Shown: one piece after another, positions 1 through 37,998 of the stretch | How positions within the stretch are numbered: the first letter of the stretch is position 1 | Layout: every line of letters begins with the position of its first letter | Virus record (IMG/VR): IMGVR_UViG_3300044643_000282 | Span: 1-37,998 of that record | Strand: one strand, 5' to 3' | Origin: a virus | DNA length: 37,998 nt | The notes under the pieces: model-generated | Told to the model about the DNA's origin: nothing | Databases searched by the model: none | What the model saw: the letters and a program-made list of their open reading frames with translations, nothing else | Translations under genes and position numbers: made by a program

Positions 1-77
1 ATGCCCTTTTTTTCTTCGTTCAAGCGTTCGATCCGCTCAATAAAAAGTCGAAGTTGGTCGCTGTTTGCTTCACTCAT
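1..77 (-). CDS. GapR/DUF2312-family DNA-binding protein, N-terminal part (gene split by the window ends)
   Basis: ATG at 77-75 opens a frame that runs off the left edge after 25 codons (begins MSEANSDQLRLF, ends EEKKG). Its continuation is at the right edge (37998-37840). Joined, they give a 77-residue protein of the usual DUF2312 size. Members of this family, including Caulobacter GapR, are alphaproteobacterial nucleoid proteins that bind overtwisted DNA ahead of moving polymerases. Here the protein may assist phage replication or transcription. The start overlaps the end of the NinB-like gene by 8 bases, so the two are probably translated together. Family assignment is by motif recognition and the functional role is inferred. 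Confidence 0.85.
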   Translation of the reverse strand, partial: MSEANSDQLRLFIERIERLNEEKKG

Positions 78-450
78 ATTTTTCGCTCCATTTTACATTA
101 TTTTGCGCCCCATACGCATATATAAATTCAATCAGGTCCGACATCTGGGCCTTGTTTAGCTTTGATGTCTTAAAGCCTATGGGGAAAGGCTGATTGTTTA
201 GGCCCATTGTGAACATCACTTCATGCCCCAATGCTGCCATAAATATGCACTTCCAAACTTCTGGAATGTGATGCCTGTCCTCTGGTGCAGACCGACTAAT
301 GTCTGACAGCATTGCCCACATTTTTGCATTCTGATCGTCACTGCGCTTGGCTGCGCTGATCTTAACGACTGCATCCTGTGGCGCTACATCGATTAACTGG
401 TGAGCCAATCGCCTTTGATGCTCACCGCGAAGCCAGACGGTCTGCGTCAT
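70..450 (-). CDS. ninB: NinB-like recombination protein
   Basis: A 126-residue protein that looks like the NinB (lambda Orf) family, known as recombination mediators that help load annealase/recombinase onto SSB-coated single-stranded DNA. The supporting motif is the central RSDDQNAKMWAMLSDIS segment, typical of NinB, followed by the W-rich region EVWKCIFMAAL. The C-terminus is slightly short or divergent. It lies in a leftward operon with ERF annealase, SSB and GapR, which fits a role in recombination-dependent replication. Its ATG overlaps the stop of the upstream 66-residue gene (ATGA), indicating translational coupling. Confidence 0.8.
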   Translation of the reverse strand: MTQTVWLRGEHQRRLAHQLIDVAPQDAVVKISAAKRSDDQNAKMWAMLSDISRSAPEDRHHIPEVWKCIFMAALGHEVMFTMGLNNQPFPIGFKTSKLNKAQMSDLIEFIYAYGAQNNVKWSEKYE

Positions 451-647
451 ATATTTTGCTCCGTTTCTTGATTAGCAAAACAGTGTTCACCATTTTCAAT
501 TGCGTCTGCTGCATATTTACAAGCTTGAGCATGATAATTGTGTGCGCCCCTGCTTGTGCTTTTGCTCTTTGACCATCGCTCATGGATTGCCTGACACCTC
601 CTTAAATACGCGACAATGGCAGCGCGTTCTTGTTCAGCGGTATTCAT
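447..647 (-). CDS. Hypothetical protein, 66 residues
   Basis: Small basic protein between the HNH-like and NinB-like genes, joined to both by ATGA overlaps. This placement is the main evidence that it is real. It contains a helical segment (AEQERAAIVAYLRRCQAIHERW) and an Ala/His/Tyr-rich middle, with no recognisable domain, signal peptide or membrane segment. The compact operon position suggests an accessory role in recombination or replication, but no function can be assigned. Confidence 0.6.
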   Translation of the reverse strand: MNTAEQERAAIVAYLRRCQAIHERWSKSKSTSRGAHNYHAQACKYAADAIENGEHCFANQETEQNI

Positions 648-991
648 AACCCCAATTCTCGTTTCTTTGCGGCAATCTCCGCTGCCTTCGGGCTGGCCTT
701 TGCAAACGCTTCAGCCAGTGCAAATGGATTGATGTTATAGTTGGCCCAGAACGTAAGTTCACCGACGCTGTGCTGGTTCGTGTGGCATTGCTTACATAGG
801 CTCACAGTAAACCAATCGTGCGGCTTCTGTCCCATGCCAGCGCCACTTCCATAGCGAACGTGGGCAACTTCAATTCCTGCCATGCTGCCGCATACGGAAC
901 AGGTGTGGCCTCTGACAAAATTGCAATGCGCTGGCGACTTCCATCGGCTTTGACGCTTTGCCTCTTTTGGTATCTTGCGCGGTAACATCAT
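644..991 (-). CDS. HNH-like/Ref-DUF968-type putative nuclease
   Basis: A 115-residue protein with a zinc-finger-like HNH arrangement: CSVCG near residue 32, IEVAHVRYGSG near 43, then DWFTVSLCKQCHTNQHS near 60-75. Paired CxxC/CxxCH ligands around an HxxH-type core are typical of DUF968/Ref-like phage nucleases found in recombination operons next to NinB and ERF. These act on displaced single strands or junction DNA in characterised members. The start is the first of two adjacent ATGs and overlaps the upstream stop as ATGA. The exact subfamily and activity are inferred. Confidence 0.65.
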   Translation of the reverse strand: MMLPRKIPKEAKRQSRWKSPAHCNFVRGHTCSVCGSMAGIEVAHVRYGSGAGMGQKPHDWFTVSLCKQCHTNQHSVGELTFWANYNINPFALAEAFAKASPKAAEIAAKKRELGL

Positions 992-1326
992 GACAGCAAC
1001 GTCGATTGCCAGATGATGATGTGCCTACCGTGCGTGGACAGGCTTTTTGACCGCACGGTTTCAAATTCAACCATGATGCCGTTTTTGCTGGCGGCCTTTG
1101 CAATATGGCCCCATGCGCTGTTGTTCGTGGCGGCAGGGACGTTTTCCGCAGCTTTACGCACATCTTCGGTGGTAAAGAATCTATGGCGCTTGGCGTGTTC
1201 CACATAGGCTTGGTAAGCCAATGCTTGCCATTCTTGTCCTTGTTTATCAGCTGACAGTTTAGCCATTTTCAGGCCTTCTGCCACCGGATCACCTGATGGT
1301 TTTTTGCATTTAATAAAATCAAACAT
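988..1326 (-). CDS. Conserved phage protein of unknown function (winged-helix-like)
   Basis: A 112-residue protein with a helical N-terminal half and a segment, FFTTEDVRKAAENVPAAT followed by AWGHIAKAASKNGIM, resembling a helix-turn-helix/winged-helix layout seen in small phage proteins near replication genes. The end has an aromatic strand (IIIWQS). It sits between the coiled-coil gene and the HNH-like gene, with a TAATG overlap upstream and an ATGA overlap downstream. DNA binding is plausible but not shown, and no named family is claimed. Confidence 0.6.
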   Translation of the reverse strand: MFDFIKCKKPSGDPVAEGLKMAKLSADKQGQEWQALAYQAYVEHAKRHRFFTTEDVRKAAENVPAATNNSAWGHIAKAASKNGIMVEFETVRSKSLSTHGRHIIIWQSTLLS

Positions 1327-2015
1327 TAAGCTGCCTCCTTCTTTTGATGAAATGCAATTCCTGGAATGTTTCGGCGTGTTGCCTCATTACGCGCATCCTT
1401 GTCCGCTAGGTCTTGGATTAGGCGCTCAAACATTTCTGGTTGTTCGCGCAGATAATGATTGAGAGCGGCGCGGCGGTCAGTGACTTCTGCTACCCATGAA
1501 GTCCTAAGCCCAGTTGATGAACGATCAGCGCGGTTAGCAGCAGCAGTTAGCCTTGCAGCCTGTTTAAGCTGCTCTTCAGCAACAAACCTTGCTTCAAGGT
1601 CGTCTGATTGCCTCAATGCCTCTTGTGCGGACTTCTGCTTTGCCTCAGCCTCTTCACGCGCAATGCGTACAGCTTCATCCCGTGCAGCAATCTTAGCGGC
1701 TCTGTATGGCGTCAGCTTCGCCTTGATCTCTGCCGTCGCCATATCGCAGCGTTCAAGATATGGTTTCCACTTTGCCTGAACAGCCTTGCTTGCTTCATCA
1801 TGCGGACGCTTTTCTGCATCGCGCTCCCCATCGGCAGTTTTCCTTGCCTTGCGGAACTCATCAAGCAACTCATCAAGGGCTGCGTCCTGCTCGTCGTTTT
1901 GGACGGCATCAACGCCAGCCAGCGTGTCTGACACAAGTTGAAACAAGTCCTCAATGTGCAGACCAATGGCTTCAAATGGCGGCGGCTGGTTGTGGCCTAT
2001 GTTCGGATTAGACAT
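1326..2015 (-). CDS. Coiled-coil phage protein with GHNQPP N-terminus
   Basis: A 229-residue protein beginning MSNPNIGHNQPP, an N-terminal signature common in alphaproteobacterial phage proteins beside recombination genes. The centre (about residues 50-160) is a long charged helix rich in Ala, Lys, Glu and Arg (EAVRIAREEAEAKQKSAQEAL), very likely a coiled coil. I chose the ATG at 2015 over the upstream one at 2054 because it follows AGAAG at good spacing and leaves only an 8-base overlap with the ERF gene. Co-occurrence with ERF suggests a partner in single-strand annealing. Function unknown. Confidence 0.7.
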   Translation of the reverse strand: MSNPNIGHNQPPPFEAIGLHIEDLFQLVSDTLAGVDAVQNDEQDAALDELLDEFRKARKTADGERDAEKRPHDEASKAVQAKWKPYLERCDMATAEIKAKLTPYRAAKIAARDEAVRIAREEAEAKQKSAQEALRQSDDLEARFVAEEQLKQAARLTAAANRADRSSTGLRTSWVAEVTDRRAALNHYLREQPEMFERLIQDLADKDARNEATRRNIPGIAFHQKKEAA

Positions 2016-2574
2016 TGGTAAGCTTCTTTTCCAGTGCCGCTTTCGCTGCTTCAAATGCTGTCAATGGAAGCATTGCAAGGGCTGGTACTTTGTAATGTGC
2101 CGCCATGACAGCAACGTCAGTGCCTGTGCGATCAACAAGGTCTTGCAGTTGCGCAAATTGTTCTGCCGTAATTGTCTTTGCTGGCGCTTGCTGCGATTTA
2201 ACTGCTGCGTTGCCATCGTCATCTTCTTGGGGCAGGCCGAAACAGCACATCAAACTATACCGACGCGCATACGACAAAGCACTCCCAAAACCGTGGGCGT
2301 CATGCTTATTGGCTGGCACAAACAACACACCCATCGACAATTTGTCACCACTGCTGTGTATCAGGATGGTTTCGATTGATACGCCACCTTCGCTTGGCTT
2401 GGGCATCTGCATGAATGCAAGACCATGCTTTGACAGGTGAGGCTTGATAGCATCAATCACTGCTGGCAGATCAGCGTATTTTGATTTGAAGTGCGGATTG
2501 TTGGCGGTCTTTGTTGCGGCCTCCAACTCCGCAAATGCTGCAACATACGCAGCGCATATTTTATCTTCGCTCAT
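2008..2574 (-). CDS. erf: ERF-family single-strand annealing protein
   Basis: A 188-residue member of the ERF superfamily, phage recombinases that anneal complementary single strands and help circularise or recombine phage DNA. Visible hallmarks are the N-terminal NPHFKSKYADLPAVIDAIKPHL block and the GFGSALSYARRYSL motif with a following FGLPQEDDDGNAA segment. The C-terminal 60 residues form a looser helical region likely to contact partners. It is the second gene of the leftward operon, with NinB and SSB downstream, making a coherent annealing module. Length and motif order are typical. Confidence 0.9.
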   Translation of the reverse strand: MSEDKICAAYVAAFAELEAATKTANNPHFKSKYADLPAVIDAIKPHLSKHGLAFMQMPKPSEGGVSIETILIHSSGDKLSMGVLFVPANKHDAHGFGSALSYARRYSLMCCFGLPQEDDDGNAAVKSQQAPAKTITAEQFAQLQDLVDRTGTDVAVMAAHYKVPALAMLPLTAFEAAKAALEKKLTNV

Positions 2575-2585
2575 TAATCTGATCC

Positions 2586-2942
2586 TTATCCTAAACGCAA
2601 AACTTCAATAGTCTGATTTTGGTCATTCCGCGCTGTCATGGCGTTACCAGCACCCCAAGCATGTACGCAATTTGCGCTTATGTTTGACGCTAAAATCTTT
2701 GGGTCAAAATGAGCAAACGGAACTGATGCACTGTCGCCAACATTAAGATTTTCTATCATAGGCCAATAATAAGCGCGAGTTTCACCGTGTGCATATACGC
2801 GATTGCGCTTAGGTTCCGTTTCTACTTTTAGAGTGCCGTAAACTTCGTCACCAATGTGAATCGCATACTTGGCTCCTATCGCCTCAAGTATCCTGATGGC
2901 TTTGGCTGTCGCCACCTGGTGAATCACTAACTTGTCAGTCAT
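2586..2942 (-). CDS. Hypothetical protein, first gene of leftward early operon
   Basis: A 118-residue protein preceded by a strong AAGGAG ribosome site 8 bases from its ATG. It is first in the leftward operon, behind the promoter at 2989-3017. The N-terminal half has an alternating helix-strand pattern (VATAKAIRILEAIGAKYAIHIGDEVYG) and the middle is Tyr- and Arg-rich. No catalytic motif, signal peptide or membrane span is seen. First position in the operon implies high early expression. Function unknown. Confidence 0.7.
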   Translation of the reverse strand: MTDKLVIHQVATAKAIRILEAIGAKYAIHIGDEVYGTLKVETEPKRNRVYAHGETRAYYWPMIENLNVGDSASVPFAHFDPKILASNISANCVHAWGAGNAMTARNDQNQTIEVLRLG

Positions 2943-2988
2943 ATCATTTACTCCTTATAATAAACGTAATAACACGATGTGTTGGTTT

Positions 2989-3017
2989 TTTATGCAAGAC
3001 CCATTTACATATGTAAA
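2989..3017 (-). promoter_or_regulatory. Leftward early promoter sharing an operator palindrome
   Basis: On the minus strand a TTTACA -35 (3017-3012) is followed after exactly 17 bases by CATAAA (2994-2989). The -35 lies inside the perfect 14-base palindrome TTTACATATGTAAA (3004-3017), which also supplies the -35 of the rightward promoter. A second dyad, AACAC-GAT-GTGTT, lies just downstream at 2971-2983 in the leader of the 2942 gene. Binding at the palindrome would block both divergent promoters. Inferred from sequence only. Confidence 0.6.
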
Positions 3018-3032
3018 GTGTTTTTTTATATG
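3004..3032 (+). promoter_or_regulatory. Rightward early promoter with overlapping operator
   Basis: TTTACA (3004-3009), 17-base spacer, TATATG (3027-3032), then the HTH gene at 3064 with an AAGGAT ribosome site. The -35 is within the palindrome TTTACATATGTAAA (3004-3017). A promoter with the same two hexamers, the same 17-base spacer and a one-mismatch copy of the palindrome occurs at 36654-36682. The adjacent 95-residue HTH protein is the obvious candidate to bind it. Confidence 0.65.
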
Positions 3033-3063
3033 GTTTGGGTATTAAACAAAAAAAGGATATAAA

Positions 3064-3351
3064 ATGACGTTAAGCTATCAAGCCATAATGCGTATATATG
3101 CACGCGCTGCGGAGTATAATATAACCGCCATCGAACTTGCTAATGCCGCTGGCCTTAGTCGGGTCACATTGAGCAATTGGAAGTGCCAACGCGCCACGCC
3201 AATGTTGGAAGCGTATCTTGCTGTAGAAAGCGCATTGGAAGATTTGATTTCTGAGAAAATCAGAAACAGACCTAAGCGCAGTGAAGAGGACAAAAAAGAG
3301 ATGTGGGACGCCGTCCTCCTTTTGATGGATGATGAACAGGTATCGGAATAG
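3064..3351 (+). CDS. Helix-turn-helix transcriptional regulator (Cro/C1-like)
   Basis: A 95-residue protein with a helix-turn-helix in its first half (about residues 18-50, including ITAIELANAAGLSRVTLSNW), followed by a short helix and a charged C-terminal tail. It is the first gene rightward from a divergent promoter whose -35 is embedded in a perfect palindrome. That is the usual position for a Cro-like regulator that represses its own and the opposing promoter. There is no peptidase or oligomerisation domain as in full CI repressors. Its TAG stop overlaps the GTG start of the next gene by one base. The DNA target is inferred from position. Confidence 0.75.
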   Translation: MTLSYQAIMRIYARAAEYNITAIELANAAGLSRVTLSNWKCQRATPMLEAYLAVESALEDLISEKIRNRPKRSEEDKKEMWDAVLLLMDDEQVSE

Positions 3352-3704
3352 TGGCGGTGTTTAATCGTCGGTCGAAATTCAACGCCAAGAAAGCCTATTG
3401 CGCTCAGTGCCACAAGCACGACAGCAAGCGCGAAGCTGCAAGGTGTGATGAACTGCACACCCTGTGGGCTGCTGGTGAGATTGGAGATTTGGTGATCCAC
3501 CCGCAGTTTTGGTTCATCATCAATGGCAACCAGATCAAGCACGATAACGGGCGCAGGGTCGGATATAAGCCTGACTTTTCTTACACGGAAAACGGCCAGG
3601 AAATTTGCGAAGATGTGAAGGGCATGATTACCCCAGACTTCACGTTGCGCAAGGCGATCTTCAAAGCCTTGTTCCCAACAATTGAATTTCGGCAAACAAA
3701 GTAG
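3351..3704 (+). CDS. DUF1064-family phage protein (endonuclease-like fold)
   Basis: A 117-residue protein starting at GTG (TAGTG overlap with the HTH gene). It has the DUF1064 pattern: KREAARCDELHTLWAAGEIG, an aromatic strand IHPQFWFI, YKPDFSYTENG, EICEDVKGMITPDFTLRK. The D-x(n)-E-D-V-K-G arrangement resembles a PD-(D/E)xK nuclease core, the fold proposed for this family. An N-terminal CAQCHKHDSK segment could bind metal. The family usually sits in early replication and recombination regions, as here. Activity is not known. Confidence 0.75.
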   Translation: MAVFNRRSKFNAKKAYCAQCHKHDSKREAARCDELHTLWAAGEIGDLVIHPQFWFIINGNQIKHDNGRRVGYKPDFSYTENGQEICEDVKGMITPDFTLRKAIFKALFPTIEFRQTK

Positions 3705-3736
3705 CTTTTAGAATTAATGATATTAATGTAGGAGGG

Positions 3737-3774
3737 GGCCAGCGAAAATAAGGGGAAACAAATTTTCGCTGGCC
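3737..3774. other. Strong hairpin between DUF1064 and the replication gene
   Basis: GGCCAGCGAAAAT (3737-3749) and its exact complement ATTTTCGCTGGCC (3762-3774) form a perfect 13-bp stem with a 12-base loop. No T-run follows on the + strand, so it is not a standard intrinsic terminator. A full AGGAGG (3730-3735) sits immediately before it without a start codon at usable distance. A 14-codon frame (3800-3844) lies between the hairpin and the DUF1376 gene. Possible roles are an RNA processing site, translational control or a replication element. Confidence 0.6.
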
Positions 3775-3846
3775 GCAACGCTTATCGGGAGCATCGCATA
3801 TGATGAATTATATACACCATAAAACTATTTTGCAAGGCGCGTAGCC

Positions 3847-4605
3847 ATGCACTATTATAAATTCAATATCGGCGATTACGCCAGATCGACAAGACATCTG
3901 AGCAACGAAGAGGACTTAGCTTTTCGTCGGTTGCTTGATATGTATTACGAAACAGAATCACCTATCCCAGTGGAAACCCAGTGGGTTGCCAGACGTATCC
4001 GAATAGATGTTGATGTGATCGAAGTGTTGCTAAATGACATGTTTATTCGTTCAGAAAACGGCTGGGTTCATCCAAGATGTGATGCCGAAATAGATGAATA
4101 TCATCGTCAAGCTGAACGCAACAGACAGAATGGTAAGCGTGGTGGACGACCGAAAACTGCGGTAAAACAGACATCGGAAAACCCAGTGGGTTCCGATTCG
4201 GTATCCAGTGGGGAGCCAGTCGTAACCCTAACCACTAACCATAAACCACTAACCATAAACCATAAACCAATTATTATAAGGGAAATTCCAGATTGGTTTC
4301 CAATGGATGCTTGGCAGGGTTGGGTCGAGATGCGGAAGAAGCGCAAACGCCCATTAACTGAAAGGGCGGAGACAAGGGCTATCAACAAGCTGGAAGCATT
4401 GCATTCAGCCGGACATGACATTGGGGAATTGCTGGACCGCTCAACAATAAACGGCTGGTTGGATATATACGAACCGAAAGGTAATACGAATGCAGGAAAT
4501 AGCGAACACGCAGCAGAACCAACCAACCCAATGGTCAGAGCCGTCCTTGCCAGCCAAGCTAAACGATCTGCTGATGGGGAGCGATTTGCCGACGATTGGC
4601 CCTAA
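3847..4605 (+). CDS. DUF1376 (YdaU-like) replication initiation protein
   Basis: A 252-residue protein with an N-terminal DUF1376 domain (about residues 1-95; HYYKFNIGDYARSTRHLSNEEDLAFRRLLDMYY split over its conserved core). This family occupies the position of lambda O-type initiators in many phages. A basic linker (NRQNGKRGGRP) and a low-complexity linker with two NHKP units follow, then a C-terminal helical domain (about 150-215) with W-rich motifs. The NHKP linker is encoded by tandem DNA heptamers (4231-4265), as in lambda O where the origin lies inside the gene. The next gene overlaps its last 116 bases. Initiator function is inferred. Confidence 0.75.
   Translation: MHYYKFNIGDYARSTRHLSNEEDLAFRRLLDMYYETESPIPVETQWVARRIRIDVDVIEVLLNDMFIRSENGWVHPRCDAEIDEYHRQAERNRQNGKRGGRPKTAVKQTSENPVGSDSVSSGEPVVTLTTNHKPLTINHKPIIIREIPDWFPMDAWQGWVEMRKKRKRPLTERAETRAINKLEALHSAGHDIGELLDRSTINGWLDIYEPKGNTNAGNSEHAAEPTNPMVRAVLASQAKRSADGERFADDWP
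4231..4265 (+). repeat. Tandem heptamer array, candidate intragenic replication origin
   Basis: Five adjacent 7-base units of the form ACCAYWA: ACCACTA, ACCATAA, ACCACTA, ACCATAA, ACCATAA. A degenerate unit lies before them (4225-4230) and one after (ACCAATT), followed directly by an A/T-rich run to about 4280. The first 14 bases (4231-4244) are repeated exactly at 4245-4258. The array lies in the linker of the DUF1376 gene. This matches the lambda ori design (iterons plus A/T-rich stretch inside the initiator gene). Origin function is inferred. Confidence 0.5.
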
Positions 4606-5032
4606 GTCTGCTGGAATCCTGCAACAGTATGTGGATTCGCCACGGCCACCAATGCCAGATCGTGAACAGGTCGAGGTGATGATTGCCAAGCTGGCTCTTG
4701 CCACTGCCAGCCAGAAGCGCAGTCAGGACGAAGAAGCGGAGCGGCTGGAACTTTACTGGATGACCCTTCGCATCTATCCGCTGGTCGATCTGCGGAGCGC
4801 GTTTCTCAAACTGCTGCGCACTTGCAAGTTTATGCCGACCCCTGCTGAGATTGATTCCATTGTACAGGAAGAAGGCAGGGACCGTCGACGCAAATTAGCC
4901 AGAGCGGAATACCTATTGATGATACACCGCCGCGACTACACGCCACCGCAGGAATATGTGTCGGCTGAAGAGTTGGCTGCACTGAACGCTGAACTGACGC
5001 AATCACTGAAAACCAAAGAAGGGATAGTTTAA
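4490..5032 (+). CDS. Hypothetical replication-region protein (possible helicase-loader-like)
   Basis: A 180-residue protein whose ATG follows AAAGG at good spacing inside the end of the DUF1376 gene (116-base overlap). The centre contains a helical stretch, YWMTLRIYPLVDLRSAF followed by CKFMPTPAEI. That F-x-P-x-P-x-E-I ending is reminiscent of phage helicase loaders and of small proteins following O-like initiators. The C-terminus is charged and helical. In gene order it takes the place of lambda P. No ATPase motif is present, so a DnaC-type loader is excluded. The loader idea rests on position and a weak motif only. Confidence 0.55.
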   Translation: MQEIANTQQNQPTQWSEPSLPAKLNDLLMGSDLPTIGPKSAGILQQYVDSPRPPMPDREQVEVMIAKLALATASQKRSQDEEAERLELYWMTLRIYPLVDLRSAFLKLLRTCKFMPTPAEIDSIVQEEGRDRRRKLARAEYLLMIHRRDYTPPQEYVSAEELAALNAELTQSLKTKEGIV

Positions 5033-5334
5033 TGATTTACGGAAACTCAATTCGCCAATGGGCAGAAGAACGCAACCTGATTGCTGGCAGCACCGTGCAA
5101 GCCCAATTTGTTAAGTTGATTGAAGAGATAGGTGAACTGGCTGAAGCTATCGCCAAGGGCAAGGATGAGCAATTCATGGACAGCATCGGTGACGCCTTTG
5201 TCGTGCTGACGATCTTGGCAGCACAAAAGAATTTGGAAATCGAGGAATGCGTTGTTCACGCTTGGCATCAGATCAAAGATCGTAAGGGCAAAATGGTTGA
5301 CGGGATTTTTGTAAAGGAAGAAAACGATGCTTGA
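5032..5334 (+). CDS. MazG-like nucleotide pyrophosphohydrolase
   Basis: A 100-residue all-alpha NTP pyrophosphohydrolase. Family members hydrolyse (d)NTPs to the monophosphate and pyrophosphate, and phage versions may clean the nucleotide pool or lower host alarmone levels. The metal-binding motif is visible: KLIEEIGELAEAI (E31, E32, E35) followed by FMDSIGDAFVVL (D50, D54). Size matches the single-domain MazG-like class. The ATG overlaps the preceding stop (TAATG) and its end overlaps the next gene by 8 bases. Substrate is not predictable. Confidence 0.85.
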   Translation: MIYGNSIRQWAEERNLIAGSTVQAQFVKLIEEIGELAEAIAKGKDEQFMDSIGDAFVVLTILAAQKNLEIEECVVHAWHQIKDRKGKMVDGIFVKEENDA

Positions 5335-5620
5335 TGATGATTGGATGTGGTATGGGGAAGACGCAGAGGTGCTTGTTGACAGCCTTGGCATGACGCCCAG
5401 GCAAGCCAATTTGCTGCAAATTGAAGCCATTGCTAAAGCGCACCGCTTCACTTTGGAGGACATTTTAGGCCCACGGAAGTTCAAGCCATTGGTAGAAGTA
5501 AGGCGCAAATGCGCTGTTATGCTGCGTGAGAAGGGCCACACAACGACCGAAATCGGTCGTATTCTCCGCCGCGACCATAGTACAATTTGCCACGCACTTC
5601 AGGTAATGGCTAAAAAGTAA
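5327..5620 (+). CDS. Stand-alone DnaA domain IV-like DNA-binding protein
   Basis: A 97-residue protein whose second half is the DnaA C-terminal DNA-binding domain: VEVRRKCAVMLREKG, then the signature GRILRRDHSTICHAL (about residues 77-91), the loop and helix that reads DnaA boxes. The first 45 residues are helical and unlike DnaA domains I-III, so there is no ATPase. Such isolated domains could occupy or compete for DnaA boxes, or act as a transcription regulator. It lies two genes downstream of the DUF1376 initiator, favouring a replication link. Start ATG overlaps the MazG-like gene by 8 bases. Confidence 0.8.
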   Translation: MLDDDWMWYGEDAEVLVDSLGMTPRQANLLQIEAIAKAHRFTLEDILGPRKFKPLVEVRRKCAVMLREKGHTTTEIGRILRRDHSTICHALQVMAKK

Positions 5621-5775
5621 TGAAGCTTACTGCCACAGATTTTTTGACTGATCTCATGCGACACAAACATGGTAGCATAAACAAAGCAGAACTGTTAAAA
5701 AAGTGGCAGAAGCATGTATGGTCGAATGACGAAATGCGGCGGTGGGCGAACTGGCAGTGGAAAGAAATGATATGA
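5620..5775 (+). CDS. Small basic Trp-rich protein, 51 residues
   Basis: A 51-codon gene beginning MKLTATDFLTDLM. It is joined to the DnaA-like gene by a TAATG overlap and to the next gene by ATGA. These overlaps and the absence of spare bases support it being real. The sequence is helical and ends in a Trp-rich stretch (RRWANWQWKEMI), with net positive charge. No known domain. Function unknown, probably a small early accessory protein. Confidence 0.6.
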   Translation: MKLTATDFLTDLMRHKHGSINKAELLKKWQKHVWSNDEMRRWANWQWKEMI

Positions 5776-5960
5776 ATAAGAATGATGATGATATTTGTGG
5801 GCAATGCTTGTTCTATCAGGGCAGCCCCACTGGCAGCCACGGCTTTTGCAAACGCTTTCCACCCGTGTTCACCCACATGGACAATGATGGTCGAGCAAAG
5901 TTCTTCAACCCAGTGACCTCACCGTTTAACTGGTGCGGTGAATTTGAGGCCGCAGACTAA
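5772..5960 (+). CDS. Small four-cysteine (zinc-binding-like) phage protein
   Basis: A 62-residue protein starting at the ATG at 5772, which overlaps the previous stop as ATGA and follows GGAAAG. An in-frame upstream start at 5742 would overlap the 51-residue gene far more. Cysteines are arranged as CGQCLFYQG, then GFCKRFPP, then WCGEF, which resembles a common class of short phage proteins with a zinc-binding or rubredoxin-like knot. It is acidic at both ends. Its role is unknown. Confidence 0.7.
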   Translation: MNKNDDDICGQCLFYQGSPTGSHGFCKRFPPVFTHMDNDGRAKFFNPVTSPFNWCGEFEAAD

Positions 5961-6700
5961 TGTTAGCAATGAAAATCGACATGAGCGATCTGGATCGTAA
6001 GTTTGCCCTCCTGCTGGAGATGCCACGGACGATTGAGAAAGCTATTGTCGGTGCAATGACCGACACGGTCAAAGAAGTTCATGCTGCCCAGATACAGGAA
6101 ATGAAGCTGTCGCTTCACATGCCTACGCCCTGGATTCAAAGAGGCCTGAAGATGTCTTTGCCATACGGTAAGGACTTTATGGGCAAAAGCGCAAGATATG
6201 GTCAAACGCTTGCTAACTCAGGTACGTTTTTTGAAGAAGGGGCAACTGGTAAAAGCCCTAACGAGGTCATTCGTCCACACGTTCAGGGTGGGCCTCGCAA
6301 ATTAAAAGCATCTGAATATCGCATCCAGTCCGTTAGCCGGGGTGCTGGGCCTTATACCATCATGGGAAGGAATTATCCAAAAAACATGCACGGCAACATC
6401 CCAGCGTCTGTTTACAGCCGTATGGTGTCTGATCTTGGCGCAGTTCCGACTGCAATGCCAAAGGCTGAAAACAACCAGGCCAGAACAGCCAAGTTCTTTT
6501 TGATGAAACGCGAAGATGGCCAGGAGTTCATTGCAGAACGCATCGGCAAAAATGAATTGCGCACTGTCCTGATATTCACTAACAATGCACCAAATTATAA
6601 AAAGCGGTATGATTATTATGGCGTTGGTAGGGAACAGGTAGCTTATTCGCTGCCTCGCCATTTTGACCGCATCCTTTTAAGATATATGAGTAAGCTTTAA
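5960..6700 (+). CDS. Putative minor tail protein Z-like / tail-completion-like protein
   Basis: A 246-residue protein. The first 80 residues (AIVGAMTDTVKEVHAAQIQEMK, then HMPTPWIQRGLKM) look like the minor tail protein Z-like family, which has an N-terminal helix with 'A-x-T-x-K' followed by 'PTPW/Y' and a beta-rich body. The rest is beta-rich with Arg/Lys and aromatic residues. What is odd is the position: it lies in the early replication operon, over 9 kb from the tail genes and on the same strand. It starts at TAATG; a second ATG three codons in is an alternative. Function by similarity is uncertain. Confidence 0.55.
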   Translation: MLAMKIDMSDLDRKFALLLEMPRTIEKAIVGAMTDTVKEVHAAQIQEMKLSLHMPTPWIQRGLKMSLPYGKDFMGKSARYGQTLANSGTFFEEGATGKSPNEVIRPHVQGGPRKLKASEYRIQSVSRGAGPYTIMGRNYPKNMHGNIPASVYSRMVSDLGAVPTAMPKAENNQARTAKFFLMKREDGQEFIAERIGKNELRTVLIFTNNAPNYKKRYDYYGVGREQVAYSLPRHFDRILLRYMSKL

Positions 6701-6703
6701 CAT

Positions 6704-6895
6704 ATGACTAACGATAACATTGACCACGAAGGCCCAAAGCATCTGTACGCCTGTGCAGTACTCAGTGATCTGATGATCCTGCTAAACAACGCAGCCAAAG
6801 AAGGGCTGGATCGGCGCGATGAAGACGGTTTGATTTACGATTGGGCTTTCTGGTCCCGCGAGTGCGCGAAGGCGCTGGGCGTAAAGAAAATTTAG
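6704..6895 (+). CDS. Hypothetical protein, 63 residues, last gene of early operon
   Basis: Small acidic protein 3 bases after the previous stop. It has a helical segment YACAVLSDLMILLNNAAKEGL and ends with WAFWSRECAKALGV. No strong ribosome site precedes the ATG, so translation may depend on the upstream gene. No domain is recognised. It ends the run of tightly spaced early genes before the operator-rich non-coding stretch. Confidence 0.55.
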   Translation: MTNDNIDHEGPKHLYACAVLSDLMILLNNAAKEGLDRRDEDGLIYDWAFWSRECAKALGVKKI

Positions 6896-7198
6896 CCCAG
6901 AAATCGTATGGCCCAAAATTTTGGCCCATAAATCGTATGGGGGGGTGATGCTCCATAAATCGTATGGGGGTATGGGGGTGATTTTCGCCGTTCCCCGTCT
7001 GTTCGCCGTTTTCGGCATGGGGTAGCTTGCCAGCGGCAAGGCGCGGCAATCCGTCAATTTTAGGCTTTATATATAGGCGGGCCACGGCATCGCGTCGTGA
7101 CGCCAAAATAATTTTGCTATGGCGTCATTTTCCCATTGACACGTCATCATGTCGTGATTATTGCGGCGATATTGATTTTAAAAATGGGAGTAAATTTT
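6896..7198 (+). promoter_or_regulatory. Operator-rich non-coding region before the accessory block
   Basis: About 300 bases without a convincing gene, unusually dense in repeats. It holds three copies of a 15-base dyad (6897-6967), a perfect 12-base palindrome CCAAAATTTTGG (6913-6924), two direct repeats TTCGCCGTT (6984-6992, 7002-7010), a CTTGCC-AGC-GGCAAG dyad (7026-7040), a TATATA box (7068-7073) and an inverted repeat TGACGCCA/TGGCGTCA (7098-7105, 7120-7127). It most likely holds the promoter and control sites of the 7199-9414 genes. No single promoter could be fixed by spacing. Confidence 0.6.
6897..6967. repeat. Three copies of a 15-base operator-like dyad
   Basis: CCATAAATCGTATGG occurs exactly at 6926-6940 and 6953-6967, and with one change (G for T) at 6897-6911. 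Each unit is a CCATA-N5-TATGG inverted repeat. Centre-to-centre spacings are 29 and 27 bases, so the units are close to helically phased but not exactly. G-runs follow the last two copies. This is the layout of a multi-site phage operator. The small HTH protein at 9262-9414 is one possible ligand. Confidence 0.7.
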
Positions 7199-7366
7199 AT
7201 GTCTAATACGGTTTTCGGGTTTATCTTGTTTATTGTTAGCATTGCCATTTTCACGGCGATTCTTGTTACTGGTGCATCATTTTTGGCAGGGCATGTTGCG
7301 CTTGCTATCTTGCTTGTTTGCATGTTCGGAATGGGCGTGGGCGTTACCATCATTGAGCGCGATTGA
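7199..7366 (+). CDS. Small two-span membrane protein
   Basis: A 55-residue protein beginning MSNTVFGF. The ATG at 7199 follows TGGGAG by 8 bases, so I prefer it to an upstream in-frame start at 7136. Almost all of it is hydrophobic, with two likely membrane segments (about residues 4-25 and 28-50) and a short charged tail IIERD. It could be an inner-membrane effector or a holin-like peptide, though it is far from the endolysin. The same leader precedes the next two genes. Confidence 0.6.
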   Translation: MSNTVFGFILFIVSIAIFTAILVTGASFLAGHVALAILLVCMFGMGVGVTIIERD

Positions 7367-7394
7367 TTAACTTTTGATATTGGGAGTATTTATA

Positions 7395-7664
7395 ATGACA
7401 TATGACGAATGGATTGAAACATATAAGCCAGTGCAAAATGACATAGACCAACATGCTGGATTCGACGGCACTATGTTTGAAACTTGTGGCGATGAAATAG
7501 AGCGCGTTAGGGAAGCAAGGGATAAAAACCTAGTGTGGACCTTATGCGATGAAGACGGCGAAATGTTCATCGTGAGCGGTTTTTGGCATATCAATCGGCT
7601 TGGCTATTTTATAACGGAATCGCCATATAGCGGCGAGCGTGGCGAGATTGAGATTTCATTTTAA
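7395..7664 (+). CDS. Hypothetical phage protein, 89 residues
   Basis: Starts MTYDEWIETYKP at the ATG 8 bases after TGGGAG (7381-7386). Acidic and aromatic-rich, with the pattern FDGTMFETCGDEIERV, a V-W-T strand, and a GYFITESPY segment near the end, suggesting a compact alpha/beta fold. I recognise it only as a conserved-looking phage or plasmid hypothetical. No catalytic motif, membrane segment or signal peptide. It belongs to the three-gene set sharing one leader, so it is probably co-regulated with its neighbours. Confidence 0.65.
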   Translation: MTYDEWIETYKPVQNDIDQHAGFDGTMFETCGDEIERVREARDKNLVWTLCDEDGEMFIVSGFWHINRLGYFITESPYSGERGEIEISF

Positions 7665-7688
7665 CTTTTAACATTGGGAGTAAATATC

Positions 7689-8735
7689 ATGTCCAACACT
7701 AATGCAATGGTTGCCCATATTTGGGCGCAACAAGAAAAAGATTCGGGCAAATCAGCAAACGGTAACCTATGGTTTAACGGTGCAACCCTTTTTTCCTATC
7801 GGACGCCCATTGCGCGTTTCGTTCAATCAATCGATGGGCGGCGCGTGGTGCTGGTGACATCGGAAAAGTTTTCGATGACAACAAGCTGCAAACATATGCC
7901 CGCGCTATGGCGTTCGATAGGCAGTGGCGCAAGGCCCACGCCATGTTTCAGCGTTCCTATTATTGCCCAAAGTGGCGCGTTCGGATACCATCCAGAATAT
8001 GCTCTAAGCAATCAAGAGCATGGCGTGAATCTCGCACACTTGATTGCCGAATATGACACCGTGGCGGCAAGGTCACTACGCGCCCGCGATATATACGGTG
8101 ACCAAACTTATTTGTTCGGAAAGCTTCAAGAGCGGGCGGATGCCGCGCTAGGCTATGCAAGCGCATTTGGCCTTGCCTTGCCATTTCTGGATGCGGGAAG
8201 CGATGCCCGTGAGATATGGCGCAAGCGTCAAGAGCGGGAAGCGAAAAACAATACGCCCGAAGCAATCGCCAAGAGAGAGAGGGCGCGTTTGAAGCGCATC
8301 GAGCTTTATCAGGCAAAGAGAGCCGAAGCAAAGCGCATTGCTTTATTGCAAGGCATGGAATTGCTGGAAGCATGGAAGAATGGTGCAAGCGTACTATCGT
8401 GGCGGATGCCAAGGATTGATGAAAGCAACGGCGCTTTTCTTCGCATCCACGGTGACAATCTCGAAACATCGCAAGGCGCATCGGTTCCACTATCCCATGC
8501 AATTCGCGTCTTCCAATTTGTAAAGTTATGTCGTGAGCGAAATCAAGAATGGAATCGAAACGGGAAAACACTTCGGGTTGGGCATTTTCAAGTGGATTCT
8601 GTCAATCCGGACGGTTCATTTAGAGCGGGATGCCATTTTATCTCTTGGCACGAAATCGAGCGGGTTGCCCGCAAGCATGATTTGTTTGGAGTCGATGCAA
8701 TCGACACTACGGAACAAAAGGAAATGGCGGCATGA
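7689..8735 (+). CDS. Conserved hypothetical phage protein with central basic coiled coil
   Basis: A 348-residue protein starting MSNTNAMVAHIWAQQ at the ATG 8 bases after TGGGAG. The N-terminal domain (1-120) has strands and short turns (NLWFNGATLFSYRTPIARFV; VLVTSEKFSMTTSCKH). Residues about 170-225 are a highly charged Arg/Lys/Ala helix, probably coiled coil. The C-terminal domain repeats an N-terminal-like layout (WRMPRIDESNGAFLRIHG and SFRAGCHFISWHEI). Function unknown. The Ser/His/Cys residues do not form a known catalytic signature. The next gene overlaps its end by 4 bases. Confidence 0.65.
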   Translation: MSNTNAMVAHIWAQQEKDSGKSANGNLWFNGATLFSYRTPIARFVQSIDGRRVVLVTSEKFSMTTSCKHMPALWRSIGSGARPTPCFSVPIIAQSGAFGYHPEYALSNQEHGVNLAHLIAEYDTVAARSLRARDIYGDQTYLFGKLQERADAALGYASAFGLALPFLDAGSDAREIWRKRQEREAKNNTPEAIAKRERARLKRIELYQAKRAEAKRIALLQGMELLEAWKNGASVLSWRMPRIDESNGAFLRIHGDNLETSQGASVPLSHAIRVFQFVKLCRERNQEWNRNGKTLRVGHFQVDSVNPDGSFRAGCHFISWHEIERVARKHDLFGVDAIDTTEQKEMAA

Positions 8736-9265
8736 GAATCGAAACGATAGAGATTTACACTTTCAATGAATTGTCCGAACAAACAAAAGCCAAGGTTCGG
8801 GACAATTTCCGCGAAATGTCCGATTTATGGGGATGGGCTGATGATTATTGGCAATCCGCAAGGGAATTTTCGAGAATCTCGCCTATTGATATTTGGGAAG
8901 CTGACTATTGTTACGCCAGGGTTGAAACGCGCTGGACTGGTGACGATTCAATCGCTGAATTGTCCGGATTGAGGGCATGGAAATGGCTCTTAAATAACGG
9001 ATGGTTTGAATGGGCAGAAAAGAATGCAAAGGGTGATTGCACGATGACGGGATTCAACGGGGATTGCCCATTCGCAGATGCCTTTATTGAGTACAAAAGC
9101 AACCCATTAAAAACGCCAAGCGTATTGCAAGTTTTTAGAGAGGCGGCTCAATCGTGGGTTTATGAGGCGCAAAGAGACATGGAATATGCTTACACCGATG
9201 CGGCGATTGATGATTCAATCGAATGCAACGAATATGAATTTTATTCCAATGGTTGCATAGCATGA
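8732..9265 (+). CDS. Conserved phage protein with 'FNELSEQTKAKVRDNF' N-terminus
   Basis: A 177-residue protein. The opening, IEIYTFNELSEQTKAKVRDNFRE, matches a well-known but uncharacterised phage family (short strand, 'F-x-E-L-x-x-x-A/T-K-x-K-A/V-R', then W-rich sequence). The rest is acidic and rich in Trp, Tyr and Asp, with a DCPFADAF segment and a C-terminal helix that ends in Glu/Asp/Tyr-rich sequence. Overlaps of ATGA with both the preceding and the following gene show tight coupling. Role unknown. Its extreme acidity would fit a DNA-mimic or binding partner, but that is speculative. Confidence 0.7.
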   Translation: MRIETIEIYTFNELSEQTKAKVRDNFREMSDLWGWADDYWQSAREFSRISPIDIWEADYCYARVETRWTGDDSIAELSGLRAWKWLLNNGWFEWAEKNAKGDCTMTGFNGDCPFADAFIEYKSNPLKTPSVLQVFREAAQSWVYEAQRDMEYAYTDAAIDDSIECNEYEFYSNGCIA

Positions 9266-9414
9266 ACGTCAAGGCATGGCGCAAGGCGCGTAACCTAACG
9301 CAAGAAAAGGCGGCAAGCTTATTGGGTTTGTCGTGGCGTCAATATCAGCGACTAGAGGCAGGGCATAGCAAACTATCGGGAAGTGTCGCAAGATTGATTG
9401 ACATTCTGCCCTAG
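9262..9414 (+). CDS. Mini XRE-type helix-turn-helix protein, 50 residues
   Basis: A 50-codon gene opened by an ATGA overlap with the preceding gene. Nearly the whole protein is a Cro/CI-type HTH: KAWRKARNLTQEKAASLLGL, then SWRQYQRLEAG, then a closing helix VARLIDIL. Size is the minimum for this fold, so it probably acts as a dimer. It is the last gene before a strong terminator. It may control its own block through the dyads at 6897-6967 or act on another promoter. The target is inferred. Confidence 0.75.
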   Translation: MNVKAWRKARNLTQEKAASLLGLSWRQYQRLEAGHSKLSGSVARLIDILP

Positions 9415-9438
9415 CCATTATCACCATCACCGAAAAAT

Positions 9439-9466
9439 AGGCCCGCCATTGAGCGGGCCTTTTTTT
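9439..9466 (+). terminator. Rho-independent terminator ending the early/accessory block
   Basis: AGGCCCGC (9439-9446), loop CATTGA, GCGGGCCT (9453-9460), directly followed by a T-run to 9466. This is a GC-rich 8-bp stem with classic U-tract, 25 bases after the stop of the mini HTH gene. It separates early transcription from the late packaging genes. Confidence 0.9.
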
Positions 9467-9826
9467 GTGCCTTGCGCAGATACAAGATTGCGGCTCGTGC
9501 AAGCCACCTAAGCCTATGCCGTTGCGCTTGGCTATATAGGTGGCAAGGCCTTGCGGATTGACGCCCTAGCATGGCCCTATGGCGCTCTATGGCCTATAAT
9601 ATCATGGCACAAAAACTAGGTTCTTCCAGCCGGATGCCCCCTGCGGGTGATTGGAAGCCCAATTTTTCCGCAGAGAAAGTAATTTCCAAACCTATTGTTG
9701 AAATTATGTTGCTCAGTTTTGTACTAGACAGGCTGTTGCCCTGATGTCACAATGTGGAAATGAACCCATAAGTCCCGTTTCAAACGGAAATTAAAATGAT
9801 ATTTTCAGGTCAATTTAGGAACCATT
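9467..9826 (+). other. Structured non-coding region before terminase (candidate packaging site / late promoter)
   Basis: About 360 bases with no convincing gene. It holds a hairpin GCCACCTAAGCC/GGCT-ATA-TAGGTGGC (9503-9544), an abutting 12-base palindrome GCAAGGCCTTGC (9543-9554), three TATGGC-like direct repeats (9571-9593), a TATAAT (9595-9600), an inverted repeat CTTCCA/TGGAAG (9623-9628, 9652-9657) and a dyad CCGTTT-C-AAACGG (9775-9787). A TTGAAA (9698) with TACTAG (9722) at 18 bases is the best late-promoter candidate. Position just upstream of terS suits a cos or pac site. Inference only. Confidence 0.5.
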
Positions 9827-10264
9827 GTGTCATCATATCAGCGTAAACCTACTACTGGTGGGGTTATAATCGGATCGTCGTATGACGAAGCGCGTACACG
9901 CAAGGTAAATGCCGAAGCAGAAATTGCGGAACTGGAGCTTGCCAAGATTCGCGGCACTCTTTGCATGACCAACGATGTTGTTGCGGCTTGGGAAAGCGTC
10001 CTTCACGCCTGTAAAGCCAAGTTCCTTGCCCTGCCTACTAAAGTAGCTCCAATTTTAGCCACGGAAACAGATGTTGTTGTGGCCAAGGATCATTTGGAGA
10101 ATGCGATCCGCGAAGCACTGGCGGAACTTTCCAACTACCAGCCCAGCATCGATCCTGTCCGCACTGGATCGGTGTCAGAAGAGGCCACAGTTGAAACCGC
10201 TGTGGTCGAGCAGCCTAAGCGCAAAGTTGGACGCCCTAAGAAGGGTCGAACGATAATCGTATGA
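9827..10264 (+). CDS. terS: Terminase small subunit
   Basis: A 145-residue protein starting at GTG (9827) after AGGA. It has the TerS/Nu1-like layout: an N-terminal basic segment (DEARTRKVNAEAEIAELELAKIRGTL), a central helix pair with AWESVLHACKAKFLALPTKVAP, and a long C-terminal helix ending in a basic tail (KRKVGRPKKG) that may contact DNA. It overlaps the start of the large subunit by 4 bases (ATGA). TerS recognises the packaging site and regulates TerL. Recognition is by position and the lP-x-x-x-AP pattern seen in this family. Confidence 0.85.
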   Translation: MSSYQRKPTTGGVIIGSSYDEARTRKVNAEAEIAELELAKIRGTLCMTNDVVAAWESVLHACKAKFLALPTKVAPILATETDVVVAKDHLENAIREALAELSNYQPSIDPVRTGSVSEEATVETAVVEQPKRKVGRPKKGRTIIV

Positions 10265-12117
10265 TCGAACAAGCCACCAGAGAATCCGCACTGGAGCAAA
10301 TGGCCAAGGCCATGAAGCAGATGACGCCACCTCCGCGCATGAGTGTGGCGCAGTGGGCCGACCATGAACGGCGGCTGGATTCGCAAAGCAGTTCTGAACC
10401 TGGTCGATGGGTGACATCAAGGGCTGAATACCAGCGCGGTATCATGGATGCTTGCTCTGACCCGCTGGTCAAAGAGGTTGTGGTGATGTGCGGTGCGCAG
10501 CTTGGCAAGTCTGAAATGCTGCTAAACACCATTGGATACCACATGGCCCACGATCCTGCACCTATTCTGATGATGCAGCCAACCGTGGATATGGCTCAGT
10601 CGTTTTCGAAGGACCGCGTAACTGCGGGTCTGTTACGCTCAACCCCTTGTCTTCGGGACAAGGTCAAAGACAGTAAGGCTAAAGATGCAAACAATACCAC
10701 GCTTCATAAAGTTTTCCCTGGTGGCGCTCTTTCTCTTGTCGGTGCTAATTCTCCTAGTTCCCTTGCTTCTCGCCCGATTCGTGTTGTTCTTTGCGATGAA
10801 GTTGATCGATACCCTCCTTCTGCTGGCGAGGAGGGCGATCCAATATCTCTTGCCAAACGAAGAGCCGCAACCTTCTGGAACAGGAAGATCATTTTAGTAT
10901 CGACGCCAACTAACAAAGGTGGAAGCCGGATAGAGTCGGCTTATACGGAAAGTGACCAGCGCAAGTTCATGGTTCCATGCCATGAATGCGGACATAAACA
11001 GGTTTTGGCGTGGTCGAATGTGACTTGGACTGGCGATAATCCCAGCACTGGCGCTTATCACTGCGCCGAATGTGGTGCGGTCTGGTCCGATACGGATCGG
11101 CATAGGGCTGTTCGCAATGGTGAATGGGTGGCTTTTGCGCCGTTCAACGGCGTGGCAGGATTTCATCTGAACGCACTTTACTCGCCTTGGTCAGTGTTAT
11201 CCGACGCAATTGAAGAATTTTTGGCGGCAAGGAAGAATCCAATGCGCCTTAAAACCTTTGTAAACACCTTCCTTGGTGAGACATGGGAAGATGCTGGCGA
11301 GGGTGTAGATGATTATGCTGTTGCGCAGCGCAAGGAAGATTACGAAGGCATCCCTGACGAGGTAGTGCTGCTAACGGCTGGAGCCGACGTTCAGGATGAC
11401 CGCGTCGAAGTCGAGATTGTGGGCTGGGGCGCTGGCGAAGAAAGCTGGCAGATTGATTACCATGTGATTTACGGCGATCCGTCCACCACACAGCTATGGC
11501 ACAAGGTCGATGAAGTCTTGCTGGCGACCTATGAGCATCCGTGTGGTGAGCCAATGCTTGTCCGCGCCACCTGTATCGATACTGGCGGACACCACACACG
11601 GGCTGTTTACAACTATGCCAAGACACGCGCCGGACATAGAGTTTTTGCCATCAAGGGTGTTGGCGGAGAGGGCAAGCCGATTGTCGGGCGTCCGTCCAAG
11701 AACAACATCGGCAGGGTTCCGCTTTATCCCATTGGCGTTGATACGGCAAAAGAGGTTCATTACTCGCGCCTGAAGATGGATGAGGCTGGTCCAGGCTATT
11801 GTCACTTCCCTGCCAAACGGGATGACGAGTATTTTAAGCAGCTAACTGCTGAAAAGCAGATGATCCGCTATCACAAGGGCTTTCCGTCGCGAGTTTGGGT
11901 TAAAACGCGAACACGAAATGAGGCTTTGGACGTTCGAGTGTATGCAATTGCGGCACTTACAATCTTGAATGTAAATATGGATAGCGTGGCCCGTAAGTTT
12001 TATGCTAACATGGAAAAGCATAAATTGCCAAATGTCGAAGAAGCTGATAAACGCCATCCTTTAACGGCTGGCAAAAAGCCTGTTCGTAGAGGCGGTTTCG
12101 CTAACAACTGGCGCTGA
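10261..12117 (+). CDS. terL: Terminase large subunit, GpA family
   Basis: A 618-residue packaging motor of the lambda GpA type: an ATPase that pumps DNA into the prohead and a nuclease that cuts it. The Walker A-like motif is CGAQLGKSE (77-85) and Walker B is RVVLCDEVD (174-182). The zinc ligands C240/C243 and C268/C271 form paired CxxC motifs typical of GpA. The nuclease domain begins near AGADVQDDRVEVEIVGWG, with D376 as a likely metal ligand, and includes RNEALDVRVYAIAA near 560. Full length for the family. GpA-type terminases usually cut at specific cos sites, which bears on how the ends are formed. Confidence 0.95.
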   Translation: MIEQATRESALEQMAKAMKQMTPPPRMSVAQWADHERRLDSQSSSEPGRWVTSRAEYQRGIMDACSDPLVKEVVVMCGAQLGKSEMLLNTIGYHMAHDPAPILMMQPTVDMAQSFSKDRVTAGLLRSTPCLRDKVKDSKAKDANNTTLHKVFPGGALSLVGANSPSSLASRPIRVVLCDEVDRYPPSAGEEGDPISLAKRRAATFWNRKIILVSTPTNKGGSRIESAYTESDQRKFMVPCHECGHKQVLAWSNVTWTGDNPSTGAYHCAECGAVWSDTDRHRAVRNGEWVAFAPFNGVAGFHLNALYSPWSVLSDAIEEFLAARKNPMRLKTFVNTFLGETWEDAGEGVDDYAVAQRKEDYEGIPDEVVLLTAGADVQDDRVEVEIVGWGAGEESWQIDYHVIYGDPSTTQLWHKVDEVLLATYEHPCGEPMLVRATCIDTGGHHTRAVYNYAKTRAGHRVFAIKGVGGEGKPIVGRPSKNNIGRVPLYPIGVDTAKEVHYSRLKMDEAGPGYCHFPAKRDDEYFKQLTAEKQMIRYHKGFPSRVWVKTRTRNEALDVRVYAIAALTILNVNMDSVARKFYANMEKHKLPNVEEADKRHPLTAGKKPVRRGGFANNWR

Positions 12118-12123
12118 GGGATA

Positions 12124-12711
12124 ATGGCTAATCTTTTTGACGAGAATGAAGCACCAGAGGGCGAACCACTGAAGATCGTTGTTGGCGATTTTATCCAGTG
12201 GAAAAAGACGGCTCTGGCAGAGACATATCCTCCCGCGCTTTACTCCGCATCCTATGTTGCGCGGATAGCTGCTGGGACTAATGCTGAAATACAGATAGCA
12301 GCCGTCGAAAGAAGTGATTATTATTTATTCACAGCCAGTAGCGCGACATCTGCTGCCTTCGCCGCAGGTTTTTATCACTGGCAGCTTGAAGTTGTGCAAA
12401 CATCCAGCGGCAACCGCGTTGTGGTCGAACGCGGTGAGTTCGAAATTATTCAAGACCTTGATAACAGCGGCGCTGATCCACGCACTCATGCTGAGATTAT
12501 GCTCAATAAGATTGAGTCCTTGTTGCAGGGTCGCGCTGATAAGGATGTGTCCTCCTACTCTATTCAGGGCCGCTCTATTGCGAAAATGTCTATTGTGGAC
12601 TTGTTGCAGTGGCGCGATTATTATCGCAAAGAAGTTTCAAAGGAACGGCGCGATAACGCCATTGCTCTTGGAAAGAAGACTAAGACCACGATGAAGGTGC
12701 GTTTCCTATGA
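12124..12711 (+). CDS. Head-joining protein, gpW-like C-terminus with beta-sandwich N-terminus
   Basis: A 195-residue protein placed where lambda has gpW, between terL and the portal. Residues about 10-110 have strand patterns of an Ig-like/beta-sandwich domain (FIQWKKTA..., YLFTASSATS, HWQLEVVQTSSG). The C-terminal 80 residues are helical with IESLLQGRADKDVSSYSIQGRSIAKMSIVDLL, much like the region of gpW-type connectors that binds the portal. It therefore looks like a larger gpW relative with an added N-terminal domain. Its role in closing the head after packaging is inferred. Overlap with the portal gene is 4 bases. Confidence 0.65.
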   Translation: MANLFDENEAPEGEPLKIVVGDFIQWKKTALAETYPPALYSASYVARIAAGTNAEIQIAAVERSDYYLFTASSATSAAFAAGFYHWQLEVVQTSSGNRVVVERGEFEIIQDLDNSGADPRTHAEIMLNKIESLLQGRADKDVSSYSIQGRSIAKMSIVDLLQWRDYYRKEVSKERRDNAIALGKKTKTTMKVRFL

Positions 12712-14186
12712 GTTTGTGGCGTGAAGCATTGGGCTTGCCCCCAAAGGTACAGAACAAAGTAGCGAAGCGTTCTTATCACGCTGCGAACACAGGTCGGCTC
12801 TTTGCCGACTTTATGGCATCTAGCCGCAGCCCTGATAGTGAATTAAAGCCTGACCTAGTTCTGATGCGTAACCGTTCGCGTGAACTGGCGCGTAATGATG
12901 TTTACGTTAAGCGTTTTATGAACTTGCTGAAGACCAACGTGGTCGGTGACAAGGGCATGACCCTGCAAGTCAAGGCGCGAAACACGAACGGATCGCTGGA
13001 TTCCATTGGTAACCAAATTATTGAAGATGCGTTTGCCCAGTTTGCCCTTAAAGGCAACTGCACGGCAGATGGTCGCCTAAGCTGGATCGACCTTCAGAAA
13101 TATGTGATAGAAGCGACTGCGCGTGATGGCGAGGCTATTATCCAGATCGTGCCTAACCGTGTGTTTATTCACGGCATCGCATTTCACCCTATTGAATCTG
13201 ACCAGATCGATGAGCAGAAGAACGAGAAGCTTCGCAACGGACGCGAAATCCGCATGGGCGTTGAGGTCGATGAGTTCCAGCGTCCTGTTGCCTATTGGGT
13301 AAAGAAGCGCCACCCTGGTGATTCTGATTTCTCATCCATCTCAGGTAATTCGTCTAACCGCATTGACGCCAAGAATATCATCCACGTTTACGATCCGCTT
13401 CGCGCTGGTCAGACACGCGGTGAACCTTGGTTGGCCCCTGCCATGAGCCAGTTGAAGATGCTGAACGCTCACCGTGAGGCTGAGTTGGTGGCATCGCGCA
13501 TGGCTGCGTCCAAGATGGGCTTCTTTACGTCAGATAATGGCGAAGATGCCCCAGCCGACGATTACGACAATACTGTCCCGATAATTGATGCGGAGCCAGG
13601 TACATTCCATCAGTTGCCCAATGGCGTTGACTTCAAGCCATTTGATCCATCGCATCCAGCGACTGCATTCAGCGATTTCCAGAAGGGCATTATTCGCGGT
13701 ATCGCGTCTGGCCTTGGCGTATCCTATGCTGCGCTGTCGAACGATCTGGAAGGCACATCCTACAGTTCTATCCGTCAGGGTGCGCTGGAAGAGCGTGACT
13801 CTTACAAGATGATGCAGCAGTTCCTGATGGAGCATTTTGTCATACCAGCATACAATGCTTGGCTTATGCACGTTATGGAATTTGGGTTTATTCCAATTCC
13901 AGCATCGCGCTATGAAAAGTTTTCGTCTGCTTCAAGTTTCCGCCCCCGTGGTTGGCAGTGGGTCGATCCTCAGAAGGAAATCAACGCAGCGGTCACAGCT
14001 TTGCATAATGGCGTTATGTCGATGCAGGACGTTGCTGGTCAGTATGGCCGCGATGTTGAAGAGACATTTAGCCAGTGGCAGCGTGACAAGGAAATGGCAG
14101 ACGCTTTTGGCCTTGAATTGGCCTTCTTCCCGTTCGGTGCTAATGAAGCAATCAAGGGTCAAGATGAGCCGGAACCGATTGTTTGA
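12708..14186 (+). CDS. Portal protein, lambda family
   Basis: A 492-residue portal. It forms the dodecameric ring at the special head vertex, through which DNA passes and to which terminase docks. Family features are the YHAANTGRLFADFMASSRS N-terminal region, LVLMRNRSRELARNDVYVKRFMNLLKTNVVG, the acidic EVDEFQRPVAYWVKKRHPGD region, and RGIASGLGVSYAALSNDLEGTSYSSIRQG (about 325-355). Length and motif order match lambda gpB. ATG overlaps the previous gene (ATGA). No C-terminal protease is fused; that sits on the capsid gene. Confidence 0.95.
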   Translation: MSLWREALGLPPKVQNKVAKRSYHAANTGRLFADFMASSRSPDSELKPDLVLMRNRSRELARNDVYVKRFMNLLKTNVVGDKGMTLQVKARNTNGSLDSIGNQIIEDAFAQFALKGNCTADGRLSWIDLQKYVIEATARDGEAIIQIVPNRVFIHGIAFHPIESDQIDEQKNEKLRNGREIRMGVEVDEFQRPVAYWVKKRHPGDSDFSSISGNSSNRIDAKNIIHVYDPLRAGQTRGEPWLAPAMSQLKMLNAHREAELVASRMAASKMGFFTSDNGEDAPADDYDNTVPIIDAEPGTFHQLPNGVDFKPFDPSHPATAFSDFQKGIIRGIASGLGVSYAALSNDLEGTSYSSIRQGALEERDSYKMMQQFLMEHFVIPAYNAWLMHVMEFGFIPIPASRYEKFSSASSFRPRGWQWVDPQKEINAAVTALHNGVMSMQDVAGQYGRDVEETFSQWQRDKEMADAFGLELAFFPFGANEAIKGQDEPEPIV

Positions 14187-14239
14187 TTATTGCATGATTT
14201 GGTGTTATTGTTTCGCTGAAACGCTTTTTGGAGCAATTT

Positions 14240-16132
14240 ATGTCAGAAGTTGAAGAACGCGCTACGATCAAGGTCGAGATAGAAATCGACACTGAAGATC
14301 ATCCTGAAGTAGAGATGGTCGAGGATGTGGTTGATGAAGAGGTAGTGCCTCTTGAGGAAGAGCGTAAAGCCCCTGTCGAACTTCTGCATCGTGCAATTCA
14401 TATGCAGCCAAAGGCTATTTCGGAAGAGAAACGCACTGTTGAGATAGCTGTATCTTCTGAACTGGCCGTTGACCGCTCGTTCGGTAAGGAAATACTGGTC
14501 CATGAAAGCGGAGCCATTGATATGGGCTTTGTCGCTTCGGGCCGTGCGCCACTGCTTCTGGACCATGATCCAGAGCGTCAGATTGGCGTTATTGAATCCG
14601 TGGAACTTTCTGGGGACCGTGTTCTTCGAGCCAAAGTCAGGTTCGGGCGCTCGGCACTTGCTCAGGAGGTTTTTCAGGACGTTGTTGATGGTATCCGGTC
14701 GAATGTCTCGGTTGGTTATCGCGTCAACAAAATGGAGCGGTCCACGACGAATAAGGACGAGTATCTTGTTCGCTCTTGGTCGCCCCTTGAGGTATCTGTC
14801 GTTTCTATCCCTGCTGACCCGTCAGTTGGCGTGGGTCGTAGCGCGGTTGCTCTCGAACCCAAACCTACCATTGAACCATCCATCAAGAAGGAGTCCAAAA
14901 TGGACAACGAAGTAAACTTGGATGCGGTTCGGGCCGAAGCTGCTGAAGCTGCCGCTCGTAACGCCTCCGCAATCGTCGAACTCGCCGCTCGTCACAACAA
15001 GCGTGACCTTGGCGATGCCGCCCTCCGTTCGGGCAAGAGCATTGAGCAATTCCGTGGTGAACTGCTTGACGTAATCGGTTCGGACAAGCCACTTGCAAAC
15101 GAAAACATTGGCCTGACGAAGAAAGAAATCCGTCAGTTCTCGGTTGTTCGTGCAATTGCTGCTCTCGCCAACCCAACTGACCGTCGTCTTCGTGAAGCCG
15201 CTGCATTCGAGTTTGAAGTCTCGGAAGCTGCTGCACAGCGTTATGGCCGCGCTGCACAGGGCGTTATGCTCCCAACCGACGTTCTCGGCGTTTGGAAGCG
15301 CGACCTGAACACCAGCGATGACAACGAAATCGTAGCAACTAACTTGCTTGCTAACGAGTTCATCGACGTTCTGCGCAACTCCTCGTCCGTTATGCAAGCT
15401 GGTGCGCGTATGCTCCCAGGTCTTGTTGGCAACGTAGCTATCCCTAAGAAGACTGCTGCTTCGTCGGGCGGCTGGATCAGTTCTGAAGGCGGCGCTGCCT
15501 CTGAATCTGAACCAACCTTCGGCACGGTATCGATGGCTCCAAAGAATGTTGGTGCATTCACCGACATGACCCGCCAGTTGATCCTGCAATCAACCCCTGC
15601 CATCGAAGCACTGGTCCGTGACGATTTGACACAGGCTCTGGCCTTGGCAATCGATAAGGGCGCATTGGAAGGTTCCGGATCGTCCGGTCAGCCAACGGGT
15701 ATCTTGAACACCTCTGGTGTCAACAAGCCAACCGCGTTTGCTGCTGCTGTTCCAACCTTTGCTGAAATGGTTGCGATGGAAACTGCTGTTGCAGAAGACA
15801 ACGCTCTGTTCGGCAACTTGGCATACATCACGGACGCAGCCACTTACGGCGGTCTGAAGACGAAAGCCAAGGACGCTGGTTCGGGTATGTTCGTCCTCGA
15901 AGGCGGCGAAGCAAACGGTTACAATGTAATTCGTACTCAACAGGCAACTGCTGGTAACGTATACTTCGGTAACTTTGCTGACTGCCTCATCGGTATGTGG
16001 GGTGGACTCGATCTTCTGGTTGATCCATACACTGCTTCGAGCAGCGGCACTGTTCGTGTTCGTGCGCTTCAGACTATTGACGTTGCACTTCGCAACCCAG
16101 TCTCGTTCGCATACAACAACGACACGGTATAA
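14240..16132 (+). CDS. Prohead protease fused to HK97-fold major capsid protein
   Basis: A 630-residue fusion. Residues about 45-205 are the HK97-type (U35) prohead protease: LLLDHD with H109, NVSVGY with S157, and SPLEVSVVSIPA with E184, the likely His/Ser/Glu triad. After an acidic N-terminus (1-42) and a linker, Met221 starts the capsid part (410 residues): a helical delta-like region (221-300), then the HK97 fold to the C-terminus. I chose ATG 14240 (after GGAG) over a TTG at 14228. The AAGGAG before Met221 should also give free capsid. Protease-capsid fusions are known in related phages. Confidence 0.92.
   Translation: MSEVEERATIKVEIEIDTEDHPEVEMVEDVVDEEVVPLEEERKAPVELLHRAIHMQPKAISEEKRTVEIAVSSELAVDRSFGKEILVHESGAIDMGFVASGRAPLLLDHDPERQIGVIESVELSGDRVLRAKVRFGRSALAQEVFQDVVDGIRSNVSVGYRVNKMERSTTNKDEYLVRSWSPLEVSVVSIPADPSVGVGRSAVALEPKPTIEPSIKKESKMDNEVNLDAVRAEAAEAAARNASAIVELAARHNKRDLGDAALRSGKSIEQFRGELLDVIGSDKPLANENIGLTKKEIRQFSVVRAIAALANPTDRRLREAAAFEFEVSEAAAQRYGRAAQGVMLPTDVLGVWKRDLNTSDDNEIVATNLLANEFIDVLRNSSSVMQAGARMLPGLVGNVAIPKKTAASSGGWISSEGGAASESEPTFGTVSMAPKNVGAFTDMTRQLILQSTPAIEALVRDDLTQALALAIDKGALEGSGSSGQPTGILNTSGVNKPTAFAAAVPTFAEMVAMETAVAEDNALFGNLAYITDAATYGGLKTKAKDAGSGMFVLEGGEANGYNVIRTQQATAGNVYFGNFADCLIGMWGGLDLLVDPYTASSSGTVRVRALQTIDVALRNPVSFAYNNDTV
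14888..14902 (+). promoter_or_regulatory. Internal ribosome-binding site for free major capsid protein
   Basis: AAGGAG (14888-14893), a 6-base gap and ATG (14900-14902) lie in frame inside the protease-capsid gene, exactly at the protease/capsid boundary (Met221, MDNEVNLD). The spacing and strength are ideal. Translation from here would make a 410-residue capsid protein without protease. This would explain how hundreds of capsid subunits are made relative to few protease copies. Seen in sequence; use is inferred. Confidence 0.7.
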
Positions 16133-16140
16133 GTAATGTT

Positions 16141-16173
16141 GAGGGCTGATATTTGGAAGTCGTATCAGCCCTC
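16141..16173 (+). other. Perfect 11-bp hairpin just after the capsid gene
   Basis: GAGGGCTGATA (16141-16151) and TATCAGCCCTC (16163-16173) are exact complements with an 11-base loop, 8 bases after the capsid stop. No T-run follows, so full termination is unlikely. It may attenuate transcription, or protect or end the capsid message, giving more capsid than downstream transcript. Confidence 0.65.
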
Positions 16174-16192
16174 GACTTCTTTGGAGAATGAT

Positions 16193-16429
16193 ATGCAATA
16201 CAAGTGCATTCGTGGCGTAATAACATCGCAAGGCCCATTGGCTATTGGTGACGTTACTACTCTTCCACACAGCGAAGCTTTGGTGCTTATCGCTCATAAG
16301 AAAATCGAAATCTTTGAAGAGGCAGTCCGTGTGGCTGAAGCACCAAAGGTTGAGCATCGTGATCCTGTAGCTACAGAAATAGAAAATCACGATCCTGTCA
16401 TTAAGCGCAGTTCCAAGAATGGGGATTGA
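16193..16429 (+). CDS. Hypothetical head-region protein, 78 residues
   Basis: Starts MQYKCIRGVITSQG at ATG 16193 after GGAG (preferred over an upstream in-frame start at 16136, which would lie across the hairpin). It has a small beta-like first half (GVITSQGPLAIGDVTTLPHSEALVLIAHKKIEIFE) and a charged His/Asp/Glu tail with a near-repeat (EHRDPVATEI, ENHDPVI). Similar small proteins follow capsid genes in many phages and may be head-fibre or linker proteins. The downstream gene overlaps by 11 bases. Function unknown. Confidence 0.6.
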   Translation: MQYKCIRGVITSQGPLAIGDVTTLPHSEALVLIAHKKIEIFEEAVRVAEAPKVEHRDPVATEIENHDPVIKRSSKNGD

Positions 16430-16730
16430 ATCCGCCGCTGACATTCTCGATTTCTTTGAAGTCGATGATTTTGCAGACACTGCCACTTACACAATAGTAG
16501 GTGGCAGTGCCGCCTCTGTTAATGGTATCTTTGATGCCCCTCAAGCCAGCCGTGGCGCAACAGACCTGATGGACATTACAATTCCATCACCGCAGTTTGT
16601 TTGCCGCACTGCTGACGTACCTTACGCCTCTGACGGCGATGAAATTATCATTCGCTCTGTTGCGTATAACGTGCGAGTCGTGCTGACAGACGGCACAGGT
16701 GTATCGACGCTTATACTCGAAAAGGTGTAA
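16419..16730 (+). CDS. Head-tail joining protein, gpFII-like
   Basis: A 103-residue protein with a pattern typical of gpFII-like connectors: an N-terminal DILDFFEVDDFADTATYTIVGG, then NGIFDAPQ, a P-rich strand IPSPQFVCRTADV, GDEIIIRSVAYNVRVVLTDGTGVSTLILEK at the end. These small beta-barrels sit at the head-tail interface after the head-closure protein. Location between capsid and tail-terminator genes agrees. Start overlaps the previous gene by 11 bases. Assignment rests on motif and order. Confidence 0.75.
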   Translation: MGIESAADILDFFEVDDFADTATYTIVGGSAASVNGIFDAPQASRGATDLMDITIPSPQFVCRTADVPYASDGDEIIIRSVAYNVRVVLTDGTGVSTLILEKV

Positions 16731-16731
16731 C

Positions 16732-17238
16732 ATGGCTCACGTTCGGCAGCAGATCAGGGACTATGTTGCCGACCTGTTGGTAAACTTTATCTTTGATAGA
16801 TTTGGTATTGTGATCCAAGATCGTTTTAGCGTTAATCTTGAGGCTAGGCCTGGTGGTGAAACAGGCACTCTTTATAAGTTTCGTCGTTATGCGCTTGATG
16901 ATGCACAGCTTCCGGCCTTGATCGTTTACACCACAAACGATGTCACAAGCCTTGCCACCATTGGTAGCCGCACCTTGTCTCATAACCTTGAACTAAGGGT
17001 CGATGTTATCAATAAAGGATCAAGCCTAAACATTTTTGAAAACATAGAAAGTTTCTGCGCAGAATTGAATGGCACGATTGAAACTGACTACAGCTTCAAC
17101 GGGTTGGTTAAAAGCTGTGTTTTGACGCAGTCAGATTTTAGTGTCGATACAACTGGCGAAAAGGCAATTGGCACTGGTAAAATGATTTTTGATGTTAGGT
17201 ATATGACCGCCATCGATAACTGCCAGGTGTCTATTTAA
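16732..17238 (+). CDS. Tail terminator/completion-like protein, copy 1
   Basis: A 168-residue protein starting MAHVRQQIRDYV (ATG 16732, two bases after the preceding stop; an earlier in-frame start at 16699 would overlap the gpFII-like gene). The RQQIRDYVADLL opening, YALDDAQLPALIVYTTND, and strand-rich body match tail terminator (gpU-like) proteins that cap the tail tube. It has a clear paralogue directly downstream (17238) sharing YALDDA-x-LPA, NSLATIG/TSLATIG and GLVKSC-x-L-x-QSD. It is about 20 residues longer than copy 2, with an extra segment around residues 13-35. Confidence 0.7.
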   Translation: MAHVRQQIRDYVADLLVNFIFDRFGIVIQDRFSVNLEARPGGETGTLYKFRRYALDDAQLPALIVYTTNDVTSLATIGSRTLSHNLELRVDVINKGSSLNIFENIESFCAELNGTIETDYSFNGLVKSCVLTQSDFSVDTTGEKAIGTGKMIFDVRYMTAIDNCQVSI

Positions 17239-17681
17239 TGTCGCACATTAATAACCAGATACGCGACCGAATCGCTACAATCATTGGTGCGCTGCCTTTC
17301 TTCTCTGGCCGCGTATACAAGATGCGATCCTATGCGCTGGATGATGCCAAGCTGCCAGCAGCGATAATTTATACAAACAGCCAAACCAATTCATTGGCAA
17401 CCATAGGTACAAAGACATCTATGGGTTCACTGCAACTATATGTTGAGATATTTATTAAGGGTTCAAGCGCGACCATCGTAAACCAGATAGATGATGCCTG
17501 TGTTTTGATTGAGGACGCGATTGGCTCTGATTTCCAGTTGTCAGGATTAGTGAAAAGCTGTATTCTATCGCAGTCTGACGTTGACATTAATGTTGAAGGC
17601 GAGAAGCCAGTTGCTAATGCACGGTTGTCTTACGCAGTCCAATATGTTACGCTTCTTGCTGATCTGGAGACACCGCGATGA
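17238..17681 (+). CDS. Tail terminator/completion-like protein, copy 2
   Basis: A 147-residue paralogue of the preceding gene, opened by a TAATG overlap. Shared features are the N-terminal NNQIRDRIATI helix, YKMRSYALDDAKLPAAIIYTN, NSLATIGTKTS, IFIKGSSATIV, and GLVKSCILSQSD. Divergence is greatest in the loops. The two copies lie in tandem, suggesting gene duplication. They may form a mixed ring, or one may act in head-tail joining. Function is inferred from order and the gpU-like N-terminus. Confidence 0.7.
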   Translation: MSHINNQIRDRIATIIGALPFFSGRVYKMRSYALDDAKLPAAIIYTNSQTNSLATIGTKTSMGSLQLYVEIFIKGSSATIVNQIDDACVLIEDAIGSDFQLSGLVKSCILSQSDVDINVEGEKPVANARLSYAVQYVTLLADLETPR

Positions 17682-17824
17682 AGATGGTCAAAGTTTACAA
17701 CGCCCAAGGCGATGAAATACTCGCTTGTGAGGTCGATCTGGCAAATTACCAATCCAAGGGTTGGGATGTAAAGAAGGCTGCAAAGCCGAAGGTTCAAGCA
17801 GAGAAAGTCGAGGAGTCTGAGTAA
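17678..17824 (+). CDS. Small charged protein, 48 residues
   Basis: Begins MKMVKVYNAQGDEI and ends in a Lys/Glu-rich tail. It is linked by ATGA to the tail-terminator copy and by TAATG to the tail-tube gene. Such short proteins with one beta hairpin (EVDLANYQSKGW) between terminator and tube genes are seen in other siphoviruses, but their role is unknown. Tight coupling at both ends supports it as real. Confidence 0.65.
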   Translation: MKMVKVYNAQGDEILACEVDLANYQSKGWDVKKAAKPKVQAEKVEESE

Positions 17825-18222
17825 TGGCTACGCATACCGGAAGTGAAGGCACAGTCCGTGTTGGACTTAACGCCATTGCAGAGATTCGTTCGTATTCTTT
17901 GGAAGAAACGGCTGATACCGTCGAAGACTCAAGTATGGGTGACGCATATAGAAGTTTCAAAACCACGCTGAAGGGATGGTCTGGTTCTGTTGACGTATTC
18001 TGGGATGAGACTGACACCAATGGCCAAGTTGCTATGACTGTAGGCACGGAAGTAACCATTAACTTCTTCCCCGAAGGTGCAACGGCTGGAGCATCTGAAA
18101 AGTATTACTCTGGCACTGCTATTGTCACTGGTCGCACAGTTACTGGTAGCTTTGACGGTATGGTCGAATCCACAATCACGCTTCAAGGCACTGGTGCTTT
18201 GTCGCTGCTCACCTTGGCGTAA
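17824..18222 (+). CDS. Major tail tube protein, copy 1
   Basis: A 132-residue tail tube protein of the family beginning MATHTGSEGTVRVG. Typical features are the EIRSYSLEETADTVEDSSMGD segment, GWSGSVDVFWDETD, the EGATAG loop and TGSFDGMVESTITLQGTGAL at the end. These proteins stack as hexamer rings to make the tube. It is nearly the same as the next gene (18233), differing mainly in loops and the C-terminus. Start overlaps the previous stop (TAATG). Confidence 0.9.
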   Translation: MATHTGSEGTVRVGLNAIAEIRSYSLEETADTVEDSSMGDAYRSFKTTLKGWSGSVDVFWDETDTNGQVAMTVGTEVTINFFPEGATAGASEKYYSGTAIVTGRTVTGSFDGMVESTITLQGTGALSLLTLA

Positions 18223-18232
18223 GGACACTTAA

Positions 18233-18625
18233 ATGGCTACTCACACTGGTTCTGAAGGCACTGTTCGCGTTGGCGCAACTAATGCTGTTCTTGAAATCCG
18301 CTCTTATTCGGTCGAAGAAACCGCCGATACCGTCGAAGACTCAAGCATGGGCGACGGATACCGCAGTTTTAAGACCACTTTGAAAGGTTGGTCTGGTTCG
18401 GTTGATGTGTTCTGGGATGAGTTGGACACCACAGGTCAGGGCGCATTGGTTCCTGGATCAGAAGTCAATGTCCGCTTCTACCCAGAAGGTACGACGACAG
18501 GCGATCTTTACTACACAGGTCAAGCCATTGTAACGGGCAAGACTATCACCGGCAGCTTCGATGGTATGGTGGAATCCACTATCACTGTTCAAGGAACAGG
18601 GGCTTTGACCAGCGCGGCTGTATAA
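18233..18625 (+). CDS. Major tail tube protein, copy 2
   Basis: A 130-residue tandem paralogue of copy 1 with an AAGGAC ribosome site and a 10-base gap. The cores are almost identical (MATHTGSEGTVRVG; TLKGWSGSVDVFWDE; GSFDGMVESTIT). Differences cluster at ATNAVL after position 14, in the LDTTGQGALVPGSE segment, a shorter 'TTGD' loop, and the final residues. The tube may be mixed, or one copy may be decorative or adapter. Which is the main tube protein cannot be told. Confidence 0.9.
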   Translation: MATHTGSEGTVRVGATNAVLEIRSYSVEETADTVEDSSMGDGYRSFKTTLKGWSGSVDVFWDELDTTGQGALVPGSEVNVRFYPEGTTTGDLYYTGQAIVTGKTITGSFDGMVESTITVQGTGALTSAAV

Positions 18626-18640
18626 TTAAAGGATATTAAT

Positions 18641-18979
18641 ATGAGTATTGCCAAGCGCATTGCAGAGCGAACATCGAATAAGCGTCACATCGACGTTGCA
18701 GAATGGGGTGATGAAGGTAAGCCAGAGAAGGTCTATTATGGCCCTCTGCTTGCTGGTGAACTGAACCGCATTCAGCGCAAGCACCCTAACTTTTTAAGTT
18801 CGACATCATTCGATGCAATGGTTGACCTTATCATTCTTAAATCTGAGAATGGCCAAGGTGAAAAGCTGTTTACGCTTGAGGATAAAGCTATCCTGATGCG
18901 TGAAGAAGTATCTGTGATCTCTACTGTTGCCGCCGCATTTATGAGCGGTGACAGTGTAGAGGAGCAGGAAAAAAACTAA
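18641..18979 (+). CDS. Tail assembly chaperone (gpG-like, non-frameshifted form)
   Basis: A 112-residue chaperone: SIAKRIAERTSNKRHIDVAEWGDEG, PLLAGELNRIQRKHPNFL, then a helical region ending EEQEKN. It occupies the place of lambda gpG, between tube and tape measure, and its last codons carry the slippery A AAA AAC. It coats or guides the tape measure in tail assembly with its frameshifted partner. No database match was checked, but gene order and frameshift signal make this call strong. Confidence 0.85.
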   Translation: MSIAKRIAERTSNKRHIDVAEWGDEGKPEKVYYGPLLAGELNRIQRKHPNFLSSTSFDAMVDLIILKSENGQGEKLFTLEDKAILMREEVSVISTVAAAFMSGDSVEEQEKN

Positions 18980-19022
18980 GAAACGATCCGCTTAGGTATA
19001 ACCTTCTTACCTTGGCGGATCG
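18970..19022 (+). promoter_or_regulatory. Programmed -1 ribosomal frameshift signal
   Basis: The slippery heptamer A AAA AAC (18970-18976) sits in the correct frame (GAA AAA AAC TAA) right before the stop. Seven bases after it a stem begins: CGATCCGC (18984-18991) pairs with GCGGATCG (19015-19022), and an inner AGGTA (18994-18998) pairs with TACCT (19008-19012) across a small internal loop. Slippage gives the GT form. A complete canonical signal seen directly in sequence. Confidence 0.9.
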
Positions 19023-19143
19023 GCTTGGCAAAACCATTGCAGAGATTGAACTTATTTCAATTGAAGAGTATAATGAATGGGTCGCTTATTTTAACCTGAG
19101 CGAAGAAAGGCAAAAGCGTGGCGGCCCAAGACCAAAGAATTGA
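18976..19143 (+). CDS. Tail assembly chaperone T-part, translated only by -1 frameshift
   Basis: After slippage the -1 frame continues 55 codons from CTA (18976) to TGA (19141-19143), giving a 167-residue GT fusion. The extension has lambda T-like features: LLTLADRLGKTIAEIELISIEEYNEWVAYFNL, with the classic TIAE...EYNEW pattern. It has no good start of its own and overlaps the tape measure start by 26 bases. This agrees with translation from the upstream gene only. GT links the tape measure to the tube protein in the lambda model. Confidence 0.88.
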   Translation, partial: LRNDPLRYNLLTLADRLGKTIAEIELISIEEYNEWVAYFNLSEERQKRGGPRPKN

Positions 19144-21055
19144 GTTTCTGTTTGCTGCTCAGGTTTCTGGGCAAGCTGAACTTAAAAAACTGACTGATGC
19201 CGTTGATAGTCTTCGTAAGGAAATGGAGGCGCTGAAGTCTGCTAATGGTGGTCTTGGCGCATCAACACAGCAGTTTACAAGGTCTATCGGCAACGCAAGC
19301 AGCCACGTTCAGGCTTATCAAAAACACCTAGACGCTCAAGCCAAGGCGATGCGCAATCATCGCATTGGTACGATGCAAGCCGGAATGCAGGTCAATGACT
19401 TTGTGACCAGTGTATCAACTGGCGCAAGTCCCATACAGGCATTCAACCAGCAAATTGGTCAGGCTGGTTGGGCTATGCAAATGATGGGCGGAAGGCTTGG
19501 GGCAGTCGGCGCTTTTTTAGCTGGCCCTTGGAGTATTGCTGTTATTGGCGCTTCGATGGCGGTTGGGTTTTTAGTTGAAAAGTTTATGGCTGCGGATGAA
19601 GCCGCGCAAGATGTAAAATTTGCTACATTTTCCATGTCTGATGCCCAAAGTATTTTGGGTAATGTCATGGATATTACCACTGGCAAAATCACAACTCAAA
19701 ATGCAGCATTAATTGATCTTGCAAGGGCGCAGATTATTGTTGCCAAATTACAGGCACAGGCAAGGGCGGCTGAAGCAAAGGGTGCTGTTGCAGATATTGC
19801 AAAACGTGAGTTCCAATTTAGCGGCGGTATGGGCGGTGGATTTTCAATTCAACGTCGGAAAGTAGACGCCAGAGATATAATATCTGAGCAAGTTCTTTCT
19901 GGTAAAATGACTGGTGAAGTCGCCATTAAAAGGCTTGAAAACCTTAAAGACGCAGGAAAGTTGACCACTCAACAATTTATTGAAGCCGCCTCGGCAGTGG
20001 CTAATCTTGGCGTTGAAGTTGAAAATATTAAGGTTTTTGATAACGCAAGAAAACTTTTAGAAGGAACGGGTGGTAAAGATTTATTAAAGCCAGATAAAAA
20101 AGGCGCTGCTGCTGCTGCAGCTGCTGCGAAGAGGATTGCCGCACAGGCTAGAAGAGATGCAAAAGAAGCTGAAGCTGCCCGTGAGAAAGAAGCAAAATCC
20201 ATAGAGTCCTTTATGGACAAAATCGGCAAAGTTGGAATGAAAGAACTTCCTGCTTACCAGCGCGATATTGCCCAGTTGGAAAAAGACTTCATGGAACTGT
20301 CCAAAACTGGACAGGCGGCTACTATTGCGCCGTTTAAGGCTGCGGTAGAGTCTATTGAGATGAATGCCTACAGCGATGCTTTAAAGGCTGATCTTAAAGA
20401 CGCCGATAAGATGGTCAAAGACGCTCTGCCCAATATGGGAGAGCTTGCTGTCAGCAAGGAAATGGAAGATATTATATCCAAAGCAGATGAAATGAATAAG
20501 TCGTTTGAGGAGATAGGCAACTCTGTCAGTGAAGCCTTCAAGGGCATGTTGACTGGCGCTATGTCTTGGAAAGATGGTATGCGCAGCATCATTAGTTCTG
20601 TGATTGATCAGTTGTGGAAACTGTATGTTGTGCAGCAGATCGTCGGACTTATTACTGGTGCATTAGGTGGCGGCGCAAAAGCGGCCCCTGGTGCTGCTAG
20701 TGTCACTGGGAATATCGGCATGAGTAGCCCAGGCAATTTTAAGCCACTTACATTAAGAGCATTCGGCGGCTCGGTGGACAGCAACAAGCCATACATGGTT
20801 GGCGAACGCGGCCCAGAACTATTTGTCCCTGGTGGTAATGGCACAATCATTCCTAACGGCAATATGCGCGGTGGCGGTGGTGGCGGAAGCCCTATCAGCA
20901 TCAGCGTAGACGCCCGTGGTTCCAGCGATCCAGCAGCAGTTCGCGCTCAGGTTCAGCAGGGCATCCTTGAAGCTGCTCCGGCAATTATCGCAGCGGCAGA
21001 GTCACGCACAATTGCGGGTCTTCGTAGGCCGCGCCTCGGTGGAGCAATGCAGTAA
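19118..21055 (+). CDS. Tape measure protein
   Basis: A 645-residue protein starting at GTG 19118 after AAAGG. The N-terminal 110 residues are helical (coiled coil); a hydrophobic segment lies at about 125-150 (GAVGAFLAGPWSIAVIGASMAVGFL). Then comes a long Ala/Lys/Glu-rich helix region (325-365) and a C-terminal domain with SFEEIGNSVSEAFKGML and the family ending FGGSVDSNKPYMVGERGPELFVPGG. It sets tail length and passes into the host membrane at infection. At this length the tail would be rather short by the usual length relation. Position after GT agrees. Confidence 0.93.
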   Translation: MAAQDQRIEFLFAAQVSGQAELKKLTDAVDSLRKEMEALKSANGGLGASTQQFTRSIGNASSHVQAYQKHLDAQAKAMRNHRIGTMQAGMQVNDFVTSVSTGASPIQAFNQQIGQAGWAMQMMGGRLGAVGAFLAGPWSIAVIGASMAVGFLVEKFMAADEAAQDVKFATFSMSDAQSILGNVMDITTGKITTQNAALIDLARAQIIVAKLQAQARAAEAKGAVADIAKREFQFSGGMGGGFSIQRRKVDARDIISEQVLSGKMTGEVAIKRLENLKDAGKLTTQQFIEAASAVANLGVEVENIKVFDNARKLLEGTGGKDLLKPDKKGAAAAAAAAKRIAAQARRDAKEAEAAREKEAKSIESFMDKIGKVGMKELPAYQRDIAQLEKDFMELSKTGQAATIAPFKAAVESIEMNAYSDALKADLKDADKMVKDALPNMGELAVSKEMEDIISKADEMNKSFEEIGNSVSEAFKGMLTGAMSWKDGMRSIISSVIDQLWKLYVVQQIVGLITGALGGGAKAAPGAASVTGNIGMSSPGNFKPLTLRAFGGSVDSNKPYMVGERGPELFVPGGNGTIIPNGNMRGGGGGGSPISISVDARGSSDPAAVRAQVQQGILEAAPAIIAAAESRTIAGLRRPRLGGAMQ

Positions 21056-21645
21056 TGGCTACAATCACATATCCTTCAACGCCGAAGCCACAGGGCATGG
21101 CATGGCGGCTGCTTATGCCAGCACAGACTAACGTATCTGATTGGACAGGTCGGCGTCAGACGCTCGCCTCTGGTCGCGGCTGGTGGGAAGCCCAGATTAC
21201 CTTCCCTCCAATTGTAGGCACACTCAGCATCAATGCTTGGCGCTCGTTCATTGCCAAATCGCGTGGTGCTGCAAATGACTTTCAGGTTCCCGTCGATCCT
21301 GTTGCGCAGTCGGCTTCGACAGCCACTCCATTGGTAAACGGCGCTGGTCAGACAGGCCGGACGCTGAACACTGATGGCTGGCCCCTGTCCACTACCGTTT
21401 TACAGGCTGGTCAGTATGTCACCATCAACAACCAGCTTTTGCAGTTGACTGAAAATGTTACCTCTAACGGCTCTGGCGTGGCTGTGCTGACGTTTGAGCC
21501 TCCCATCAGGGTGTCGCCATCGGACAACACCGCTATTGAATACAAGAACCCTTATTGCCTAATGTATCTGGTGGAGGAGCCAACGCTTTCAGTCGAGACA
21601 GGCTATGTGTATAGCCTCTCACTGAACTTACGGGAGTCCTTCTAA
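21055..21645 (+). CDS. Tail hub/distal tail-like protein
   Basis: A 196-residue beta-rich protein directly after the tape measure (TAATG overlap), the usual place for distal tail or minor tail proteins. Motifs: TPKPQGMAWRLLMPAQTNVSDWTGRRQTL, ARGWWEAQITFPPI-like segment, AWRSFIAKSRGAANDF, and a final YVYSLSLNLRES strand. No catalytic motif. It probably forms the ring at the tail tip that connects tube and receptor-binding parts. Assigned from order and beta-rich composition. Confidence 0.7.
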   Translation: MATITYPSTPKPQGMAWRLLMPAQTNVSDWTGRRQTLASGRGWWEAQITFPPIVGTLSINAWRSFIAKSRGAANDFQVPVDPVAQSASTATPLVNGAGQTGRTLNTDGWPLSTTVLQAGQYVTINNQLLQLTENVTSNGSGVAVLTFEPPIRVSPSDNTAIEYKNPYCLMYLVEEPTLSVETGYVYSLSLNLRESF

Positions 21646-22277
21646 TGGTTGATGCAACCACACAGGCCGCACTGGACGCACAGGTCGTTAATTGGCGTGT
21701 GCTGATTTACGCTGACTTTGTGGGCGATGTCCTGCGTGGCACAAGCGGCCTTTATAACAAGGTTATTTCTGGATCAGGCGACACTGAACTGGATGGCACT
21801 TATGACAGCTTTAACCACGATCTGATTAATGTATCTCCTGTAAAACATAACGAAACAGGTTCTGACACAGTGTCCATTTCCATGAGTGGCCTTGTGGTCA
21901 ACAATGCTGACTTTTTGGCTATTATTGGCGACAAGTCAAAATGGCAGGGACGCATTGCTAGGCTTTGGTTTTATTGTGTTGATCAGAACGAAAGCCAAGT
22001 TGGTTCTGTCATACCTTATTACACTGGATACATGAACGAGGTCAGTATTTCTGGCAGCGCGGAAAGCCAGACGGTTACGCTAACAATTGAAAACTATTTA
22101 ACTAGCATCGCTGGCGCACAAAACAAAACCTACCTCATTCAGAATATCTTTGATGCTGGTGATCTAAGCGCGGAAACATCTATTGCAGCGGCTAACGGCA
22201 TGGCTGAAGCTGGTAACTACGGCTACGGCGGTGGCGGTGCTGGGGAAAACGATTTTGGAAGGATGAACTTCCGATGA
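21645..22277 (+). CDS. Tail hub protein (DUF2163-like position)
   Basis: A 210-residue protein with mixed strands (VVNWRVLIYADFVGD; FNHDLINVSPVKHNETGSD; TVTLTIENYLTSIAG) ending in a Gly-rich tail. Position between the distal tail-like gene and the NlpC/P60-like gene matches the hub genes of many siphoviruses and gene transfer agents (DUF2163 place). It overlaps both neighbours by 1 to 4 bases. Precise identity unknown, tail-tip role inferred. Confidence 0.65.
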   Translation: MVDATTQAALDAQVVNWRVLIYADFVGDVLRGTSGLYNKVISGSGDTELDGTYDSFNHDLINVSPVKHNETGSDTVSISMSGLVVNNADFLAIIGDKSKWQGRIARLWFYCVDQNESQVGSVIPYYTGYMNEVSISGSAESQTVTLTIENYLTSIAGAQNKTYLIQNIFDAGDLSAETSIAAANGMAEAGNYGYGGGGAGENDFGRMNFR

Positions 22278-22672
22278 GAATATCAACTTGGGAAGACGCT
22301 TTATCCAATTACATTCTTACCAAACGCCATGAACCGTTTGAGTATGGCGTGAATGACTGCTGCCTGTTTGCCGCGGGGGCTGTTGAAGCCATCACTGGCG
22401 AAGACCCTATGACTGAATTTCGCGGTAAGTATGACAGCCTTAAAACCAGTATACAGGTTATTAAGGACATTGGCGCAGGGACCCTTGAAGAGACTATGGA
22501 TGGCAAGTTTTCAGAAGTGGAAATAGGTCATGCGCAGCGCGGAGACTTGGCTTTCTTTGATGGCAGCGTTGGTGTAGTAATGGGTGGCTTCGCTTATTTC
22601 GTTTCGGACGATGGGCTGGAGCGGATTAACCGATCCCTATGGGACAAGTGCTGGAGCGTAGGCCGTGGGTAA
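22274..22672 (+). CDS. NlpC/P60-like (DUF6950-type) tail-tip protein
   Basis: A 132-residue protein of the DUF6950 type: TWEDALSNYILTKRHEPFEYGVNDCCLFAAGAVEAITG is the key N-terminal stretch, with the Cys of NDCC in the place of the NlpC/P60 active-site nucleophile. A GHAQRGDLAFF segment follows, with a His close to the expected second catalytic residue. Similar proteins in tail tips are thought to cut peptidoglycan during entry. It sits just before the J-like gene, which is typical. Activity inferred. Confidence 0.75.
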   Translation: MRISTWEDALSNYILTKRHEPFEYGVNDCCLFAAGAVEAITGEDPMTEFRGKYDSLKTSIQVIKDIGAGTLEETMDGKFSEVEIGHAQRGDLAFFDGSVGVVMGGFAYFVSDDGLERINRSLWDKCWSVGRG

Positions 22673-25541
22673 GACTCTAAAGACTATTGCGATAGCTGCC
22701 GCCGCTGTTGCAATGGTCGTTTTCGCAAAGGAAATTGCGCTTTTTATTGGTATTAAAGCCATTACAGCAGCTACAGTTACCGCTGTTGGAGCCTCTTTAG
22801 CACTTTCTACAGCCTCAATGGCACTCCTTGGCCCCAAGATACCAAAGACCCAAATATCACGGCTCAATGTTAGTCTTGACCCTTCAACGCCACGCAAGGC
22901 TGTGTTCGGCACTACAGCTATGCCGCTTGATCTGCGCTATCACGAATCCAGCGGTACTGACCAAGAATATGTTGATTATATTATTGCTGTCGCGGCTCAT
23001 AAAGTTGCGTCTATTACTGAGATATGGTTTGAAGAAAAGCAAGCATGGACACTCGCTGGCGGTGTTACAGGCACTTATTCCGGCTATCTGACGGTTGCTG
23101 TTCGCACTGAGGGAACGGCTGGTAACTATATTTCCATTAACGGTGGCGGCAAGTGGGGTTCAACCCGTCGCCTTACTGGCTGCGCTTATTTGCATCTTCG
23201 TATTAAGCGAACTGGCCTCACCAAAAAAGCAGAAAGCCCATTAGTAAGTGGCTTGCCCAGTCGTGTCACAGTCATAGGTGATGGCGCTCTGCTTTATGAT
23301 CCGCGCAAAGACAGCACTGTGCTAGGTGGCTCTGGTTCACACCGCGCAAACAACCAAGCAACTTGGGGCGCATATACCAACGCGGATGACACCGACAACC
23401 CTGCCCTGCAATTGCTTTGGTGGTTGCTTGGCTGGGAAATAAACAACAAGTTGTCGGTTGGCTGTGGTGTTCCTTACACTCGCATCGACATGGAATCGTT
23501 TATCACTGCCGCAAATATCTGCGATGAAAACGTAACTTTGGCAATTGGCGGAACTCAAAAGCGTTACCGCACCAGCGGAACGGCATCAGATGCTGATGAC
23601 CGCATGGAAATCATTAACAACTTGCTTGCGTCAATGAACGGTACGCTTCGTGACAATGGCGGCAAGTTGACAGTAACGGCGATGAAGAACGACCTTGCCG
23701 ACTATGTGCTTACCTTTAATGAAGGCGACATGCTTGGTGGGTTTGATTGGCAGCAAACTCGTGGATTGACGGAAAGCCACAACATTGCCCGTGGCCGCTA
23801 TGTCGATCCTTCAGCCAATAGCCTTTATCAGATGGTGGACTACCCAGAGGTCGGTTTTGCATCACCTGATGGCATTGAGCGGGTTATGTCCCTTGATCTT
23901 CCATATGTCGAAGATGGTCGCCGTGCGCAGCGCATTGCCAAGCAAGTTTTGCAGCGCAATCAGTATCGCGGCATGTTTTCTACAACCTTTAACGCCAAAG
24001 CATTGGGCTGTCAGGTTGGGGATGTTGTGCGCGTTAGCCTTGAAGCCCTTGGCTGGTCAAACAAGCTATTCCGCGTTGTTAGCCAAGAGATTCGGTTTGA
24101 TGGTCAAGTGCCAATGGCCTTGGTCGAAGAGAATGCGGCTATCTACGCATGGGATGCCAATGATGTTGCACCAATAACACCCACTGCGCCGACGATCTAT
24201 AACCCACTGAACAGCCCATTTATCCTTGGAATTGATGTCGCTGGCACAACTGCTGAATGGTCTGGCGTAATTGATGACAATGGCGACAAGCCAGAAGACA
24301 ACGCCACAAGAAACGTAAATAGGGGCGAGTGGTCAGGCTCTTCGGTTGCATACATTGTCGGTGACTTTGTGCAGCGCGATGGCTCAAGCTATTCGGCTAT
24401 TGTTGCCCATACATCAACGTCGGTCAATGGCCCTCCAGGTGCTAACTGGTTGCTACTGGCTTCGCAGGGTGTTGCTGGTGACCCAGGCGCTGATGGGCCT
24501 CCTGGCGCTGATGGCACTCCGGCAATCAGTGGCTACCTTACCAAAGAAGCTGTCCAAGTATTTGCCTATGCCAATGGTGGCGTTGTTTCTTACGCGCCAG
24601 CATCCGGCAGCTTTAAGGTGTTTAGCGGCAATACGGATGTAAGCAGTTCGTTCAGCCTATCGACCATCAGCAACCCGCAGTCTTTGACTGTTGGCTATTC
24701 CAGCCAGACATATTCGGTCACGGCTGGGTTTGATGACGGGGAAGATACTGCGACACTTGGCATTCGTGCAACGGGAAGCGGTGCTTATGTTGGCATCACT
24801 ATCGACAAGCTGTTTTCGCTGTCGAAAGCAAAGGGCGGGTACGAAATTGTAGCTACATTGCCTACGACTGATTTGTTTGAAGGCAGAGTTGTATTCCTGA
24901 CAACCGATGATAAATTGTATCGCTATACTGGCGCAGCATGGACAACGGCAGTTCCTGCGGCTGATATTAGCGGAACCTTGGCTGACGCGCAGATCGCAGC
25001 CCTAGCAGCGTCTAAGATTACAGGTCAACTTACTGACGCCCAGATTGCGGCTATCGCAGCAGCGAAGGTTACGGGTCAGATTGCAGGAACCCAGATTACT
25101 GATGGCGCTATATCGACCGCAAAACTGGCGGCGAACTCTGTTACATCCAATGAGATTGCAGCTAACACAATTACTGCTGCCGACATCGCAGCCTTGACAA
25201 TCACAGCCTCTCAGATTGCTGCGGCGACTATAACTGGTGCAAAGATTGCGGCAAATACAATTGCAGCGGGTAACATTGTAGCCGATACCATCACAGCCAA
25301 CGAAATTGCAGCAAACGCAATCACTGCAACGGAAATTGCTACCAATGCTATTACGGCTGATAAGATTTCGGCTGGTGCGGTAACGGCAGCAAAAATGAGC
25401 GTTACATCGCTTGATGCCATCACAGCGACAATTGGGACACTGCGGACAGCGACCACTGGTGCAAGGCTTGAGATTGCAAGCAACCAGATCAGGGTCTATG
25501 ATTCCAGCAACGTGCTGCGCGTTCGTTTGGGGATTTGGTAA
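22665..25541 (+). CDS. J-like host specificity/tail tip protein with CBM and collagen-like segments
   Basis: A 958-residue protein starting at GTG 22665 (8-base overlap). Residues 4-56 are hydrophobic and Ala-rich. The middle (about 60-500) is the J-like hub core (SPLVSGLPSRVTVIGDGALL and IERVMSLDLPYVEDG are landmarks). Near 553-603 is a small carbohydrate-binding-like domain (WSGSSVAYIVGDFVQRDGSSY), then a short collagen-like run (GPPGADGTP). From about 765 to 911 there are many near-decapeptide repeats such as TITANEIAAN, then a small C-terminal domain. It probably binds the receptor or carries the fibres. Confidence 0.85.
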   Translation: MGKTLKTIAIAAAAVAMVVFAKEIALFIGIKAITAATVTAVGASLALSTASMALLGPKIPKTQISRLNVSLDPSTPRKAVFGTTAMPLDLRYHESSGTDQEYVDYIIAVAAHKVASITEIWFEEKQAWTLAGGVTGTYSGYLTVAVRTEGTAGNYISINGGGKWGSTRRLTGCAYLHLRIKRTGLTKKAESPLVSGLPSRVTVIGDGALLYDPRKDSTVLGGSGSHRANNQATWGAYTNADDTDNPALQLLWWLLGWEINNKLSVGCGVPYTRIDMESFITAANICDENVTLAIGGTQKRYRTSGTASDADDRMEIINNLLASMNGTLRDNGGKLTVTAMKNDLADYVLTFNEGDMLGGFDWQQTRGLTESHNIARGRYVDPSANSLYQMVDYPEVGFASPDGIERVMSLDLPYVEDGRRAQRIAKQVLQRNQYRGMFSTTFNAKALGCQVGDVVRVSLEALGWSNKLFRVVSQEIRFDGQVPMALVEENAAIYAWDANDVAPITPTAPTIYNPLNSPFILGIDVAGTTAEWSGVIDDNGDKPEDNATRNVNRGEWSGSSVAYIVGDFVQRDGSSYSAIVAHTSTSVNGPPGANWLLLASQGVAGDPGADGPPGADGTPAISGYLTKEAVQVFAYANGGVVSYAPASGSFKVFSGNTDVSSSFSLSTISNPQSLTVGYSSQTYSVTAGFDDGEDTATLGIRATGSGAYVGITIDKLFSLSKAKGGYEIVATLPTTDLFEGRVVFLTTDDKLYRYTGAAWTTAVPAADISGTLADAQIAALAASKITGQLTDAQIAAIAAAKVTGQIAGTQITDGAISTAKLAANSVTSNEIAANTITAADIAALTITASQIAAATITGAKIAANTIAAGNIVADTITANEIAANAITATEIATNAITADKISAGAVTAAKMSVTSLDAITATIGTLRTATTGARLEIASNQIRVYDSSNVLRVRLGIW

Positions 25542-25831
25542 TGCCACAGGGACTGCAAGTTTTTGATGCCGCTGGTAACATTCTTTTAGACACATCAACG
25601 ATAGTCATGAAGAGAATGATCTCTTACCCAGTAACTGTAACCAGCACATCGCCAAACACGATAGCTTTGACCATCCCTTCGACAAATACGGTTTTGGGCG
25701 CTATTGCTGTCCCAGTTTCAACAGGCGCTGCATCAGAAGTGATAGGCATAGAGTTAAGTGGTTCTGATCTTATTTGGACTGCGCGTGTGAACAATGGGTT
25801 AAATTACAGTTTGGATGTGTTGATAGCATGA
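25541..25831 (+). CDS. Small beta-rich tail protein, 96 residues
   Basis: Starts MPQGLQVFDAAGN (TAATG overlap with the J-like gene). Beta-rich with GNILLDTSTIV, SYPVTVTSTSPNTIAL and a final NYSLDVLIA strand. The opening 'GLQVFDAAGN' is similar to short proteins placed next to phage fibres, where they may form tip spikes or adapters. It overlaps the next gene as ATGA. No enzymatic motif. Function inferred from location. Confidence 0.65.
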   Translation: MPQGLQVFDAAGNILLDTSTIVMKRMISYPVTVTSTSPNTIALTIPSTNTVLGAIAVPVSTGAASEVIGIELSGSDLIWTARVNNGLNYSLDVLIA

Positions 25832-26487
25832 CTGCTCTTTTTGAAGCCTATGACGATACAGGTAAGTTGCAGCTTACTACGGAAGCCGTGACCTACTATG
25901 TGTCCAATTCTTACTCTGTAACTACCACAAGCATGGGTGGCGGTGGCTATGGTCAGGTCTACGTCTATCCACCCAACTCCACTGATTTGGTTGCTTTCCG
26001 CTGTACAGATGGCATAAATATCTCAGGATACAGAGAAAGCGCAGGATACCGATTCATTACTCAAACGCCCGTTTGCACTATCCAGATTAAGATACTTAGC
26101 CTTGCAAGAAACCTAAGCCCGACAGCAGATAATTTTGGAATGCAGTTGTTTGCACCGGATGGTACGCTTCAATTTTCGGCAGCGAGGAATATGTCCTTTT
26201 TCTTGGATAGCGTATCAGTGTTTGCAGAAGACGGAATTGGTGATGTCGGAGAAAGCATGACATTTGCTTCCGGTAGCAATCCATATGCTGTTATCGCTGG
26301 AAGTGAATATGTCGGCTATACTGGCGCTGATGAATTTGATGATTTTGAGCGTATAGTTAATGTAGCTTCTATGACCGCCACCTCAATTGATGTCTTCAGC
26401 GTGACTAGAAATGATTGGCCCAGCTTGCCCGGTGGAAGTGGCGGTTATGGTGTTGGTGGGACTTACACTGTTTTCGCAGTGTCGTGA
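25828..26487 (+). CDS. Beta-rich tail/fibre-associated protein
   Basis: A 219-residue protein starting MTALFEAYDDTGKLQLTTE at ATG 25828 (the in-frame ATG at 25774 would overlap more). Its opening resembles the preceding gene ('EAYDDTGKLQL' versus 'QVFDAAGNILL'), so the two may share a common small N-terminal fold that binds the tail. The remainder is Gly/Ser/Tyr/Phe-rich with strands and no known motif. It ends 58 bases before the big fibre gene. Confidence 0.65.
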   Translation: MTALFEAYDDTGKLQLTTEAVTYYVSNSYSVTTTSMGGGGYGQVYVYPPNSTDLVAFRCTDGINISGYRESAGYRFITQTPVCTIQIKILSLARNLSPTADNFGMQLFAPDGTLQFSAARNMSFFLDSVSVFAEDGIGDVGESMTFASGSNPYAVIAGSEYVGYTGADEFDDFERIVNVASMTATSIDVFSVTRNDWPSLPGGSGGYGVGGTYTVFAVS

Positions 26488-26545
26488 ATACTCAGTTGGC
26501 AGCTAAGACATAAAGTGCTAAAGATACGGCACGAAGGGAATCCCA

Positions 26546-29500
26546 ATGGCATTTATCTACGACCTGTCTGACACTTGGAACAATGCGGGTATTTCGTTCA
26601 ACGGCATCAAGTTGAATGCGACTGATACTGCCAGTGCGGCTGGCTCAAAGCTGATTGATCTACAGATCAATGGCGCTTCTAAATTCACTGTTGGCAAAAC
26701 TGGCGCTGTCATTGCCACTGGCCTTATTGAAAGCACTGTAGGCGGCTTCAGATTTCCTGACGGAACCACGCAGACCACCAAAGCCACAGTCAACAGCGTA
26801 TCTGGTACTGGAACAGTTAACGGGATTACGCTTACCGGATCAGTGACCGATAGCGGCTCACTAACCCTTGGCGGGACGCTGGGTAATATTGCCAACAATC
26901 AACTTACTAACAGTGCGATTACGATAAACGGAACATCTACGCCACTTGGTGGTTCTATTGCTGTCGGTACGGTCACCTCTGTCGCTGGCACTGGCACAGT
27001 CAGCGGCCTGAGCCTGACAGGTAGCGTCACTACATCTGGATCACTGACGCTCGGCGGCACTTTGGTGCTGACATCCGGTCAGGTAACTGACGGCCTTGGC
27101 TATACGCCATACAATGCCACCAACCCAGCCGGATACACAACAAATGTTGGTACGGTCACCAGTGTTGCTGGGACGGGGACTGTCAATGGTTTGACGCTGA
27201 CAGGCTCTGTCACAACTAGCGGGTCACTGACCCTTGGTGGCACTTTAGGTAATATTGCAAATAGCCAACTTACCAACAGCGCAATTACAATAAATGGAAC
27301 GTCTACCGCGCTTGGTGGCTCTATCTCAGTTGGTACGGTTACCTCTGTTGCTGCGCTTACGCTTGGCACTTCTGGAACTGATCTTGCATCCAGCGTAGCT
27401 AACGGCACTACAACACCTGTTGTAACGCTCAACGTACCAACAGCATCAGCCGCTAACCGTGGTGCGCTTTCTTCAGCCGATTGGTCAACCTTTAACGCCA
27501 AGCAAGCTGCACTTGTCAGCGGTACAAACATTAAAACTGTCGGTGGCGCTTCTCTGCTTGGATCAGGCGATGTTGGAACCATTGGCTTGGCATATGGCGG
27601 TACAGGAGCCACGACTGAATCCGGTGCGCGTACAGCACTTGGCTTAGGCACGGCTGCTGTCCTTAATGCTGGCGTTGCTGGCGGCGTTGCCACGCTTGAC
27701 GGTAGCGGAACAGTTCCGACATCTCAATTGCCCGGTGCAGTTCTTGGTGGCCTTAACTATCAAGGCACTTGGAACGCATCCACCAACACGCCAACTTTGG
27801 CATCCAGCACTGGTTCAAAGGGTTATTACTACGTTGTCAGCACTGCTGGCTCTACCAACCTAGACGGCATAACCGATTGGAAGATTGGCGATTGGGCCGT
27901 GTACGATGGTTCTACATGGCAGAAGGTCGATAACACCGACGCTGTATCTTCGGTCAATGGCTACACTGGCGCGGTTGTCCTTACGACTAGCGATGTCGCC
28001 CAAGGAACAAATCTGTATTTTACGCAAGCTGCCGCAAGGGCTTCTGTCTCTGCTGGCACTGGCATAAGCTACAACAGCACCACTGGCGTAATTACTAACT
28101 CCGCGCCGGATCAGACCGTTGCCCTGACAGGTGCTGGCACGACCACTGTCACTGGAACCTATCCAAACTTCACGATTACATCGAACGATAGCACGGTTGG
28201 CACGGTAACTTCTGTAGCTGCATCTGGCGGCACAACTGGCCTTACGTTCACTGGCTCACCAATCACTACGGCTGGCACTCTCACGCTTGGCGGCACACTT
28301 GCTGTTGCCAATGGTGGCACTGGGGCTACAACTCTTACATCTGGCTATGTCTTAAAAGGCAATGGCACTTCGGCGGTTAGTGCGTCTGTCTTATATGACG
28401 ACGGTACGAATACTGGTATTGGCACAACTTCACCATCTGCGCTTTTTCACATATCGCAAAACGGCGGCGGTGACATCGGCGCACTTGTATCGCAAACCAA
28501 CGGCGGCAACGGAACAACGGCAAGATACCGCGCAACGCATGGCTCCGGAGCGGCTTTTAATCTTCAAGCTGGTAATGGTCACGTTGACTTAAATGTTACC
28601 AGCAACCACCATCTGACTTTCGGCACTAATAACGCAGAGCGTATGCGCATCACCGCGACAGGTGATATTGGAATTGGTACGACTACGCCAAATGCAAAAC
28701 TAAATGTTTCTGGCGGGAACATAACTATTAGCGCGTCTGGGACGTACTCAGAGCCAGCAGTAAATGCTGGTGTCCTTGCATATGATGGGGTCAACGGCGA
28801 GTTTACTATTTCTGCACGCTCCAACGGCGGAAGCACATATACGCGTTTTATGACCAGCAATGGCGGCACGGGCGCAGAACGTATGCGCATCCTTAGCGGC
28901 GGAAACGTCGGGGTGGGAACAAGCAGCCCAGCCACCAAATTCGTTGTCAGCAATGGCGGCGCGGGTGGATTGGAGTTTGACACCAACGGCTTAATGCAGT
29001 CGTACAACCGCTCCACTTCTGCTTACCAGTTTATGTACCTTGACGCGGCCCAGATACTGTTCCGGCCAAGCGGTACGGAGCGTATGCGTCTTGACGGCAG
29101 CGGCGTATTGTTAATAAACCGCTCAAGCACCTCTGGTCTCGGTAAGTTGAACGTAGATGGTGGTGCGGACTTCACTGGCGGCAACGTGTATCTTGCGCGG
29201 GATACAGGCAACGTCGGAATTGGCACTGCTTCGCCAACGGCGGGGTATAAGTTAGACGTATCAGGTAGCGCAAATGCTTCTGGTAGTTTTGTATCCGGTG
29301 GCGGCACTACATCGCAAGCCGCGATAGGTAACAAGACACTTTCGTTCTACAACACAGGTGCGGGCGACGGTCTTATAAAGTCTGATGACGATACATCTTC
29401 GTTCACTTCTATCGCGCTCAACAAGACCCAAGTTAAACTATTTACCTCCAACACAGAACGTATGCGCATCGATTCTGCTGGTGTTGTCGGAATTGGCACA

Positions 29501-30778
29501 ACTACGCCGGGAGTGTACCCCTACGGTGGCCTACTCAATGTCGCGGGTGGCATCTCTATGGCACTTGGAAGCCGCCTTGGCTGGGGCATCACCGATGGAT
29601 TTACGCTGAACGGCGTAGGCACTGCGCATTATGGCTTTACCTATGGCGGCAGCACGAACCTCGTCACTACATCAGGCTACTATGGGGTTAACTTCGCCAC
29701 CCTTGGTTCTGAACGCATGCGCATTACTTCTGGGGGTGACGTCGGGATTGGTACGACTACACCAAGCGGGAAGCTACATGTTAACGGCACCGCTGCGGCA
29801 TTGGCTATAGAAACACGCATAACAAACACAAGCGCCACAGGTTTTACTACTGTAACTTTTGGTGATGGCAATACTACGTTTGGGCAGGTATGGGCTGGTA
29901 ACGCAAGTTACGGGTCGTTCGGCGGTGCTGCGTCGATGAACTATTCCGCCAACAGCGGCCCGCACGTTTGGTACACAAACTACACAGAACGCATGCGCAT
30001 CGACAGCAGCGGTAACTTGCTGGTGGGGACGACGAGTGTAAGTGGTCGTTTGACGGTAGTTGGTAACTCCACTGAGATGTTTACGTTTACAGCCGCTACC
30101 ACTGCATCTGGCTACGGACAGTTTAAGAACTCATCGGGAACGACATACGCCATTCTTGGTAACGGCGGCGGTGGTGCGGTGAGTGGAGGCGCGGTAACTG
30201 ACTTCGCTATTCGTGCTGAAGCGAATATGCTCTTTGCTACCGGCAACACAGAACGCATGCGCATCGACAGCAGCGGCAACATCGGGATTAATACGAGTTC
30301 TCCGGGTAGTAGGCTAGATGTTTTAGCTGGAAATTCAGTAACGGCGGCTTTTACCAACGACAGCTTTGCTGCCTCGCCAACTCTTATTGTATGGAATAAA
30401 GATGCAACATCTGGACGCCTTATAGGCTTTCGCTCTACAAGTTCCTTCACCGCTGTCGGGACGATTGAAACTAACGGAACTACTACGACTTACGGCACCT
30501 CATCCGACGTTCGACTAAAGCACGACATCGTTGACGCCCCAGACGCAGCCAGCCTTATCGACGCAATCCAAGTTCGCAGCTTCAAGTGGAACGCGGATAA
30601 CAGCGAGCAACGTTACGGTATGGTTGCCCAAGAACTTGTCACCGTTGCACCAGAGGCAGTTCAAGTTCCAGAAGACCCAGAGGATATGATGGGCGTGGAC
30701 TACTCCAAACTGGTCCCGATGCTGGTCAAGGAAATTCAATCAATGCGGCTTCGCCTCGCACAACTAGAAGGAAACTAA
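26546..30778 (+). CDS. Tail fibre with C-terminal S74 intramolecular chaperone
   Basis: A 1410-residue fibre. The first 70 residues attach to the tail; then come repeats of the type TVTSVAGTGTVNGLTLTG and SGSLTLGGTL (about 85-270 and again near 550-590). Residues about 690-1245 carry seven units beginning ERMRI or ERMRL, each followed by GIGTTTP-like turns, typical of trimeric fibres. The C-terminal 91 residues are a Peptidase_S74 domain with cleavage pair Ser1320-Asp1321 (SSDVRLKHDI) and GMVAQEL. S74 domains fold the trimer and then cut themselves off. Host binding is inferred. Confidence 0.92.
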   Translation: MAFIYDLSDTWNNAGISFNGIKLNATDTASAAGSKLIDLQINGASKFTVGKTGAVIATGLIESTVGGFRFPDGTTQTTKATVNSVSGTGTVNGITLTGSVTDSGSLTLGGTLGNIANNQLTNSAITINGTSTPLGGSIAVGTVTSVAGTGTVSGLSLTGSVTTSGSLTLGGTLVLTSGQVTDGLGYTPYNATNPAGYTTNVGTVTSVAGTGTVNGLTLTGSVTTSGSLTLGGTLGNIANSQLTNSAITINGTSTALGGSISVGTVTSVAALTLGTSGTDLASSVANGTTTPVVTLNVPTASAANRGALSSADWSTFNAKQAALVSGTNIKTVGGASLLGSGDVGTIGLAYGGTGATTESGARTALGLGTAAVLNAGVAGGVATLDGSGTVPTSQLPGAVLGGLNYQGTWNASTNTPTLASSTGSKGYYYVVSTAGSTNLDGITDWKIGDWAVYDGSTWQKVDNTDAVSSVNGYTGAVVLTTSDVAQGTNLYFTQAAARASVSAGTGISYNSTTGVITNSAPDQTVALTGAGTTTVTGTYPNFTITSNDSTVGTVTSVAASGGTTGLTFTGSPITTAGTLTLGGTLAVANGGTGATTLTSGYVLKGNGTSAVSASVLYDDGTNTGIGTTSPSALFHISQNGGGDIGALVSQTNGGNGTTARYRATHGSGAAFNLQAGNGHVDLNVTSNHHLTFGTNNAERMRITATGDIGIGTTTPNAKLNVSGGNITISASGTYSEPAVNAGVLAYDGVNGEFTISARSNGGSTYTRFMTSNGGTGAERMRILSGGNVGVGTSSPATKFVVSNGGAGGLEFDTNGLMQSYNRSTSAYQFMYLDAAQILFRPSGTERMRLDGSGVLLINRSSTSGLGKLNVDGGADFTGGNVYLARDTGNVGIGTASPTAGYKLDVSGSANASGSFVSGGGTTSQAAIGNKTLSFYNTGAGDGLIKSDDDTSSFTSIALNKTQVKLFTSNTERMRIDSAGVVGIGTTTPGVYPYGGLLNVAGGISMALGSRLGWGITDGFTLNGVGTAHYGFTYGGSTNLVTTSGYYGVNFATLGSERMRITSGGDVGIGTTTPSGKLHVNGTAAALAIETRITNTSATGFTTVTFGDGNTTFGQVWAGNASYGSFGGAASMNYSANSGPHVWYTNYTERMRIDSSGNLLVGTTSVSGRLTVVGNSTEMFTFTAATTASGYGQFKNSSGTTYAILGNGGGGAVSGGAVTDFAIRAEANMLFATGNTERMRIDSSGNIGINTSSPGSRLDVLAGNSVTAAFTNDSFAASPTLIVWNKDATSGRLIGFRSTSSFTAVGTIETNGTTTTYGTSSDVRLKHDIVDAPDAASLIDAIQVRSFKWNADNSEQRYGMVAQELVTVAPEAVQVPEDPEDMMGVDYSKLVPMLVKEIQSMRLRLAQLEGN

Positions 30779-30779
30779 A

Positions 30780-31109
30780 ATGGCTATCACAAACACATGG
30801 TCCGTCGTTCAGATGGACGCCTACCCAGAGTACGAAGGCAACGCAGATGTTGTCTTCACAGTACACTGGACATTAAATGGCACTGACGGTGAACACACTG
30901 GCGGCGTATACGGCTCCGTTGGCCTTACGCTTGATCCAGAGGCAACTTATGTTCCTTATGCTGACCTTACTGAAGCCCAAGTCATTGGCTGGGTTAAAGA
31001 AGCACTTGGCGAAGAATCCGTAACAAGCTATGAAGAAAACGTGGCACAACAGATTGCTAATCAGATTAACCCACCTGTAGTGACGCCACCACTACCTTGG
31101 AGTGAATAA
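30780..31109 (+). CDS. Fibre-adjacent conserved phage protein, 109 residues
   Basis: Begins MAITNTWSVVQMDAYPEYEG one base after the fibre stop. Pattern: a strand VVFTVHWTLNGTDG, then YVPYADLTEAQVIGWVKEALGEE with a helical C-terminal half ending in a Pro-rich tail (PPVVTPPLPWSE). Small proteins with this look often follow fibre genes and may be fibre-assembly or trimming factors (DUF7936-like; name not certain). No catalytic or membrane motif. Confidence 0.7.
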   Translation: MAITNTWSVVQMDAYPEYEGNADVVFTVHWTLNGTDGEHTGGVYGSVGLTLDPEATYVPYADLTEAQVIGWVKEALGEESVTSYEENVAQQIANQINPPVVTPPLPWSE

Positions 31110-31110
31110 T

Positions 31111-31266
31111 ATGGATATTAACCTTACCCTGAACGTCGAAGAAGTTAACGCCGTCCTCCAGACGCTTGGCAATTTGCCAACTTCTTCCGGTGCGTTTCCT
31201 CTTCTGATGAAGATTAAGGATCAAGCTGAAGGCCAACTGCCCAAGCAAGAAGAAGTCGCTGAGTGA
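31111..31266 (+). CDS. Small protein, 51 residues
   Basis: A 51-codon gene starting MDINLTLNVEEVNAVLQTLG one base after the preceding stop codon. The N-terminal half looks like a hydrophobic beta-helix segment, followed by SSGAFPLLMKIKDQAEGQL. Similar short proteins occur in many phages next to fibre and lysis genes. Its stop (TGA 31264-31266) overlaps the next start (GTGA). Function unknown. Confidence 0.65.
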   Translation: MDINLTLNVEEVNAVLQTLGNLPTSSGAFPLLMKIKDQAEGQLPKQEEVAE

Positions 31267-31481
31267 TTGGTCAACTCGACCTTGTCAGCATCGTGACTGT
31301 GCTTGCCTTTATTGGTGGCCTTATCACTGTGTGGGTGAACCTCAACAGCCGTCTTGCGCTGCTTGAGGCTCGCCTCGACTTTGGTGGTGAGAAGTTCAAC
31401 GCTATCGACAAAAAGTTTGATGAAGTGATGATGCACCTTCGACGCATTGAAGATAAGCTGGATAACAAGGTAGATCGGTGA
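31263..31481 (+). CDS. Small membrane-anchored coiled-coil protein (XhlA/DUF-like)
   Basis: A 72-residue protein starting at GTG 31263 (GTGA overlap). One membrane segment (SIVTVLAFIGGLITVWVNL, about 8-27) is followed by a coiled coil with heptad Leu/Ile (LNSRLALLEARLDF and FDEVMMHLRRIEDKLDNK). This layout is that of small lysis-associated proteins such as XhlA-like or holin accessory proteins. It ends overlapping the exported N-rich protein. Likely part of the lysis block, role inferred. Confidence 0.65.
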   Translation: MIGQLDLVSIVTVLAFIGGLITVWVNLNSRLALLEARLDFGGEKFNAIDKKFDEVMMHLRRIEDKLDNKVDR

Positions 31482-32521
31482 TGAAGCAATTTGTGCTGGG
31501 TTTTATTGCGGTAACTGCATCATCGTCGATGGTGCTTGCACAGGCTGTGTCTGTCGCGCCGACTGAATACGTCTATACCACCACGACGACCAGCACTTCG
31601 GACAACAACAATACGTCCACCAGCACCAACACGAACAACAACAACAACAATTCCACCAGCACATCTACAAATACGAATAACAATAACAGCACATCTGCCA
31701 GCACATCGGTCAACACCAACACGAACACAAACTTCAACACAAACGATAGCACCAGCACATCGCTGAACACGAATAATAACGTGAACACCAGCACATCGCT
31801 GAACACGAATAATAATAACAATAACAATGTCAGCACATCGACGAACACCAACATCAATCAAAACACTGGGACGATGACCAACATCAACCAGAATACCAAC
31901 ATCAATTCTGGCACGATGACGAACATCAACCAGAACACTAACGCCAGCACATCTGAAAATACGAACCGCAATTTCAATACGGATGTGAGCAACAGCACTG
32001 TCAACCAGACGGTAAACAGCAACAACAACAGCACCGTCAACACGAACAACACGAACAACGACACCAGCACGATTAACCAAACGACAAACAGCAACAACAA
32101 CAACGTCAACCAGAACAACAACGTCAACGTCAGCGACAGCAAAAGCTACAGCGAAAGCGTTAATCGGCAGATCATCGACCAAAACATCAAGTCGCCGCCA
32201 CCAAGCGCCATCGCACCGTCGATGATGTCCTACAGCCAAGACCTTTGCACCACAGGGCAATCGGGCGCTGTGCAGACGCAGATCATTGGCCTGTCGGCTG
32301 GCCGTACTGTGCGCGACCAAAACTGCGAACGCATGAAGCTGTCCAAGACCCTGTATGACATGGGTATGCGAGTTGCCGCTGTCAGTCTGCTCTGCCAAGA
32401 TCGTCGCGTTTTTGCTGCAATGGAAATGGCTGGCACACCTTGCCCGTTCATGGGAGCAATTGGCGCGGACGCAACAACGGCTTGGGAAGAAAATGCCGAC
32501 CGCCGCCCTGACGCTGAATAA
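31481..32521 (+). CDS. Exported Asn/Thr/Ser-rich low-complexity protein
   Basis: A 346-residue protein starting at ATG 31481 (a GTG at 31478 is possible). A signal peptide MKQFVLGFIAVTASSSMVLAQA (cleavage after AQA near 22) precedes about 185 residues of Asn, Thr and Ser with runs such as NNNNNN and repeats of NINQNT, STSLNTNNN, TNTNTN. The C-terminal 120 residues form a globular domain with four cysteines (DLC, QNCE, LLCQD, TPCPF). The low-complexity part resembles secreted amyloid or surface-fibre sequences. Similar C-terminal domains occur in environmental phages. Function unknown. Confidence 0.75.
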   Translation: MKQFVLGFIAVTASSSMVLAQAVSVAPTEYVYTTTTTSTSDNNNTSTSTNTNNNNNNSTSTSTNTNNNNSTSASTSVNTNTNTNFNTNDSTSTSLNTNNNVNTSTSLNTNNNNNNNVSTSTNTNINQNTGTMTNINQNTNINSGTMTNINQNTNASTSENTNRNFNTDVSNSTVNQTVNSNNNSTVNTNNTNNDTSTINQTTNSNNNNVNQNNNVNVSDSKSYSESVNRQIIDQNIKSPPPSAIAPSMMSYSQDLCTTGQSGAVQTQIIGLSAGRTVRDQNCERMKLSKTLYDMGMRVAAVSLLCQDRRVFAAMEMAGTPCPFMGAIGADATTAWEENADRRPDAE

Positions 32522-34214
32522 GCGACTGATTTCCTTGCTGGCTGCATTGCTGGTAAGCACATCTGCGTCTGCCCAAACATACGATCCGACACTTTTGCCG
32601 CCACAGATAAATGGCGCTCCCACTACCATGACGCCATTGAACCTTGGCGATGATGCTACGCGCCGTGTGAGCCTTGGCTTTGAATTTGAATATTGGGGAC
32701 AGACCTTCACTGACGTTTGGGTGTCGAGCAATGGCTTTGTGTCGTTTGAAAGCGCGGCGAACCTGTGTTGCAATGGTCAACCTATCGACCAGGCCCAGCG
32801 CAATACGATCTACGCTTACTGGTCAGACCTTATCAGCTACACTGGCAACCCATATTATCGCTTAGACGAAGGGTCTGCGCTGTTCGGCTGGTATGGCACA
32901 CAGGAATACGGCACGAACAATCGCAACACGTTTGAAATTGGTTTGTTCAGCAACGGCAATATCCAATTCAACTACGGGTCAATGTCTGCATCTGGAAACC
33001 GCGACTTTACGGCTGGTCTTACTGGCCCTGAAGCTGGTGACAACATTCCGCTTTTCTACGGGCGGAATCCGCAATTCCTGCAAAACCAATCTGGCCTTTT
33101 GACCTATGCTTCACCAATTCCTGAAGAAATAGCAATCGACTGCAACGCAACACCGCTGCACCCATCTTGCCCACCAGCATCGATAGCTCTTGATGTCGGC
33201 GCACCTGATCCGACTGAAACTGCGCTGGAAGCTGCCGTGGCTTCGGTCGAACAGGCGGCGATGGAAGAAACGCAGCAAGAAGTGCAAATCGAAGATATTG
33301 CTGACATCGAACAGGTGCTTGAAACCGCGCAAGAGGCACTGGAAACAGCAGAAGCATCGGTTGAGGCTGACGAAACTACAGAAACTGAAGAACCTGTGGC
33401 AGACGAAGAAGCCGTTGAAGAAGATGCGATTGAAGAATTGGTTTCGGAACAGGGCTTAGAAGACATTAAGTCTGATGACGAACGCTTATCGCCAGACGAA
33501 TTGGCAGCACTGGCAGCGCAAGGCCCAGAAAATGATGACGCGGTTGACGAAATCTCAGAATCGGAAGCACTGGCATCATTGGAACTGGATGGTCCTGCGA
33601 ACGCTGTAGAAGGCCAAGACGCATCGTCTGGTGCATTGGAGCAGGAAGTATCAAATCAGGTTGCTACGGCGCTGGAAGAGAGCGGACAGGATATGCAATC
33701 CGCATTCTTTGAAGAAGCAGCGGAAGTAAGCCAAGCATCTTCGTTTGAAAGCGGTTCGCAATCGTCGCAAAGTTTCGGCAGTTTTCAAATGCGCGTTGAT
33801 TTTGGATCAAGCACTTCGGCTGTGGCTGGTGGTGGTGGGATCGGTGCTGGTGTTGGTTCATCGCCAGTGGAGGCTGCTATTTCGGCTGCTGGCCCCATGT
33901 CGATGTCCACCACGTTTGAAATCCTGAACAATGTTGGTGGCGGAACTAATGCAGCGCCTGTTGCGGTAGCCGCATCATCTGAAAAATCCGAAAACGAAAT
34001 GGCGGAGGGCCAATCGGAAACCATTAATGAAATGGGTTCTGTTCCTGCCTTCAATGCGTACCGACAGGTGTCGCTATCTGACAGGGCTGACTTTTACGCA
34101 ATTCGTGATATATATCGCAACAGAAGGCTGCGTGACGCTGACTTTGAGATGTACAGGATGACCCAAACTAACGACGCCAAGTGGCGGGAGATTGTCGATG
34201 CCCAATACAAATGA
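32493..34214 (+). CDS. Exported protein with NIDO-like domain and acidic helical region
   Basis: A 573-residue protein starting MPTAALTLNKRLISLLAALLVSTSASA (signal peptide, cleavage after Ala27) at ATG 32493, overlapping the N-rich gene by 29 bases. Residues about 50-165 look like a NIDO/PEP-CTERM-associated beta domain (FEYWGQTFTDVWVSSNGFVSF; NTIYAYWSDLI; NTFEIGLFSNGNIQFNYG). A strongly acidic Ala/Glu helix region (about 215-395) follows, then Gly/Ser linker and a conserved basic C-terminus (DFYAIRDIYRNRRLRDADFEMYRM). Function unknown; with the neighbour it may form a cell-surface or virion-tip complex. Confidence 0.75.
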   Translation: MPTAALTLNKRLISLLAALLVSTSASAQTYDPTLLPPQINGAPTTMTPLNLGDDATRRVSLGFEFEYWGQTFTDVWVSSNGFVSFESAANLCCNGQPIDQAQRNTIYAYWSDLISYTGNPYYRLDEGSALFGWYGTQEYGTNNRNTFEIGLFSNGNIQFNYGSMSASGNRDFTAGLTGPEAGDNIPLFYGRNPQFLQNQSGLLTYASPIPEEIAIDCNATPLHPSCPPASIALDVGAPDPTETALEAAVASVEQAAMEETQQEVQIEDIADIEQVLETAQEALETAEASVEADETTETEEPVADEEAVEEDAIEELVSEQGLEDIKSDDERLSPDELAALAAQGPENDDAVDEISESEALASLELDGPANAVEGQDASSGALEQEVSNQVATALEESGQDMQSAFFEEAAEVSQASSFESGSQSSQSFGSFQMRVDFGSSTSAVAGGGGIGAGVGSSPVEAAISAAGPMSMSTTFEILNNVGGGTNAAPVAVAASSEKSENEMAEGQSETINEMGSVPAFNAYRQVSLSDRADFYAIRDIYRNRRLRDADFEMYRMTQTNDAKWREIVDAQYK

Positions 34215-34728
34215 CGAAAAAGAAGAACCCAAGGTATCCTTTGATGAAAGCGGTTTCAGCTTCAACATTGGCGGCCTGAGCAGCGGCAAGATTGCTATCA
34301 TCTTTGCTGCACTCTCAACGATCCTTGGCGGTCTATGGGGCGGCTTTCAGGTGTATCAGCAGTTCCTGACCATGAAGGAAGTCACAGCCGCCTATGTTCC
34401 GCCTGACCTGTCTGGAATTGAGGGTCGCATTTCGGTTCTTGATGAGCGTGTCACCAGTGTTGAGCGGCTTACCAAGATTAACAGCGAAGCCTTAAATTAC
34501 ATGACGGGCAGCATCAGCAGCAGCGTCAGTGGAACGCGCCAGACGGTTGATGCTGTTTCAAGCAGCGTTAGGAGCAGCGATGCTCAAAACATGGCAATGC
34601 AACGTGCGGTGATCGATCAATTGCGGCAGCAAGATCAAGAGCAGCAACGGCGCATCAAAGAGTTGGAGGCGGAAACTAACGAACGTATCCAAAAGACGCT
34701 GGCAAATCCGCTGGCAGGAAAGGACTAA
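34198..34728 (+). CDS. Membrane-anchored coiled-coil protein (possible lysis accessory)
   Basis: A 176-residue protein starting MPNTNDEKEEPK at ATG 34198 after GGGAG. One membrane segment (KIAIIFAALSTILGGLWGGF, about 30-50) and a long helical C-terminal half (VTSVERLTKINSEAL; IDQLRQQDQEQQRRIKELEAE) predicted to be coiled coil. It could span the periplasm like a spanin or act as a scaffold for the exported proteins upstream. It overlaps the preceding gene's end by 17 bases. No enzymatic motif. Confidence 0.65.
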   Translation: MPNTNDEKEEPKVSFDESGFSFNIGGLSSGKIAIIFAALSTILGGLWGGFQVYQQFLTMKEVTAAYVPPDLSGIEGRISVLDERVTSVERLTKINSEALNYMTGSISSSVSGTRQTVDAVSSSVRSSDAQNMAMQRAVIDQLRQQDQEQQRRIKELEAETNERIQKTLANPLAGKD

Positions 34729-34731
34729 TAT

Positions 34732-35241
34732 ATGGATGATAAATTATTAGAGGCACGGATCAAAGCGTTGCTGCTGGCGGCAAAAACAATGGCATTCGTC
34801 ATTGTCGCCATCACTTGCGCCATGATTGTCGGCCTATTCATATCGAATGAAATTATCGACAATAAAGACGTATTCGGCTTGCTGTCATACGTCATGACTT
34901 CGGTTGTCGGCGCTGTGGCTGGCTCCTACGCCACTCTGATGGGCATGAAGGGCGAATTGGCCCCACCACCACCAGAAGACCGTGATGACCCAGAACCAGA
35001 GCCTGTGGCCCCCGTAGCGCCACAACCAGACCCTTTTCCGCTCACACCTGACATGGTTGCACCAGCGCCACGTTACGATGACCCATCTGCTACTGTGTTT
35101 ATTGATGAACCAGAAATCGATGATGACGATGACGACATGGAACCTTGGGAGAAATATCGTGGAGATTTGCGGTATGATGCCAACGGTGACGGTGTGGTCG
35201 ATGAACTTGATTTCCCTGATTGGCGGAGTGCTGGCAAATGA
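34732..35241 (+). CDS. Holin-like two-span protein with dockerin/EF-hand-like loop
   Basis: A 169-residue protein. Two membrane segments (MAFVIVAITCAMIVGLFI, about 20-40; LLSYVMTSVVGAVAGSYATLMG, about 50-72) are followed by a Pro/Asp-rich linker (EPEPVAPVAPQPDPFPL) and an acidic tail. Near the end, D149-x-N151-x-D153-G154-x-V156-D157-x-x-D160 matches a dockerin-type calcium loop. A two-span protein just before the endolysin is a good holin candidate, but the added loop is unusual. The endolysin start overlaps its stop (ATGA). Confidence 0.65.
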   Translation: MDDKLLEARIKALLLAAKTMAFVIVAITCAMIVGLFISNEIIDNKDVFGLLSYVMTSVVGAVAGSYATLMGMKGELAPPPPEDRDDPEPEPVAPVAPQPDPFPLTPDMVAPAPRYDDPSATVFIDEPEIDDDDDDMEPWEKYRGDLRYDANGDGVVDELDFPDWRSAGK

Positions 35242-35852
35242 GCTTAATTAATCTTCAGAGTAAATGTGGGTGTCATGCAGATGGTGCGTTCGGTCCAGGT
35301 ACATGTAAGAAGGCTGCGGCTTTTTATAAACTATCACCTAATCGGGCTGCGCATTTCTTTGCTCAAACGGCGCATGAATCGGGCAACTTCAAAGCGTTCA
35401 GCGAAAATCTGAATTACGGCGCTAAGGGGCTGCGTGGCATCTTTGGCAAATACTTCCCAACTGACGCAATGGCCCGTGCCTATGAGCGTCAGCCACAGAA
35501 AATTGCCAACCGTGTTTATGCTAACCGCATGGGCAATGGTGACGAAGCGTCAGGCGAGGGGTGGAAATACCGGGGCAGGGGTCCGCTCCAACTCACCGGG
35601 AAAAACAACTACCGCGCATTCGGCAAGTACATCGGGCGTGAACAAGAGATTTTGGACAATCCAGACCTTGTGGCTACTGAACTGGGCTTTGAAAGCGCCC
35701 TGTGGTTCTTTGACTCAAACAAACTGTGGAGCATCTGCGATCAAGGCATCAATGACGCTGCCATTCTTGCACTTACTAAGCGCATCAATGGCGGAACCCA
35801 CGGCCTTGATGACCGTAAACTGAAGACCAAGAAATACGCAACTTGGTTATAG
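35238..35852 (+). CDS. Endolysin, GH19 glycoside hydrolase
   Basis: A 204-residue GH19 lysozyme/chitinase-like endolysin that should cut the glycan of peptidoglycan. The catalytic acid is likely E47 in FFAQTAHESGNF; a second acidic residue lies near E103/E107 in MGNGDEASGEGWKYRGRGP, and PLQLTGKNNYRAFG is a family landmark. The N-terminal 30 residues (DGAFGPGTCKKAAAFY) resemble a short peptidoglycan-binding motif. I chose ATG 35238 over an in-frame start at 35220 (ATGA overlap). No signal peptide, so it needs a holin for release. Confidence 0.93.
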   Translation: MSLINLQSKCGCHADGAFGPGTCKKAAAFYKLSPNRAAHFFAQTAHESGNFKAFSENLNYGAKGLRGIFGKYFPTDAMARAYERQPQKIANRVYANRMGNGDEASGEGWKYRGRGPLQLTGKNNYRAFGKYIGREQEILDNPDLVATELGFESALWFFDSNKLWSICDQGINDAAILALTKRINGGTHGLDDRKLKTKKYATWL

Positions 35853-35862
35853 GAGACTGAAC

Positions 35863-36069
35863 ATGGATTTGAAAAGCAAGCTGAAGAAAGAGGCTGGCAG
35901 GGCTTTGAAAAAAGAAGCCGAAAAAGCCATCATCAAGAAAGCTACAGGCAAACTTCTGCCTATGGTCGATGAATCTGAAAAGAAGCTGGGCTGGAAAGCC
36001 ACTGTTGCCGCTGCATTGGCGTTTGTCGCTGCCGCTGCTGCTGGCCTGTCGCAAATCATAGGCGGCTAA
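35863..36069 (+). CDS. Small amphipathic/membrane protein after the endolysin
   Basis: A 68-residue protein 10 bases after the endolysin stop, with an AGGAGACTG ribosome site. The first half is highly basic and helical (KSKLKKEAGRALKKEAEKAIIKKATGKLL), the second carries a hydrophobic segment (ATVAAALAFVAAAAAGLSQII). It looks like a small single-span protein with amphipathic helix, perhaps a lysis factor such as a pinholin or antiholin. It is the last rightward gene before the converging terminator. Confidence 0.65.
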   Translation: MDLKSKLKKEAGRALKKEAEKAIIKKATGKLLPMVDESEKKLGWKATVAAALAFVAAAAAGLSQIIGG

Positions 36070-36076
36070 ATAAGTT

Positions 36077-36103
36077 ATGGGCCGCTCGTTATGGGCGGCC
36101 CAT
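36077..36103. terminator. Hairpin terminator between converging transcripts
   Basis: ATGGGCCGC (36077-36085) pairs exactly with GCGGCCCAT (36095-36103), a 9-bp GC-rich stem. It begins 8 bases after the last rightward gene and lies before the leftward 22-codon frame. A weak T-rich stretch follows on the + strand; the symmetric stem could end transcripts from both sides. Confidence 0.75.
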
Positions 36104-36114
36104 TTCCTTAAATA

Positions 36115-36183
36115 TCACTGATCCCAATCCTTATCATTTTTAAACATGCGCTCTATGAGCCAGTCGATGATGCAGCGCATCAT
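36115..36183 (-). CDS. Very small possible gene, 22 residues
   Basis: A 22-codon minus-strand frame (MMRCIIDWLIERMF...) whose ATG overlaps the preceding TGA as ATGA, the same coupling as throughout this operon. It encodes a helical amphipathic peptide with acidic tail. It is the last frame before the terminator. Coupling is the only support, so it may be non-functional. Confidence 0.35.
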   Translation of the reverse strand: MMRCIIDWLIERMFKNDKDWDQ

Positions 36184-36308
36184 CCCCACCATTCCTCTTC
36201 CATTTCTTTGCGCTCCTGCTCTGTTATCTTTGGCGCTGTTGCGGTCAGATAGGCGGCAAGAATTATTACCCCCATGACTGTTATGAAAAGCCAGTTGTCG
36301 GCGGTCAT
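36180..36308 (-). CDS. Small single-span membrane protein, 42 residues
   Basis: A 42-codon gene starting MTADNWLFITVMG at ATG 36308, preceded by a perfect AAGGAG 6 bases upstream. One membrane segment (WLFITVMGVIILAAYLTAT) and a charged C-terminal tail (EQERKEMEEEWWG). I prefer this start to the far upstream in-frame start because of the ribosome site. A small early membrane protein in the second leftward transcript, possibly affecting host membrane functions or superinfection. Function unknown. Confidence 0.65.
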   Translation of the reverse strand: MTADNWLFITVMGVIILAAYLTATAPKITEQERKEMEEEWWG

Positions 36309-36318
36309 CTGTTGCTCC

Positions 36319-36396
36319 TTAAAATCTAATTTCATCATCGGCCCAGTCGTAAATATCCCAACCGAAATTATCATGCAGGAATTGTCTCAGGGTCAC
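36319..36396 (-). CDS. Very small possible gene, 25 residues, GTG start
   Basis: A 25-codon frame starting at GTG 36396 with a GTGA overlap to the upstream gene's stop. The peptide has an aromatic acidic character (FLHDNFGWDIYDWADDEIRF). A longer in-frame version from 36543 would overlap most of the upstream gene in another frame and is less likely. The coupling and following strong ribosome site for the next gene support a polycistronic reading. Confidence 0.45.
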   Translation of the reverse strand: MTLRQFLHDNFGWDIYDWADDEIRF

Positions 36397-36611
36397 GATA
36401 CGTCTTTTTCGTAAGTGTCCCCACACAAAGTGCAGCGATAAAGCACATGGCCCATGCCTATACCACTGGTGTACGCATAGTTGTGGGCGCATGAGATGCG
36501 GCGCTCTGCAAACGTCTTGCCATCCGCACCGCGCAAAGGCCAAACGGATGCGCTATCTGATGATATGCGATACTTTTTTCCCATAGGGGCTGCTTGTGCT
36601 GGTTTAATCAT
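36393..36611 (-). CDS. Small Cys/His protein, first gene of second leftward transcript
   Basis: A 72-residue protein starting MIKPAQAAPMGKKYRISSD at ATG 36611, preceded by AAGGA at good spacing. The C-terminal third has a possible zinc site: ISCAHNYAYTSGIGMGHVLYRCTLCGDTYEKD, with Cys, His and a CxxC pair. It is first behind the promoter at 36654-36682 and so likely an early-expressed effector. No known family recognised. Confidence 0.7.
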   Translation of the reverse strand: MIKPAQAAPMGKKYRISSDSASVWPLRGADGKTFAERRISCAHNYAYTSGIGMGHVLYRCTLCGDTYEKDVS

Positions 36612-36631
36612 TGTTAAAATCCTTAAATGGG

Positions 36632-36645
36632 GGGGCAATTGCCCC
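36632..36645. promoter_or_regulatory. 14-base palindrome at the transcript start
   Basis: GGGGCAATTGCCCC is a perfect palindrome whose edge lies only about 10 bases after the -10 box at 36659-36654, so it is close to the expected transcription start. It may be an operator or a 5' RNA hairpin that shields the message. Confidence 0.5.
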
Positions 36646-36653
36646 TACCCATT

Positions 36654-36682
36654 CATATAAAGATGCTTTTTATATATGTAAA
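36654..36682 (-). promoter_or_regulatory. Second leftward early promoter with operator copy
   Basis: On the minus strand TTTACA (36682-36677), 17-base spacer and TATATG (36659-36654), identical in both hexamers and spacing to the rightward promoter at 3004-3032. The -35 again overlaps a palindrome, TTTATATATGTAAA (36669-36682 on the + strand), which differs from 3004-3017 by one base. It drives the small genes from 36611 down. Confidence 0.65.
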
Positions 36683-36691
36683 CACCTTTTT

Positions 36692-36925
36692 TCATTGAAG
36701 CAGTAAACGATCTGGGATGTGCAATATCCAGCCATGATTGATAGCTGTCTGCACAAAGCGATCCTTTTCTAACGTGTGCTGACCTGTTGTCAGTTGCGCC
36801 TTCAAAAGTGCCTTACTGGATTGTGCCACTGCGTCCTGATAGTTTCGTGCCAGCCATTCCTGGCGGCTGCTCATGGGTGGCGCTTTGCGTCGGTGATCTA
36901 AGTTAAGTCTTGATCCTACTGCCAT
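36692..36925 (-). CDS. Hypothetical protein, 77 residues
   Basis: A 77-residue basic protein with ATG at 36925, preceded by a purine-rich AGGTAGGA ribosome site. It starts inside the last 23 bases of the HNH gene. Sequence features: SRQEWLARNYQDAVAQSSKALL (helix) and HTLEKDRFVQTAINHGWILHIPDRLLL. No recognised domain. It ends before the second leftward promoter. Likely an accessory early protein. Confidence 0.6.
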   Translation of the reverse strand: MAVGSRLNLDHRRKAPPMSSRQEWLARNYQDAVAQSSKALLKAQLTTGQHTLEKDRFVQTAINHGWILHIPDRLLLQ

Positions 36926-37349
36926 TTTTGATCCTACCTTTTATTGTTGGTGAATTTTCACCTGTCCTACTTTTACAATATGCAATAAATTTAGGCATAT
37001 TAAGGTTCTCTTTTTGAGTTCCCCATTTTAGATTTTCAGGCCGATTGTTCAGTGCATTTTCGTCAAGATGGATGACAACAGCTTTAGGAAACGGTGCGGG
37101 GCCGTGGAAGGCTTCGCAAATTAAGCGGTGAACTTTCATGTTGCCACGCTCTTTTTGAAAAAGACCGTAATACTCATGCCTAGCAGTTTTAGATGATTTT
37201 GTTTTGCTGCCGTATGTCGGAATTGGTGTGTATTTCCTCCATCCGCCATGTGGCATTTGAGCAGTGCGCTCAGGTAAAATCACCCTGCCAAATGATGATG
37301 CCATCATTCCAGGTTGCGAAGGTATAGATTTCCATATTTCCTGTTCCAT
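36903..37349 (-). CDS. Free-standing HNH homing-type endonuclease
   Basis: A 148-residue protein with the layout of NUMOD4/HNH-type phage endonucleases. The N-terminus carries a NUMOD4-like EIWKSIPSQPGMMASSFGRV. The HNH core is MKVHRLICEAFHGPAPFPKAVVIHLDENALNNRPENLKWGTQKENL (about residues 71-117), with H and N residues in place (HRLI, IHLDENALNN, NLKWGT). These enzymes cut DNA lacking the insertion and spread by repair. It lies between ssb and the 77-residue gene, without intron signs that I can see. Ribosome site is weak. Confidence 0.8.
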   Translation of the reverse strand: MEQEIWKSIPSQPGMMASSFGRVILPERTAQMPHGGWRKYTPIPTYGSKTKSSKTARHEYYGLFQKERGNMKVHRLICEAFHGPAPFPKAVVIHLDENALNNRPENLKWGTQKENLNMPKFIAYCKSRTGENSPTIKGRIKNGSRIKT

Positions 37350-37363
37350 ACCATTCGCAATCG

Positions 37364-37392
37364 TTTAGAATTGATACGTTGTCAATTCTAAA
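37364..37392. other. AT-rich 11-bp hairpin at the ssb/HNH boundary
   Basis: TTTAGAATTGA (37364-37374) pairs exactly with TCAATTCTAAA (37382-37392) with a 7-base loop. Its right arm covers the ssb stop codon (37388-37390). No T-run follows on the minus strand. It may stabilise the ssb message or mark the edge of HNH gene insertion. Confidence 0.6.
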
Positions 37393-37828
37393 ATGGACAA
37401 TCATCGTCGAGATCGTTGTCCAAATTCATATGGTCACCCTTTGATGGGTCAACAGACGCATCAAGTTGCCGTGGTTCACCTTTGCTGCCAAGCAAAATCA
37501 GAGATGCCTTCGGGCCATTCAAAACGATTTCAGTAGTGTATCTGTCGTTTCCGTTGGTGTCCTGCCATTTGCGGGTTTTCAACTGGCCTTCGACGTATAC
37601 CTTGCTGCCTTTGGTCAGGAAGCGTTCTGCAACACCGACCAACCCATCGCTAAAGATGGACACGCTGTGCCATTCGGTTGCTTCTTTCTGTTCGCCTGTG
37701 CTTTTGTCTTTCCAGCGTTCGGATGTAGCAATCCGCAAATTGCAAACCCGTCCACCATTCTGAAATGATTTAACTTCTGGGTCTGCGCCAAGCGAACCCA
37801 GCAAACTTACTTTATTCAATGATGACAT
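37388..37828 (-). CDS. ssb: Single-stranded DNA-binding protein
   Basis: A 146-residue SSB with a typical OB-fold start: MSSLNKVSLLGSLGADPEVKSFQNGGRVCNLRIATSERW, WHSVSIFSDGLVGVAERFLTKGSKVYVEGQLKTRKWQD, and a C-terminal acidic tip ending DLDDDCPF that recruits partner proteins. Here the tip's last residues are DCPF rather than the usual DDIPF, but the acidic-hydrophobic character is kept. Coupled by an 11-base gap to GapR. It works with ERF and NinB in single-strand handling. Confidence 0.95.
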   Translation of the reverse strand: MSSLNKVSLLGSLGADPEVKSFQNGGRVCNLRIATSERWKDKSTGEQKEATEWHSVSIFSDGLVGVAERFLTKGSKVYVEGQLKTRKWQDTNGNDRYTTEIVLNGPKASLILLGSKGEPRQLDASVDPSKGDHMNLDNDLDDDCPF

Positions 37829-37839
37829 AATCTATCCTT

Positions 37840-37998
37840 TCAGAGACCAAGAGCGGTCATGTATGTGTCGAGAATAGCTTGATATTCTGCGCGGTCATGG
37901 TCTTTCATTGCCCGTAGGCGAATGACCGGACGCATGATTTTAGTATCATAACCCATAGCTTTTGCTTCATTAAAGACATCACGAATATCATCGCTGAT
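37840..37998 (-). CDS. GapR/DUF2312-family DNA-binding protein, C-terminal part
   Basis: Minus-strand frame entering from the right edge: ISDDIRDVFNEAKAMGYDTK, then IMRPVIRLRAMKD..., ending DTYMTALGL (52 residues, stop 37842-37840). The 'EAK-x-x-GYD' and 'ILDTY-x-x-ALGL' motifs are the DUF2312 signature. It completes the 25-residue piece at 77-1. The terminal AT shared by the two edges must be counted once to keep frame. See the first entry for function. Confidence 0.9.
   Translation of the reverse strand: MSDDIRDVFNEAKAMGYDTKIMRPVIRLRAMKDHDRAEYQAILDTYMTALGL

Follow-up and report, generated by a model that had tools for sequence, protein, structure and literature searches.

In the phage lambda origin, each iteron is an imperfect inverted repeat of 19 bp and an AT-rich region flanks the iterons; in lambda ori and the Stx phages P27 and 933W, the protein linker becomes longer with additional iterons (PMC7466680). 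Single strands rich in A/T can also be bound by lambda-type O proteins (PMC7466680). In bacterial oriC, duplex sites, the DnaA-boxes, are followed by short tandem direct repeats of one orientation, the DnaA-trios (PMC6669920), and the B. subtilis DnaD protein reads a single-strand motif opposite these trios (PMC10201434). Contiguous non-palindromic 7-bp repeats have been described in pSM19035 parS, in which at least four Omega/ParB heptads (WATCACW) are needed for full activity (PMC9499535). An active origin, oriJ, has been attributed to the Rac prophage (PMC3945230). In the open-access literature, no link of DUF1376 to an origin and no description of the heptamers reported below were found.

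The window analyzed here is the entire virus record IMGVR_UViG_3300044643_000282 (37,998 nucleotides). This record of 38 kb is from a tailed phage and includes genes for terminase, portal, head and tail as well as for an ERF annealing protein and an exonuclease. A DUF1376 gene of this phage contains tandem heptamers in its linker-encoding DNA, and it is compared below with its relatives and with the systems mentioned above.

Results

The heptamer array and its host gene

The heptamer array lies in frame within the DUF1376 gene (Table 1) and its units read, in order, AACCACT, AACCATA, AACCACT, AACCATA, AACCATA and a partial AACCA. The first-pass annotation of this DNA had proposed five perfect ACCAYWA units followed by A/T-rich DNA at 4225-4280. 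The five units were recovered, at 4231-4265, together with a sixth partial one, but the array itself is limited to 40 bp. It was detected by Tandem Repeats Finder at periods 7, 14 and 21. With at most one mismatch, AACCAYWAACCA matched five times in the whole window, always on the + strand and within the array, for an expectation of 0.70 ± 0.80; five matches were reached in none of 100 shuffles. The A/T-rich DNA expected after the repeats is present but short. Across 159 related genes, AT enrichment 3' of the array is clear in the first ~10 bp only (+22 points) and no long AT-rich region follows it.

Table 1. Features of the DUF1376 locus in the window.
Feature	Coordinates (strand)	Basis or remark
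Initiator-like gene, 252 aa	3847..4605 (+)	DUF1376 N-domain, linker predicted to be disordered, C-terminal helical domain
DUF1376 N-domain, aa 1-97	3847..4137 (+)	Winged-helix-like model; Pfam and AlphaFold model, weak fold matches
Basic tail NGKRGGRPK, aa 95-103	4129..4155 (+)	GGR[PK] tail type pairs with iteron class A in relatives
Class-A iterons (probable), 11-bp-phased	4180..4229 (+)	Adjoin the heptamers; lag-11 autocorrelation in relatives
Class-A units	4180, 4191, 4202, 4213, 4224	In this order: AACCCAGTGGG, degenerate TTCCGATTCGG, TATCCAGTGGG, GAGCCAGTCGT, AACCCT
Heptamer array, AACCANN x6 (last partial)	4230..4269 (+)	40 bp
Short A/T-rich patch, ATTATTATAAGG	4270..4281 (+)	Directly after the heptamer array; group AT profile; possible melting site
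C-terminal three-helix domain, aa 147-210	4285..4476 (+)	Common to proteins with other N-domains; presumed helicase or loader contact
Gene after the DUF1376 gene, overlapping	4490..5032 (+)	Lambda-P position
Small protein with DnaA domain IV (Bac_DnaA_C, E=3e-10), 97 aa	5327..5620 (+)	Possible accessory replication gene

Several other elements were noticed in the window. A perfect 13-bp inverted repeat (GGCCAGCGAAAAT / ATTTTCGCTGGCC, 12-nt loop) lies at 3737-3774, some 70 bp before the start of the DUF1376 gene, and may be an operator or a hairpin. A stand-alone DnaA domain IV is found on a phage protein close to the initiator-like gene. At 31600-32160, beside the tail genes, long and imperfect AAC/CAA-rich repeats stand in tandem, and both AT and GC skew are strong there. 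The cumulative GC skew has its minimum at ~2.5-3 kb, which is also where the direction of transcription switches, and because of this coincidence the skew is not decisive for the origin.

Domains of the DUF1376 protein

In the 252-aa protein, only DUF1376 (PF07120) exceeded the Pfam cut-off (aa 2-83, E=1.4e-20, 73.9 bits for a gathering cut-off of 30.1), DUF6291 being found below cut-off. Residues 87-221 matched phrog_678, 'replication initiation O-like' (E=9.8e-21). The AlphaFold model of the N-domain is confident and displays helices at residues 8-15, 20-36, 44-51 and 55-65, a wing, and a last helix at 76-97. The top matches in the fold searches (Foldseek, VIA-align) were mostly winged-helix proteins at weak scores (Z 4.4-5.5, Foldseek E>0.8). 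As no strong fold match for the N-domain was obtained by either program, its description as winged-helix-like is based on the model and on these weak matches. In the linker encoded by the repeats (aa 104-144), pLDDT is low (35-58 in blocks), and the domains on both sides of it are modelled with confidence. The linker is thus predicted to be disordered, in agreement with the NHKP linker between two protein domains that had been read from the letters at first.

Distribution of the array

A DNA-only scan of IMG/VR, on both strands, for four AACCA units spaced by 7 bp gave at least 120 stretches. Among the matches listed, 111 of the 119 sense ORFs over the arrays contain a DUF1376 domain; four of the other eight are contig-edge fragments in a similar context and the remaining four look like unrelated low-complexity sequence. 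Three or more sense units are present in 144 of 194 non-redundant genes and antisense units in none; antisense repeats would hold no stops, yet arrays occur on the coding strand without exception. DUF1376 and the array are fused to several clearly distinct C-terminal domains. When homologues of the C-terminal domain of the window were considered, the array was found in 45/56 of those with DUF1376 and in 0/45 of those without it, indicating that the array travels with the DUF1376 domain.

DUF1376 genes were also gathered by protein similarity alone, leaving 111 after filtering to less than 85% identity in the N-domain. A 7-bp-periodic segment was found in 90 of these non-redundant genes, a 6-bp one in 13 and neither in eight; among the DUF1376 genes that diverge most, many have no clear array. 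In L207, L216, L217, L235, L242 and L281, which are mostly GC-rich, 6-bp (CACCAA)n or (AACCAG)n repeats replace the heptamers. The heptamer core is AACCA in 140 of the 159 related genes, otherwise AAACA, CACCA or AACTA, and the array is AT-richer than its own gene in 150 of them.

Conservation of the repeats as DNA

In the protein-selected genes, the codons of the N[HQ][KEQR]P motif are almost invariant: AAC in 98/98 cases and CCA in 96/98, against 799/1358 (59%) and 525/1592 (33%), respectively, elsewhere in the same genes. The same holds for the other codons of the protein-defined motif (ACC 81/90, CAT 50/50, AAA 50/50, GAA 42/42). With a single motif per gene in a 60% non-redundant set, AAC (19/19, p=4e-5) and CCA (19/19, p=4e-11) still differ from the rest of the gene, and the bias also exceeds that of linker DNA outside the motif. 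Each position of the five-base core is ~95-100% conserved among 828 units from 159 genes, and the core is constant in all three codon phases, whereas the NN letters vary and shift with the phase; a T at the second N is nearly missing where TAA would result. The first heptamer is read in the three phases in 80, 70 and 9 genes, respectively, and the copy number goes from 3 to 9. Synonymous sites being fixed in the motif, the constraint acts on the DNA; on this codon evidence, the repeats give rise to the N[HQ][KE]P linker as a by-product and the array is a DNA element tolerated by the protein, as first supposed. Relatives that are 82-96% identical retain the array despite many NN differences; absence from close relatives, named at first as a point that would refute the origin idea, was not observed.

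A second set of sites in 11-bp phase

Directly upstream of the heptamers, a second set of sites was revealed, with an 11-bp phasing and a fixed register to the first heptamer. In the 72 bp upstream of the array of 159 non-redundant genes, the autocorrelation at lag 11 was 0.466, compared with 0.266 in codon shuffles (z=47.8), and it was high at lags 22 and 33 too. The first-pass annotation had taken the heptamers for lambda-type iterons; intragenic repeats they are, but the iterons are probably these phased sites, 4180-4229 in the window, which it had overlooked. At least six iteron classes were distinguished among the 159 genes (A 62, B 35, C 17, E 7, D 5, F 2; 31 genes without class), and the heptamer is nearly identical in all of them. 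Class A, to which the window belongs, has AACCCA at -16/17, -27/28, -38/39, -49/50 and -60/61 from the first heptamer, class B has TTCAAC at -7, -18, -29, -40 and -51, and class C has ATGCG at -16, -27, -38 and -49.

The class of the 11-mers follows the DUF1376 core: without correction for phylogeny, the nearest neighbour is of the same class in 99/128 cases (shuffles: mean 42, maximum 62). By the C-terminal domain, again uncorrected for phylogeny, the figure is 47/126 for a shuffle mean of 41, so that the class does not track the C-terminus. The short tail after the core differs likewise between classes. Phylogeny being left uncorrected here as well, GGRP is found in 57 of the 62 class A genes, the other five having GGRKK or GGRRK, and GKASA in 28 of the 35 class B genes. 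Most class C genes have xxRW types, class D has NQIRW-like tails (5/5) and class E GAAKRW types. A natural recombinant junction was observed between L329 and L111, with a DNA identity of 51% upstream of the array and of 99% downstream; the pair represents a recent module exchange.

HTH_36 proteins with the same C-terminal domain have linker repeats of their own at nearly the same positions. Three sub-groups carry the half-sites TGCA, GTTCA/TGAAC and TGTCA/TGACA, and their putative recognition helices differ in parallel. The half-sites of L148, L155, L156, L162, L168 and L169 are at near-constant positions while their letters vary with the putative recognition helix. From sequence, this covariation could represent a specificity code.

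Neighboring genes

Among 56 relatives, the gene after DUF1376 matches P-like helicase loaders (18), DnaC-like loaders (9) or DnaB/primase-helicase families (~8), so that loaders and helicases are the commonest of the nameable next genes. Some homologues of the DUF1376 gene are annotated as primosomal or O-like. In the window, the product of 4490..5032 is 29% identical to that of the downstream gene of one relative; no helicase-loader family was recognized in it, the PHROG matches being weak and to families of unknown function. The position first likened to that of the lambda origin in gene O is borne out, the repeats lying between a winged-helix-like N-domain and a C-terminal domain, next to genes that, when nameable, are mostly loaders or helicases.

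YdaU-type genes were also found on two circular, phage-like records without replicon type, from P. aeruginosa and an Acinetobacter, with six heptamers in one and an irregular array in the other. The resistance plasmid pSWBY1 of Acinetobacter sp. SWBY1 (L397 15900-16790) has a YdaU-type gene with four heptamers and, downstream, an ATP-binding protein. As pSWBY1 also has repM, it provides no test of the origin idea.

Discussion

The linker-encoding DNA of this DUF1376 gene is constrained as DNA, is made of two parts in fixed register, is inherited together with the DUF1376 domain and lies in a replication neighborhood. From these features, we consider it very probable that the linker-encoding DNA doubles as a replication origin, bipartite and lambda-O-like. 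DNA binding by the DUF1376 protein and origin activity are what we infer from the sequences.

Alternative origins of the repeats have to be weighed. If the NHKP/NQEP linker were needed as a peptide, the DNA repeats would simply follow, and the peptide pattern does recur in very divergent proteins. However, AAC, CCA, ACC, AAA and GAA are fixed in genes and linkers that otherwise make frequent use of the alternative codons, and the core stays constant whatever the codon phase while NN depends on it. Moreover, the first unit begins in any phase, the units number three to nine and the linker is modelled as disordered. Selection on the protein as the sole cause is ruled out by the codon test, and we give this explanation next to no weight. 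The same weight is given to replication slippage, in which a neutral heptamer tract, perhaps phase-variable, would grow and shrink. Tandem 7-bp repeats in 3-9 copies could be produced in this way, but slippage should copy NN with the core, and NN varies where the core is at least ~95% conserved. Moreover, the ORFs are open at every copy number, and position, orientation (0/194 antisense) and register to the 11-mers are all fixed. Slippage is contradicted by the NN diversity and by the fixed register.

The linker repeats might also be an operator, bound by the DUF1376 protein for the control of its own gene or the next one and not for replication, since a DNA-binding-like domain beside sites that track its type fits a regulator equally. 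The sites are nevertheless 330-420 bp inside the gene, the neighbors are helicase loaders and helicases, homologues are annotated as primosomal or O-like, and other DNA-binding domains, when joined to the same C-terminal domain, come with sites of their own in the corresponding position; an operator is therefore improbable. Finally, the array could be kept mainly as a homology junction by which phages swap DNA-binding modules. This very improbable role would need neither a fixed register to the 11-mers nor the link to DUF1376 highlighted by the absence of the array where the same C-terminal domain joins other domains. The recent crossover at the array in L329/L111, and the sharing of the array by different iteron classes, agree with such a role, but module exchange is more likely a consequence of the array than its cause.

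According to the bipartite-origin model, the DUF1376 domain and its basic tail would bind the 11-mers as duplex, the copies being stacked on one face of the helix. Assembly on the 11-mers would then engage the adjoining AT-richer heptamers, either for melting and holding of one strand or for the continuation of a filament, and the C-terminal domain would recruit the helicase or its loader, often the product of the next gene. The heptamers, shared between the classes, would be the second element and might serve melting or strand capture. They are AT-biased, keep one orientation, accept a period of 6 or 7 bp and do not depend on the class of the sites, which suits an element that is melted or captured as a strand better than another duplex operator. 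It is conceivable, at rather less than even chance, that the initiator loads on the 11-mers and binds the heptamer strand during melting. The DnaA-trios (PMC6669920) and the DnaD recognition element (PMC10201434) are precedents for an origin of which one strand is read. A filament on the heptamers, like that of Omega on parS (PMC9499535), may form instead. Binding domain and sites form one stretch that ends at the shared array, so that a cassette could be exchanged in a single crossover.

The model proposes a function for DUF1376, a widespread domain without assigned function, namely that of the origin-binding domain of an intragenic origin. The signature of 11-bp-phased sites followed by AACCANN repeats would mark candidate origins in a very large number of phages and prophages, uncultured ones included. 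Phages swapping origin and initiator together is a testable model, and natural swaps should allow protein-DNA specificity to be read, given that the class of the sites goes with the binding domain and the short tail of the latter. Possibly, a second and simpler origin-melting system could be set beside DnaA.

As for lambda ori in gene O, the sites are in the middle of an initiator or initiator-like gene, an N-terminal domain that binds DNA (putatively so here) and a C-terminal domain are encoded on either side and a loader gene is often next. Unlike lambda ori, the present locus combines class-specific units in 11-bp phase with an array of 7-bp direct repeats; its AT-rich flank is small and its N-domain is DUF1376. 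The basal unwinding system of oriC resembles it by duplex sites, putative here, directly before short direct repeats of a single orientation; it differs from the DnaA-trios in that the units are of 7 (or 6) bases and not 3, no AAA+ initiator is present and the locus is intragenic. Strand capture, if it occurs, might tentatively be seen as a phage counterpart of the DnaA-box/DnaA-trio arrangement, with a non-AAA+ initiator, intragenic and exchanged as a cassette. Contiguous non-palindromic 7-bp repeats are shared with the Omega/ParB heptads, but these serve a ribbon-helix-helix partition protein and occur in mixed orientations in promoter regions, whereas the heptamers have one fixed orientation inside an initiator-like gene. 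The DUF1376 protein is a distant homologue of YdaU from the E. coli K-12 Rac prophage, over two domains (26% identity over 240 aa, E=8e-17). The ydaU linker contains GTTCAA-type sites and the next gene encodes YdaV, a putative ATP-binding protein by annotation, but AACCANN is absent and a 6-bp ATAAAG/ATACAG stretch is found instead. The locus is filed as a probable intragenic phage origin, new by its type of site, its added heptamer array and its putative binding domain DUF1376, outside the lambda O family.

Follow-up and report, generated by a model that had tools for sequence, protein, structure and literature searches.

A three-gene candidate envelope cassette in marine and freshwater phages

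Layout of the locus and properties of its proteins

The window, a 37,998-nucleotide stretch of viral DNA (IMG/VR record IMGVR_UViG_3300044643_000282), carries two overlapping genes, A and B, both encoding proteins with signal-peptide-like starts, followed by a third gene, C, with a predicted membrane helix. An earlier note had placed A and B between fibre and lysis genes and singled them out as a candidate new system, and both points are supported here. The features of the locus are as follows:

31263..31481, plus strand: up1, 72 aa, one N-terminal membrane helix then a coiled-coil-like part (by hydropathy); upstream edge of the freshwater block
31481..32521, plus strand: gene A, 346 aa, N/T/S-rich, with a signal-peptide-like start and a C-terminal four-cysteine domain
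31481..31540, plus strand: signal-peptide-like residues 1-20 of A, ending VLA/QA (hydropathy and motif)
31580..32134, plus strand: low-complexity stretch of A, 185 residues, 80% N+T+S
32216..32518, plus strand: conserved four-cysteine domain of A
32493..34214, plus strand: gene B, 573 aa, with a signal-peptide-like start
32493..32573, plus strand: signal-peptide-like residues 1-27 of B, ending ASA/QT (hydropathy and motif)
32574..33176, plus strand: conserved front domain of B, a swappable module (alignment A4), NIDO-like by eye only
33177..33752, plus strand: acidic linker of B, variable in length
34005..34211, plus strand: conserved C-terminal region of B, ending VDAQYK
34198..34728, plus strand: gene C, with a membrane helix at residues 27-43, a coiled-coil-like part and a C-terminal NPL motif
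34732..35241, plus strand: gene D, a holin candidate with 2 or 3 hydrophobic segments, a Pro/Asp-rich tail and an EF-hand-like stretch (by eye)
35220..35852, plus strand: gene E, GH19 endolysin (PF00182, E 7.6e-12; phrog_181 endolysin, E 4.2e-63)
35863..36069, plus strand: gene F, a small protein with a hydrophobic segment at the C-terminus; marks the block's ragged downstream end

The coordinates of A and B and the 29-base overlap of their reading frames are as previously proposed, with an in-frame GTG at 31478 as a possible alternative start for A. The signal peptides claimed for both proteins also stand, as hydrophobic starts called from hydropathy and a cleavage-like motif alone. Both genes are under purifying selection, with dN/dS values against six relatives of 0.09-0.16 for the low-complexity part of A and 0-0.06 for its cysteine domain, and values for the front part of B of 0.03-0.10 against four relatives, a fifth comparison being saturated at synonymous sites. 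Together with the conservation described below, these values rule out a chance open reading frame for A or B; a 417-aa antisense frame across A (31520-32773) is attributed to composition. Elsewhere in the window, a DUF7936 protein (30780-31109; PF25590, E 1e-32) lies between the S74 fibre and the cassette, and the listed start of a tail J-like protein (22665-25541) is strongly hydrophobic, which may point to a miscalled start or to a genuine membrane segment.

The low complexity described for A, some 185 residues rich in Asn, Thr and Ser, is borne out by residues 34-218, the best 185-residue stretch, at 80% N+T+S; 126 control windows from seven other proteins of the window average 18% and reach at most 28%. 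Across 73 relatives this region spans 127-410 residues with 59-71% N+T+S over its whole length, the cysteine domain retaining its form as the low-complexity length varies, and the signal-peptide-like starts are similar. The longest such region of the 73, that of locus L076, occurs beside a B that is enlarged too. The four-cysteine domain is likewise upheld, with all four cysteines invariant in 9/9 aligned sequences (alignment A1). A matches phrog_20531 (E 2.4e-15, residues 160-334, by HMM), a PHROGs family with no function assigned that shares the cysteine domain, as do proteins of pelagiphages and roseophages. The structure model of A has a mean pLDDT of 46.8, exceeding 60 only in the last ~65 residues, with the low-complexity part modelled without structure, so searches of PDB structures say little; six matches at E<=0.001 in a viral structure library are all uncharacterised or unnamed. 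PDB sequence searches with alignments A1, A4 and A3 returned nothing significant, and a match to T4 Spackle in 1/56 A proteins (E 0.0033) did not recur in ten A proteins re-examined and could not be placed. Just upstream of A, a second, partial match to the cysteine domain (E ~1e-6) is present in CRP-207 (52977-53111) and CRP-810 (46441-46575), perhaps a half-domain duplication.

B had been described as carrying a NIDO-like adhesion domain, acidic helices and a basic end. The acidic part holds, with residues 229-420 containing 30% D+E and 1% K+R, whereas the last 60 residues contain 11 K/R against 9 D/E, so the end is only mildly basic. The NIDO assignment finds no profile support, PF06119 having no match in the window's B at E<=1 and exceeding the cut-off in 0/11 records, and the structure model of B (mean pLDDT 34) is too poor to judge the fold of the front domain. 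Many marine B proteins have an N-terminal stretch weakly recalling CBM_4_9 (PF02018), a family matched weakly by 4/52 B proteins (best E 0.0089), the window's B being without a match. Among relatives, B has exchanged its front domain and retained its tail, as in the B proteins of L098 and L099, which share 44% identity over 459 aligned columns to their ends and have front parts that do not align. The tail of the window's B aligns with that of L098/L099 (hhalign probability 73%, HMMER E ~1e-4), weakly with that of HTVC115P with L102 (28%) and of L095/L096 (16%), and at 0.3% with the main marine B group, for which homology is not established; a tblastn search of INPHARED with the window's B gave no match at 1e-3.

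Conserved order, a third gene and mobility

A viral-contig scan yielded relatives of B at 77 IMG/VR loci, with A immediately before B in 73, and in the other four (L011, L014, L040 and L058) B stands at the start of the contig; at L037, B is in frame from residue 81 only. Lack of conservation of the pair had been named beforehand as its refutation, and the pair has come through that test. The cysteine domain of A is found more widely, in 11 INPHARED records comprising six pelagiphages (HTVC115P, HTVC202P, HTVC023P, HTVC033P, Mosig and Baldr), two roseophages (CRP-207 and CRP-810) and three uncultured phages. HTVC027P, from a transcriptome paper (PMC12753301), is not among these INPHARED matches. 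Matches to the A-domain profile also comprise 18 loci on genome contigs, almost all of them from metagenome-assembled genomes and one (L102) from a single-cell genome labelled alphaproteobacterial, and at least 595 stretches of viral contigs, the best 80 of which contribute to a distant set of 106 loci (L079-L184). Among the matches listed for this set, 73 of the 74 loci with room have a signal-peptide-like reading frame of at least 250 aa after A, directly in 55 and behind one to four small genes in 18, compared with 12/162 control gene ends; the frame counted at L085 is a fourth gene and no true partner, and L090 was masked. Where inspected, the named pelagiphages and roseophages also have A followed by B-like and C-like genes, their A homologs being annotated one by one, mostly as hypothetical, and the three-gene unit being unannotated.

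Whilst the proposed pair is thus conserved, two genes prove too small a unit, as gene C belongs to it as well. B is followed by 2.4 kb or more at 120 loci, where the first three downstream reading frames were scored for NPL within their last 14 residues, and such a C was present at 117 (62/62 freshwater loci and, among the matches listed, 55/58 others), the exceptions being L083, L095 and L100. C is the first frame after B except in L079, L096 and L131, and NPL ends occur in 4/441 other downstream frames, 3 of these being C genes in second or third place. NPL is invariant in 34/34 aligned C proteins, which have an N-terminal membrane helix in common, and the first gene after B has an N-terminal transmembrane segment at 62/62 freshwater loci and, among the matches listed, 51/58 others. 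Searches of these proteins against Pfam and PHROG gave no describing family beyond coiled-coil noise, which includes a few Rz-like spanin families (phrog_739 in 2/34 and phrog_8821 in 1/34). CRP207_gp73 (L082, 3292-3873) is annotated as a 'putative lysozyme', probably a misannotation, its N-terminal membrane helix, coiled coil and NPL end being those of a C protein. On these sequence comparisons, A, B and C, in that order, make up a candidate envelope cassette found in many marine and freshwater phages.

In the freshwater relatives the pair sits inside a still larger unit than first described, a conserved block of up1-A-B-C-D-endolysin with sharp edges. On its upstream side, homologs of up1 are found at 60/72 eligible loci (median 79% identity), of A at 71/75 and of B at 74/75, and downstream those of C at 70/70, D at 66/66, the endolysin at 64/64 and F at 43/63. 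Outside the block, the S74 fibre recurs at 33/57 eligible loci, the DUF7936 gene at 23/66 and a minus-strand gene at 36903 at 0/50.

The cassette is mobile between unrelated phages, with its order conserved. All 19 of the A-domain records compared for terminase and capsid match the A-domain profile, and two have a terminase and capsid like those of the window: a near relative (G002) and a genome in which they lie on another contig (G028). The window's terminase is closest to those of the CRP-8xx group of roseophages (57-62%), one of which, CRP-811, has a terminase 59% identical to it and neither the cysteine domain nor a reading frame with an NPL end; phages of that lineage can thus do without the cassette. 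The eight phage records were deposited with complete or near-complete status, and any viral contig may represent just part of a genome. A search of open-access literature turned up no account of the A-B-C gene set.

Relation to lysis genes and spanins

Endolysin genes were searched for from -6 to +4 kb with M15, GH24, GH19, glucosaminidase, amidase and muramidase queries, and were found at 62/62 freshwater loci and, among the matches listed, at 30/58 others (22 downstream and 8 upstream), the freshwater group thus showing a strong link to lysis and the other loci a partial one. Among the 28 of the 58 listed non-freshwater loci without a recognised endolysin in range, DUF7201 and primase genes lie downstream at 8 and a terminase gene at 3; the remainder may hide unrecognised endolysins.

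The topology of C resembles that of an i-spanin, with an N-terminal transmembrane peak at residues 27-43 and a coiled-coil-like remainder (heuristic, with presumed orientation). This arrangement, together with the gene overlap, the frequent position beside an endolysin and putatively exported partners with cysteines, recalls Rz/Rz1 of phage lambda. Unlike two-component spanins, however, the window and the freshwater blocks offer no lipoprotein partner, A and B are much larger, and the cassette occurs beyond lysis cassettes too. The window contains two lipobox frames, each implausible by place as an o-spanin, and 61 freshwater blocks contain no conserved lipoprotein spanin, with three lipobox frames each at a single locus. 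A lipobox-like motif occurs in the starts of 12/87 B proteins of the marine set (among the matches listed), and the Rz family PF03245 exceeds the cut-off in 0/22 records, with one sub-threshold match (E 4.4e-5, record of L111) ~8 kb from A. The cassette lacks a recognised o-spanin and is not classed as a spanin. At locus L184, a 67-aa lipoprotein-like frame separates A from B and might be an o-spanin of that lineage.

Possible roles of the cassette

We tentatively favour a role for A-B-C as a late envelope cassette that opens the outer membrane at release, spanin-like but with no lipoprotein. A and B would pass through Sec and be processed by signal peptidase, the cysteines of A forming periplasmic disulfides, and C, anchored in the inner membrane, would span the periplasm as a coiled coil and dock via its NPL end. 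The front domain of B may bind a host-variable component of the outer envelope and its tail A or C, with all three proteins acting as one complex that would breach or loosen the outer membrane after wall cleavage by the endolysin, the job of a spanin performed by different parts. We favour this role on the grounds that the cassette of freshwater phages is accompanied by holin-like and endolysin genes, and that C has an i-spanin-like topology with no lipoprotein spanin recognised; of the functions offered in the earlier note, assistance with release is the option that synteny favours. Against it stand the listed non-freshwater loci lacking a recognised endolysin, the size of A and B, far larger than o-spanins, with few lipobox-like B starts among the matches listed, the absence of the cassette from CRP-811, and the occurrence of the spanin matches of C amid coiled-coil noise. 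Spanins are defined in a survey that counts 91/677 phages without one (PMC6139136), and the question of how the outer membrane is opened by phages lacking a recognisable spanin is raised there explicitly. As a mobile, conserved set with fitting topology and often a fitting place, present in cultured pelagiphages, the cassette is a directly testable candidate.

A related reading, which we regard as possible but unlikely, is that A-B-C is a three-part trans-envelope machine unrelated to spanins, passed between unrelated aquatic phages and breaching or remodelling the outer envelope of SAR11 and other alphaproteobacteria. C would then be an inner-membrane coiled-coil tether with its NPL end, B an arm that is exported, binds a ligand and carries an interchangeable head, and A their disulfide-bonded partner with a disordered tail.

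The swapping of B's front domain on a retained tail also fits receptor masking or superinfection exclusion, in which this domain would cover a surface glycan or receptor on an infected cell or on its remains and keep progeny or rivals from adsorbing, A and C holding B in place. The receptor-masking protein Llp of phage T5 is a small lipoprotein, and an exported phage protein at work on the host surface would achieve the same result. Masking accords with the movement of the cassette between unrelated phages, its position not always being beside lysis genes, and with its absence from the related phage CRP-811, but the freshwater cassette is inherited as a single block with the endolysin and masking has no obvious need for an inner-membrane coiled-coil partner; we consider it, too, on the unlikely side. 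Were masking or a surface layer the true function, an exported modular surface system would be added to the phages of SAR11 and its relatives. These phages are among the most numerous in the sea.

A surface matrix, in which A polymerises via its N/T/S-rich region and B adds adhesion, is less probable again. The strongly biased composition of A is held by purifying selection, and curli gene modules, for which aggregation or superinfection defence has been proposed, provide a precedent in other pelagiphages (PMC9599517). As with that T8SS module, the cassette consists of genes for exported proteins in phages of aquatic alphaproteobacteria and moves between viral families, but the genes and their order differ from those given there. 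CsgG and CsgF matched 0/35 records each, some of which may be fragments, compared with 4 and 1 of the control genomes respectively, and curlin is absent among the 19 families that a Pfam search of 56 A proteins gave at E<=0.1, so a curli system was rejected for the cassette. Furthermore, the low-complexity part of A is predicted to be without structure, and a matrix leaves the exit of A from the periplasm unexplained.

The T/RI pair of phage T4 is the model for a periplasmic regulator acting on a holin-like protein, and C could by analogy be holin-like with a large periplasmic part, and A its regulator, setting the time of lysis. The topology of C, the conserved cysteines of A and the position of the cassette before D and the endolysin in freshwater phages agree with this, but a B with a swappable domain goes unexplained and some loci lie away from known lysis genes, making the proposal rather improbable. 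It is similarly doubtful that the proteins are virion or tail-tip components only resembling exported ones, as might be suggested by their genes lying just after a fibre gene with an S74 homolog near A in over half of the eligible freshwater loci, given the retention of signal-peptide-like starts in A and B across relatives, the membrane helix of C, and the lower conservation, around the cassette, of fibre genes than of C, D and the endolysin.

Gene D is, from its predicted segments, a candidate calcium-linked holin, and D-like proteins follow or precede C in CRP-207 (L082, 3870-4223) and L096 (10598-11038).
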